Source: Mesaphorura yosii | Taxonomy: Eukaryota > Arthropoda > Collembola > Poduromorpha > Tullbergiidae | Direction of reading: 5' to 3' | Assembly: GCA_009869945.1 (NCBI GenBank) | Contig: WIXG01000141.1 | Coordinates: 1 to 64,000 of the forward strand | DNA length: 64,000 nucleotides | Part shown: positions 1 through 64,000 of the stretch, piece after piece | How the letters are laid out: every line of letters begins with the position of its first letter | Position numbering within the stretch: the stretch's first letter is position 1 | The notes under the pieces: generated by a model | The model's input: only the letters and a program-made list of their open reading frames with translations | What the model was told of the DNA's origin: nothing | The model's database searches: none | Translations under genes and position numbers: made by a program

Positions 1-755
1 TTCTGCTCTGTGAGCAATGGCTGTTAAAATGTCCCGACACATTTTGCGCGGAGAATAATGATGCTTCATGTTTGATAGGCTGAATCTGTCCATAAAATAA
101 TATTGAGTGTGTCATGTATTCGAGTCATGACGCGGAGCACCAGTCGCCAAACCTTGAGCGCTTTGGTTTGGGTGACAGTGCCGTAATTTATCGTGCAAAT
201 CGAGGGACGCGACAGTAACTAAATAATTCATCATCTCCTGAGAATTAGATGAGATAGTTTTTTAAATGAAAATCAATCGGTCCTCTTCTCCGCTGCTGTG
301 CACCAGCACTGCGGAACAGAAAAGCCTGATAGCGACTGGGAGCTCAAACTGAAATAGCAGCAAGCAATTGGCAAAGGCACGAAGTCTCACTTGGGACTGC
401 CACGAAATACACAGCAAAAGTATTAAAGTAGGAGACAATTTGAGACAGGGCTCTGGAATTAGATATTTGAGAGGATGCGTATCGAGAGAGTGGATCGAGA
501 TAAACGACAAGAACCTCTTTAAATTGAATTGAATGAGACATGCATTCCTTTCATGCCCAGACTCCTCGTGATACACTAATACTTTGATGCTATTTATATT
601 ACATTATTATTTCATTACTCCGTATTCCCCATTCAGCTCAATTAGTCATGTTTTCCACTTCATTTTTATTGCCGGCTGAATTAAGCCAACCTGCTTCGCA
701 CGCCTACATGCAACGTTCGTTCATTTTATCTCATCCTTCATTTTAAACTCCACAG
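1..755 (+). other. Tlx intron upstream of the homeobox exon (left part off window)
   Basis: This stretch precedes the Tlx homeobox exon and ends in a splice acceptor (ctccacag, AG at 754-755). Tlx genes usually have an upstream exon coding for the N-terminus with an Eh1 motif. I find no reading frame resembling it here, so that exon most likely lies to the left of the window. No other feature seen. Confidence 0.6.
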
Positions 756-984
756 CATCACTGGCACTGTCGAGACGCATCGGACATCCGTACCAGAATC
801 GAACGCCACCGAAACGGAAGAAGCCACGAACGTCGTTCACGCGACTGCAGATTGCTGAGCTGGAGAAACGTTTCCACAAGCAAAAGTATCTCGCGTCCGC
901 GGAAAGGGCATCGCTTGCAAAAGTACTGAAGATGACCGATGCCCAAGTCAAGACATGGTTCCAGAACAGGCGGACAAAATGGAG
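756..984 (+). CDS. Tlx: Tlx exon carrying homeodomain residues 1-57
   Basis: The exon runs from an acceptor at 754-755 to a strong donor (ggag|gtgagt, GT at 985-986). It opens with the last two bases of a codon and ends after two bases of the Arg57 codon. In frame it encodes [13 protein letters not shown], then the homeodomain from RKKPRTSF to NRRTKW. Helix 3 has T47, Q50, N51 and R53. The [10 protein letters not shown] loop and helix 2 are the Tlx form. All DNA-contact residues are intact. Confidence 0.95.
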
Positions 985-3900
985 GTGAGTTTAGCTTAAA
1001 TTTTTTAAATTAAGAAATCAAGTTCGGCAGCCACAGATTAAGACTACCAATTCCAAGGTCAACTAAGGAAAAACAAGGTGTTTTAAATACGACTCCTCTT
1101 TTAATAAGATGCGATCATGTTAATCTAAAATCGTGTTAAATTCTTTATAACCCAATCTTTTTCTTGTGCATAATCAAGCTCGCTCCGCCGCGCTGTGACA
1201 TGATCTTGTCTCTCTGCCCCGTGTGAATCAGTTGACTATGAATTAGTTGGAAGGGTTACAGACGTAAAGTAAATTGAATGCTGACTACCGGAGCATTTGT
1301 TGCATATTAAGTAGGCAGCCAGCAATCGAACAAGTCGAGTCAGTTTTTTTCGGCGACTGTCGCCAACGTTACAGCATTACAATGAAGTCAAAAGTTTTCA
1401 TGTTTAAAGTAGAAATTTAGCAGTAGTCATGTACTCTTGGAATTTGTCAATTACATCTTCGTTTACGGGAGAGGAGAAACAAGGATTCAATCATGCGAGA
1501 TATTTGCCGAGTTCTTCCCCGAAAAAAAAAATTTTAATGGTACTTAAATTCTAAGCGATTGTTGCGTATCTCGATTACATGCATTCTTCACCAAAATGGG
1601 TTTTCTATTTGTAGTTGAGCATAAGTGGCTTGTCATGCCATACGCAGAAGGAAGTACAAATACCTGAACTTCTATTTTTGAGATTTGGGACTAAAACAAT
1701 CGAGAGGAAAGAGTATAAGTGTTGGCCTGATAAGAATGAAAGAGTTTAGTCAATAATTGCGTTAAAATCTACTTTTATAAAACTGAGTCGATTGAGAAGG
1801 TGAAGCAGTATGGAATGAGATTCGAGAGTGTCTTCCGCAGTGCACAAATGCAGTGGGTTAATGGAGTTAAATGAGAATACGGTGTACGAAGCATTTTATT
1901 TTTATCAATTCTATTTAGATTGCACTCTGTCTTCCTCTTCTTGCCTTCTTACTGCAGTTGGGCGCATTTAGCGTCACCGACTGTTTGCTTGATCCAAAAA
2001 TGAACACTTTCACGACGAGACGATTGTCTGATGGGCTGTTCAATCTTGAGCACTTGAGACAATTGACTGATCTGAGTCGTCTTTCTTGAGTAAGGTCGTC
2101 GTAATCGAACAGTGTAATGCGAGTGTACTCTAGCATGAATAAATCCATCCGATTTATGATTGCATTACACTACAAATGATACTTTTGTTCATTTCTCGAG
2201 CATGTCCTCCCGGCTGCCTGCGACTGCGATCCTGTCTCAATTTAATGCACAGTCGTCGTATCACTCGTTCGTCAATTGATCATGTACTCGGATGAATTGC
2301 TTTTATTTTAAACTCTTCGTGTAAATGTGTAAAAGGGAGGAAAACAGCGGAATAAAATTGAGGTTTTTTACCTGCTTGATTTCATCGAGCGCGGAGTGGA
2401 GATGATGTTCAGAGTAACTTTTGGCTTGGCGACACAAATGTGATACCTCTTTCTTTCCACTCAAATGACATGAAAAGACCATTAGACAAACTAATTACGG
2501 CGTCTTACCTCTTCGCCTCGTTCGCGAATGATGATAGATTCCTCCTCATCTGTCTTGACTTGATTTTTAACTTCTCCTCTCGACTACTTCTGCTCCTGCT
2601 CCGTCATCATCATAATGATATTTAGACATTAATGTAATGTTGTTATAAAAAGAACTCTGCACCTGATTAGGGCTCTGGAACCTACACGCTGCTGAAACGT
2701 TGCACGAAACACGAAAAAGGCCCTGGCTTGGTCTAGAAAACATAATGTTCGAGTGTGAAAGGGGAACGCAAGGATCATCTGAAAGATCACTTTTTATATT
2801 TATTAATATCGGTACACAAACATTGTGGATTGTGTTTGTCAAGTTTTTAAAAAGATTTTCATCACTCTGGTGGATTATATTTTCTGAGCATCGACGAGTG
2901 ATGTGCAATAGGACTAAGACTGCACAGAGAAAGCAAAAGCATACTCTGACGGGGGTTTCTCGAGGGTTAACAAAGACTACTCGAATAAGAATAGCAATAG
3001 CATGCCAAACCGTAGTAAAGAATAAGAAACTTTTTTCTCAGTTCGACTGGATAAAGAGATAAACTTCAAGCAAGTCTTGGGGTATTATGCGCTGAGGCTG
3101 TCGTGTCATCGTCTACCAGTTTAAATTCTTCAAGTTTGTAGGAGAGACACATTTGAGATTTGAGGCGTCTGACAGCAGTGCAGCGCAGATCGGGCCATTC
3201 ATTTCAAAGATTTGATTACGGGATTCAATTTTTTTTTATTGCGGCATGCAGCAATATTTCAGTTTAGTTCAACAAAAAGAAGTTTCCTGCGAAAAACTCA
3301 AATTCTGCGGAGTTCCTTCCATTAAAATGATTAGAATCCGTTTTATGAGATACGCAATGATTTACGCATGGTTTTAAGACGAGTTGGATCATCCGACAGA
3401 GTACACATTTATTAGTCGGACGTCATTCTTGAAGCAGAACATGTAGTATGAAGCAGCATCAGCACTGTTCTCCCTTGGCCGTCCGTTTAACAATGTTGCT
3501 ATTAATATTAAAATTTATTGCCATTTTCCCCGTGTACATTAAGATAAGATAAGACTCGCATAAATTGAAATTGTTGAGTTGTGGAACAAGCAATTTCGTG
3601 TTTTAATGAGGTGTAGTGTAATAGTAATGAGTAGTAGTTAAATGCTCAAATGGCCAAAACAAGTTATTGCTCCAATACAAATGAAAATGAATTTAGCGCT
3701 ATCGCCCGGTGCATTGATTGAGCATGCATTTACAAGTACATAATTTATGGTGTGCTCTGCCGACATTTTTATTCTTTCAAGTTCATTTGATAATCGCTCA
3801 GATGCAGCTCTGAGAACCAAGTACAAGTGCTCAATCTGGTTTCTCAACCCTGTCGCGTAAATCAGTTTCGAGTTTGAAATGCAGATGCTTTTAATTTCAT

Positions 3901-5145
3901 CAAGAAAAGTGTCTCGGATTTGTGTGGGAAGAAATTTACTTAGAATCAAATATGGAGAGGATGCATTCGATATCGACATGATCGTCAACGACAATACGGC
4001 TAGGTTTCACTGCCACTCCTTGCATGAACATTCGGAGCACGAACACTCGCCATTGATTTACATATTTATTTTCTTCAACAGAGTCGAAAATTGCATGCGA
4101 TTAAATGAACCGTACCACATAAAAATATTCACGTATCGTGCTCGTGAGCACAATAACAGAAGTTGTGAGCATTTCCAAATGTTTTACACGAGAAGTACGA
4201 ATCAAGACAACTTTTGACCTTTAATTACTTACAAATCGACGATTGGGCAAAATTTACATGTACATGAGAAGAGTTCGCTTGTAAAAATTCGCTTGCCTGT
4301 GATCGTAGGGCTGCCGAACGTTTTATTGTTGTTATATAACAATAACGCATTATAATAAAAGCATTTACCACAAACTTATCGCTTTCAGTCTACCAACAAC
4401 CACAACCGGGCCATTTGAGCGTTGAGTCCGTGTTTTGGGACAAAATGTATGAGAACAAAAGTCATCGTTAAGACAAGTGAACTCCGTGCGACACGCAATC
4501 CGTGTATTAGTAGTTTGTCTCATCGTCATCAACAAAACTTGTAAAAACTATTTGGCTGATAAAATGTTACTTTGTGTATGAAACGCATTTGGTACAAATT
4601 ACATTTTGAATGAAAATAGGACTCGAGTGCGACGACAAAATTTCTTATTATGAAATTGCATGTTACCATTTTACTTCCTCTTGCGACTATGACCGCAATG
4701 ACAGGTAGAGAGGGACTTTCATCAACCAAGAGGCCGTGATTATTTTGATGACTATTTCTTTGAATCACCCAAGCCTAGCTGTATGTAGGGCGGGCATAAT
4801 TCTTAGCTCTGTGAGAATGCTTTTGAGGAAAGTGAAACTCAAATCTTGTTTTAATATTCCAGGCGCCAAACGGCGGAAGAGCGCGAGGCGGAGCGTCAGG
4901 CGGCTTCCCGGCTGATAATATCGCTGCAGGCGGAAGCCATCTCTAAGAACGTGTACGGCGGTGAGAGTGGACAGTTGGGATCAACACAATCCGGACGGCA
5001 CGTCCCGCCGCCGTGGGGTCAAGCAGGTGGGTCACTTGCTCCCATGGGAGTCATGGGACCAGCCGGGGACGGCACGCAAACTCAGCTCTCACCGCCGACT
5101 CAAATGTCACCGGCTGAAGTCAAGTATCTTCAAATTAGTTGCTGA
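756..5145 (+). CDS. Tlx: Tlx / C15 homeobox transcription factor, 5' partial, two exons (756-984, 4863-5145)
   Basis: Sequence-specific nuclear transcription factor of the NK class, Tlx (Hox11) family, orthologue of Drosophila C15. Joined exons read [20 protein letters not shown] at the start of the homeodomain, [12 protein letters not shown] in helix 3, then [18 protein letters not shown]. These are family hallmarks, including Thr at homeodomain position 47 (QVKTWF), a feature shared by Tlx and Lbx. The exon junction splits the codon for Arg57 (AG|G). After the homeodomain comes LQAEAISK, as in C15, then a Gly/Pro/Gln-rich tail of about 60 residues ending in KYLQISC and a TGA. The N-terminal exon is outside the window. 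Family assignment is very secure. The exact C-terminus depends on no further exon being used. The gene lies on the same strand as Lbx, 27 kb upstream of it, matching the NK-cluster arrangement. Confidence 0.93.
985..4862 (+). other. Tlx intron within the homeodomain codon 57
   Basis: A 3.9 kb intron bounded by gtgagt and attccag. Open frames inside it (for example 2700-3062 plus and 3638-3994 minus, both under 125 codons) show no family similarity I recognise. No repeat or RNA gene seen. Confidence 0.8.
4863..5145 (+). CDS. Tlx: Tlx last coding exon
   Basis: The acceptor AG is at 4861-4862. The first base completes Arg57 (AG|G), and the frame continues [33 protein letters not shown], then a low-complexity tail with [18 protein letters not shown] and LSPPTQMSP, and stops with TGA at 5143-5145. 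The block directly after the homeodomain is strongly conserved in the family, which fixes frame and splice phase. The vertebrate C-terminal ALQNLQPW-type motif is not seen, so either this lineage lacks it or a further exon exists that I cannot find. Confidence 0.93.
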
Positions 5146-5879
5146 TGGTGAATTTGAATTTCATACTCCCATTCCATTAAGCGCAAGCTCACAAAATTTC
5201 CATTCTTCTGCGTTGAGTCTTTACCATTTTAGTCATCAGTATATTTTATCTTTTCCGTTTGCAATGCGACAACTCTTTTTCTCTCATGAACGTCGTTTAT
5301 GCTATTACTCCAGTTGCGTTTCCTCTGCATGACGAGCAGTAGAAATTGTCATCACTACCTCTGCGAGTTTCCAAAGAAAGTCTCAAAAGTCTCATGAATA
5401 GTTATTTTTTTGCATTACTTATTATTATTGTCTGTTACCCATTATTAAGTACTTGTACCAAGCGAGCATGAAAATTAATGCGAGACATGTTGAAAGGTCA
5501 TTACGTTGTTACAGGAAATTATTCTTAGCTTTACTTAGCATAAGGGATTTGGGAATTGGGCGGCCAGCTCTGGCCCCACGATAAGAGGAAGGGCAAAGTT
5601 TAGTTCCAAGTGAAACTCATAATCATGCCATGTCGTGGCCCCAAGTATTATTAATCTTGTAAGAAAGACGTGAACCCATTTTAATAAGAGTGCGATGGTT
5701 CCGAGAGAGCATGAATGGGATTTCAAATCAGCGCAATTGCAATTGCAGTTGTTTTGGCGATTAAAAACGAATTTGATTGACAAATTAGCAAAGTAGATCG
5801 TCATTATTCGATAATATTTCCATGGACTTTTAGTATGCACCATGCAATTAGACATGGCGGAAAAGTTAGAATGCTTGCG

Positions 5880-5885
5880 AATAAA
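5880..5885 (+). terminator. Candidate Tlx poly(A) signal AATAAA
   Basis: An AATAAA found downstream of the Tlx stop, 735 bp away, in an AT-rich context. It would give a 3' UTR of about 0.75 kb. No clear GT-rich element follows, and another AATAAA cluster lies near 6461, so the true end is uncertain. Confidence 0.3.
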
Positions 5886-8800
5886 ATAACAAATTACGAT
5901 TTCTCTATTTATTGTCAGTACACGATTGCTTATAAATTGATAAACTATTTTACTGTAGATGACACGTTTGCGTGTAATATGTGTATTGTAATTTCATCGC
6001 ATGCTAGTTAAATATATGTACAGAGCAACATATGCAAATGATTTGAGTAAAGTGAATGGTGGCGATGGCAGCAAAGGTTGTGAGGTTCCTAAATGCATTT
6101 GATTGGACAAAAAGTCCAATTTAAATTTAATGCACGCTGTGCTGGCTAGTGTTTATTAAAGATTTGCTGGCGGTCGTGCGAAAATTTCTTTGTAGTGTGC
6201 AGTGTAATTGTAAATTAGTTTTTAGCTTTCAACATGCAGTGAAGGTCATTTCCCAAATACAAATACAATTAAATTAAAAATCCAATTTCTGTTAGCGTAC
6301 GTGGAAATTGCATTTATTCGGCGTAATTAAGTATTAGCTTATTGTGTACCTTATGCGCACCTTAATGATAAACTCACTCCACTTGACTGGTAGGTAGAGT
6401 ACAATTATAATTAATAACTACTGCAAATTGCGTACACACAATGTAAAACTTAAATGAGCAATAAATAAAATTAATACGTCATAATAATGGTGTCTATTTC
6501 GTATTTTGCAATGCAAACAATTTTATTTCGCCAAATATTGCTTCTTTGAGGTTTTCTGCTGTTTGATTCCTAATTTATTACGTAATAACGCTCTCAGGCC
6601 GAGCAGTTCATTGTTCATGTATTTTGTGTGGTTTGGTTCTCATGCATTATTTACACTACCTGCGTACAGCACCACCAGATACGCGTCGGGCGGAGAGTGA
6701 ATGAGCAACGGCGGTGCAAGAAACCTCACACCGACAACAAAACACAAATAAATAATTAAGGCTTACAAATTTCAGTCTTACACATTACACATGTTTTTCG
6801 GCTTGGATGGGGTAAATGAAATGCAGAGCGCGAACAGGGTATGCCGGAGCATAAAGACCTGTCCGACACGCATCAACTTATCATTATGGGCATTTAGAGC
6901 GGTTGCAATTGCAATGAACCAACTGAAATCATGCCATTCAACTTTCAACGCGGCATTAAAAAGGTAAAAGAATTGTAATTTTTCTTGAAGAATTACAATT
7001 CGATGGTAATGCGAGCGAGCGGACATCAGCGACTTCACGGAGCTGTTTGCACTGAGTTTCCTCGGATGTTGACTGTTTACTCACGGACGAAGCACGACAC
7101 AGTCACAGAACAACAGCGTGAGGGAAATGGTTGCGACGCTGGTGTAATTGATGCGCGGTTCTGAGCACGACGGAGCATCGGGAAGGAAATTATGTCGAAC
7201 AGTTCCTTTTAAGGGCAGGCAGCACTCAGCGGCGGTGGTGGAGAAGTGTGGAGGCCTGGAACGATAGTCCCAATAATCACAGCATTGCCGCGCGGTAATG
7301 GCAATAAGTAGTCGGCGTAATGATACTGTAAAACATGACTAATTACTGGGTCATTATACCAGGTTGTCTTGCGTTCAAAATTATTGTCTCACAGACAGAC
7401 GAAGATTATCGGAGCTCAGAGCACAGGTGCACCACTTTTGCCATTCGCTTTCTGACTTTTTTCGAAGAAAATGAAATCGGCATTACAACAATGGGTCTTC
7501 GGTGCGCGACGAAGACACGGTGTGTACACACAACACAAAGGCACGCCTTGTTATTACCAAACAAACCTTCTAATATGTCATTTCAGGTCTAACGCGAAGC
7601 CTCAACTTTTGTGAAAGAGAGACGACTGCCTCAGACTGTAACGCACAGATCAAACGTTCACGTTCACGGTTTCAGAAACCATTATAATCGTTCAGGGTAA
7701 TCATCCCCGTCTCTGTCTCGTCTGTCTTCATTCTTCCGAGAGATGTGCTCTGCTCAATGGGCCGTGTAAAGCACATTGTCGTCTCCGTCGATTGTGCTCA
7801 ACGAACAGAAACAGAAAAATAAGATTGCCTTTTAAGAGGTTGGTTGAAGAAACAGTCGACAAGACTTTTGGTTTCTATTTTTAGAAACATGTTTTGAGGA
7901 AGGTCAATAAAAGAAAGTGTATTTAATCTGTTTTATCATGTTAGTGCTGCTTCAAATCTCCGGCCTGGGACTAATTGCGCCTTCCTAACACGACAATGAG
8001 TGCCGACAAACCCACGCGGGGCGTCTGAGTTAACGTTTGCATACGCGTGACTTGTAACTCCGAGATCTAAGCATGAGGATAACCCGTCCTCGCATATTAG
8101 ATTAGCGTTTAAAGAAATGCAGTAAACAAATGTTAAAGTGGAAATAAAACGGGGCTATAAAATGACCATAAACTGTATAATAATAATGATATTGGATTTT
8201 ATGAGTTAATTTTTGTTAACACTTGCGGTATCATTACTTATAATGCGGTAATCATCTTTATAGTACGACTGCGACCGACATCTCGAAACGCATAAACGTG
8301 AGCAGGACGCAGGATAAAACGCGGCGCAACCCAGAAACTTCGCATGTATGCGCGCCAAAGAACGATTAACTTAATAGTAATGATGAAGAGTTATGCGCGA
8401 CTTTATGAATACTTGCGAACTGATGAATTTCAAGACGTTCAGCTGAGGGAGGAAGAAAGACATAAAACATACACCCGTGTGAGACGAGTAAGAACGAACG
8501 GGGATATCCCGAGTGTGAAGCCAATTAGATGTCATAAAGTCGGCACTTTAGAAAACTTCTCTCCACAAGAGCACCGAAAAATGATAATTCAATAATATAA
8601 AAAGAATGAAACACATGTTTCAAGGAATTGTATTAGCGTTAAAGATAAGAGAGCAATTATGGTAATATTTATTTGAATGAATGGCGTAATTTGCCTGATA
8701 CATCTCGGGCTCGGGACATCGGGACTGGTCTGCTTCAACTTTTTGGGAAGGTTCAAGCTACTTATACTGGTTCAAAACAAACTCGCACACATTCGCCATT

Positions 8801-11800
8801 CGAGCGCTCTCGCCCTTCCATTTTTATCACAATCGTGCTCCCAACAGTAATTTTTCGATGTTACACTTCCTTCGCACGCCGTTTTATGAAGAAAAATTCG
8901 GCACCGTTTAACGCTTTACTCTGATTGCAGTTTCGTACATCTTTCTCCATCAACTTCCTCCGCTACAGTCTCGGGAGACAACGATACAAATTCTACGGAA
9001 GATGTTTACGTGTGGCGGAGCGGAGTAAATGCGTTTATATGCCGGTGCTCACATGAAATTGTAACCGTAACCTTTTCTCACGTACTGATGTGATTTCATG
9101 CTGTTTATTTTGACAGTTGACTTATTATTGCAGTTGAGACTCTATTAGTCAACCTAATTGGCTTTCCAGATTTCGTTCTTACTCCTTTCCTTCCCTTCAT
9201 GATAAAGCTTCTCGGCACCTGAGCTACCTTTCTCTAAAGAAGCGCTTCCCATTTTGCCCCATTTGTCTTCGGAGCGGCGGGCTGACTCTTCGCTTCGCCT
9301 TCGCGGTGCATAATTGACCAGTTCAGTTGAAACTCAAACGTGAATGTAATCACAGACTGTAATTTAGTCCTCCAGATTTTAGGAATCTTACTTCCCCGAA
9401 TGGTAATTTGCTTCTAATTAATAGCTTCAAAATAGCAATTTCTTGGAAGAACAGACGTCCATCTTGACGTTGCTGTTTCTTTGATACAATTTTAACCCTT
9501 TTAAGAATCTAATTTGGTTTAAATTGATCGTGCGTCATTAGTCATTGGAAAGAATGGCTGGAGGAGTGGGTGGACATTTCTTTTACTCAGTAAATTAGCG
9601 CCTAAGTTATTGCAGCTTTTTGTTCATAGCTGAAACAGTACAGATACTTCGTGATTACGCTTCAAATAGATTTTTAATTAAACTCAAACAAACAAAGCCA
9701 AATAACAACCAGGCTTTAAGTCTGTCTTTCTTCCCTTATATTGCCGTGATATAACCTAACCTAAGTACAATTTAATAAATACTTTCGAGTATGGCATGTT
9801 TAAAACCGCTCAAATTTCTGCTGTCGGACCGAAAGCAAAGGAATAAAATTAATGATAATTTCGGAATCAAAAGCAAAAGCTAACGTGTAGTGGTGTCTCG
9901 TCCTATTGATGAAAAATCATACGCATAGATGAAGATTTTTCACTTATAATCTGCCCGATGTTTCCAGCTCTGCAACCGTTTTATAAACTTCGTGCACTGA
10001 GTGAATGGATTGCGCTGAATATTGAATGACGGGTGTAGCGGATGAGAGTTCAGGGCAAAAATGGGGAACAAGTGTCCAACGCGATTTCATCCTCTTTATA
10101 CAGGAGAAGTCAACTGACAGCAGAGACCAATAATGCACAAGGGAAGTGGCGGAGCAGTCGCCGCCATACAGATGAGTCATTTTCATTAATAATGAGAAGT
10201 TAGTTTTGCCGAAAATTATTCTCACCCGCATGTAAAAGCAGAAAGTCAGCCTTTCAATTTTAACGAGTGCAGCATCGAACGTCCAGACGGACAGCCGGAG
10301 CAAAGGATGACGAAGGTAAGAGTTGTAAATAATTATGAGATTGGTTTTAAACTTTTCTAGCCGAGAGTAGTCGAGGGTCGGAGTGATTGTTTCGCCGAAT
10401 TCATTTCCCAAAGCACCAGGTCTCAAGCACCAAGCACAGCACAGAGCAACCACTGTTACTGACGAATTGTTGCGACTCAGAAAAGGTCAATGGAAAGCAA
10501 TTTGAAGCGACTTGAACATGATATTTGTTCATTCATTCACAATATCGTATAATCATTTGGCATCAATTAAATTCATTTGACCTTTGATGCTTATTTGTTT
10601 TCTGTGCTAAAGATTGGAATTATTATCACAATCAAAGCAGCGCAGTGCGATGAAAGTTCTCGTTGCCACTCAAAGCCGTGCCGTGCAGTCTTAACTTGAT
10701 GAGTCTTCTTGGTGACTTTCACTTGCACAACTTGATGCATGAATTTCGCATCATCGTAATGACGGAGGAAGTATTAAAGACTAAATCGGCCATTACTTTG
10801 TAGAACGCAAATGTGATACTTGGTTGCATTACTTTTTTACGCAATTCAGACGTTGGACTTCCTTGCCAGTCAGCCATTATGATTATCGTTTCTCATAAGC
10901 CAAGTCTTGGTCGCATTTTTGAGGCTGTCGTACAAAACGAATTCAAGTACGTAATTTAACCTCGCACACAATTTAGTCGAATGTTGTTATAATAATGATA
11001 CTCGTAAGTCAAATTGTACGTCTTTGAATAAAATACATTTTCAAGAGCAGGTATCCATCACAAATCTCGAGCCATCACCGCCGTCTGGTCACCGTCGTGT
11101 TGCTCTTGAAAGAAGTCGATCTGTCTTCCCATCCACCATACGTCGTTCGTGTCATTACCGGTACTCCATTCGTTGCTGTTGCTATCCGTGTTTACAATAT
11201 AATTTGAGACAAAATGACTTTTTATATTGTCTCTTTTCAACAAATTGCTTTCGAAAGACAGGCAGGACAGAGTGCAGGGGAAGCGGAGGACCCACAAAAT
11301 ATAATCGCGACTAAAATATGGCTCCATGCGACCGTATGGTCATTCATTGCTCCCTTCCCAAACACGGTAGAGCACATGGTTTACGGAAAGCAGAAGAGAG
11401 CAGAAAAATCGTTTATTGTAATGGATCACGCGATCTCAAAGGTCTAATTATGCTTATCCTCGGGAAACACTCCAACTTGTCTGATATCGTTCACTAAAAG
11501 CTCAGTGCCTGAACACGCTGTTTACGTGTAACTCAATACGGCATTTAGGATTGCTGTTATTACGACTCGAGTAAAATTACGGTTTAAGTACTATTACAAT
11601 GGAAAGGTATCATCATCATCACAGTCATTCAGAAATCATATCGTTCACCTGTAATACATCACACATTACTGCAGCCATCAACATTAATTTGCTCTTCCTT
11701 CCTTGGATTTATTTGCTTCTCGTAATTTTCTCTTCGTTTCACATATAAAAAGCAGTCCTGTTGACATTTTCTTTTTCATAACTTTGGTGTCATGAATTTT

Positions 11801-14800
11801 TGCGCTTCTTCCTTGGGAGCGGATTTCTGAGTCGTCTGATTTAAGACGACCATCTTTAATGCAGTACCATCGTAGCCATTTTGGTCTTAATGACAATGAA
11901 GATATATTCGGAACTGCGTGTAAAGATGGAAAAGTAAACTCATTAAAATGACTATGTGAGCATAAAGTTAAAGACCTGCCACATAAATAAAACATTAAGC
12001 ACATAATTTCAATACTATTAAAAGTATAATATAGTGCATGTGCCAGAATTGAAGAGAACGGAAGGAAAGAGAGAAAGCGAAAGGAACGAGACACGAGTAG
12101 CTGCAATGCCGTTTTAGAGGCCACTGGGAAGAGAAAGAGATTAAGTTAATTTATAATAGAATCTCTTTCAAGTCATTCTCTCCTTGTACAACGGTTTGGT
12201 TCAGTTTCACCAAAGAAAGTAAACTGTTCCAGTAAAGCAAACCGTAAAGTCAACTTCAGAGAAACCTTCCCTCTTCATTTCGCATCCTCGAGTTATTTTA
12301 ATAAAGAAGAAAAGCGAAGGAAAAGTAAATTGTTCGGCAGAAAATCTCAAATGAATACAAGCGTTTCAATTAAGCTTAAGTATCCCTGTAAATTTTTAAT
12401 TAGACTCTTTCTTAGCTTCAAGCGCGCGCTGTGCGGCAGTGTTTGTTGTTGTTTTGACTTGCTCTGACTTTTCACAAGAGAAAACTTTTACTTCCTCGTG
12501 CTTGTCTTTTACTTTCACTTCACTCTTCTGCCGTGGCAGCCACCGTCCTTAATGTAATCAAGCCAGTCTAAACTTCCTACTTTATTCTTTCGATTAACTT
12601 TATTAGACGTACAGGACTTGTTTTTGCTCTTTATCGCTTCTTTTATTCGTGCTGGCTTTGGGACTACTCGGCCGAATTTTAAGTCCAATCACATGCAGAT
12701 TCCCATTACCGATTGTACCAACGAAATTATCTCCGAGAAATTTTAACTCAAACTCCGTTTTGGCATTGAATTAATATTCTTTCAGAAACTGTATGGATTA
12801 ATCATTGCTCATTATCGATTTTGATGTTGGGTACTTAAAGTAAAATCTCAGGTTCCTACTCCTGGGATTATCGAGATCCGTGAACTGGTGAGAAGGGACG
12901 ACATAGGATCGACAAAAAGCATGAAACGAGGCCGACGCAGTGTTTTCAACACTTTCACACTAAAAGGCAATCCAGCGCCATCGATAGCTCACGGTGGAAA
13001 CACGTTGACTACGAAATAAACTCTTTACTTGGTGTTATTCTTGTGCTTCTTTACTCTATGTGAGAAAAGAGGGCGCTTGCTATCCTTGCAGATGACATGC
13101 ACCATTGTACCATCGTTACAAAGTATTTCTAAAGAACGATTGATGATAGCTGACCTTAACAGCGAACTACGATATGATCTTCATGATTATTTTCATCCTT
13201 AACTCCTACTCCGTTGATTTTTCCTACTTTTTAGGTGAGCACATCAACAGAATAACCAGAAAGTGCAGCTATCAATTCCGTGCTTTGCCATGTTACTAGA
13301 TACTTTACCATTTTAATGATCCTTCTCTTTGCGTCGGAACGTCCGCGCTTGGGTAAACAGTCAGGAAAAATTGTAATAATTATCCGTGTTTTATTAATAA
13401 TGTTTCGTTGCAAAAATACTTTGTCGTTCCATAAGGGTTTATGCCTCATTTAGAACTAGAGAGTTTTGCCTTTAATGGGGTTGCAATAGCTCGGTTCACA
13501 TTGCATCACAAATTCGTCTTGCTTTCAGATTGTTCACCATGGTATGACTGCGTCGCGTAATACAAAGAGTACCCGTTGTTGTAATTGCTCTTGCTTACAA
13601 GTGTCATTACCGTAATTGCACGCAAGTGCCAACTCAACTAAAAGCGTGTTTAAGTATTCAAATCACATTCACACTTTTCACATATCACTTCAAGTTACTT
13701 ATGATTAATGACAGCAATGTGAAAACAAATCAACCGTGTTGACACATTTACATCTTAATGCTAAAACCGCGTTAATAATCCGTTCGAAGACAAGCATCAA
13801 ATCTTACTTTTAGAAGCGTGCGTTCAGAAATGAAAATGGGAACTGTCACCTGAGATCGGAATGATCTCACATCCCTCAAGACATGTCAGCATCATTACTG
13901 TGCTTTGTAATGCAAAATAAGATTCTTATTAGCCGTCGCTTTGCTTGCCTTCATGTCCCGCATACCAATTAAGAGTAATCAATTATTCTGATGACAAATA
14001 ATATTATGCGTTATGCAAATTTTATGTTATCGCGTCACCAGCTTCATTCATCTTGAGATTTACGAGGAGATTAGACTAGAATTTCTCCTCTTGGCCCTTC
14101 ATGCTAAGCAACATCTCTAGCGTCTAATGGCAGTGTAACTGCAAATGCCATAATTGTGGGGTTATGTATTTTGAAAATCTGAAAGTTCCCTTTTAAGACC
14201 ACTCAGAACGTGACAGCGCGTTCTCCATCTGATTTCAGTTTCCGGATTTCGTGCGCTTATAATTGCTCAACGAAATACATATTTCACATATTAGTGCTAG
14301 TATCTTGTTGTCCCGTTTGAGTACTTCATGCCATCACCATATACAGGCCTGGTGCAAAGTTTGATGTAGTCTCCGCTGGTGAAGGAAGTGTTACAAAATG
14401 TCCAAACCAATTTTGGCAAAGTAACGAGAATGCTTTAGCCTATAAGAAAGACATAGCACGGACTCGTGGTGTTTTCGCATGCACGAGACTAATCGTACGA
14501 AGCCATTAAAAATCTGAAATGCACAAGCCTTAATTACTGCGGTGAATACTTTATGAATTCATCTTTTCCGTGCGGTGGTCACGTTATGGTCGTGTTGTGG
14601 CTGCATGGCACTACGATGAGGCAAATTGCTTGGGGCTATTGGAATTTTCATGCATACCACTTCTTCATCTAGTTTCGTTTTTCACGTTAATTGTTTTGGT
14701 GGATGAGATGTGAAGCGAAGCAATCAAATGGAATTGTTCAAATGCGTTGCTACAGCTTCCTAGCGTGCTTAATCAAAATCGGCATCTTTCTCTTTGAGCT

Positions 14801-17800
14801 TAAATTTCAAAGGAGCGGCCACGATTGTACTCAGCGAAGGTAATTAGTGCTCTAGTTTCTTGTCTTTACATTTTCCCCAAAGCGCTTCAGTAAGCTACGG
14901 GGAAATGTCGAGGCGTTCGTGTTATTCATAATTAATTACGCATTTGGACGACGAGCTTTAAACTTTTGAGATATTGCCGTCTTAAGGTAGAAATTTCTTA
15001 CATTGCAAACAAGGAAATCTACTATTGGAATAGTGATTCTTGTTTATCGTATTGCTAGCCATGCATAGGCTACCGTTTCAATGAGTACTTACTTGAACCA
15101 TATCGGAATTCCAAAGTGAGAATGATTTAAGTCATGTATCGCATCGTATCAAATTAGTTTTCGAGCTGTTGGAGTCACTCCTTGAACGAATTGATAAGGT
15201 TTTAAGTCGTCATGCCTTTCAATTCCTTCCTTTTATTGTGAAGTTGAAAGATCTTGTTAGAATTCAAGGTGATTTACTCCTTTGGGACGCACACACATTC
15301 ATTCTTCCAGCAAAAGCTGAATCACGCTCCTGATGAAGTTCTGACAGCTTAAGCGCAGTTCCAAGTACCTGCTTCACAAAATTGTAATTAAGACATTGCG
15401 GTAAGCTGCTGAGCGGTAAACGAAATGCAGTCAAAGAAACGAATTCACGAATCTGACAGCAACTGTTGAACGTCTCTATCAAGGAACCGAATTGCGTGAA
15501 ACATATGGAGCAGGAATAAAATGTCAGATGGATTGAGCCTCAACCTATTTAAAGGAATTAATCGAAACACGGTTCACAATGGCAGGCAAGAAATCTGGTA
15601 GGACCAACACACTTCCATCAGACTGGAATCGGAGTAGAAAAGATTTCTCATTTATTCCTGTTTCCAGATTTCTTTCAAGTTCTGTGAACAATGAGAAAGC
15701 GCAAAAACTACAATTCGAGAACTAAAGATGTTTTGAGTCGGATGACAAGCAAGTAACCACACGGCAAGTACAATTGAAGTGTGAACGCATTAATGCGAAA
15801 GAAATCTCAACTTTTTTCACAGAGGGGTTCGTAAGTACATTACAGATGTATTTTTCCAAACCATTCTTCCTTCATACGTACAAACTTCCTCCGTTTCTGT
15901 CTCCGGTAAACGAAGAAAGTAAAACACAGAAATAAAATCCTATCTCTACATCACACTTCTTAATTCTACGAACCGGTCTTATGGCAAAAACTGCATATTT
16001 GTAACATCGAAAACTGAAATTCAAACTACCTCCTAGAAAAGGGTGAGAAAAGTCGCCAGCAAATCATCCAGACTTAAATTTTGTGGGTTGTATAGAATGG
16101 TGAATTGTGGCCATTAAATTCAGTAAAGAATTGGCGAATTCTTTGGTGGTCGCGGTCGCAGGTGTTGAAAAACCGTGCCAAAATATAATTTTGTATTTTA
16201 CAATAAATAATGGCCCCGGCAATTACTGAAATGCGGCGGTCTGCTGGCAGTACGTAACGTGACTACTTGGAAACGTTTTGGCGCTTGCCTGACGACTGAC
16301 AGATGCACACTTTTCACAGATCGACGTAATGACTGTGAACAAATTACTCTCATTATTATTTATTATTCCCCGGCTATTATTATGTGCCTGCGTTTATGGA
16401 CATGATCCTGCCGTTTTGTGCGTTATGGCGAAAACCGCAAGCAGTTATCAAAAAGTACTTAACGTCGGTGCGAAAAATGCGAATCCGTATATTGATATCC
16501 GCAGTTACGGCACAACGCGGCGACTCCTCGGTTCTTGCGTATCAGTTTGTCAGCAACAGATCGCGAACTGAAGGTGGTGGCAGACTTCATGCAAATTAGG
16601 TTTTATTGCCTGAACACGCTGTCGAATTGCATAATCGTGTCCGGAACAAAGACATCACACGACTCGAGTCAGTATGTGATTTTTGTGTATAATGACTTAT
16701 TTAGCCGCAGCTCGCAGGTGATAAATAACAAGAATAATAAATCAAAGCAGGTGGCATCATCTCTCAAAGGAACGTCCTCCCTGAAAATGATACATTTGCA
16801 GTAAAGCCCAAAATCTCGATAATTCGACATCATAGTAATAATTTGTGAATTTTGCTAGTGATGATCATGATCAATTTCCTTATTCATTTGGCATAAGAGA
16901 CTCCTCCCCAAACTGGCGGTCTCTCTCGCGACCACTGAACTCTCTGAATTAATCATCATTCACAAAAGAATTGACCAACAAGTTGACCAATGAGGCAATG
17001 ACGTTGCGCGACTTGTGATATGAATTGATTATTCCCCAGCAGTTGCCAAAAGCATTGAAATTAGCCTATCGGCACAGGAGAGAGACGAAGTTGACAAAAA
17101 TCAATCACCAAAGAACTTCGTGTCATCAGCAAAAAATTGCACTACAGTTGAAGTTGAGCAAGCGCCAAGACGGTTTTAATAATGAATCAGGGCATGAGTT
17201 GGCGTCGATTGAAAAATCTTCTTGTGAGGTATGAGCGAAAATTTCTCGAGACTGTAACAATGAAATAATTTGTCTACTTTCTTTTCGCTTCATTTGACCA
17301 TCATTATTGCGATAAAATTATTAACAACTTACATCAAATTACAGCCCACTCGATCTCCTCAATCATTCATCATTACCATTTTCGCTCCTACGCTCAGCTC
17401 TTCGTCTAGGATTCAGTTTTGCATTGTTCATGCCAAAATGCTAATTTATAATAATTTCACACTTGCAAGATAGACAAAAAACTGTCATTAAAATTTTATG
17501 ACGTTTCTTGCAGTGTGGTGTGCGGCGCGGTTTGTACATGCATTCTTTCATGCCATTATTCACGTGTTTGCAATTTGCCTACCTACCGAAGTACTTGACT
17601 GCCCGCTTGTACTTTCTTGGCTCGTAGCACTTATATTTACTCTATGTAATTACACGAGATGAAAATTACATTGCCGTCATTCACGTATGCGCTTGTGTGT
17701 TCGCGCTGGAGTTATGCGTGCTGCAGATGGGACGACGCGTTGGTGGTTTTACAATTGTGAGATGATTACTCATTCATTACTCTTTGTGAAGTCGCACGCG

Positions 17801-20800
17801 TACCCTCTTAACTACGGATCCAACCTCGTTGCTCACATTCCCTTCTTAGGCAATCCAAACCGCGCTGATAAGTTGATTACGCTCTCCTTGGTTGTAATCC
17901 AGCCCAATTAAAGAAATCATCCTTTATGACAACCAATTTGGATTTATTGCTAAGAGTCAGTAAATTACTCGATTGAATTTATGACCCGCTGCAGTCAAGA
18001 TTCCACCTGAAGCTGACGTGCTACAAACGCACGTAAGGTGAAGTTCTATCGTCACATTCTCTGGAGCACAATTTTAGAAGTGACGAATTGAAATTTTGTA
18101 CACTGCATGGGCGGCGTTGTTCAAGAGTCCAGGAAGAGGACTGCAGACAGGAAGCGCGAGCGAAACCGAGAAGATGAAAAGGAAGGAAATAATATGCCGG
18201 GTGAAACGATAATAATTGAAGAAAATATTACACAAAACGGACTGAGGAGAGGAGAGCCGCAACAACGGAAAGAACAATGGGTGGCTGGAGGGTTGAATCT
18301 CTTTAAAATTTGTGTGGTTTGCCTTCTGGCACTCCGCGTTTTTTGTTCGGCACGAAAAATTATACCATTATTATTATTATGTCTTGTGGGTGGCGAAAAT
18401 GACTTAATTTTCTCGGCAGTGCTGCGGTGCAGTGCCTGGGCTCTTTTCAATTTTTAATGTTCTTTGGTGCAAAAAAATGACCACCTTTGTATTTGTAAAG
18501 GGAAACCAAGCACGAACCAAGACTCCACGGCAGAAGTGAAAGACGCATGAGAACGCACGAATAATTTGTGCAGATTACAACAATACACTGCCAGTGACAA
18601 CAATAATGCGGCGTATGATAATGAAGTTGTTAGCTTGAAGTGTTTCGGGCTGTATTTCAAATACGCCGCGACGACCATTGCATGGTTCTTTTTATCGTGA
18701 TTCGTGTCAGGATCACAACTTACAAGATGATGAAACGTGTTTTATCCAACTTTGGACAAGTGTTGTTCTTATCTTCAGAGAAAACATCGCCGCCACACTT
18801 TAATGTAGACACATGTTATGGCACGGCAAGGTAGAGATTAATAAAAACAAGGCCGGGCTCATATTGGTCCTGTAATGGTCTTATTGTCTTTCTTGATGAT
18901 CGCCCTGATGGGTCCCAAGTGCGATGATGATCATGATATGATGGGGATAATGATTATGACCGCTCTTTACTCTCGTCGTCTCAATCCTCAATCGCACATA
19001 ATTCCTCGTCCATCTTGAAGCTTGTACCGCATCCACATGTAGAAACAAAATCTCTTTATTGTGCTGTCTAATTTGAAGCACAAATCTCGGCACTTCGAGT
19101 GTTCACTTGTCTTATATTTTGCTTTGGTGTGGTTGATGCCATGAGAGATTTTCATTGTCTCATTATCAGCAATATTGTGCAATAATATCACGTCACACGA
19201 AGTCAAAACAGGGAACATGAAAATGCAAACCGTAAAGTGTTTCGACTCATTTTTCATTTTGGAATTCCAAATCATTCTTGTCAGCAAAGTTCACCGATCA
19301 TACGTCTCAGCAAACGCAGCCACAGAAGCGACAGCAGCGATCTTCCAGAATTTTAATTACAAATTCTTGTCCTCAGATATACCACAGTACCAGATTTGAA
19401 CATGTTTTGCTGAGGTGCAGTCACACTTCAGCCTACCAAGGACATATTCAAATCGAGCTTATCGAATTTAGCGCCAAATACTCAGAGTTTCTTTCTAAAA
19501 GCGATCATTTACAATACAATTTCATAATTTGCTGAGTAATTTCGTACGAAATTATTTTGATTATACTGCAGCACAAATAAGCGGCCACCTATTATGGCCA
19601 AGGCTGAAAGGAGCGATTTACCAAAGTCCGGCGTGTCAAAAATTGTCGAGAGTACGGAGAAAGTCGCGAGGTTCGGCAATGCACCGAAAGTAGAGTGCAA
19701 GTTCAACCCATTCATTATTTCTAATAATATCAAAGAGAACGACGGCCATTTTCGTCATCCATTATTTGATATTTTTATTAGATGTCAATTACGCTTGCTT
19801 GTGTGAAGTATACCTCGAATAACGACCCTTACAGGGCAGACATGCGAAATTTGAATTTGTATGAGTAACCGTTTTCTGTTGCCATTGTTTCTTTATGAGT
19901 TGTCAGAATAGCTCAGGAAATATTTAAATCCATTTAGCTTCCAGTTCGGCAACTGGTCATTGAAATGCTATTCTACCGTTATTCACCATTCAAATTGTAA
20001 TCGTAACCGCAGACCTAAGATATTTAGTTTGAAAATTTCACAGGACCAGTATGACCAGAGCCCTGATGCAATTCAGTTTGTTACAAGTGAGTTATCAAAA
20101 CCTGGAAACAACGTTTGAATAGGAACACAGACGCTCGTATTGTTATTGCATAGAACGAACTAATTAGTATTGAAACAGAAGAGAAGTGACCAGGTGGTCT
20201 TTCCCTTCCCCGAAGTCCATGGTCGGTCGTTTATTCACGTATTCATGATGTTATTATCATGCACAACACACTTCATTCCATCCTCACTATGCCTTCTGTA
20301 TGCCTGTATATGAGGTATTTACTTTCCTATTTTGAATAGATAGATGGAAAATTGGATCGAGCTTGAGTTTTTCAACAGTTTACGGTAGTTCTAACAACTG
20401 AGTGTCGGATAATAATGAATTTGTGCGAAGCTCATCACTCATATTATTGGCATTGGCGAGGTCAAAGATGAGTTGCCCATGTCAGCAGAGCCTCATAGAA
20501 GCAAACCAGTTCATTTTTCACTGTATGAGAACTGCTTCTGTTCATCTCGCATCCATACTTATTCTAATAATGTCCTCAGTAGTTAATTCATTAATTAAAT
20601 TCAATTCTGAGCTTGCACTTCGAACGATTGGTGTCACACTGCGATCAAAACCATGTGGAAAGGAAATGAAAGGCAGCACGGAGAGGACATGTACAAGCTG
20701 TTGAATGAATATAACATTAATAGGATGATGAATAAAGGGAGGACCCATGCACGGGAAGTCAATCTAAATCCCTGTAACTGAATTAGCGTCAGGGTCGCAT

Positions 20801-21601
20801 GCATTAAAATCCGTCGTGTAATTTTACCTCCCACAATCATGACTCCATTTTAAATTGTCTCACGTCCTGTCTGTCTATTCGGCATCCAACTAATTAAGTT
20901 GTACAAATTGAGCAACTGTTTGAATGAAGCGATCGTATGCAAAGTCGACCAAACAGAAGATTAGTGGGAATAATTTTCTGTTCATTAGAAATTTTTTGTG
21001 CGTGAAATGATTCAAATGTTTCATGATTCTTTCAATTTTTTTCTTGAATTACAGTGGAAGTTTGCTCAGTATGCCGTCATTACGCTACGCTATGAATTGA
21101 GAAAGGTACCGATTACGCTTCAAATTAATGTCTCCGTATTCGCCTGCACATTCCCACCATTGCTAATTTCAACAAACCATTAACCGAAAAACTACAACAA
21201 TGAAGGGGCAATGAACAATTACCTTAATTATTGCATAATGAATGCGCACCATCAGAATTTATTTTTGAATATAATTTTCACGACGACGAATCAGGGGCTA
21301 AATCATTCAATGTCATTTTAACGCTGCGAATAAAAGTCACAGTCGCATTATATTAACTTTTTAATTCATTTGCTCAGAGCTTTGAAAACACGAAATTACC
21401 GCAGGAGTAATTTGTACTTCATTCATACTAATTACGAGTATTTCCAAACGCCTCATTTTCTTGCTGTCGTATTTTTATCCCGCTGATTCCTCCACGGTCC
21501 TTTCTGTATTTCCTCACTATTTTTGCTCCATTCACTTCCTTCTCTTACCATGTCGTTGTCGGTTCAGTTTTTTATAAAGAATTCGCTCCAATTTCTTGAG
21601 T
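5886..21601. other. Tlx-Lbx intergenic region, left part; no gene recognised
   Basis: About 15.7 kb of moderately AT-rich DNA. Open frames are short (the longest are 169 codons at 9944-10453 minus and 146 codons at 11684-12124 minus). They lack domains, low-complexity coding texture or matching splice neighbours. No tRNA-like T-arm, transposase or reverse transcriptase remnant was recognised. By position it may hold Tlx or Lbx regulatory DNA, but that is inference. Confidence 0.6.
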
Positions 21602-21679
21602 CTTTAATTTAAAGCTTGTACCGCCATTAAATTGCAAGAGCCTAATTAATATATTTCTTGCCCTAGATTTCGTTGGTGA
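21602..21679 (+). repeat. 78-bp direct repeat, copy A
   Basis: This copy matches 21933-22010 over 78 bp with 7 mismatches and no gaps by eye (about 91% identity). It includes the shared core gcctaattaatatatttctt. The two copies start 331 bp apart and flank a C-rich minisatellite, suggesting a local segmental duplication. No coding sense. Confidence 0.85.
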
Positions 21680-21830
21680 GACAAACTAGAGACTTTTCAG
21701 ACAAACCAGACATAAGAACGCTTTCAGTCAATTGGATCCTTGGTCCAACCGATTCCTTCCCTGATACACTAGCAAATGGCAATAGCAGTGACAAGGATTT
21801 AAAACGTTGAAAGCAGTCTCCAACTGCGTC

Positions 21831-21916
21831 TGGCCCCCTCATTCCCCCCTGCGGCCCATCATTCTCACCCTGCTGCCCCCTCTACTCCATTCCCCCCTGC
21901 TGCCCCTCATTCCCTG
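21831..21916 (+). repeat. C-rich minisatellite, about four degenerate units
   Basis: Roughly four units of about 15-27 bp built on ctcattcccccctgctgccc, strongly asymmetric: C-rich on the + strand and nearly free of G except in the ctgc joints. It stands out sharply from the AT-rich surroundings. It sits between the two copies of the 78-bp direct repeat. Confidence 0.8.
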
Positions 21917-21932
21917 TATGAGCCTCCTTGCT

Positions 21933-22010
21933 CTTGAATTTAAAACTTATGCCACCATTAAATTGCAAGGGCCTAATTAATATATTTCTTGCCCTAGATT
22001 GCGTTGGTGA
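21933..22010 (+). repeat. 78-bp direct repeat, copy B
   Basis: Second copy of the repeat at 21602-21679, same orientation. Five of the seven differences are transitions. Both copies end with ccctagatt-cgttggtga, after which similarity stops. Confidence 0.85.
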
Positions 22011-25000
22011 TTTGAAATGTCATAATTCAAAGAGCATTCGTCTGAAACAGTGCCGAAAGGAAAAGTTACATTAATTGTAATTAATTTTGCAATTTGCAAC
22101 ATAATTTGTTTGCCACGAATAGTACCCCATTTCGTCAATTAAAAATAATCAGAATCCTCGTCGTCATTAGCAAACAGCATTAGTTCGAGTTTGCTTTCAG
22201 TTCGTTTTTTCATTGTTCTTGCGCACCTTACGCAATTTACCTGCTCCAATTTTTGTCTTATTTTCTCATTATTTTATATTTTTTTGGCAGGCAGCCGCTG
22301 CTAACTTTCAGCGCAAGCCAGCCATTGGCTTTCAAAAGGTGAAATACGAGACGTAGTTTTGGAAATGAGAATAGAACCAGCGGTGTTTTGATAAAAACAT
22401 CATTATTTATCTTACCGCAGTTCAGAGTGGTTGAGATCAACCTCGGTGAGCAGAAGTTTTCTACTTCGTATGTTGAGACACTAAATTAAGGGTTTTTATG
22501 TACTATCAAGGCTACATTATTAGATTCTATCCGGTATCATTACATGTTTAGATGATGAATCCCGTAATAAAAATGGCGGAAACGAAATGAGATTATTATT
22601 TACAGGGACAGGAGCAGGACCCACCGCACCTTTTGGGGGCTGAGCCTTGCCTTCCTGAAGAGTGGAAATCAACTTAGTGTGTATCACTCACTCATTATTA
22701 TATTAGATCATTATCTGCTCATAACTGACATCTTCCCATTATTAATCTTGTACCTCGATCGATGTTGAGGTTAGCCGTAAAAATAATGCACGCTATCCAT
22801 CGATGTTACTTTTTACTTGCGCCTGTATCAATCATTAAATGCATTGGATGCATGGTGCCGGTAATTGCGAATCAATTCATTCCCGAGCTCATTAAATTCA
22901 ATTCAAGTCACTTAAAACGAAAGAATTGTGGAAACTGGTCCCGGAATCGCCTTTCCCAGTTTGCACCAGAATAAATGATAAGATAAGTAATCAGATGATG
23001 GTGGTCTTGCCACCGTGTGTGACGTTTTGGTGGAAATAATCTTAAGTAACATCTGATTTCCTGTAAAGGTGTTCCAGCAAACTGTGTGCGGCAGGGAGTT
23101 TTGATTACTATAATTAATGGGGTTTGAAATGTGAGACTTGAAACTTTACATTTTGAGCTCAAAATGCGCAATTTATTGCTATTAAAATAAAAATTGTCCG
23201 GATATCTAGAACAGAATCTGCTTTAGATTCATCGTGCGAACGGCGCACATTGCTCTTCACAGCAGAATCGGGTTGAAACAGGGAAAGTTTCGAGAAGGGA
23301 ATCTATACTTAACCTTTCCAGGCGGCTTCACAATTCAACTCTTGCCGTTCACACAAAATGGAGAATCTTTAGGTACAAAGATTACCATTTGATATGCTGG
23401 TTTTAACTAATTGCTTCCGTTTGTACAAAAGATTCTTTGATAAGGATCCATGAAGCATTCATGGAATGCGATTAGCTTGAGTAAATGGCACAGAATCTGG
23501 CGTAATACCGACGTATGAGAACCCCTGGAATAAATCTTCTTTCTTTCGACTTTCTCCAAAACAAGAAACAATGATAAATTTCATTTGCCAAAATTACCTG
23601 CAAAATTTTGTACGTTGATAATTAATTCGGAAATTGCAGATATATTTCACGTCAAAAGTTCATCGAAGCCCATCCGTCCAGATTAATTTATGTGTTGCGT
23701 ATAATTAGACTATATGCGTTCATTTTGCTGAGTTTGTTCCCAAATTAAACCCTCTCAAAGACAAAGGAGGCGAGCGGCAAGCATATGAAATACTTCGTCT
23801 GCGGCAGCATGAAAATAAGACACAAAAAGTCTCAAAGGTGTGACTGCAACAATGTCTTTATCGCTGTTGATGTTGTGTAATAATAATAAAGAATACAATA
23901 CAACTCTATTTCCAGGTAATCGTGAGCGCGTACGTGGCCCATCTTCCTTGCCGCCGTCGTTGTCGGTCTTTTATAATTTATAAAGAGTTCATCATGCATA
24001 CATAAATAACATCACGAAGGATCAAAGGGAGCCGATTCTCATAGGATTGCCTTTGGCCTAGTACGCGGTGCGGCAGGAGTAAATGCGAGAAGCAACACTT
24101 GAGATGAGAAATGGGCACTTCTTAATAGCACATAATATATTTCATTCCGCCTGAGATCTCGTTTCTGCTTTATTCTTACGAGATACATTATTATTAGCTG
24201 GAAGATGACGACGAGGCAATAGGGATCTACACGAACACAAGTTAAGATCCTATTATTATGATTTTACGAGGAGTAAGTGCATGAAACATGTGGGCGAAAT
24301 GCCTTGGCTCGCTGTCTGCAAGTGCTTCTCTTTTTATTGAGGAATTCTTCAATTCTGACGTAAGGAGACGGCGTAAGGAATTCTTTGGCTTTGTGATTGT
24401 GGCAATAATCAGGTCTTGAAAGTTCTCACCTTTCCTTGAATTGGTAAGCGTCAAAAATGAACCCGTGTTACAATTGCGCCATGGTTGCAGGTCAAAGACA
24501 TTTGTGTGATAGAAAAGGACCACGAAAAAGTCTAAAAGTGACTAAGCAGAAGTGTGGGACGATGACGGAATGGCACCCAGTCCTTTTCAAATACAAAGCT
24601 AAGCCTGACTTTTGACTTTGCTCTGATTGTTTGCCATTTCAAAATGACGTCGTTACAAATTTTTGTGGTGGTAAATAGATTTATGAGGTTTGGATTTTGT
24701 CGCTGTGTTCCTTCCGTTTTCACAATGAAACGAGAAAAATGACCGAACATTGCAGAAAAAGGACTATTAAGTTACCTTTATCGAACTCCTGCACAGAGGT
24801 GAACAACAGCGATAATAATTCTCCTGTGAGCCATAAAAGACAAGGAAAATGTGGTAGACCGAAGCTGCACTGAACATTATTATTTTATTGACTATTATAT
24901 TAACAATTCAAGAGAACAGGAGCAGCGCGGAAAGGGAGCGACAGTGAAACCTTAGAGTTGAACTACTGATTTGACGAGCGCATGTTAACACTGCAATTGA

Positions 25001-28000
25001 GCTTGGTTTGCTGGTGTGTGTTCCGTGGCTGCCTGTGCGGTAAACATGACATCATTTGTTTGGAAATCGTTGAGAATCAATATTTGAGTCCATTCTGACT
25101 TTGGACCTTGCCGGCTTTTGTCCGTGTTATTTACACTTCAAATAAGTTGTTGAGTCGATGTGCGATGATGAGGCCTTGTGACGGTGCCGTGCGATGCTCA
25201 ATATAGTAAATGGAAGGTGCGAACATGAACCGTCGAGGAGAGTTGATGACTCTTTCATGAGTGCGGGTCGGGCATGATTAACTGCCACAATAATAGGCGA
25301 GTTGATGACTGACTCATTGTGACTTTTCACTTTCTTTCTTGTCGAGTTTGAGGGTCATTGAGAAGTGCAGAGACCACCTTGACTCTCATGACCCATTATT
25401 ATGTGCGCCCTACAAAGGAGTTAGTTAGTAACGGCTCAATAGAAAATTGGAAACCGTGACATGGGTCACGGCATGAAAATCTGTACTACACGGACTTCGG
25501 TGAGCCGCGTGAGCTTGTGCCCGGACAGAGAATGCTTCTCTAACAAATTATTGCTATATTAAAAATTATTGGAAAGGAAAGCAATGAGGATCTTTCCAAG
25601 CTCTCTCCACTCATAGAAGTATCCACACATTCAGGGGGTTTAACTCCAAGCATGTGCTTTACCGTTTCAGATTATCGGCAGCTTTCCCAAACAGAGGCTC
25701 GGAGAATTAAATTACAATTTATTCACGACTCGATTCACATTTGGGCGTGCGCTCGAGGTTGGAAAAGCTCAAAAATTGAGGTCCCTTTGTAGTAAAGCAT
25801 TTCATACAATTCACTGGTCATTTCGGAACGAATAAATTTCATCGGCATGATTGCTATATATTGATATTTATACATCCGTCTAACTTTTTACAGCTCAGTT
25901 ATGAAGTTAGTTTTTGAGTCTAGTTTATAAACTTCAAGTCGCGGACGATAAAGTATAAGCCGCACCGACGAATGAAACTACAATGAACGCAAACACAACT
26001 CATTTTGTCGACGCCCATCCTACTGCATTATTTGGTCGTAATTCAGCACAGCCAAATCAGGCCACGAAATATGTAATGACAATGCATTTAGCCTGGAAAC
26101 CCGAATTATAAAATCATAGCATGAATTACAGATCTATTCCATAGACGGGTTTGGAGTCAGAGTCGGAGAAACATGAACTCATTATTATTCTTATTGTCAG
26201 GTAAATGATAGAGTGAAATGGGAGCGCATTATTCTTCCCAATGCACCACTCAAGCAAGCTCGGTTAAAAGAAGCGAATCGAATCGGTATAACGAAAGGAC
26301 CTTCAAAATGTCCAAAATACGTTGTTGTGGAGTCAATTAAGATTGAATTTCTAAATTGGACATGGATGTACTCGTATGACGCACTGCGGGCTGGGCTGTA
26401 CTTGAAAAATTATCCTGAATAGCCACAACAGCAGTTACATTTGTAGTCAAGCAGTACAGATGTGGATTGTGAAAGTCATTGCACATCGCTCAGGGTACTT
26501 TATGTGGAAGGGTACGTACTTCATCCTTTTGTCATGCTTTACCTTTTCACGCCGTGCCTGTTCCATAAAATAGAAATCATTAACTACCAACGGACCGCTT
26601 ACAACTGTATTAACTCGGATTGCGTATACTTAGCCATGCCATGCCAACTGAACTCGTAATCACACTCAACAACCAATTTTCTGAATAGAATGCACAGCAA
26701 GCCAAAGTCATAAGCTAAACAAGAGCAAACCATTCGCATTCATTACCTCCTGAAAGGACCTTTAGCTTTGTGGCTCGGTGTGTGCCCTTTGTCTGTCCTA
26801 AAAATGACTACAACTGCAAACTGCAAAGAGTGACATCAACAAAGCAGAAAAGGCGAGAATTTGGCTCAAGTCAAAAACATTAAAATCTGAAGCATGCCAA
26901 CAGCCAAATGACGAGCGTGCAGTCGTGGGTCGAGCTTATGTGTAATTTTATACTGTAACAGGGTAAATTGGTGGAGTGTCTTGAATCAGTGCAAAAACAG
27001 ATGTTCCGGCTAATGTCAACCTGGCGAACGTCCCATCAAGTGGCAACTGGCAAATAATAACGACACCCCTGAATTTCGAGTTTTCGAGGTCAAGATCGGC
27101 ACGTCAAAGTCTTCGTCGCGCCCATAAGAATATAAAATTGTCGCTCGCAGGGATCCGTTGCTCCAGGGCTCCGTGATTAAGTCGTACGGTTTCTGACACT
27201 AGGAATTAAGATTCAAATGAAATTTTCTAATTTTCTTCAGTCCTTCAAGCACTCGAACCAATTTATGCAGGAAATGTTGATGGTCTGAGTGACTAGTTGG
27301 TTGCCCAACTTGGGAAACCAGATACCACACACGTAACGATTACATCAACCCAAGGAGACAGGAAAAGACAGGCATGCGCGGTGTGATGACAAGAAGTGAG
27401 AATATTGTTGTTGAGTGCGAGTGTGCATTGCTCATCGTGCGCGAACAGAAACACAATAATGTTATTATCATTCATTACGGCCGGGCCTGGTGATAACTGA
27501 TTACCTGCGTTTCATGCGCATGTTCGTGCTATGTCGAAACGAATTGAACATCGCAAGGGTTATAAATACAGACGTAGTAAACAAAAATTGATGATGACAA
27601 CTCGTGTTACATTTATTGTGACCAACAATGCTTGCTGTCGCTGCAGCGGGATTAAAAGAGACGGAGAATTATGCATAACAATAGCGTCAGTTGAATGTGG
27701 AGTGTATTATCTCAATGAAAAATGAGGTTTTTCATGCACTTCGGAAATACAAATCTACAAATTTATGATTTCCTTTTTTCTGATGCAATGTTTCCCACAT
27801 CATCCTCATCTCGTCGACTCGACCCGTTCGCCTGCATACAAGCATGAATCGAGAATCGAGTTTAGCATGTAAAATTATGACAACCATTCTTGCCTTAGAT
27901 GTGCTTGTTGCATCCAGCTTCTGTCTGACTGCAAGAAATAAATTGTCTTCTGCTACGCAATGGTGATGGCATGACATGACACACATTAAGCTCACCGCAC

Positions 28001-31000
28001 AGTGCAATGTGGAGCGCTTTGAATAGTAGTAGGAGAGATACGATTCTGACGTGGACGTGGCAGGTAACAATAGAGAAATGAAAATGATGATGACTTCATT
28101 CAGCAAATTTTTGCTGTGTCTTTTCCTTTGCGAATATATGGTTTCATTGCTCTATGTTGTTCCGCTTTTGCTTGATGGGTAAATTATTGTATAGATGTAT
28201 GCAGATTTGCAGATTCTGAATGGCCGGGCCATACCTCAAGATCATTAGCGAAATTAAATGTGTAATGTGCGGTGAGATACGATGCTCTGAGTTCTGCAAG
28301 TCGCGAATGAAGGCTTCAAGTTCGCGTTGCGTTATCAATTACACGCGTGTTATGCAATTATGGTCTCTCATCCGGATGTGTCGCCTTCGCCTTTCACTTT
28401 CTTTGCTTCTCCGCGAGTGCATGGAAGGTTGAACATAGCAACTTATTAATTTGCTTCGCACCTGCGCTTATACTTGGCCTCAGTCTTAACCTACTCAGCT
28501 TATTGGCGTTTACGAATCGAATCGACCTTAATTTGAATGGATTGAAGTATTTTGTAATAAACTGCCCATCCGCCTAGCTTGAGAATAAGAGAGTCGCTGC
28601 CCATTCGGAATACGAAACGATGTTATTAGCACGAAGCAGGAAACCTGCTTTTTAAATTGTGAATGTAATAAAATTGTCTTGACTCCTTTCTCTCCACTGC
28701 GTGCTCGAAGCCCCTTTCAACTCGTTGAGTTATGACTTGCGTCACGTTTCGTTATGCCAATGAGAATCTTCATCCGTTTCAGTTAAGACTAATGTGATGA
28801 TGAATGGTTTCTTGTCTTCTTGTCTCATATTACCATTAAAATATGTTGTACTGCATCCAAAATGGAGTTCAGCGTTGTTGCTATTAATTTATTACGTTAT
28901 TATTCTAATAAAGATGTTGCAGTATAATTTATGCGCCACGTTTTAATGGGCCCAACTAAATGATGACGGCCAACCTCAGTAAAAGACTCATTTCAGTTTC
29001 AGGTTAACAACACCCACTTTTGAGAATGAGAGAGTTCATGCATAGTTGATTCAAAATCACTGCTGGCTTGTGGGAGTATGAATCTTTCGTGGGGAATTCG
29101 AGTCGTGCAAGAGTATAGTCCAAGTTGAGAACCAGTCTCCGAATTGCCGCACAAAAATGTCCTCTGCTTATCGTGCTCTGTTTTGAGCTGGAAAATCAAT
29201 ACCTGCGGGCGAAGACGGTACGGCGAGGACGGCGAAGTCGGCAATTGGCATCGAACGTGTGGATAGAGAATTGACTTGCTAATGAATTCGCTCATTTCTT
29301 AGCGGAATAGGACACAATTTGAGAAGAGCAGGTAGTTAGACTCAAATCAGCTTGCAAAGCAGCGAATCAAAAATTTGTCTCAAACTCACGAACAGAAGAG
29401 CGCAACGATCGGCGCACATCAACTTAATCGCCCATATTTGAAAAGTAATTAAGGAGTCATTAATCAAGAACAAAGAGCGCCAAACAAGTGACTTTAATGG
29501 GAATCTCATTGCTATTGTTCTTGCGAAAGTGGTAGTCCCATTGTTGCGGTTACCACCGTCCCGACGTCGGCAGCGGCAGAAGTATTTAGCGAGTGAGCAC
29601 AGAAGCAGAGCGTTGCAGCTTCTGTTGTCAAGAAAGTCATGGTCATCCGCAGCCTTAACTATAACCCCAATCTCATTTAAGCAGTCATTCACTCTGCTTT
29701 GCTTGGCGCTGCACATTAGCATACTGCGCCAAGATGCCACCCATCATCATTCGTAGTTAGCATTTGGCGCTGTACGCTATTGATGTTAATTACAAGTTGT
29801 TCAGCTCGCGAACACTCCGAGCCTCAAGATGCGGCGCGAGCAGTCCTTCGTGTTTCTGGCACAGTTGCCTCAGCTCTTCTCACCTCGGCTTTAATTTTCC
29901 GAATCTGAACAGTCATGGAGTGATGGTTAATTGAGAAGGAGTACGGCTTCAGTCCGGATAAATACTCGTCAGGCAGAGTCATAATGTTAATGATTACTTG
30001 AGGTTGAGTCGCTGCAACCTGCCATATGTGGGTCCATAGCGGTGATTCACGGCAGAGCCAAGCGGTGTCGGTCGGGACTGAGAAAGACCGTAACAATAAA
30101 TACGTAATAAATATTATTATTGTTATTATTTGTTGCTCGGTGTCGGAGACTTGATTACCGCTGAAGTCTATTACATCACAACGAATAAAAGAATACACTC
30201 ATCATCATCACGCCTTGTGGCTCATCATCCCGGCATCTTCACGAGATCATGATCATCAGCAACTGCGAAGGCACGGCAGCAGGGAAAGAAATTTGTTGTT
30301 GTTATTGTTGTAGGGTATTAACGTATATTAGGGCCACCCAAGTTAATAAGACGAACTGCAACAGCAGAAAGGCAACAAGAAAGATGAAGAATTACAAGTT
30401 GAAGGCAATTGAAGGAGACGGACGAGTTGATGAAGATGAAGTGGAAAGGAGAAAAACCTCGTTTCCTAGCCAAGCACGATGCGGAGCGAGTTCAGCCTGT
30501 GCTGAGCGTCTTTCACTCCCTTCACATCGCCTTGCCTCGCTGTGCGTTGTGGGCCACCCATAACGGATCCGGAAAATTTTCGACGAAAAATACTAAATAG
30601 ATACTAATGAGGTTTAGTTGGTTGGCTGACTGACTCTGTCTGATGAAATTGTGTGCGAGGCTCTTACTTGAACAGAAAGCCAAACCAGCAACTCTTCAGT
30701 GCTGTGCTTTCCAAACCAGAGTCGTGCTTTTCTCTCCCCCGACTATGGAGTGGTGGTAGCACCTTTTTTACGTGCCTTGTGCACACTGGTTGGGTGAGCC
30801 AATGCGCTGGCTTGACTCCTCCTAACTCCAACGAAAGGCGTCGTCCATCCACACTAAATTGACCTGTCAAATAAAAATTTTAACTACACATTGCGTGGCA
30901 GCGCAGAGCGGAGCAGACTTGGTTTGGTTCCCCATTTCTTTAACCCGTCATTTCTCACACAATGCTCTCTAGTCCCATTGCCAATTGCAAGGCTTGCATG

Positions 31001-32614
31001 GTGAACAGGACAAAGAGCCACGGTTTTTACTTGTAATAACATGCGGCTATTACCACGTTCCATTGTTGCCTGGCCTGCACACACCGGTGACTCCAAAAGT
31101 AGCCTTTGCCCCAAAAGGTGTGAAAAACCACTTTCTGTCGGTACCTTTCAGTTTCGAAACCTCTTCAAGCATCGGTCGGCACTTCATACAGCCTCAACCC
31201 CAACTACCACACATTAGCGGCTCGCATCTTCTTCTTTCTCCATTGAATGTGAATTCCTGTACCATCATTCATCAAGCCCACGACCACTTACGCGAACGTA
31301 CCACCACCGCAGCCACAGCTATGTCTTAGCCTAGCTTGTACATATCACTGCCTTATTAAAATATTATCCTCATCAACATCATCTTCGTCCTGGGCATATT
31401 GATCTCCGTAACAAGACAAGTCTCATGTGAGCAGGATGAGGATCGAACAATAAGTGCAGCGGTAGCAGCAGTTGTGATGGTACACCGATTTGTGGATTGG
31501 GGATTAAAGAAATGTCGACGAGTGAAGTGACTGAACAAGTCAACGAGGTACAACAAACAGTTTTAGTATTTGACGACTGTGCATCGAGCAGTGAAGTGCG
31601 ATGTCCCTCAACTCGGACGTGCTCCCGTCTAGTTCATCAGAGAGAAAATTGAGAGAAAGACACGACGGACAAGATTGGATATTATGAGACGCCTGTCGTC
31701 ACTTGCGCCTCATTCAACATTCATTTGTCATTCAGTGCAGACACCGGGAGCCGCAACCCGCTTTGAGTTTACGGCAATTCTTAGTCGTTGAGACATTGAA
31801 CTATGTGTCACGCGCAAGGTGCATTGCTTTGGTGGTTGTTGATTTAATTGTGTAGTGTTTGACACTGGGTGGAAGATACCTCACGTTTGTACCAGTCATT
31901 TCCCGGAATCACCCATCGCATGTTCTCCTTCAATAACCCTCATATTTACAAAAGTGACACTTAACTGAGCCCAGCGACGTGTAAGACACTGTGTACGGAT
32001 TACGCGCCGACAATGAGCTTGGAAATTAACTCCAATGACTCGCACGACAGGAACAATTGAACTTGAAAATTGATTAAAGAGGAGCCAACCGTAAAAGTAA
32101 TTGTCACCCTTTTTGACTCTGACTTTGGTTTTGAGTGAACGGGCGAAGGCAGTGAAGCGTGAACTTGAAACGGATGAATCTTTAACTCATCACTGCTCCT
32201 CTCGACACGAACCATTTGCTGTAAGTACTTTTGGGTGCTTGTCTTGTAAATTGAAAGACGAAAATCGTAAACGTAACGCCTGATCGCGTCCGATTTTTGC
32301 AAAAGTGTTGGTTTTCCTGTGCTATTGAAAGGCAGCGAGACTTTTATTTAATTATTCTGGAAGACTTCACAACACAATACACAAGAAAGATACAATAACT
32401 CTTTCTCAGTTCACGGCACCGAAAGGCCATAAAATTCTTCAAAATCAAAGGCTGACGTGAACGAGTACACGAGCACCTACTTCACAACTCAGACCACTTA
32501 GCGTCATAAGCCAGGAATAATTTTTACTGTTCCACGTGTTATTGATCCTCATTAACTGTGGCTTGCTTTGTGAAACAACATCTTCAGAGATTTAACAATC
32601 TCTACATTGAACAA
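22011..32614. other. Intergenic region upstream of Lbx; no gene recognised
   Basis: About 10.6 kb. Open frames (for example 27732-28106 minus, 29342-29740 minus, 29824-30198 minus, 30985-31329 plus) are all under 135 codons, overlap one another on opposite strands and show no recognisable domain. The last few hundred bases should contain the Lbx promoter and 5' UTR. I see no TATA box at a convincing spacing. A cacgtg E-box lies at 32534-32539, shortly before the start codon. Confidence 0.55.
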
Positions 32615-33277
32615 ATGTGTGAGGCTAAGATGGACCCGGAGTCTCCAGAAGAGAGCGACAAACAAAATATGATTGACATCAAGTCCACGGCACGCAACAC
32701 AAACTCAGAGCCTCCTTCACCACCTACCGGGCCCGCCGCAGCAGCCTCGCCACCACAAACCGTCACCACGGCTACGTCGACGGGCGCTGCGGCAGGAACG
32801 ACTCCGCCAATTAAGCATTGTCCACTCACACCGCAGAGTCAAGGAACAGTGGGGGATGACGACGACGAAGAGGAAGACGTCCACGAGCAGGACGCGGATG
32901 TGTCTGACCAGGTGGAGGATGAAGAAGACGGACATCACAACCACCATCAGCACCTCACGCCAGCTCGAAGTCGGCATCTTCATCACATCCGACACCGCAA
33001 CCACCACCACCATCACCACAAACAGGAACAACCGTACAATTACGGAATCAACAAAATGGAACACGACGACGACAACGTTACCTCCGAGGATGATGACGAA
33101 ATCAGCGTTGGCGGTTCGCCATCCCCATCGCCAACGCTGGTGATATCTCCGTCGAATCACCACTTCCACCCGGACTTGACAAGCCACAGTATTAACAGCA
33201 AGCGAAATATTCGACATCTCGGGCAGAATCCCGAAGAGGAGTACTTCAAACCGCTGAAGAAACTTAGAATGCTAAAG
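32615..33277 (+). CDS. Lbx: Lbx exon 1, acidic and His-rich N-terminus
   Basis: 221 codons ending at donor aag|gtaatg (GT at 33278-33279), phase 0. Composition: Ser/Pro/Thr/Ala-rich segment (EPPSPPTGPAAAASPP), acidic run GDDDDEEEDVHEQ onward, His-rich run with HHHHHH near residue 131, a second acidic patch (SEDDDEISVGG), SPSPSPTL, and finally RNIRHLGQNPEEEYFKPLKK. The frame stays open upstream to 32558 without an ATG, so a start upstream or a 5' splice is possible but not needed. Assignment to Lbx rests on splice phase and order with exons 2 and 3. The exon itself is low in family-specific motifs. Confidence 0.82.
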
Positions 33278-36200
33278 GTAATGCTCATTTTGAATATTTT
33301 TGACTTGTAATTAATGAATCGAAATCTCAGAGGTTCCATATAATAATCACGCACTCGAAAAACAATGGGAATAATTCGTTATAGTTTGTCGTTTTCTCAT
33401 TTATAAGAGATGGGGCTAGAGCAAATCCAATTCAATGCCTGAATGTCAAATGTTTCGTAAAAATAATTTTCAACCAGACAACCGAATATGTAGTAATACT
33501 GAACGCAATATAAATGTGTTGAGTCGCATTTTAAAAAATTAAAACATGCACGCCACATTTTAATATTTATAATCTCATTAATCCACTTGTATTTTGACTT
33601 TTCCAAAAGTTATACGTTGAATAGACGCAAAATGCGGCTTCTCATTTTTGACTCAAATTAAAAGGCCTCTTCCTGCCTTGCCTTATTTATAAGATTCGTA
33701 TTACAATGATTGATTAAAGCAGTGTGTTTTCCGTTTCTAGTTGCATTAAATAGTAAAAGTATGACTGCAGTATTTTACGCTAATTTTCTTGCAACTTTCG
33801 TTTATTTGACGCCTGGTCTGACGCTGATTGTGTGTAAAGCATAGAAAAGGAAAACGCGAATTGATCTTACAATTCATTAGCATTGCTAGCTTGTTACAGA
33901 TTTTGCACTGCATCACAGCACATCATGTACGTTGATTGCGTTCATGACAAATGACAAACTGTCGTTTTTACACAACTTGAAATGCGAACAGTTGTTAATC
34001 ATAAGAACTTTCGAGCTTGGTGTGCTAAGACGCTTCTCTACAATAAACATGAAATAATGACGCGTCATACAACTCACACGGCATTTGACGTTAAATAATA
34101 TTGACAAAATATGTTTGCCTTTCCTCATTGGCGGATTTCACTTGAGCTAAATTGCCATTTCGAGTTAGTACACCATTAATAAGTTTCATCATCACGAAAG
34201 CAGGAAATCGACTGACCAGGTTCCATCCATCCATTTTGTGCTTAATAGTAGTTAATTACATAATTTCACAATTGAATTTCAAATTAACTCATTCGACGCA
34301 AGCCGCATTGTCCCACATGCTGGAGTTGAGTCGTAATTGAAGTTTTATCTCACTTTGGCACTCGCATTTAGCAGTATTTAATTTTCAAAAGAGACAATTT
34401 GGGCTTGGTACGGAATTATGTAACCAAAGAGCAATAGCGAATGGGGCGCATACGACGGGCAATCTTGCTGAAGCCTAGCCTTTTGCAAAACAATTATCTT
34501 CGAGGATTTTAATAGTTAAATTATAGAGGCAATGGTGCACGAATTTACTCACAATTACAGAACGCGTGGTTTATAATTTGTCTGGCTCCGTTGAGGCAGA
34601 CGAGCGCCAGCGCAAGCGTAATGACAGGATAGGCTTCCGAATAAAGAAATTGCGGATGAATTCTCATTAAATTTGCACGGCGCTAAAAAGTATTACATAG
34701 AAGAGAAACAAGACACGACAAAGCAATATTACACGCTTAGTCTGCCCTGACTGTGTTTGCAGATCTATTAAAATCGCTCGTCTATTTGAATTGATGATTA
34801 CATTATTATATGAGAGCGGCTCCGCGTAACACAACGGGGACACAAGGCTCGATGAATTGCCAACCCTTTCCCTCGGCTCAATATTGGGATTAGACTCCAT
34901 TAATAATATTGCGTTAGTGAAATCTAATGGATGAACTCCGCCTTTCTCATGCCTCGCGCCAGGCCAGCATTTCTCAAACCACTTTCTTATATTTAATTTC
35001 AATGTAGCGAGCTTCAGTTGCGATATTTTGGAGGCTCTTTATTTTCTTCACCGCTTGAGTTTCCCAATGACAATAGTCATAATTAATGTTTGACATTTCT
35101 AAAAGCCTATTTGAGTAATTGTGGCGAAGTACTTCCAAGAATAGGTCATCGAATAGAAGAGCCTAGTGTTGCTGAAACTCGGCCTAACGTAATAGCAGGA
35201 AGAGCCTTGCAGGCCGATAATTTCAATGCTGGTCGATGTGGCTTGCCGACAGACGAAATGAGAGGTTAAATGTCAATTCGTGCCAGAGAGGTTAAAGTAG
35301 AGGATACAAAAGGAAAGCAAACAGGCGGACCAATCAGAGGAAAGAACATGACAATTGAAACATAAGTAGAGTAATGATTGGAGGGTCCAATCGGAGCGAA
35401 CTGTGTTCACAGTGTAAATTATAAATGAGAAAATGATGGTATTGTCTTGTAATTCAAGCATTCATTATACGAAGCGACGATAATGTGCGCCCATCATCAC
35501 AGCGAATACACGAAGTGGAAGTGAGTGGAATTTTTTTTACAGCCTTTGATGTAGGCTCCATTAACTTTATCCATTTTAACGGTACATCAAAATCAAATTT
35601 TATTATGTGAAAGATACACACAGGATGGCCAATCGGCATTTGCAATGTTGGAAGTTTTGTCTTAAAAATCATGACTCTGATAAAATAGATTGCTTCGCCG
35701 CTTTTCTGCATTGTGGGAAAAGAAAACAAGTCATGTTGATTACGGCAAGTTATCTCTAATTTCTTTTTGGGGGAAAAAGTTCTTGTGCACATTTTATTAA
35801 GATAGTTCGTGTTGATTCGTCTTTTAATGGATTTGCAATAATTCATTATCTCTAAGAAGCACACTTTGTCCCTCGCGTCTCGTAAATGAATCTAAGCTGA
35901 CGGGCTTTCTAGCGCTAATGCCACTTTTGCTAATGATTTCAGGTGGAGTCTACCACAAGTCAGAATGCAGTCGGAGTAAAGTCATTCTCAATTTCAGACA
36001 TCCTAAGTCATAAACCATCGCAGAAAAAGACTCACACAACAAAGAGCAGTAGTAACAGCAGTGGGAGTAGTAACTGCAGCAGTCGGACAATAGACATAGA
36101 AAATGTGGTGGCCAACACGCATCACCACCAGCAGCAGCAGAGAATTGTACGCCCGTGGGATCCACATCAGCAATCCAATAAATCAAATGGACGCCGCAAT

Positions 36201-39200
36201 TCCTCAGACTCATCGCCATTAGACGCTCTGTTTCAGATGACATCCAAGACGTTTGAGGGTCTCAACGGTCATCATGAGGGTTCAGGTAAATATCATAATC
36301 ACAAATAACGATTATGACCATCTCACAGCATTTCTTTCCTCTGCCATTCGATTCATTGTCATTAATGTCGCTCCCATTAACTGAATTGCTCATTTACACT
36401 CTGTCTTTTTGTCCAAGATCAACGTTGAGAAAGAAAGAATTTATTACGGGTGAGCAAATTCATCAGCTGTTGATTCTCTGAATGATTAGGTGAAATTCCA
36501 CCAACGCTTAATTTATGACCCATGTAATCATTTCCCTCAGTCGTTGTGTCATGCACATCATGCGTTCATTGTCCGCTTTTTGCGGCGGTCTGTACATTAT
36601 ATTTTCGTCGTCTGACATCTGCGATTTCGGGTCCCGATTCATGTGGCTCAGTTTGTTTTGTTTCACTTGAGATTGTGCGAGGTATTTTCTTAAACTTCCT
36701 CATTGCTGTGTTCTCTGTTAACAAAAGAAGCATGAACTTCTGCTCCAGTCCTTAGTCATAGTCATTAGTTTAAGCATCATTGAGATTAATTCAAGGCAAA
36801 CGATTAGAAACAATTGAGAAGCTCAAGCAACGGAACAACGAAAGCTCAGTTTTCAAAGACCAAAGAATTTTCTGCAAAAGTTCAAAAATTTGAACTGAAA
36901 TTACGCTTTGAATTGTACGATTCGCTACGTTATGCTAGACGGGGCATTTTTTGCTATCTACTTTGGTTATTTAATATTAACCGCATTTCATCTTCTTGTA
37001 TCGGGTTCTTTTGATAAATTACCTATTTGTATGCTCTTTTGGCTGCCTATTCACAAAGTTCATTGAGCATTCACAAAAAATGGTGGAACCTGAACAAAAA
37101 GTTAGCAAATGTTGCGGTTGAATTAAAACACGTCTTCTCGAAAGTCATTTCCATTCCTAATTTTTTTTTACTACCGCCGCTCTTCTCTTTGCGGTGTGGT
37201 GCGGTGATGCCGTGTGTAAGCGAGCCTAAATATGTGCTTATTTAAATTGAATTACGCAATGACGACAGCGTAACGCGGCTGGTGTGCAGGTTTCGTCTCT
37301 TTTGTCTTTGCACGTCTAATTGGCACGAGTACAGAAACGAGAATGATATTTTCGTACAGAAACAGAAGCAAAACGCATCTGCGACCGAACGCAATTTGTA
37401 TTCTGTAAAATTCCGACTTTCACAAACAATACTTTGCTTGCCTTCATTTTTATTGTTTTCGAGCTCCCGCGGGTAAGATTGCAAGGGAAGCCGCGATTAG
37501 CAACGGGTAAAGACACAGCAATAAATAGTAAATTGCCAATTAATTTTCTTAAAATAACTCGAATCTCGTGAGTACTCAAGCGATTCCTAATCATTTCGGA
37601 TATAATTGCCAATAACACAATAAGGACCTGAAATCGTGCAGGCTTTGATGCAACGGAACACGCAAAGTGAACTAAACTAGCCTTTGCACACATGAGTGAA
37701 CTCGTCGGCATTTTCCAACTACAGATTGAAATTACTGTTGATTCTGAAGTTTGTCGGATCATCTGTTCGGCTCCTCTGTGCTATTGCGACATTTGCATTG
37801 GATTGCATTTTAAATTACATTTTACGAGAGTTGTTGAAAGTTGGTATTATGTTTGAAAAGTTATGAAATATTGATATTTATGAATACTGCGACTGCGAAG
37901 AGAAAGCAGTCAGTCGTAGAGCTTAATGAATTTTTCGCCATGCCGTGTATTGCGTTTTATAATTTATTGTGAGGCATTCTTGTTAATAGTTGTTATTTTC
38001 TGGTTAACAATTGCGTTATTGATTGTTGATACTATTAAGCACATGCGTTTAACATAATGTGATGATCATTTGCGTTTTATGCATAATGCAAGTGTCCCGA
38101 AGCCATTCCGCATCACCATCACGGTTCTCCGTCCATGCTGCCATATGTACTTGCCGCTTCAAGCTTATTATCTTCTCGATCATTATTTTCGCAATAAACC
38201 GAGCGAGTATCATTATCGTTATTAATGAAATGAGTAATTACAGCCCAGGCTGAAATGCTCAACACGAGAAAATGGAAATTTGTCACTAATTACGGATTCA
38301 AGTTGCAAAATTCCGATATTAAGACCGGCACTGCTTGAGGACGTTTTCGTAAATAATAGATAATGAAACGATAAATATTCCTCGTGATAAGTATTTACTC
38401 TCCTTCATGATGGAGTCACGGGCTGGCTGCTCACAGGTGTAAAGCAGTTGAAAACACATCTATCAAATTGGGTTGTCCGCAAGCATCAATCAAACTCTAG
38501 ATTATTTATTATGAATAAAGAGAAAAGAATGAAGCAGGGCTTTTCTTTGTGCGATCTGATGTTCGGCCGACACGCACAACCATTTGAGATAATACGCCTT
38601 GCATGGCGATGGCCAAAGGACAAACACAGATAGCATTATACCACTGGTTTTCGTGCCACATGCCTTCTTATTGTGCCATGCCGTATGATTTTGCGATCAC
38701 CCCGTTTCTAATTCGGAGATTTTGTCAACGGAAGTGATAACTGCATTGCCTTGCGTTCGCCATTTGTAAGGCTTAATCAAGAGCCACATTAGCAGTATGG
38801 CTTGAGTCAGGACAGCCTGATGAGGTGGATAAAAAGCCGAAAGGTGAAAGAATCAAAAACAAGACAGCTAGAAGAGAACGCAACTGATAATAATAATTTA
38901 TTACGAAGAAATGCACTATCTTAGGCTTAACCCTTCCACATGCGAATGCGCACAAGGCAATCGAAGGAAGAACGAAATCGAGTGAACCTGGGTGGTAAAT
39001 TAAAGTGAGAACTCGATTCCAAAGGTATTATTATGAAAGTTACGAGTTTCAGAAACAACACGGGAACCTAACACCGGCCAGGGCAGGGCAGGTCGCAGCA
39101 CAGAGAAGCTCAATAAGATTGGAAAAGGTGCAGGAAAAAATTGCAATTTATTTCATGTTTTGGGGGAATAAATAAATGTTCTAAACATGGCATGCACACA

Positions 39201-42200
39201 TGAAACATTATATGAAGCTAGTACTATAAGCACATTCTAGTTCCAGCTACTTTACCTTGGCAAGACCAGGTTTGATTCTGTAAATCGATTGACCAAGGCA
39301 TGGCCGTAATAATTGACTATCAGTCTCGAAATCTGAGAATGGCTTGCCCGGTTTAACGGCCTCGACTTTAGTATCTGATTTCGACTCAATTTCGGTGTGT
39401 ACAAAAATGTGGTTGGTATTTTTACGGAGTATTTATTTAGTGCGTGATACGCGACTATATCTGTTTCCTCTTGCCGGAATCACAAGACCGACATTTGTAC
39501 ATTTGTTCCGAAGTCATTTTGCGTGTAACTTACTTACTTACTATGACTTACTTTATTGCTTTTCTTTCTCCATTCTTGTAAAAAATTTGTGCCATTACAA
39601 TTTTGTGTGCGGAATTTCCAGCTGCAGCTGGTATTTACTCTCGGCTGACTTGAGTTGACTGCTTTATGGCAGCGTTTAATCAGGAACTCACCCGTTAATA
39701 TTAATGGGCAATAATGGCTTTACTTGCTTTGTTTAAAAAACGTTGTGAAATTAACGGAAATTTTATGCGGTTTGGTTTGTTGCATGCGAAGTGAAAGTAA
39801 AAATAGCAGAGTGAAGGGCTCGCTCGAATTCTAGGCTTAGCGGGCCCGGTTGGGCTTAATGGGCTATGAAAAATGGCGACTAATTATTTTTTGCGGGTAG
39901 TTTACAGTGGCGATTACAAATATTCTGAAATGGACATTTTCATGTCAGCCGCTTCGTGGTAGTACATTAATTCAGCAATTTGCATGTGCTATCAATTCAT
40001 CAATACAAGCTGAACATTAAAACGAGGTTTGAAAATGACTATTTGTGTAGGAGTGCTAACACAAGAAGCATTCAGTCTCCCGGTTCCTTTGCTAAATAAT
40101 AGTTGATTGATTACAGTCATTGTTATGTTCATGCGTCATTATTGATCTCGGTGTCGTCAATGCTTCTGTCTTTCAGCACTGAAGAAGTTTCAGCTACCGC
40201 CGCATTCCATTCATTCTTATTCTGACAAGCTGACTAGTACGATATTGACGAGAACGATGACTTGGGAATAATTATTGAGGATTCGTGTAATATAACTCCG
40301 TGGGAGTTTTCTCAGCGCGTATGTTGGAATCAGCATAAGTCCCCCCAGCAATGCCAAATATTCAAATGTCAATTTCGAGCTAAATTGAGATTAATGCAAT
40401 TCAATAGTTCTCATTGAAGCCGGATACTCGTAAGATGTATGTCAAATTATTCTAGGAATATTAGATTTGAGTGATTTGAGTTTGTTGCATATAAAGGAGT
40501 TCCGACGTGGTTTAAGAAAGCGTAAATATGCTGCAACGCCGTCAATTGGGCAAATTCCATGCCAGAAATTCCAAGAGTCGATTGTGGCACTGTATTGTTG
40601 AGATTTCCCCTCAATCTGGCTCTTGGTACGCGAAGACAAGTCAAGAACTCATCCAACTCGCAGCTCAGCATGATGATTTGAGGAGCCGGTAAATAGTTTT
40701 GATGACAGAAGAGTAGAATTGAGATGCAGCTGTTGTGAGTTAACATCTCAAACGATTAACGTGAACACGTTGACGGCACCATTTCCGTTCACTGCTCACA
40801 GAAACTATACTCGAAATAGTTTTACGCACATTATTAACATTTAAGCATAGCACGTTATTAGTCGATCTGCTACGCGCCTTGCTCGCTGTGCAGCGGCGAA
40901 CGTTCCCCTAATATGTCATGCAATTATGAAATTTTGTGCACGCTCTGCACTGCGCTGCACCGAATGCTAGGGCAAAATCGGGCTACAATTCGATGAAATG
41001 CTTATGAAAACTTGTGTTGCCAAAAATCGGGCAACCAAAGACACATGAGTAATAATGAACTGACAACGGGAGAAACACAACGTAACCTTCCCAATTCACA
41101 TGAGCGTACTCCTCCTTTGAAAATCTAACTTCGGTCTACGCTGAAACTCCCTTTAGTTGCTTGTCATAATTATTATTGGAGGCTCGAGTTACCGACACAG
41201 ACGACGTGTACGTACAAACAGAAAACTACAGTTTACAACTTGAAAACTTAACTTGTTATTTCGACGGCTTTCCTCTTGTGCTGTGCTCAGTGTGACAAGA
41301 GATACTTGAAAATGTCATCGTAAAGGAAAGGAGAAAGAATCTTTTGGCATCCGTGCATGCGTCAGTCATGCCAAAGTAAGAAATTGCGCGCTTTCGACTA
41401 CACGCCAAGGCTCAACTTGACATCTCTCCTCCCATTGAAATCCACGTATTTTGTAATTGCCGAGCCAGATTTACATGACGTGACACGGCGTGGCGTGGAG
41501 AAACGAGATCAAGTAATCTCTGAAAGAGTCAAGCAGCATAGCAAAGCAAGTGAAGGGAATCTTGATGACATCCTCCTCCGTTTCGTTTCATTCGGCGACT
41601 TGACTTGTAACGAAGCAACGACACACGCATCTCGCGTACTTCCAACTTGTACTTCGTTAGTGCATATTTGTCTGTTTGTCTCGTCGACAGTAGTTTCAGT
41701 TTCTCGTATCAAACTATATTTATCCGCCGCAAAGGACATATGGATCAAATCAGCGGTAAAGGAGCCGCTACTTAGCAGAGTAAAGACTAACAAATTGCAC
41801 ATGCATTCCGAAAATACATTTTGGGCTTGCTTAACTCGACCCAAACTCGGTCGCTCGGTGCTTAACACAATAATTTGACATTCCATTCTCATGCTGAAAC
41901 TACACTGCATCGGCCCGCTTTCTGCGGTTCACGATGGCCCGATTCCACTGCAGCGAACGAGACAAAGAAGCAGCATTGTCTTAACTATGAATGGGTTTCC
42001 ATTTATCGGCAGTGCGCTACTTTAACACAGTATCTCATTCATGGTAATGGCATCTTGTTCTATTTACGACCAGGCGCAGATTGTTTTATTTTCTCTTCTC
42101 CACAATTTATGTCACTTCCGATCCTGGCCAAACATAACTCAATAATTATCGCCATCTCAAGTTCCCGACATGGAGTTGATTAAGCTAATGGGTTGTTATT

Positions 42201-45200
42201 ACAACAAAACGACATAATATTTGTCAGACCTGCTCGCATTGTAAATTATGAATGAGATTCCGATTCCACGCGGGTCTAAGAAGTACGGCGGAGCGGTGCT
42301 CTCTTTCATCTTCAATGAGTGGACTTACTTCCTCTCCTCCCACCGCGTCGTACCTTTCATTACGCTTCCGTCCACTAGTGAAAGTGCAAAAGTTCTAATT
42401 CAACTTCAGCTGCGATGAGTATTCAATGAGCGTAGGACTTTAATTCGAAATTTGCTGGCTAGTGTTTGGGCTTCGGATCGCGTAATCTGAAATCCATTTT
42501 AAATTATTGAATGTTGTCTCAAATAAATCGTCGCACATGTGCATTTTAGAATGAAAACTACCGCACCACGAGCGAGATTTTATAACCCGTGTTATTGTAA
42601 GTACCAGAAACTCCCCACAAGAGAAGCATCACGCTCCATTTCTCGGAGGAAGGAAGTTTTCTTGAGAGGGCAAAGTTTGAAAAGACGGTTCCAAGTTACG
42701 GTTTCATGTTTATGTATCCACTTAACTGCGTAAAAGGGAGTTTTGTTGTAACGCTTCGGAATTTCTGAAGTAGAATTCATTTAGTTTTCAATGCCTGCCT
42801 GCCAGTTCTTCTTGCCTCATAAAATCCATCGAAGTGTGCGTAATACAATAATTTGAAGCATGCATTTGCTCCAGAGAAGGGAACCGTAACACTTGAGTCT
42901 TTCGGTTTTGCTGATGTGCGCGTGATTTAAAACTTTTTATTATTTGTCCCTACAAACGTCGTGTTGAAACATCGGGTTATTATTATCCACGGGAACGGGA
43001 AGGGAGCGGTGTACGTAGGCTCACGACACCATTTCGAAAATGCTTAGTCAAGTGTCTAAAATGATCTCCAGAAATCATTTGTCAACCTCCGTTGCCGGCT
43101 TGGCGTGGAAAAGGAATCCGAGTTTACGATTATTATTTCACCAAGCACCACTCACAGTTCATTTCCTTCTTTCAAACTCTCAACATTTATTCCCGACCAG
43201 TTAAGGGTTACGTTGTCGAGCATGGGCGTTTGCCGGTGAGTGGAGGCGAAGTGAATAGAAGACCATTATTTAGAAACTCTTGGCAGGCAGGCGAGCACAA
43301 CTGGCGTTTGCTTGCTTGGTGCTCCGACGGATGAAAGTTATATGGTGGAAAATTCCAATTACAATTGGAATTTATATAACCAAACACATTTAAGGTTTTA
43401 CAAGAAACCGTTTATCGTAATATTGACTTTTTCCATCTCGTTGACTTGGTCTGTGATCACCAGCAGCACACAGAATGCACGACAGTACAAAAGACCGTTT
43501 TCCGCTTTCCCATTACTCTCATTCAATAAATGCACTAGAAAATCAAAGTACTTTCTCTCCTATACCATGTTTGTAAATTACATTCTGTATACAATGAACC
43601 CTGGCAATGCAAAGTGCAGAGAGGAAGCCTGCTCCTTTACCATTGCAAATGCTGATTCCTGATTCTCGAATAAACTCTTTTCCAGGAACACGCAACACGA
43701 AACATTCATTGTTCGCTTGTCCAGTCAACCGAACCGTTTAGCGCTAACTACTCGAAATAAGAAACTCATTCACAACAGTTTGTTATTACAAAACTTTTCT
43801 TCCACCAAGTTTACCACTTTTCGCCTTTTCGAATACGTTTTGTACGAATATAGCAACGAGGGAGTGCAATCTAATATAAATTGTATTTTGTAAACTTAAA
43901 GGAGCAATTAAAAATGTATTATTTCACACGCACGCATGGTGCAAAAAGTAAATCATCCATATTCATTAAACCGCTCGCCTGTACCATTGCCAGCGCGATT
44001 GCCTCCTCGAATCAATATTTTATCACATTGAATGTAATTTCACTATAATAAAAATTCAGAGCTCGCACCTTCTTTTTAACGCAATTCGATTACTTGACGA
44101 ATGCTCATGTCCAACTCTGACTCCGCTGCAGTGTAATTTAATTCTAGTTATGAGTGAGTGTATGCCAAAATGTAATTCGGAGTCGGTACTTGCTCGTTCA
44201 ATTTTAAATTGAATGACGAGCATTGTAGGGGAGCAATAAAAGGACGTAAAGTCCAGACACGCAAATAACATTTTACTGCTGCTGCCAAGTTGAGCTGGCC
44301 GATCAATCCTGCCTCCTTTCCCTGCTCCTGCTGTCCAATTTACATTTCGAAAGAGCACTTTGGTAGCTGACTGGTCCTGTGAGAAGAAAGCAACCTGGCA
44401 ATTAACTGATTTCTTCTAAATTATTGCTTGCACAGCAGAGTCTAATGTGCACGTACATGGGAGCGCCTTTCCCAGCTGACCGTTCTAATCTGCGAATCAC
44501 GGGTCGTTATAATAAGGTGCACCATATTTAATTACAGTGACGACATGTGCGCCCATAAAATATAAATGACGCACGCTGTGGTTGTCTTTTTGTGGGTAAA
44601 CTTCCATGCGTTCCATTTTATTAGCAACATGCGGAATTACAGGTAATAACAATAAGGAAAAGGCAATGCCAAGCCATTATTATATCGCCTGACATTTGGC
44701 ATGATGATGATGGCATAGACTTGCACGACATGGCCAGTTCTTTCTCTCCATTTCTGCAGTACAGTGCAGTGCGTCGCATTCTGCTATGCTGGCAGTGCCC
44801 TGCTTATCATTTCAAGACTTAATTTGAAATTTAAGCTAAGGCCAAGCCGAGCCAGAGGCGCAGGTTAAGCAGTGTGTTTCGCCGTGAAAGAAGTTACTTG
44901 TCGTTCTGCTTGCTGTTGCTGAGGAAACCTCCCCCAATATTTCCTCCTCAATAATAAAAATCAAACTTGAAATGAACGACTCCTCCTTTTCTTCTCTCAG
45001 GATAAAGGTTACTCGCTCGACTTGTTCCTGCTTAGCGTGTCATACACAGTGCACGGCGTGCCATAGCCATGGTTTAGCCTACACTCGATCTCATGTAGCA
45101 TAACACCATTTGCCAAATCCAGCCTATTATGTAATTAGAATTGGAAAACTTCCTCTAAAAATCTTCCAACTATAGAAATTCTTCCTCGCAAATCTATAAT

Positions 45201-48200
45201 TCGATAATTGCTGAAATAGCCCAACGGAATGGCGATGGCGGGCAGCTCGATAGAATGCGTATGTAATTCAGCCCATTATTCTTGCAATTTTAATCAAGCC
45301 ACGTCCAAATAATTGCGGTAGACAATCGAATCGAAAGGAAGGTTTAGAAGGAAGGCGTTTGCTTTAATTACACTACCTTTATAAGGACTGAAGCACTGAA
45401 AACCAAACTAATATGACTTTGTCATTGTTCATTTGTCCGAGCTATGACCACAAGCTCCACTCGAGCCGCTCGCGTTGAGTGTCATTGATTATTGTATTGA
45501 TTATGCTGCGCTCTGTGGAGGAAATGAGCGTCAGGGAATGGTAAAACTCATTTATTAATTACTCAATCAAATTCATCCTGCACTCGTGCAGACACCGTGC
45601 GAGGTATGATATCTTAATAAGCTTGGATTCTACACTCGTCTGGGCATTGTATTGTTGTACAATGCACTGCGCTTAATTTGTAATCGCAGCCCCCATACGC
45701 AGCAGCAGCCGTTGCAACGGACACGGCGTAATGATCGTGATCATGACGGCGATGATGGTGAGAACATTATAGTTATTGCCGCTCGCACAAGAAGATAATA
45801 ACAAGAGAAAGGGAGAAACGAATCTAAACTCATTAGATTTACATCATTTCGATTTATTCTCTGCCGTTGACTGCTGCATGAAGTATCATTTAACATTCAT
45901 TCAACAAATTCACAAGTTGGGTTGTTATTGTTGGACGCGCATCGCTCATGATCATGACCGACCATCATCGCCATCGCCCTCCTCGAAGCTTTTCATGTCG
46001 CGGCTGCAGTCATGAAACGTATGCTCAACTAATTTCTCCAAATTATGCTCCAGCACAAAAGAGCGAGAGGCATCCCCCGAGTTTGTTAGTTAATGAGTCC
46101 TCTTCAACGGTAACACAAACAAAAATTTCATTTCCAGCCTGCATAACTCAAAAGACCTGAATTGGAATAAATATCAAGATTTATGGTTATCGCTGTGCGG
46201 ACTGAACATTGGCACTTGGCAATAAGAACGAAGTTTCCCTGAACCTCATTGAATTCCTGCTCTTTCCGAATTTGCCAGTCGATGTGCAGCCGTTAGACTG
46301 TTTGATCCCATCAATTTATTTGGAGACCGAGATTGAGTTTTCATGCCTGAAATTCAAAGAAGCGTTAATGATACATGACTCTCGTGGATACGATGAGAAA
46401 AGAACAACTTGACACGCATTATCTCTGCCTGTAGTTTTATTAAGTTTACATGCTCAGTCAAATCAATTTAAATTCATTCCCAGAACATTTTTATTGGATT
46501 GTTTTGTCAATACGTTTCATTAAGTGTGCGTACCCTCTCTTGTACCGACAAGTACGGCTAGCGCGCATGCGGGATTTGACTCGTAGGCTGTACGCTATGA
46601 ATTACGAAGGAAGCGTTTTAGAAAGATTGTAAATCTTGTTTTAAATTTCGTTATTTATTGAAATTATTAAATAACGTTCTTCCGAACTGCCGTCGCGGTG
46701 CTCCGAACCCCACCCGAAAGTATTTGGTTTCAAATCCGTTCATGCCAAGGCCCATTAATAAAGATTACCGAGATTTTTTGCCATTATGCTCGTTGCGAAG
46801 GGAAGGAGCCGACCGCCGCGTTTACTTTACAAACTAGCACTTACGACGCGACGCACCAGCCAAGACAACAATGTTTCATTATTGTAATTTACGTTTCGAA
46901 TTACAAAGCGGCGAGTCTATTTTTATTTTTGGAATTGATAGTCGGGACTTTGTACTCGAATTCATTAAGCATACAATCAACTTCTATTATTGGACAAATG
47001 CGGTCGGACGCGACGAGAGTCGAGAAGTACCAGTCGCCAGCGAAGCGCGGCCGTCTTGCTCTTCTCCTTTATAGACTTTTTCGTCTGCTAATGAGTTTTT
47101 GACACTGCCACTCTAACAGGAATAATAATACTAATTTAACCAAGCATAATAATCAAAGCATGAATTCAATCTTATACTGCGCGACTACGACTCAGAGTGC
47201 GACTCAAGGAGACGCAAGCGGCAGGAATTGGACACAGGCACTAAAAATTACAATGACACCGTCGTTTTACGATTTTCTCGCGCGCAATTGCCAGCAGTAT
47301 AAATATTACTCTGACGCCGTGCGAATGAAAGACTGCAATTTAACATCTTGCGCATTGAGATCTTTAATTGAAACTGGCATGTAATCTGACACATTAATAT
47401 TAGCAAGTACTTAGACATGAATTACAGACAATGTCGCATCTCAACTCGCAGTTCGCAATAATAATGATAGAAAGCGAGTACAATAGGAGCTTTTGCACAA
47501 TCAGCTTTTAATGCATCACTGCTTAGATTATGGCGGGCACTTGCGAAAATATAATTAGTCACTGAAGTTTGAGCATCAATAAACTAATTACTGACTTAGA
47601 GTATGTGATGTAAATTATGAAATGGATAGATTAATTGACCGTGATCAATACCATTAAAATATTATTTGCTCTGCAATGGCGTCTTTTCGCAAATAAACAT
47701 GACAGTGAGCTGAGTGTAATAAGTCGGACATCGTACTGTAATGCAAAAAGTTGAAGTAATATAGCTAACAAAATGCGATTGGAGCCTTAAATTACTGCAG
47801 AGGAAACGAAATGTATTGGACCATAGTTATGTAAGGGGCATGTTAAGATAAATTGAATTCTGCTCGAAATATTCATTTGAGAGTTCAACCGATACGGCCA
47901 AGTAATAATAATCATGTGAACACTTCAGGGGGCCTCTTCCTATTGCTGCTCATTGACATTGAACTTTCGTTTCGCAGCAACACGAACACAGTCGAAGGCA
48001 AGCATAATTATGTCGATCTGCAGCGCAGCCCGAATATCAAGGGGAAAAGACGGTCTATTTTTCCCAAACTGTAGGCTCACATGCTGCACTGCTCTGCAGG
48101 CGGACGTAGACTCGAAAGGGAAGTTTCCAATTTTTGACAGAAAAAAGTTGACGCTCGGCTCTTATAATAATATTTTCTTTGTAATGAGATAGCAAAATGC

Positions 48201-51200
48201 AAACAAGAGCCCGAAATTAATAAGTGTAATTGAGCTGTCATATTTTAAAATTTTGAACCAAAATGTGCCGGGAATTTGATACGTTTTGTTCACAATTATG
48301 TTCGTGCATCGTGTTTTACTTTTGCGAACATGCAGTCGGGTTTTGGGCTAGGAGCCACGGACTGTTAAGCCAGCAACAATGAAAAACTGCGGACACTAGC
48401 ATTTAATTACGAATGATTAAAACGTTCAATTTGGGCACTTAGTAGCATGCAATCGTACTTTTAATGCTAATCTCCTGCAACAATCAAGGTTTATGAAGTT
48501 GTACTCGTAAAATTGTAAAACCGACTTCCTCTTCAGGTCGTTATTGTCCAGTCATAATTCAGCATTTGATTGAAGTTCATGCCAGTCACTACATTTCACA
48601 ATATCATTAAACTGTGCAATGTACGGTGCATTAGACTCTCATTATCGCCGAGTTTTCATGTTCTTGGACCAAGCAGCCATATCAAATTCAGCTCGCCATT
48701 AATGATTACAGCAACGAGGTATTAACTTACGGATTAAAACGCCTCAGTTTCTACTCTTTTCGTCAGAAAAATGATGGATTCGAGTTCATTGCAGGTAGGC
48801 AACAACGAGTGCGAACTCGAAAGGATCTGCTTCATTATTTGGCTCTCATGAATGATATGATAAGAAGATGTAATTATTGCACTGCGCTGCGCTACAAACC
48901 AGAGTCAAGTTCTCATTTTGCGCGATGCACTGGTGAGTGGGAAGAGAAGAGTGATGATGATGGCTCAGCAACCACGTATCAGCCTCGTTGGAAAAATTTA
49001 ATCCATATCAGATTACTCAACTCAAATAATAACAGTAATAACGCGTGATGTATGGCTCGTATTCACATTCGCAACCAAATGCACGCTTTATGATTGCTTT
49101 AGTTCTTCTCAGTTCGTGGTACTTCATGATGAGAAAGCTGTTTCAATGAGTGCATCCTCTGAATACAGATTACTAACTAATAAGATGTGATTTAATTTTT
49201 GAAGCATTTCAATTTTAATGACCGTGATGGCTATCGTGTAATGCTGCACTCCTTTCGCTTGCCTCCGCGCTCTTTTGCCTAATTAATTACAATGTGCAAA
49301 TTTATGTTGTGAGTTGCAGAATGAATTTATGAGCACGGTGCTCAATTATTTAATTAGTTAATCTGTGACGCAATTTCTTATTATGCCTGAGCTGCCTGGC
49401 ACTGTAATCTGCCGACTGAAGGAAAGACGAGCGAAGTGCATTTCACACCAATATGTCAACAAGAATTCAATCGTAAAAGTTTATTATTTTTGGAGAATTT
49501 TAACGTGAAGTGTCCCATGAGACGCGTTAATAAGAGTAATAAGGAAATTGGTGCCTTGTATTCTTTCAAAGTAGAAATAATTTTTCACATTCTAAATGAA
49601 TATTTTGAAGACAGATTTACAGGCTAGAGTTGTTTAAAACTCTATCATAAGTGCCCCCACTTGCGTGTCATCACATACTGCAAAAGCGACTTCCTCTAGA
49701 AATTTTGGAGGATTCTAGTTTCAGAAAACAAATAAATTTATGTTGACAGTTTCATGAGCTACAAAGTGACGACAACTACTCAAAGTTCTGAATTTATTGA
49801 CTTGTGAGAATTTCCTCGAATATTTTCATTGCATTTCGTTGCTGAGCCCATTTATTCCCAGAAATATGTTGCGTAATGAGCGACTCGTAAGATTGATTGG
49901 AGCCATTTAGCTGGAGCTGTGGCAATTGAAACGGGAAGCTGCCATCATTTGTCTTAACCTGTGGGTGTGAAACCAATCCAGCCTAGATTTTATGTGAAAT
50001 GGCTGGAACTTGGACTCGAGGTTATTCAATCGAGTTTCCCTCACTTTCGTAATGCATTCCCACTGAGGAAATTACAAATTGACTGCGCCGTCGTGGACGA
50101 GTAGTGTGATTATGATATTTCATTAGATCGGGATTATCAACCCGCGTCAACTGTTTGGCGTAGAGCTCCCATGTGGTAGGCACGGGCCAAGTACATCGTT
50201 AAAGCCAATTTGGTTTCATCTGTCAGGAAACGTTGGCAAATAATTCTCAATTTACACTGTCAGTCTCACTTTTCTTACTTTATTGCTTTATTTCGCATGT
50301 ACTGGGCAAATACCCCTGCGACTTATTTACTTTGTCTTGGAAATCACATCTCATAAATCAGTTGTCATTCTAGAGGACGGACAGCACAGCATTGTGCTAC
50401 TGTTAAATCCTACTAGCGAAGAGCAATCACAAGCCATTCATTTGCAAACCCGTCGAACGTAAACTGATATGAATCTGTCGTTGTCAAACCCCGCTGAGTT
50501 TGAACGTTTCCAAAATTACAGTTTTGGTTATTGGATTACCACGTGAGTGTGTTGAGCGAAGGCGTTCTATTTGTAAGCATTTCATCTTCATTTGAGTCAA
50601 ATACTTTTATTGCTTTCATCTATTTGATACGTTCGACTTCAGTCTGCGTGGACGGCGAAGATGCAAAGTTGTTGCGTATTCATTTTGTGCCTTAAAGGTA
50701 CGAAAAGGTTGGACTGAAGATTCATGGACGTAGCTCTGCATAGTGCTCAAGATTGTTTCATTATTCACTTTTTCGCTTCATCCCATTATTTCAAAGAAAT
50801 CACAGTCAAACTTAATTGACCCCTCCGGTTAAACGTTAGAGATTATACATTTCATATTCCACTTTCTTGTACATAGGCAATTGCATATACTTCCAGTCGC
50901 TGCTTAAGTCTATTTAACGTTTCTTCTTCGCAGGACGCGCCACCGCCTTGGCCGGTCTGCATCCTTCTATTCTTTTAAAGAATTTTTTCGAATGTCGGTG
51001 CCCGTTTGATGTTTTCTTTTGAGATTAATTCCACTTGTTCGTACTCATTTTCTCACTCCCGACTCAAAAGTGTATGGGGTCCGGAATTTCTCCCTCTGCT
51101 CTGGTGCCAAACTTAACCTCAGATTGACCACATTGGTAAAAAGTGTTTATTATTGTGTTTGTAATCATTCGGATTCTGAATGACTGATAGAACGGAAGGC

Positions 51201-54200
51201 AGACTCTCGGTCAGAGAAAGAAAAGCCGACGCGGCCGCCGCCTCGTAATCTAATTTCTTCAGTCAGGTTTCCTAATAATAACGCAAACAGTAAATAATTC
51301 ATCTCAACAATAACCCTGATAATAATAATAAGGCATGATGAGGCGGTATCTTCTGAATATTAATGAGCGGCAAGAGGTGTGTAGTGCAGAGCGGCGCGGT
51401 TCACGATGAAGGAAATCAGATTAAAAGATTATTTCGCATTGGATTGCTTTGGCGATGATCACTCTATAACCGCCATAATGAAGGAAAATTATCACAAATG
51501 AGACGACACGTACAATCAATTCAATTTCTCTATTATCTTACCTGACTTTTGCAATTGCATTGCGAAACCCAATATTAAATGATGAATCTGAGGGCAGCGA
51601 AGCATTTGATTATTACAAAGCCATTTCTCGAGTAAAGTTGTGAATAAAACTCGAGTCCGGCTGCAATTATCCGTGCGGGCAATGCAAGAAATACAAAATA
51701 CAAGTTATTTGGTTTGATGAAATCTTATGCATACGTGCTTTGTTTGAATTGACTTCCTTTGCATTGCGGAGCCCTACGATGAAACAATTGACTGACCGCT
51801 CACCCTTTCAGCGTTTCATTCGCCATCTGTTCTGATGGGTCTTCCTTTCTGCCTCTTCCTCCGCAGATTTCAGCACAGGCCAGAGGTGTAAAGCAATGGA
51901 TTCATTTTATGTGCTGTGCGCGTTGCTGAAGAATTTTCTCTCATCTACCATTCGCATTGTTTATCAAAATATAATTTATTAATGACATGCGATTCGACGC
52001 TTAATTTCTCCTTCGTCTCGCATTTCGTTCACTCAAATTAGTATGATAAACAACGAAGGCCTCACGTCAAATTGATTTCTGTGACGTGTTGGCGGAGATT
52101 GTGCTGTGCGTACAAAATTTCTTTATAGTTTCACCGCGTCCCTCTCTTAACAACTTCCAGCCTTTAAACTGATTGAGACTTTAAAATTGTAAATTGTGAT
52201 TTGGCAACATGCGAAAAGAAGTTTACAAATGGGCCGCCTGACTTGTTTATAGCCTGTCTGCTCGTACAAATTGGCAAATTAATAATGGCTTTCTTGTAAC
52301 TTGAGATGAGAAATTATCATCACATGACAAATTAGCAGTGTAAATGATTTTAGAGGCTTTTAAAGTGACTTTTTATGCGCTTTGTGATTGTTGCTGGTAT
52401 GGCTTCAAATTACGTTTCGCGAGTATCGTTAAACCATCATTTGTTGGCCCGGTGAGCAAAGCGTTTAACGCTCTTTTACGATAACTTCGTGTTAAGATGT
52501 TTCACGGCCAACAACAATGTGATGCATGGCGTGGCGCAAGTGCGAGCGGAAGGGTTCAGAGCAAAAGGAGACCGCCACACCGTGCCAAAGCGTTCATTTA
52601 TAATGTGATACTTAATTTTTATGTGTTTACAAATGCGCAGATAATTATTTTTAGTTCAAAAAAGTGCCGAAGAAAATGGATTAGTATTATTAAGGGAGTT
52701 TAAGTGCCATTATGGATTAGGATGAGCGAGCTGGTTGTTGCATGGTGCGGTGCGGGCAGTGAAAGGTGTAAAGGCAGGGACACGGGGAAGGGTTAATTCC
52801 TCATACTACTGTTGTTGCCGAGTTCCGTTGCCGGCCGCGCTGCCCTTCGTTTGTAGCACTCATAAAATGTCGGTTTAGTTGTTTTCTCTCATTATTCCTA
52901 ATTCTACACGCTATAATAAAAGAGAAGAGACGAGCTGAAGATATTATTACGTGTATTTAAGTCAAGGTAATGATACTGTATTAGAGGAGATGGGCAGGGA
53001 AGGAGTAAATGCAAAGGGACTGCGACTCGCAGAGCCCATCCAGCAGAGCAGTGGAGTCGGGCCGTGATGTTGCTATTGTTGGAGATGGTGTTAGCGGTGG
53101 GTTTGGTCGGATTATTGTGGTGATAGCTTTAGGCAGAACGCAAGACCTCTGGTCTTGAGTTTCCTTTGACTTTATGAAAGAGGCCGATTCCGACCACTTT
53201 GGCTCGCCGCCGACACACTATTGATTATCATACCATGCCATGCCAAGCTATGAAAGATAGGTCAAGAAGATGAGCAGCAAGGGAACCAAGTCAATGAAAA
53301 CGGTTTCGAAGAGATGCCTTCATGTTATGATTAAAAACCCTTGCCTTTTGGCTTACTCTTATTTCCATTCCATTAAACTGCAACAATAAGAAACTATGAC
53401 CATTGTATTATTGGGGTTGTTGGTACTTCCTTAGAAATGTAATTACACAAAAGATCTTGCAACAACACAACTCAAAACAATTTATCCGGCAATAGCTTTC
53501 TACAATGACAGGCGCAGTAGAACGGAAACAGACACTTGCACTTTATTGCTGATGTCGCCATTGCATCAAGTCACTTTAATTCTGTCCATGTCAAGGAAAT
53601 GATATAATTTGATGGTGATTTGATTACTGTGCAGAATAGTGGAATTGAATGCGACCGTAGCCTTAGTCTATTGAAATAGTGAAAATAATACGAAGTGCTG
53701 ACGTCTGCTTTTATGAGGGCAAGCAGCAGCCGTGAGCATCGAGTGCGACCACGAAAGAATGAGCGTAAATAAATAATGAATTCTTCCCAACAAAGGAAGA
53801 ATTGCCATATAATTGCAAGCCTGCAGACAGGCGTCCATGTGCAGTGCAGCGAGCGTCGTGTGCATGGTGTGGCATGTGGTTTTGCCTTTATAATCATATG
53901 AAAATTTGTGAATAATAGAAAAATCTTGATAAACTAAATTGGTTTTATTAAGCAAGCCATCACCGGCTGGAAGGGGAAAGGTGTTTCATAATTTCATTAT
54001 TGGAACCATGTACTTTACCTTTTCACGGTCTCCAAACGGGGCCGGCGCTCGTGTACGTCTCGTCCCCGCACCGACTCACCGTGAGCCCCACACTGTTTGC
54101 ATTCATTTTGTATTCTCGGCATTTGTGACAGGTAATGATGACATGTACTTGACACAAATCGATCGTGCCGTGTTTCCATCGTCGCATTGTGTTGACGACG

Positions 54201-57200
54201 ATGTCTTTTTTACCTTTCTCGGCTCAAGTGAAGTTGTCAAATGCTCACTGGCTCGTAGCACGTTTGCCATGCCGGGTTTCATTTCAGAGTCGTGTAAATA
54301 TTGTGATGTGATAGGTGGGTTCTCTTTTCTCTTTTTATAACCCATTGTTGTTGTTCCGTGATGTGCGACATGTTTGGTTAATGAGGGGATTTATAATGGC
54401 GATGGCACTCTCCATTATTCTGCCACCAAACATCCTTACATTGCCATTCCTGCCAGGTCGACTGGCAACTATCAACTAGCAAGTGGCGATGGTTCGCATG
54501 CTTGCTCGGTTTGCTCCACTGCGCTGCTCGCTGCACCGTCTTTGCTGCCAAACCTACTTAATGCTCTCTTTTTATTAGATAGGATTTTTCAATCTGTCAT
54601 CATATCCCCGGAAATGAATACCTTCGTCTATGCCATGACATGAGAACTGTCGTGAGGAATGACACAGAATGACGTGCGTCTAACTGAGTGGTCAGGCACC
54701 GAGCACTAAAATGGATTCTACTTTTGAATATGAGTAGTTTATATTTTATTAGGAACCAACAGAAATGAATGACAATTACGGCGAGACAAGGCTGAACGGT
54801 GTGAGTTTCTGTTGAGATAGCACGCACACGCGTGACAGATGGACGGACGGGCTGACATCGTCAAACTGTTTCATGTTTCTCATTACTTTACCTTTTATTT
54901 TTGGACCCGGTGACTTGTCTTGCCTTTGGTGCTGGATGCTCTCGTGATTGCTGTATCGCATTACACCTTTCAGACAGCCATCTTTCATTTCGCTTCGTAC
55001 GTGTCGAGTCGATTGTTTCATCATCACATATCATCCTCATAATAGACGGACGTCTTCCTGTGTTCTGCCTCGAGCTTCCTTCCCCTTTCCCTGCCACGCC
55101 GACCATATTTGGTCATTACTTCAATACAGTTGGGCTATTATCATAATAGCACTAAAAAGTTATGAATACCAGAAAGACACTTTTGACATGACAAGTCATG
55201 GCTGCACTGCCAAATCGTTCGTAACAATGCACCACTCATTTCATATTTCATCGCTTTGCTCCATTTTCATTTTCCCACTTTATGCTATCCATTTCCAAAT
55301 AGTAAATTTGGTAAAAAGCAGTTACATATTTTCTGGATGCGGACATTGTTGTTAAGTGCGTTTTAGTCATGCTGTGGCGCCATGTCAGATGTTGTCTTGG
55401 TAATTACATCACAACAACAACATGCGTCATGTGTTTGTCGTGTCGTAGATTTTGTACCATTCAAATTCATTCATACAGCACTTGCGCTTGACTGTCTGGT
55501 ACATCACGTGAAGTTCGAGAAGTCAGCATAATAACATGATTATTAGTGGAACCAGCACGAGTGCTGTTTTACTAGCAACGAGAAATTTCTCAAGTGCGTT
55601 GTAAGTCCGGTCATATTTTCATTGTTATCGTCGTCTTGTGCTAATGCTACTGCCGCTGCACGGGTCAACCAACTTGCACTCCACGTTACTAGATTTGGAT
55701 ATTATTGTCAAGTCGTACTCTCAATTAAGGAGAGCTTAAGCAGGCCCTAAATCGGAGGCTTAAGCAGCATGATTTTAAAATAAGAGAGTCAACCAGATAA
55801 ATTATGGAATGAATACGAGCATAGTTACTCGAGCGAGATCAAGCACAAAGCTGCCGCCGCCGCTGTCCGCTCCCGTCCGTGAGGCACTTGCACGGGCTTA
55901 AGTTGTGTATAATTGCATTGGTAATACTCTTCACGTGTTTAATGGAGATTTAACTCCAAAAAGGAACTGAAAGACTTAAGAACATTATCGTCAATCCCTT
56001 CCTGAAAGACTTTTATTATTGTGGTCCCGTGGACGGTATTGTTGTGGTTCCTTTTCCTTTTTTCTTAATTCACAATTTACAATTTACGGCGCTATGCTGA
56101 AGGATAAATGACAAAGTAAATGGAAAGTATTAATAAAATATATTTAGTTTTGGTTTTATTTTTATGATAATTGTCGGATGAAATGAGCACATGTGACTGT
56201 AAAGCAATAAATTCTTGAATTGGGCAAATACGATGGAAGCCCTAAAATATCTCATTTGTTCACGTCTTTTGTTATATTTTCCTGGAACTTTGTGGACAAC
56301 TTTTACAAAAAAATCATAATCAATTTCTGCTTAATTTCAGAATTTGGAGGTCAAGGAAATGCTCATCAAGCTTTCAACGCACGTCAACCACCGAAGAAGA
56401 AGCGAAAGTCTCGAACTGCATTTACCAACCACCAAATTTTTGAACTGGAGAAACGATTCCTGTATCAAAAATATTTGTCTCCGGCTGATCGTGATGACAT
56501 TGCTCATCAATTGGGACTTACAAATGCACAGGTGGGTTGGACAACTTTGTATTTATTATTAAACTATTTCCAAAGCAAACGTACACAATTATGAAACCCC
56601 CGTTTAAAGACTTCCACCAAATAAGAAGATGCCTCCATCCGTTGAATTCACACAAATGTGTTAAATAATTGAGTGTACCCAAGAAAAAAATTCCGCCTGC
56701 CTGATTCATTAATTATCATACAATTTAGTAAACACCGAGGCTGATTTATTCTTTGTCTTCGCCTTCTCCCACCGTCCAAACTGAAATGTATTGTCATTCA
56801 CAATTGATTAACTGGCAACTGTTTCTTATTTCTAAAGGTTATAACTTGGTTTCAAAACCGGAGAGCCAAAGTCAAGCACTACATTCCAAAGATATTTCCG
56901 ATTGATTAACGGAAAATATTTGTTTCTTTCTCCAAAAGGTGATAACTTGGTTTCAAAATCGGCGAGCTAAGCTTAAGCGTGACATGGAGGAGATGAAGAA
57001 GGACGCGGAGTCGTTGCACATGATCTCGGCGCACAAGACGTTCCTGGAGAGTGCGCACGACTTGGCTCTGCTAAAGAAACGAGCTCAAAGTATGGACATG
57101 AGCTCTGCCGCAGCGGCTGCTGTGGCTGCCACCGCATTTCATCATATTTCATCTCCAACCTCATCTTCACAGTCATCCCACTCGCCTATCAATCTCACGT

Positions 57201-57226
57201 CGGAATCTCCTCCTTCAACCCATTAA
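32615..57226 (+). CDS. Lbx: Lbx (ladybird) homeobox transcription factor, complete gene with alternative last coding exons
   Basis: Nuclear homeodomain transcription factor, orthologue of Drosophila ladybird early/late and vertebrate LBX1/2, which specify muscle, heart and neuronal subtypes. Exons: 32615-33277, 35943-36285, 56341-56531, then either 56838-56909 (4a) or 56939-57226 (4b). All junctions have GT-AG borders and matching phases (0, 1, 0). With 4b the protein is 494 aa, with 4a 422 aa. Order of parts in the 4b form: acidic run 81-105, His-rich run 107-135, Eh1-like FSISDIL 236-242, PLDALFQMTSKTFEGL 313-328, homeodomain 356-415 (R5 at 360, T47, Q50, N51), then the ladybird tail with SAHKTFLE and ALLKK. 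It is longer than vertebrate LBX1 (about 280 aa), mainly because of the N-terminal low-complexity part. Start choice: ATG 32615, with ATG 32630 (aagATGg) as a good alternative five codons later. Confidence 0.93.
33278..35942 (+). other. Lbx intron 1
   Basis: A 2.7 kb intron from gtaatg to a tttcag acceptor (AG at 35941-35942), phase 0. No repeat, RNA or nested gene recognised. The minus frames at 34667-35002 and 35454-35864 have no similarity I can name. Confidence 0.8.
35943..36285 (+). CDS. Lbx: Lbx exon 2 with Eh1-like repressor motif
   Basis: 114 codons plus one base, ending at donor tcag|gtaaat. FSISDILSHKP near the start matches the Eh1-like FSIEDIL block of vertebrate LBX, a motif that in related factors recruits Groucho/TLE. 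Near the end, PLDALFQMTSKTFEGL matches the vertebrate PLCALEELASKTFKGL block. Between them lie Ser-rich (SSSNSSGSSNCSS) and His/Gln-rich (THHHQQQQR) linkers. The single last base (G) joins AA of exon 3 to give Glu336, confirming the splice. Confidence 0.92.
36286..56340 (+). other. Lbx intron 2, 20 kb
   Basis: The largest intron, from gtaaat (36286) to ttaatttcag (AG at 56339-56340). No nested gene is supported. The longest plus frame, 173 codons at 41357-41878, reads like chance sequence and is matched by a 133-codon minus frame on the same bases. A 24-bp palindrome lies at 43350-43373 and a 12-bp inverted pair at 45748/45961. By analogy with other NK genes this intron is a likely place for enhancers, but I see no specific motif cluster above chance. 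Confidence 0.7.
43350..43373. repeat. Perfect 24-bp palindrome in Lbx intron 2
   Basis: Two 11-bp arms (aaattccaatt and aattggaattt) around a 2-bp centre (ac). It could be a dimeric protein-binding site or chance in AT-rich DNA. Confidence 0.6.
56341..56531 (+). CDS. Lbx: Lbx exon 3, homeodomain residues 1-44
   Basis: Opens with AA completing Glu336, then FGGQGNAHQAFNARQPPKKK leads into the homeodomain RKSRTAFTNHQIFELEKRF, LYQKYLSPADRDDIAHQLGL, TNAQ, and ends at donor cacag|gtgggt in phase 0. The exon boundary falls between homeodomain residues 44 and 45, a position used for introns in many homeobox genes. Helices 1 and 2 are nearly identical to vertebrate LBX and fly ladybird. This exon is shared by both predicted isoforms. 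Confidence 0.97.
56803..56837 (+). promoter_or_regulatory. Acceptor region of exon 4a (branch-point-like site, pyrimidine tract, AG)
   Basis: attgattaac at 56803-56812, then ctgtttcttatttctaaag with AG at 56836-56837. The same attgattaac recurs before exon 4b, so this splice signal belongs to the duplicated unit. The tract is pyrimidine-rich and the branch-to-AG spacing (about 25 nt) is normal, so the site looks usable. Confidence 0.65.
56838..56909 (+). CDS. Lbx: Lbx alternative exon 4a: second version of homeodomain helix 3 with a short tail
   Basis: In phase with exon 3 it encodes VITWFQNRRAK, then VKHYIPKIFPID and TAA (56907-56909). It is a tandem copy of the start of exon 4b, 101 bp upstream. 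Over the first 13 codons, five differ silently, only one changes the protein (Leu56 to Val) and seven are identical. That pattern suggests selection on the protein rather than a decaying copy. Homeodomain residues 45-57, including T47, Q50, N51 and R53, are kept. Residues 58-60 become His-Tyr-Ile, and the conserved ladybird tail is lost. The predicted isoform is 422 aa. Use of this exon is inferred from sequence; no transcript evidence is available here. The alternative is a non-spliced relic that has so far kept its frame. Confidence 0.72.
   Translation, partial: VITWFQNRRAKVKHYIPKIFPID
56901..56938 (+). promoter_or_regulatory. Acceptor region of exon 4b, overlapping the end of exon 4a
   Basis: attgattaac at 56901-56910, then a tract ending tttctttctccaaaag with AG at 56937-56938. 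It repeats the arrangement before 4a, with a slightly longer tract. Its branch-point-like gattaac contains the TAA stop of exon 4a, so this stretch would serve as both splice signal and coding end. Confidence 0.7.
56939..57226 (+). CDS. Lbx: Lbx exon 4b: canonical homeodomain helix 3 and ladybird C-terminal domain
   Basis: In phase with exon 3 it encodes VITWFQNRRAKLKRDMEEMK, then KDAESLHMISAHKTFLESAH, DLALLKKRAQSMDMSS, an Ala-rich run (AAAAAVAATAF), a Ser/His/Pro-rich end and TAA. RAKLKRDMEEMKKD is the standard Lbx sequence. The SAHK-FLE ... LLKK block resembles fly ladybird and supports an ecdysozoan source. Pairing with exon 3 gives the expected full-length protein (494 aa), so this is the default last exon. 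Confidence 0.95.
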   Translation: MITWFQNRRAKLKRDMEEMKKDAESLHMISAHKTFLESAHDLALLKKRAQSMDMSSAAAAAVAATAFHHISSPTSSSQSSHSPINLTSESPPSTH

Positions 57227-58830
57227 ACACCATACAGACATCAGACTGCGAAGAAACGAGTGCGCGCTGGTCGAATCTCCATTCGTAAGGCGACCTATTA
57301 ATAATATTAGGGCTACTGCTGGACAAAATGGAATGACCACAACAAATTCAAAGCGTGATGCAATCTAATTCAGACTCAGGCTCCTTTCTTTTCTCTCGTC
57401 TTTGGGGCTGCCTTCCAGATAACCAGTCAGGCTAGACACTCGTTCGAAGAACCCTATTTACAAAGTCAAAGTTAGACGAAAGTGGCATCTGAGAACAGAT
57501 GCCATGTTGAATCAAATTTGGCTTCATCCCAGCATGCTAATTGCATGACAGAATATTAATAACCTCCTCAGCGACTTCCTAGAACAAGAGCGTAGAACTA
57601 AGTGCACATTTAGAAATGTGTGCTCGAGACATTTACCGTTTCAGTAGCCAATTTTGATCACCACCGTTGTTTTGCCCCACTTTTCAATCGTATTGATTTT
57701 TTGCACTGAGTCTGCCACCTCATGACAGTTCGGTCTCTTGAAAGCGGAGCCAAACGGCCATAATTTTATGAGTGTGAAATGCCTTTTATCACCTTCTTTG
57801 AAAATCACAAAACAAAACAAGGCACAATACAAAACCAGTACTTTGTAATTCTCACAGGATTTGTCGAATATCGGTCGACCTGTCGTCGGTCAAATCTAAT
57901 TGCCACTTAAGGTGGGCCTGTCTGAAAGGGAAAGCAAATGCGCCGTCTGCACGATAGAAGGAAGTGAATGCCTATCTTGCGAATGTGGTCCCTTTAATAT
58001 TTCCAGTTCAGTATTACTAAAATATTTAACCATGTCGTCGTGTTATGGATGAACGAGAGACGAACGGACAAGTGTCGATATTTTAATGAGAACCTCTTTT
58101 CATGTTGGAATACCATTTTATTTATTTCGCTAGTTGACAACATTGTGAATAGTACCTCTAGCGTGAGTACTTACGTGTAGAAATAACGCTAAGCATTAGG
58201 AAGTATCATTCAAAGCTGTCAAACTGTACAAATTCACAAATTAGCTTGTAAAGTAGGCTAAGAGTGCATTCACGCCATAGCATCCAACGTAGCTTCTTCA
58301 TATCCTAATTTATGTGCAAATGTAACCGCAACTACAAGTACGCTATTGCAATTCTAACCTGAATTTATAGATACAAGGATTTAAAGGTCCCTCGTAATAT
58401 ATTATAAGTATCCCAAATGTAGTCTAATTACGTAAATGCTGGGAATATGCAAGAAAACATGTACACATTCCTAACTTGTAAGGATAAGGCAAGTGCAAGC
58501 CCTCTAACTAAGCTAGCAACGTGAATATTTAGTGATGGCGTAGGAAGTGTCCGCTTTAGTTAAGTACTCATTAAGGCCAAGACCACGAGTTCGGTTTATT
58601 TTAGCAACTCCTAGATCCTATCCTAGCCCAACAATGGTGTTTAGAAACTCGACAACTATATTTGATAGTAGATTAAGGGTTAAGCCACAACTTTGCAGGA
58701 TTCTGTTAATTCGATACCAAAAAGTATGCTATGAGTTAGACATTAATTAAACCTGTAATTAATGTATTCATTTTCCTCTGCTCCGTGTTATTCTACTTGA
58801 TTGAGTGGCAATAAAATCAATCCTTGTTTG
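57227..58830 (+). other. Probable Lbx 3' UTR
   Basis: About 1.6 kb between the 4b stop and the first clear AATAAA. No open frame resembling a gene. If exon 4a is used, the 3' UTR would begin at 56910 and include all of exon 4b, with no later exon junction. Confidence 0.5.
58810..58815 (+). terminator. Candidate Lbx poly(A) signal AATAAA
   Basis: The first AATAAA I find after the Lbx stop (caataaaatc), followed by a T/G-rich stretch (ccttgtttg ... gttggtgat) at 58822-58849, as expected for a cleavage site with its downstream element. Confidence 0.5.
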
Positions 58831-61034
58831 ATTAGAAGCCGTTGGTGATATTTACTAATTTGTTTGACACATCTTATCTTCCATTGCGTCTCGGGCGATT
58901 AAAAACAACAAAATAACATAAATTCATTTCGCAAGTCTAGATTTTCAATTTCCGGCGTCAGTTCATGCTTTTGCAACATATGTCAGAAATGAATCAGAGA
59001 CCAAAGAACAAAAATCCTGAATCAGAGACAATCTGCTAGTTATTGACTCAAGTAGTAAATCTGCCGATTGTCTTTTCCTGATAAAGAAGAGCTCGAATAA
59101 ACTTGTTAGCACAAAGAGATTGCATTATCGAAACAATGCGTGCCTGTTCGATATCGTGGGTCATAAATTAGTAAAAGACATTATACATGAAATTTCGTGT
59201 TTAATGTATCAGAACTGAGCAACTTTAAGCCAAAATATATTCCGAGCTAGCAGCGACTATATGCAAAGAACGCCTCATCCCACGTTCCAGTTAAATTATG
59301 GCAGCAGGTGTGTACGAACATAATAAAAATGTCTTATTAAATGGGTTTTATTCTTTCGTTTTTACGGACTAATTCATTTAAGAGCATTGCGATGGGATTC
59401 GTGGCAGATTAGCAGCCGGAGTTGGACCGGTGACAGAACATGCAATAATATTGTGTTTGGAACAATTTCAACTCATTTGATTCACTTCACCAATTACTTG
59501 ACGCCGAGTTAATCACGTCGGCATTCAGACCTCAAACCAGGTCCCATGTAAATTGCTGCTGCAAAATTACAGTCTTTTTTCTCTGTGATCTTTGATTAAT
59601 AAGAAGATATGCATAAGCAAATTTAAATCTTTATTTATCTGAAATTTACGAAATCAGAAATTCCGCAGCATGTCATTAGTATAAAGATTGGCCCGTCTGC
59701 CTGCTCATGCACATTAAACTGTATAATTATTTTAATTGATGCTTTAAATGCATAGCACATTGGCAGCCACTCAGACGTTATAAAATCTAATCATCCTGTA
59801 CCGTACTCGTATTGTATTGTGGTTAGCAAAACGGAAAAATCAGCCGTAATATTTCATTTAGTTCGTTACGTAGTTACGTTATTACATGCGTCAAAATATA
59901 TCACATTCCAAAACTTGTTTTCGTGTGTAGCCAGTCAGTTCACTTGAGTCCGCATTGCCATTTGACGATGCAAAGCGATGAGATGAGAAGTCAGCGATCA
60001 CAAATATGAAAGACAGATTGAACCGGCACGCCATCCAATGTGAATTTAGTGATTTTGTATGATTCAAAAGGCTAGGAGTAAAATGCGGCCGATTTGTGTG
60101 TGGCCTCTCTAAACCAAGTTTATAAGTTCGCATGCATGTATTTTTCCAACAACGTGCCTTGTTTCCACCAAAGCCTTGGCATACAGGAAGATTTAGGGCT
60201 ATTTGGTGATGATGAATCTATTTGGATCTCCTGCATGCCCTTTCTCGCGCCGAGCACGGCTCTCTATTGTATCTCATTGTTCGCGTACTCTGAAGCCTTG
60301 AAGGAGAGAGACGAGAAGATAGATGGTTGGGAATATGATGTAGTTTTAAGAATGAAACGAGTACTTTTTTCTGAAAACTCCATGCCGCGTTGTTTGGAGC
60401 CCTTTATCTCATTCCCCATGTGTGACGGCAAGAATGAAGAGGCTTCAGAAGCTCCAAAGTCGTCGGCTTGCTTTTCCCTGTAATTACTTGTAATCATTTC
60501 CCTTCCACAAAGAAAAGCCGATTCATTCTTACATCGTGTACTAGCTGTTTAACACCACGGACGGAGATCTGATACAACGAATTAAGCTAACATACACATA
60601 ACTCAAACATTTCTTCATTCGAAGTTGTGCTGTGTTCGCTATTCGCAAGTGTTCGCGGCACTACGCTAAATACATTCCTCGGGTATTTGGGTTTGGGCTT
60701 CAGATTCACGAGAATGCACTTTCTTCGTGGACTTGAGCTTGTCTTGCTCCGTCTTTTGTAAATTAATTTTCCATTAATTCGCCCAAATTACCCAGCAATC
60801 TGAGGCCATAAAAAACGTAAGAGCTTTTCATTAGCACACGTTCGCGGACATGTGAAATGTGAACGGAATCTGATTTTAATCTGTACAAATGCTCGAAATA
60901 TTTCTCAGCACATTTTTCAGACAAATGTACATAATTCTGGAATTCATTCGCTCCTCTGAAGTGCCAAAGTTAGGAGCGGCAGCTTTTGCAGTTGCCGTCA
61001 ACTGAATCCTCACTCCATTTTGCCAATAAAAGAA
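58831..61034. other. Intergenic region after Lbx; nothing recognised
   Basis: About 2.2 kb of AT-rich DNA. The open frames at 60094-60483 plus (129 codons) and 60264-60497 minus overlap and have no recognisable domain. Confidence 0.5.
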
Positions 61035-61036
61035 TA

Positions 61037-61283
61037 GAGCTCTGGAGTATGAATGGCTTATCGTTTAACGCCTATCACCTATAACTTAAAATTATAAGTT
61101 CTGTGCGATAAGTTATAAAGCTTGGAATTTCTGGAGCACATTGTGCCTGACTTACAACATTGCGAATGAACCATGACTTATCGCATAACATAATTATAAT
61201 TTTAAGTCGAATTTAAATCAATCGGCAGCTTATAGCTCATAATTAAAAGTCATAAGCGATGGGTCATTCGCGCTCCAGTGCTC
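61037..61283. mobile_element. MITE-like foldback element, 247 bp, flanked by TA
   Basis: The ends are imperfect terminal inverted repeats: left GAGCTCTGGAG then GAATGGCTTATCG; right, reverse complemented, GAGCACTGGAG then GAATGACCCATCG. Over the outer 31 bp there are about 8 differences, nearly all transitions. Both ends abut TA (61035-61036 and 61284-61285), as for TA-target DNA transposons such as Tc1/mariner-like families. Inside is a further hairpin with perfect 10-bp arms (61104-61113 and 61176-61185) and a second copy of the gcgaatga...cttatcg motif, so the element may be compound. It has no coding capacity: a non-autonomous relic. Family assignment is uncertain. Confidence 0.6.
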
Positions 61284-61285
61284 TA

Positions 61286-62317
61286 ATATTTAGAATTGAC
61301 CCTTGAAGGAAATGTAAATTTGTATGCAAGTCGCCTTTGTACTTAACCTATAATGTTGCCCGACTACTACGTACGTACTGTTTACATATTCAGATGAGAA
61401 CATAAAAAGAACCGCGAGAGTGGGCAGCGGCAGCACAAGTGATTATAACATAAATTGCATTTCCTGCTAATACTGGCGCAATGTTGCCGGTGAGAAACAT
61501 TTAACTTCTTAGTTTAACGCGGTGCATTTATCATGGAGATTTCGGTGATTACTGCCTGCCTGTTGTTCGTTTTTGCGAAGTATGAGAGATCTGAGGAAGC
61601 TATTCATTACGGCCAATGCATTAATTTCTAGTGGCTATCTTCCACGCTGCAGCTACGACGTGCTAATGCCAAAACGTCCTGTTCATTTTCATTCCAAATG
61701 AGATGGAAGTCACAGGTAAGTGAGTTACGCTATGATTAAGCTTTGCTACAGTGTGGCATGTGCTGTCCACTGCCAATGCCAGAGTACAGGCACAGGTGTG
61801 TATTATGAATTGGTGTTAAATAGTCTGAAAAGAGTTGAAGTCAGAAAATGTAAGTGAAGTGTGAGGTTAATACGCGCAGTGCAGCGAAGGGGGTAGAGTG
61901 GGGAGTTGCTCTGTCGGCATTTCTCAAAGAGCCGAGGTGCGAATTGTTGTTAGAAGTGTAATCACGCATTGATGGCTCTCTTTTTCCTTTCTTACGCACT
62001 CAGTCAGTCAATTTCCTACCTTTCAAGTTGGGCTTGTACTGTGAACGATGCCAGCAATGCGAGCTGCGCTGATAAGAGTTGTCTTTCTGTCTCGTCCATC
62101 CGGGCTGAAAGTACCAGGCAATCTATCTCACTTATTTATTGTGAAAGATTTCGCTCGTTACGATTATGAACAATTTACTTGACAAACGCGTATTCTTCAA
62201 GAAAGCGACGGCCCGAGCAATGCGTACAGGTTGTTCCGACTCGGGTCGCCTAACTCATTTCGCTTTTCACAGTATGGTGGCTGGGGGATTCCAGGACAAC
62301 TCATTTTATTGACACAG
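61286..62317. other. Intergenic; nothing recognised
   Basis: About 1 kb with only short open frames (the longest is 66 codons, 61969-62169 plus). No repeat or RNA seen. Confidence 0.5.
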
Positions 62318-62426
62318 CATGCTAAAAAATTCATGCCCCAGAAAATTTATGTTCAAAGACGACTCATGTTCCAAAATCTCATGGTTGACCCCAAATCATG
62401 TTCGCGTAAACTCATCCTCTATAGGT
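62318..62426 (+). repeat. Degenerate 16-bp-period minisatellite, block 1
   Basis: About seven units of 14-17 bp, most beginning catg (for example catgttccaaaatct, catgttcgcgtaaact). It is the inverted counterpart of the block at 62671-62841. The units are too degenerate for a recent expansion. Confidence 0.55.
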
Positions 62427-62670
62427 TAAAGTCAAACAAATGAAATATTACACAACAAAAACAATTGAGCAATTTCAATTGGCAATTTTTATTTTTGAAA
62501 TCTGATAATTGTCAGAGTACTACGTCACTTTTTCATCAATTGGGTGACAACGTCCCAAATACTGCTGCTGAACTGCGGCACTGTTCAATTATCTATATCC
62601 CCGTAAAATAAACCTAAAACGAACGCCCTAGCCTAATAGAATTTGGCGCTTTGTTAAAAAAATGATAATG

Positions 62671-62841
62671 TAGTCCGTTAACATGAGGAGGTATAACATG
62701 TCTTTTTATCAGCATGACCTAGACTTGAACATGAGCTTTCAAAAACATGAATAGTCAAGAACATGAGTTTTTTTCAACATGGGATTTTAGTAACTTAAGT
62801 TTTTTAGTATGAGATATCCGTAATTTGAAATATCGAGCATG
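62671..62841 (-). repeat. Degenerate 16-bp-period minisatellite, block 2, inverted relative to block 1
   Basis: About ten units marked by aacatgag or a variant every 14-18 bp; some units have lost the motif. Read on the minus strand the units begin catgttc, as in block 1. The 244 bp between the blocks hold no recognised feature. Inverted arrays of short tandem units are typical of foldback-type elements, but no target duplication or clear outer end was found. Confidence 0.5.
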
Positions 62842-63234
62842 ATTTGGCCTGTTACGGGCTGGGGGAGCGAAGTCATCTGCCAGAACCATCGTTAAATATT
62901 TGAAGCCTTATTGTGGTTATTTTAATCCATTTTTATTGCGGATGAGATTTTTGTGGGCGGGCAAGCAATTTTAAAATTTAAAAATTGTTATTACCTTACA
63001 GAAGCAAATGACACAAGATGATTGTCTGTGATGTGATGAAAGCGTTCTTCGGCTTAAGTAGCTTATTGGCAGGTTAACTGAAAAGAGTTTAAAAGTCTAT
63101 TGTATTATATTGTTGTAAAATGCCAATCCCTTTTGACTTCTTTTATTGAATCTTCTTTTCTACTTGATTTGGTACCAAAGTGATCGGTTCTGTCTCCAGC
63201 TTCGTCTTCGACAACATGTCTCTGCCCTTTCCTG
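62842..63234. other. Intergenic; nothing recognised
   Basis: About 390 bp of AT-rich DNA leading up to the TATA box at 63235. No open frame or repeat worth noting. Confidence 0.5.
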
Positions 63235-63242
63235 TATAAAAA
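63235..63242 (+). promoter_or_regulatory. TATA box of a putative downstream gene
   Basis: TATAAAAA followed by ggcg. At the usual 30-bp spacing, transcription would start near 63265, 55 bp before the ATG at 63320. Such a match is common by chance in AT-rich DNA. Its position directly before a coding-like exon is what gives it weight. Confidence 0.4.
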
Positions 63243-63319
63243 GGCGATGATCTATCGACGTAACATGGATCGGGCTGAGAGGACGACGGCGAGAAATATG
63301 AAATTCCTAATTGATCTGT

Positions 63320-63499
63320 ATGTCGCCTTCTCCACCGCCATTATCAAATTCGTTCATTCATGATCATAATCGTGACATGGCGACAACGGTGCAAGACGCC
63401 GAGACGTATGAGTCCTTGGATGGAATGCGGTCCTTCTACGACGAGCTGTCAGACCATGCGCAAGTAATACGTGGGATACCAAAGAGGATTAATAGAATG
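63320..63499 (+). CDS. Possible first coding exon of an unrecognised gene, continuing beyond the window
   Basis: 60 codons from ATG 63320 (in-frame stop at 63308-63310) to a possible donor atg|gtaaac (GT at 63500-63501), phase 0. The peptide starts MSPSPPPLSNSF and continues MATTVQDAETYESLDGMRSF, YDELSDHAQVIRGIPKRINR, M. The second half is balanced in composition, acidic then basic, and more coding-like than surrounding DNA. ATG 63377 (gacATGg) is an alternative start in better context. An overlapping upstream frame (63265-63363, 32 codons) would sit in the 5' leader. If not spliced, the frame ends at 63553. An alternative donor is caa|gtaata at 63474. I do not recognise the family. It could still be chance. 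Confidence 0.35.
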
Positions 63500-63553
63500 G
63501 TAAACGCTAGCATGTATTGCACAATTATCACATATTACAATTATGATTTATAA

Positions 63554-64000
63554 GACCTGTTTTGTAACTTAATACGAAATTATCGTGCCATATCGGGAGG
63601 CAGACATGCATTTTTGAGGTGTCATTTACTCTGTAATTATAATCAATCACAAAGTAAGTAGTCGTCGCGATCGTGCAGCTAACTGGCTGAGTGCACATTT
63701 TCATAATTTCTAATTAACAATTAGCTTCAATCAAGCGCCGCCAATGCCGTGGCGCACATACTGATGACGTGAGACTGAGGCGAGCCTCCCTTGCGTAATG
63801 ATCACTGGGCTCGCTCTTTCAACCGGCGCCGTGTACTTAATTGCTTATTTATTTCGCTAAAAATTAATGGAGTGCTTTACCAAATTAAATTTTAGTCCGC
63901 ACAGATTTGCATAGAATTGAGGTCTGGATTCTGATTATCTCACGCGACATTTCCGGAGAAATCGCCTGAAGCCTGGAGCCGTGCGCATCCCTTTCCTGAG
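63554..64000. other. Right edge; possible intron of the putative gene, nothing else recognised
   Basis: About 450 bp without an open frame of note. If 63320-63499 is an exon, this would be the start of its first intron. Confidence 0.35.

Follow-up and report, generated by a model that had tools for sequence, protein, structure and literature searches.

The window, by which we mean the entire 64,000-nucleotide stretch analysed here (40.6% G+C), contains a Tlx/C15-like homeobox gene, with its homeodomain exon at 680-988 and a tail exon from about 4863, and, on the same (+) strand, a gene that we name Lbx and that spans 32.6-57.2 kb. The protein sequence at the start of the tail exon is one that we take to be a Tlx feature, and the best PDB matches by sequence for the Tlx-like homeodomain are 3a01_A (2.9e-37; named Homeodomain-containing protein in PDB and, we assume, Drosophila Clawless) and 3a03_A (4.6e-23; T-cell leukemia homeobox protein 2). 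A six-frame scan of the window for W[FY][QKAS]N[RHK]R found three recognition helices, namely that of the Tlx-like gene and two, designated 4a and 4b, that follow exon 3 of Lbx. Homeobox genes split by introns point to an animal source for this DNA. At gathering score the window showed no Rfam family, and no tRNAs were found in it.

In our predicted gene model, the coding part of Lbx exon 1 (32615-33277) would be an open frame closed by a donor (AAAG/GTAATG), its start codon being predicted, with an alternative ATG at 32630. Exon 2 (35943-36285; acceptor TTTCAG/GTGG, donor TCAG/GTAAAT) would join it in frame, and exon 3 (56341-56531), which encodes the homeodomain to residue 44, ends in phase 0 at CAG/GTGGGT. 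Joined in frame to a terminal exon, these segments would encode a long protein of 494 aa with 4b or a short protein of 422 aa with 4a. The naming of the gene rests on (i) VITWFQNRRAKLKRD/FSISDIL-type sequences in its predicted protein, (ii) a Pfam homeodomain match (PF00046; 79.5 bits when exon 3 is read on into 4b), and (iii) linkage to Tlx as in the NK cluster, given here by the Tlx-like exon at 680-988 on the shared strand. Exon 2 encodes FSISDIL, which we regard as eh1-like, together with SPLDALFQMTSKTFEGL. FSISDIL, SKTFEGL, and VITWFQNRRAKLKRD, all found in exons 2-4, are candidate Lbx-specific sequences. The predicted exon 1 also encodes a marked acidic, histidine-rich stretch. Intron 2 (36286-56340) is ~20 kb long, and the six-frame scan found no match to the recognition-helix pattern inside it.

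Downstream of exon 3 lie two consecutive acceptor-plus-exon units, 101 bp apart and in the same phase, both of which begin with VITWFQNRRAK; in coordinates and phase they agree with the initial annotation. The acceptor AGs are at 56836-37 (4a) and 56937-38 (4b), placing the exon starts at 56838 and 56939. Region 4a (56838-56909) reads VITWFQNRRAKVKHYIPKIFPID and then TAA (56907-56909), and region 4b (56939-57226) opens with VITWFQNRRAKLKRDMEEMKKD, continues through the long Lbx C-terminus, and stops at TAA (57224-57226). The duplicated unit begins upstream at ATTGATTAAC, present at 56803-56812 and 56901-56910, and takes in the pyrimidine tract and AG of each acceptor (56820-56837 for 4a and 56921-56938 for 4b; 14 of 18 bases identical). 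The spacing of the ATTGATTAAC copies is 98 rather than 101, owing to a 3-nt indel. Each copy contains TTAAC, with its A at -27 of the 4a acceptor and at -30 of the 4b acceptor, and is a candidate branch-point element; other, looser yTnAy matches also occur upstream of both acceptors. In the 4a frame, the second ATTGATTAAC supplies the codons ATT GAT TAA (I, D, stop), and one element thus seems to serve the long form as its putative branch point and the short form as its stop.

A direct repeat of 65 nt was found here with 78% identity at a spacing of 101, and the homology reaches further upstream, to ATTGATTAAC. ATTGATTAAC occurs in the window at 56803 and 56901 only (0.31 expected), and GATAACTTGGTTTCAAAA, with up to 3 mismatches allowed, occurs in the 64 kb at these two places only (0.17 expected). 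Further, a local alignment of 56803-56900 with 56901-57001 scored 82, whereas none of 2000 dinucleotide shuffles exceeded 38. The duplication is therefore not a product of chance, which bears out the proposal that a tandem duplication had copied the acceptor together with helix 3. The arrangement is one of adjacent homologous exon copies, that is, a tandem exon duplication. Past residue 57, the agreement drops to 10 of 24 bases, for which shuffling gives P = 0.08. When the 23 AGs in 56560-57009 were ranked by the pyrimidine content upstream of them, the 4b acceptor came first and the 4a acceptor second. Both of these acceptors end in AAG, in contrast to the CAG at the acceptors of exons 2 and 3.

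The initial annotation had described the two units as competing last exons, a description that the intervening sequence does not bear out. A search for AATAAA and ATTAAA found neither signal in 56838-56944, and no good donor could be made out by eye among the five GTs in 56838-56939. Past 4a, the first signal is the ATTAAA at 57222, which overlaps the stop of 4b; an AATAAA at 58810-58815 is a candidate poly(A) signal common to both isoforms. With no such signal or donor between the copies, a transcript using 4a would continue through 4b and share its 3' UTR, and the two copies are best classed from their sequence as tandem alternative 3' splice sites, a single terminal exon being served by two complete acceptors. 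Two other classes were considered and rejected: mutually exclusive cassette exons, for which each copy would need its own donor (absent by eye) and 4b instead reads to the stop of the gene; and alternative last exons, for which the upstream copy has neither AATAAA nor ATTAAA in 56838-56944 to give it a separate poly(A) site.

The exon 3 + 4a reading scored 80.7 bits against PF00046 and covered 56 of its 57 positions, and the exon 3 + 4b reading, at 79.5 bits, covered all 57; the 4a reading therefore fits the homeodomain model as well as the 4b reading does. At residues 47, 50, 51, 53, 54, 55, and 57, which we take to be the DNA contacts, the two readings are identical. At the sequence level, this upholds the suggestion of two in-frame readings with almost the same recognition helix and different C-termini, with 12 of the 13 residues at 45-57 shared. 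The short form would have seven residues after position 60 and lack the C-terminal region. Its tail has no recognisable feature, and an open frame of 23 codons has a chance of ~22% at 40% G+C.

The comparison over these 13 codons was likewise as first described: five codons differ by one silent base each, and one codon (GTC/CTT) encodes V in one copy and L in the other. The seven nucleotide differences fall on the three codon positions as 2, 0, and 5. A hand count gave 6 silent and 1 replacement differences over 8.8 silent and 30.2 replacement sites (pS 0.68, pN 0.033), and a Fisher test on the 13 codons gave P = 0.00017, a value that overstates the case by ignoring that 4b alone is constrained. 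Indeed, the silent excess is owed in part to constraint on 4b alone. We therefore simulated neutral decay from the 4b sequence, letting 4a drift and 4b accept silent changes only, conditioned on seven differences. At most one residue was replaced in 40, 63, and 62 of 6000 neutral runs (0.67-1.05%) at transition weights of 1, 2, and 4, respectively. When the comparison was carried on through residues 58-60, which brought it to 11 differences and 4 replaced residues, neutral decay did as well in 312 of 4000 runs (7.8%). The test has only seven differences as its basis, and its 3' boundary was picked after the data had been seen. The initial annotation had taken the silent excess to mean that 4a is old and has been kept for its protein; the excess itself stands over 13 codons, but the conclusion drawn from it weakens once residues 58-60 are included. 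Constraint on 4a is accordingly suggestive for the recognition helix only, and is sensitive to where the comparison ends. Scans of viral and prokaryotic sequence collections gave 38 and 348 pattern stretches, respectively, and no confirmed relative, a result with no bearing on conservation among animals.

We propose that a tandem duplication of ~100 bp copied the end of intron 3 (the branch-point-like element, pyrimidine tract, and AG) together with the opening codons of the last exon. The intron that separates homeodomain residues 44 and 45 would thereby have come to end in either of two complete 3' splice sites, arranged in tandem at a distance of 101 nt. Splicing to the downstream site would yield full-length Lbx of 494 aa in the predicted model. 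Splicing to the upstream site would yield a short Lbx of 422 aa, comprising the N-terminal part and a homeodomain with the same DNA-contact helix, in which the post-homeodomain region (RDMEEMKKDAES...) and the remaining C-terminus would give way to a short tail that runs 7 residues past position 60 and is closed by a stop codon within the branch-point-like element of 4b. The short mRNA would have no splice junction beyond the 4a stop and should for that reason be spared junction-dependent decay. Judged from the sequence, it is plausible that alternative splicing could give short and long Lbx proteins with the same predicted DNA contacts. Recognising the same binding sites without the C-terminal functions, the short protein might act as a competitor or as a repressor-only form.

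That the duplicated acceptor works as such a switch between short and long Lbx isoforms, with the short form a competitor or repressor-only protein, is a reading that we hold to be about evenly poised between right and wrong; the layout of the locus, its reading frames, and the silent bias are observed, and the splicing, mRNA stability, and function are predicted from them. In its favour are the top two ranks of the acceptors for pyrimidine content, the preserved phase, the placement of TTAAC at both acceptors, the retention of 12 of 13 residues through seven differences, the Pfam scores of both readings, and the lack of AATAAA or ATTAAA between the copies, and a harmful usable upstream acceptor would presumably have been purged by selection. 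Against it count the small number of differences behind the silent bias, the featureless 4a tail, and the AAG ending of both acceptors. A selected isoform switch is, with moderate support, the best single account of the locus. Copy 4a may nonetheless be a decaying, functionless by-product of the tandem duplication, with splicing directed to 4b and at most noise at 4a, an explanation with a considerable chance of being correct. Duplications that take in just part of an exon's start arise commonly by mutation, 4a resembles 4b poorly past residue 57 and ends in a short tail, and, with residues 58-60 included, neutral decay fits the data in the 312 simulations given above. Such decay accounts less readily for the survival of the acceptor, the branch-point-like element, the phase, and nearly the whole recognition helix through high silent divergence, and just 40-63 of 6000 neutral runs matched the 13 codons.

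The complete 4a acceptor and the early stop upstream of the 4b acceptor would also suit a regulatory decoy, whose use, or the assembly of splicing factors on it, lowers the amount of full-length Lbx while the short end itself has no function. Decoy-type splicing switches are known in general, but we consider one improbable here: a decoy has no need of a kept recognition helix, yet replacements over the 13 codons are rarer than neutral decay predicts, and, under the junction rule for mRNA decay, a stop in the last exon, as the 4a stop is, would not be expected to trigger decay. It is very improbable that both copies are included, so that helix 3 would be repeated in the protein after the manner of the duplicated helix of vertebrate COE/EBF; a GT at 56871 would link 11 in-frame 4a codons to 4b, but this donor (AAA/GTCAAG) is weak by eye, and a doubled helix 3 would presumably not fit the homeodomain fold. 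A donor within 4a that would make the doubled helix the main reading was rejected, none of the five GTs being good by eye. Equally slight is the chance of an assembly artefact, that is, two alleles or a misjoined repeat, as 7 of 39 coding bases and 4 of 18 tract bases distinguish the copies, which lie in one continuous context. A docking RNA structure as selector was likewise considered, since an inverted repeat between the end of exon 3 and the 4a branch-point region looked like a selector pairing, and was set aside. In 44 of 60 shuffled introns, exon 3 paired at least as well as in its best ungapped pairing with the real intron (56392-56410 with 56743-56761, distinct from that inverted repeat), and 117 of 200 shuffles equalled or surpassed the folding of 56780-56945 (z = 0.29).

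In sum of these readings, the duplication is real, and a plausible source of a putative short form. If 4a is used, the gene would make a pair of Lbx proteins with the same DNA recognition that differ in everything after the homeodomain. DNA binding would then be uncoupled from the role of the C-terminus in a gene that takes part in muscle and limb patterning, and a 100-bp duplication would have added an isoform without a new gene. The selected isoform switch can be stated in a stronger form, in which it is old, lies within a homeobox, uses the same ten bases as long-form branch point and short-form stop, and produces a conserved DNA-binding competitor acting in muscle or limb development; in this form we regard it as doubtful.

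The initial annotation had held that no such arrangement was known for ladybird/Lbx genes. For a duplicated recognition-helix exon in Lbx this stands, in that no paper among the matches listed describes one, subscription papers being mostly outside the search. It needs qualifying in that alternatively spliced homeodomain exons exist in unc-62 and Lhx9 and that a Drosophila ladybird gene is itself reported as alternatively spliced, as far as the available portions of the respective papers go. Drosophila ladybird late (lbl), an Lbx orthologue, has an intron within the homeodomain and is reported to be alternatively spliced, giving proteins of 342, 372, and 411 aa; the available part of that paper describes no tandem copy of helix 3 and does not specify the exons that differ (PMC3142176). 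In C. elegans unc-62, according to the accessible text, alternative exons 7a and 7b encode part of the homeodomain, and the isoforms differ in expression and in their effect on a yolk-protein reporter (PMC3585033, PMC4448998). The likeness ends there, since unc-62 is of the TALE class, the part that varies is N-terminal in the homeodomain, and the choice is one of alternative exon 7 use rather than of tandem acceptors in a terminal exon. In vertebrates, splicing within the homeodomain gives Lhx9a/b an alternative short C-terminus relative to Lhx9c, but Lhx9a/b lose helix 3, whereas here either copy supplies it (PMC9310833, excerpts). A dominant-negative role has been proposed for the short Lhx9 variant, and the same excerpts report one experiment in which this helix-3-less variant failed as a dominant negative, which by analogy counts against the competitor reading (PMC9310833).

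Tandem exon duplication of a transcription factor helix is described for helix 2 of vertebrate COE/EBF; there, however, the vertebrate proteins include both copies, and the motif mediates dimers (PMC2394523, in the portion available). Micro-exon 8 of Drosophila homothorax likewise produces overlapping alternative splice forms beside the homeodomain of a developmental regulator, but its 3 or 48 bp lie between the MH and homeodomain exons and not in helix 3, and the available text describes no duplication (PMC7392893). Word counts in the accessible text of four papers on Lbx or NK genes pointed to no isoform of this kind under the words counted (PMC2446394, PMC6050708, PMC10726417, PMC13088399), the sole 'isoform' in PMC13088399 referring to NK6, and the accessible text of PMC4244043 and PMC4901127 held nothing on Lbx under the words searched. 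On gene order, the available parts of two of these papers report, for arthropod NK clusters, a swap of Tlx and Lbx in many chelicerates (PMC13088399) and that the order in spiders is NK3-Tlx-Lbx-NK7 (PMC10726417). Though at most a weak hint of a chelicerate source, the Tlx-then-Lbx order in our window resembles this chelicerate-type order of the NK cluster, as those excerpts describe it.
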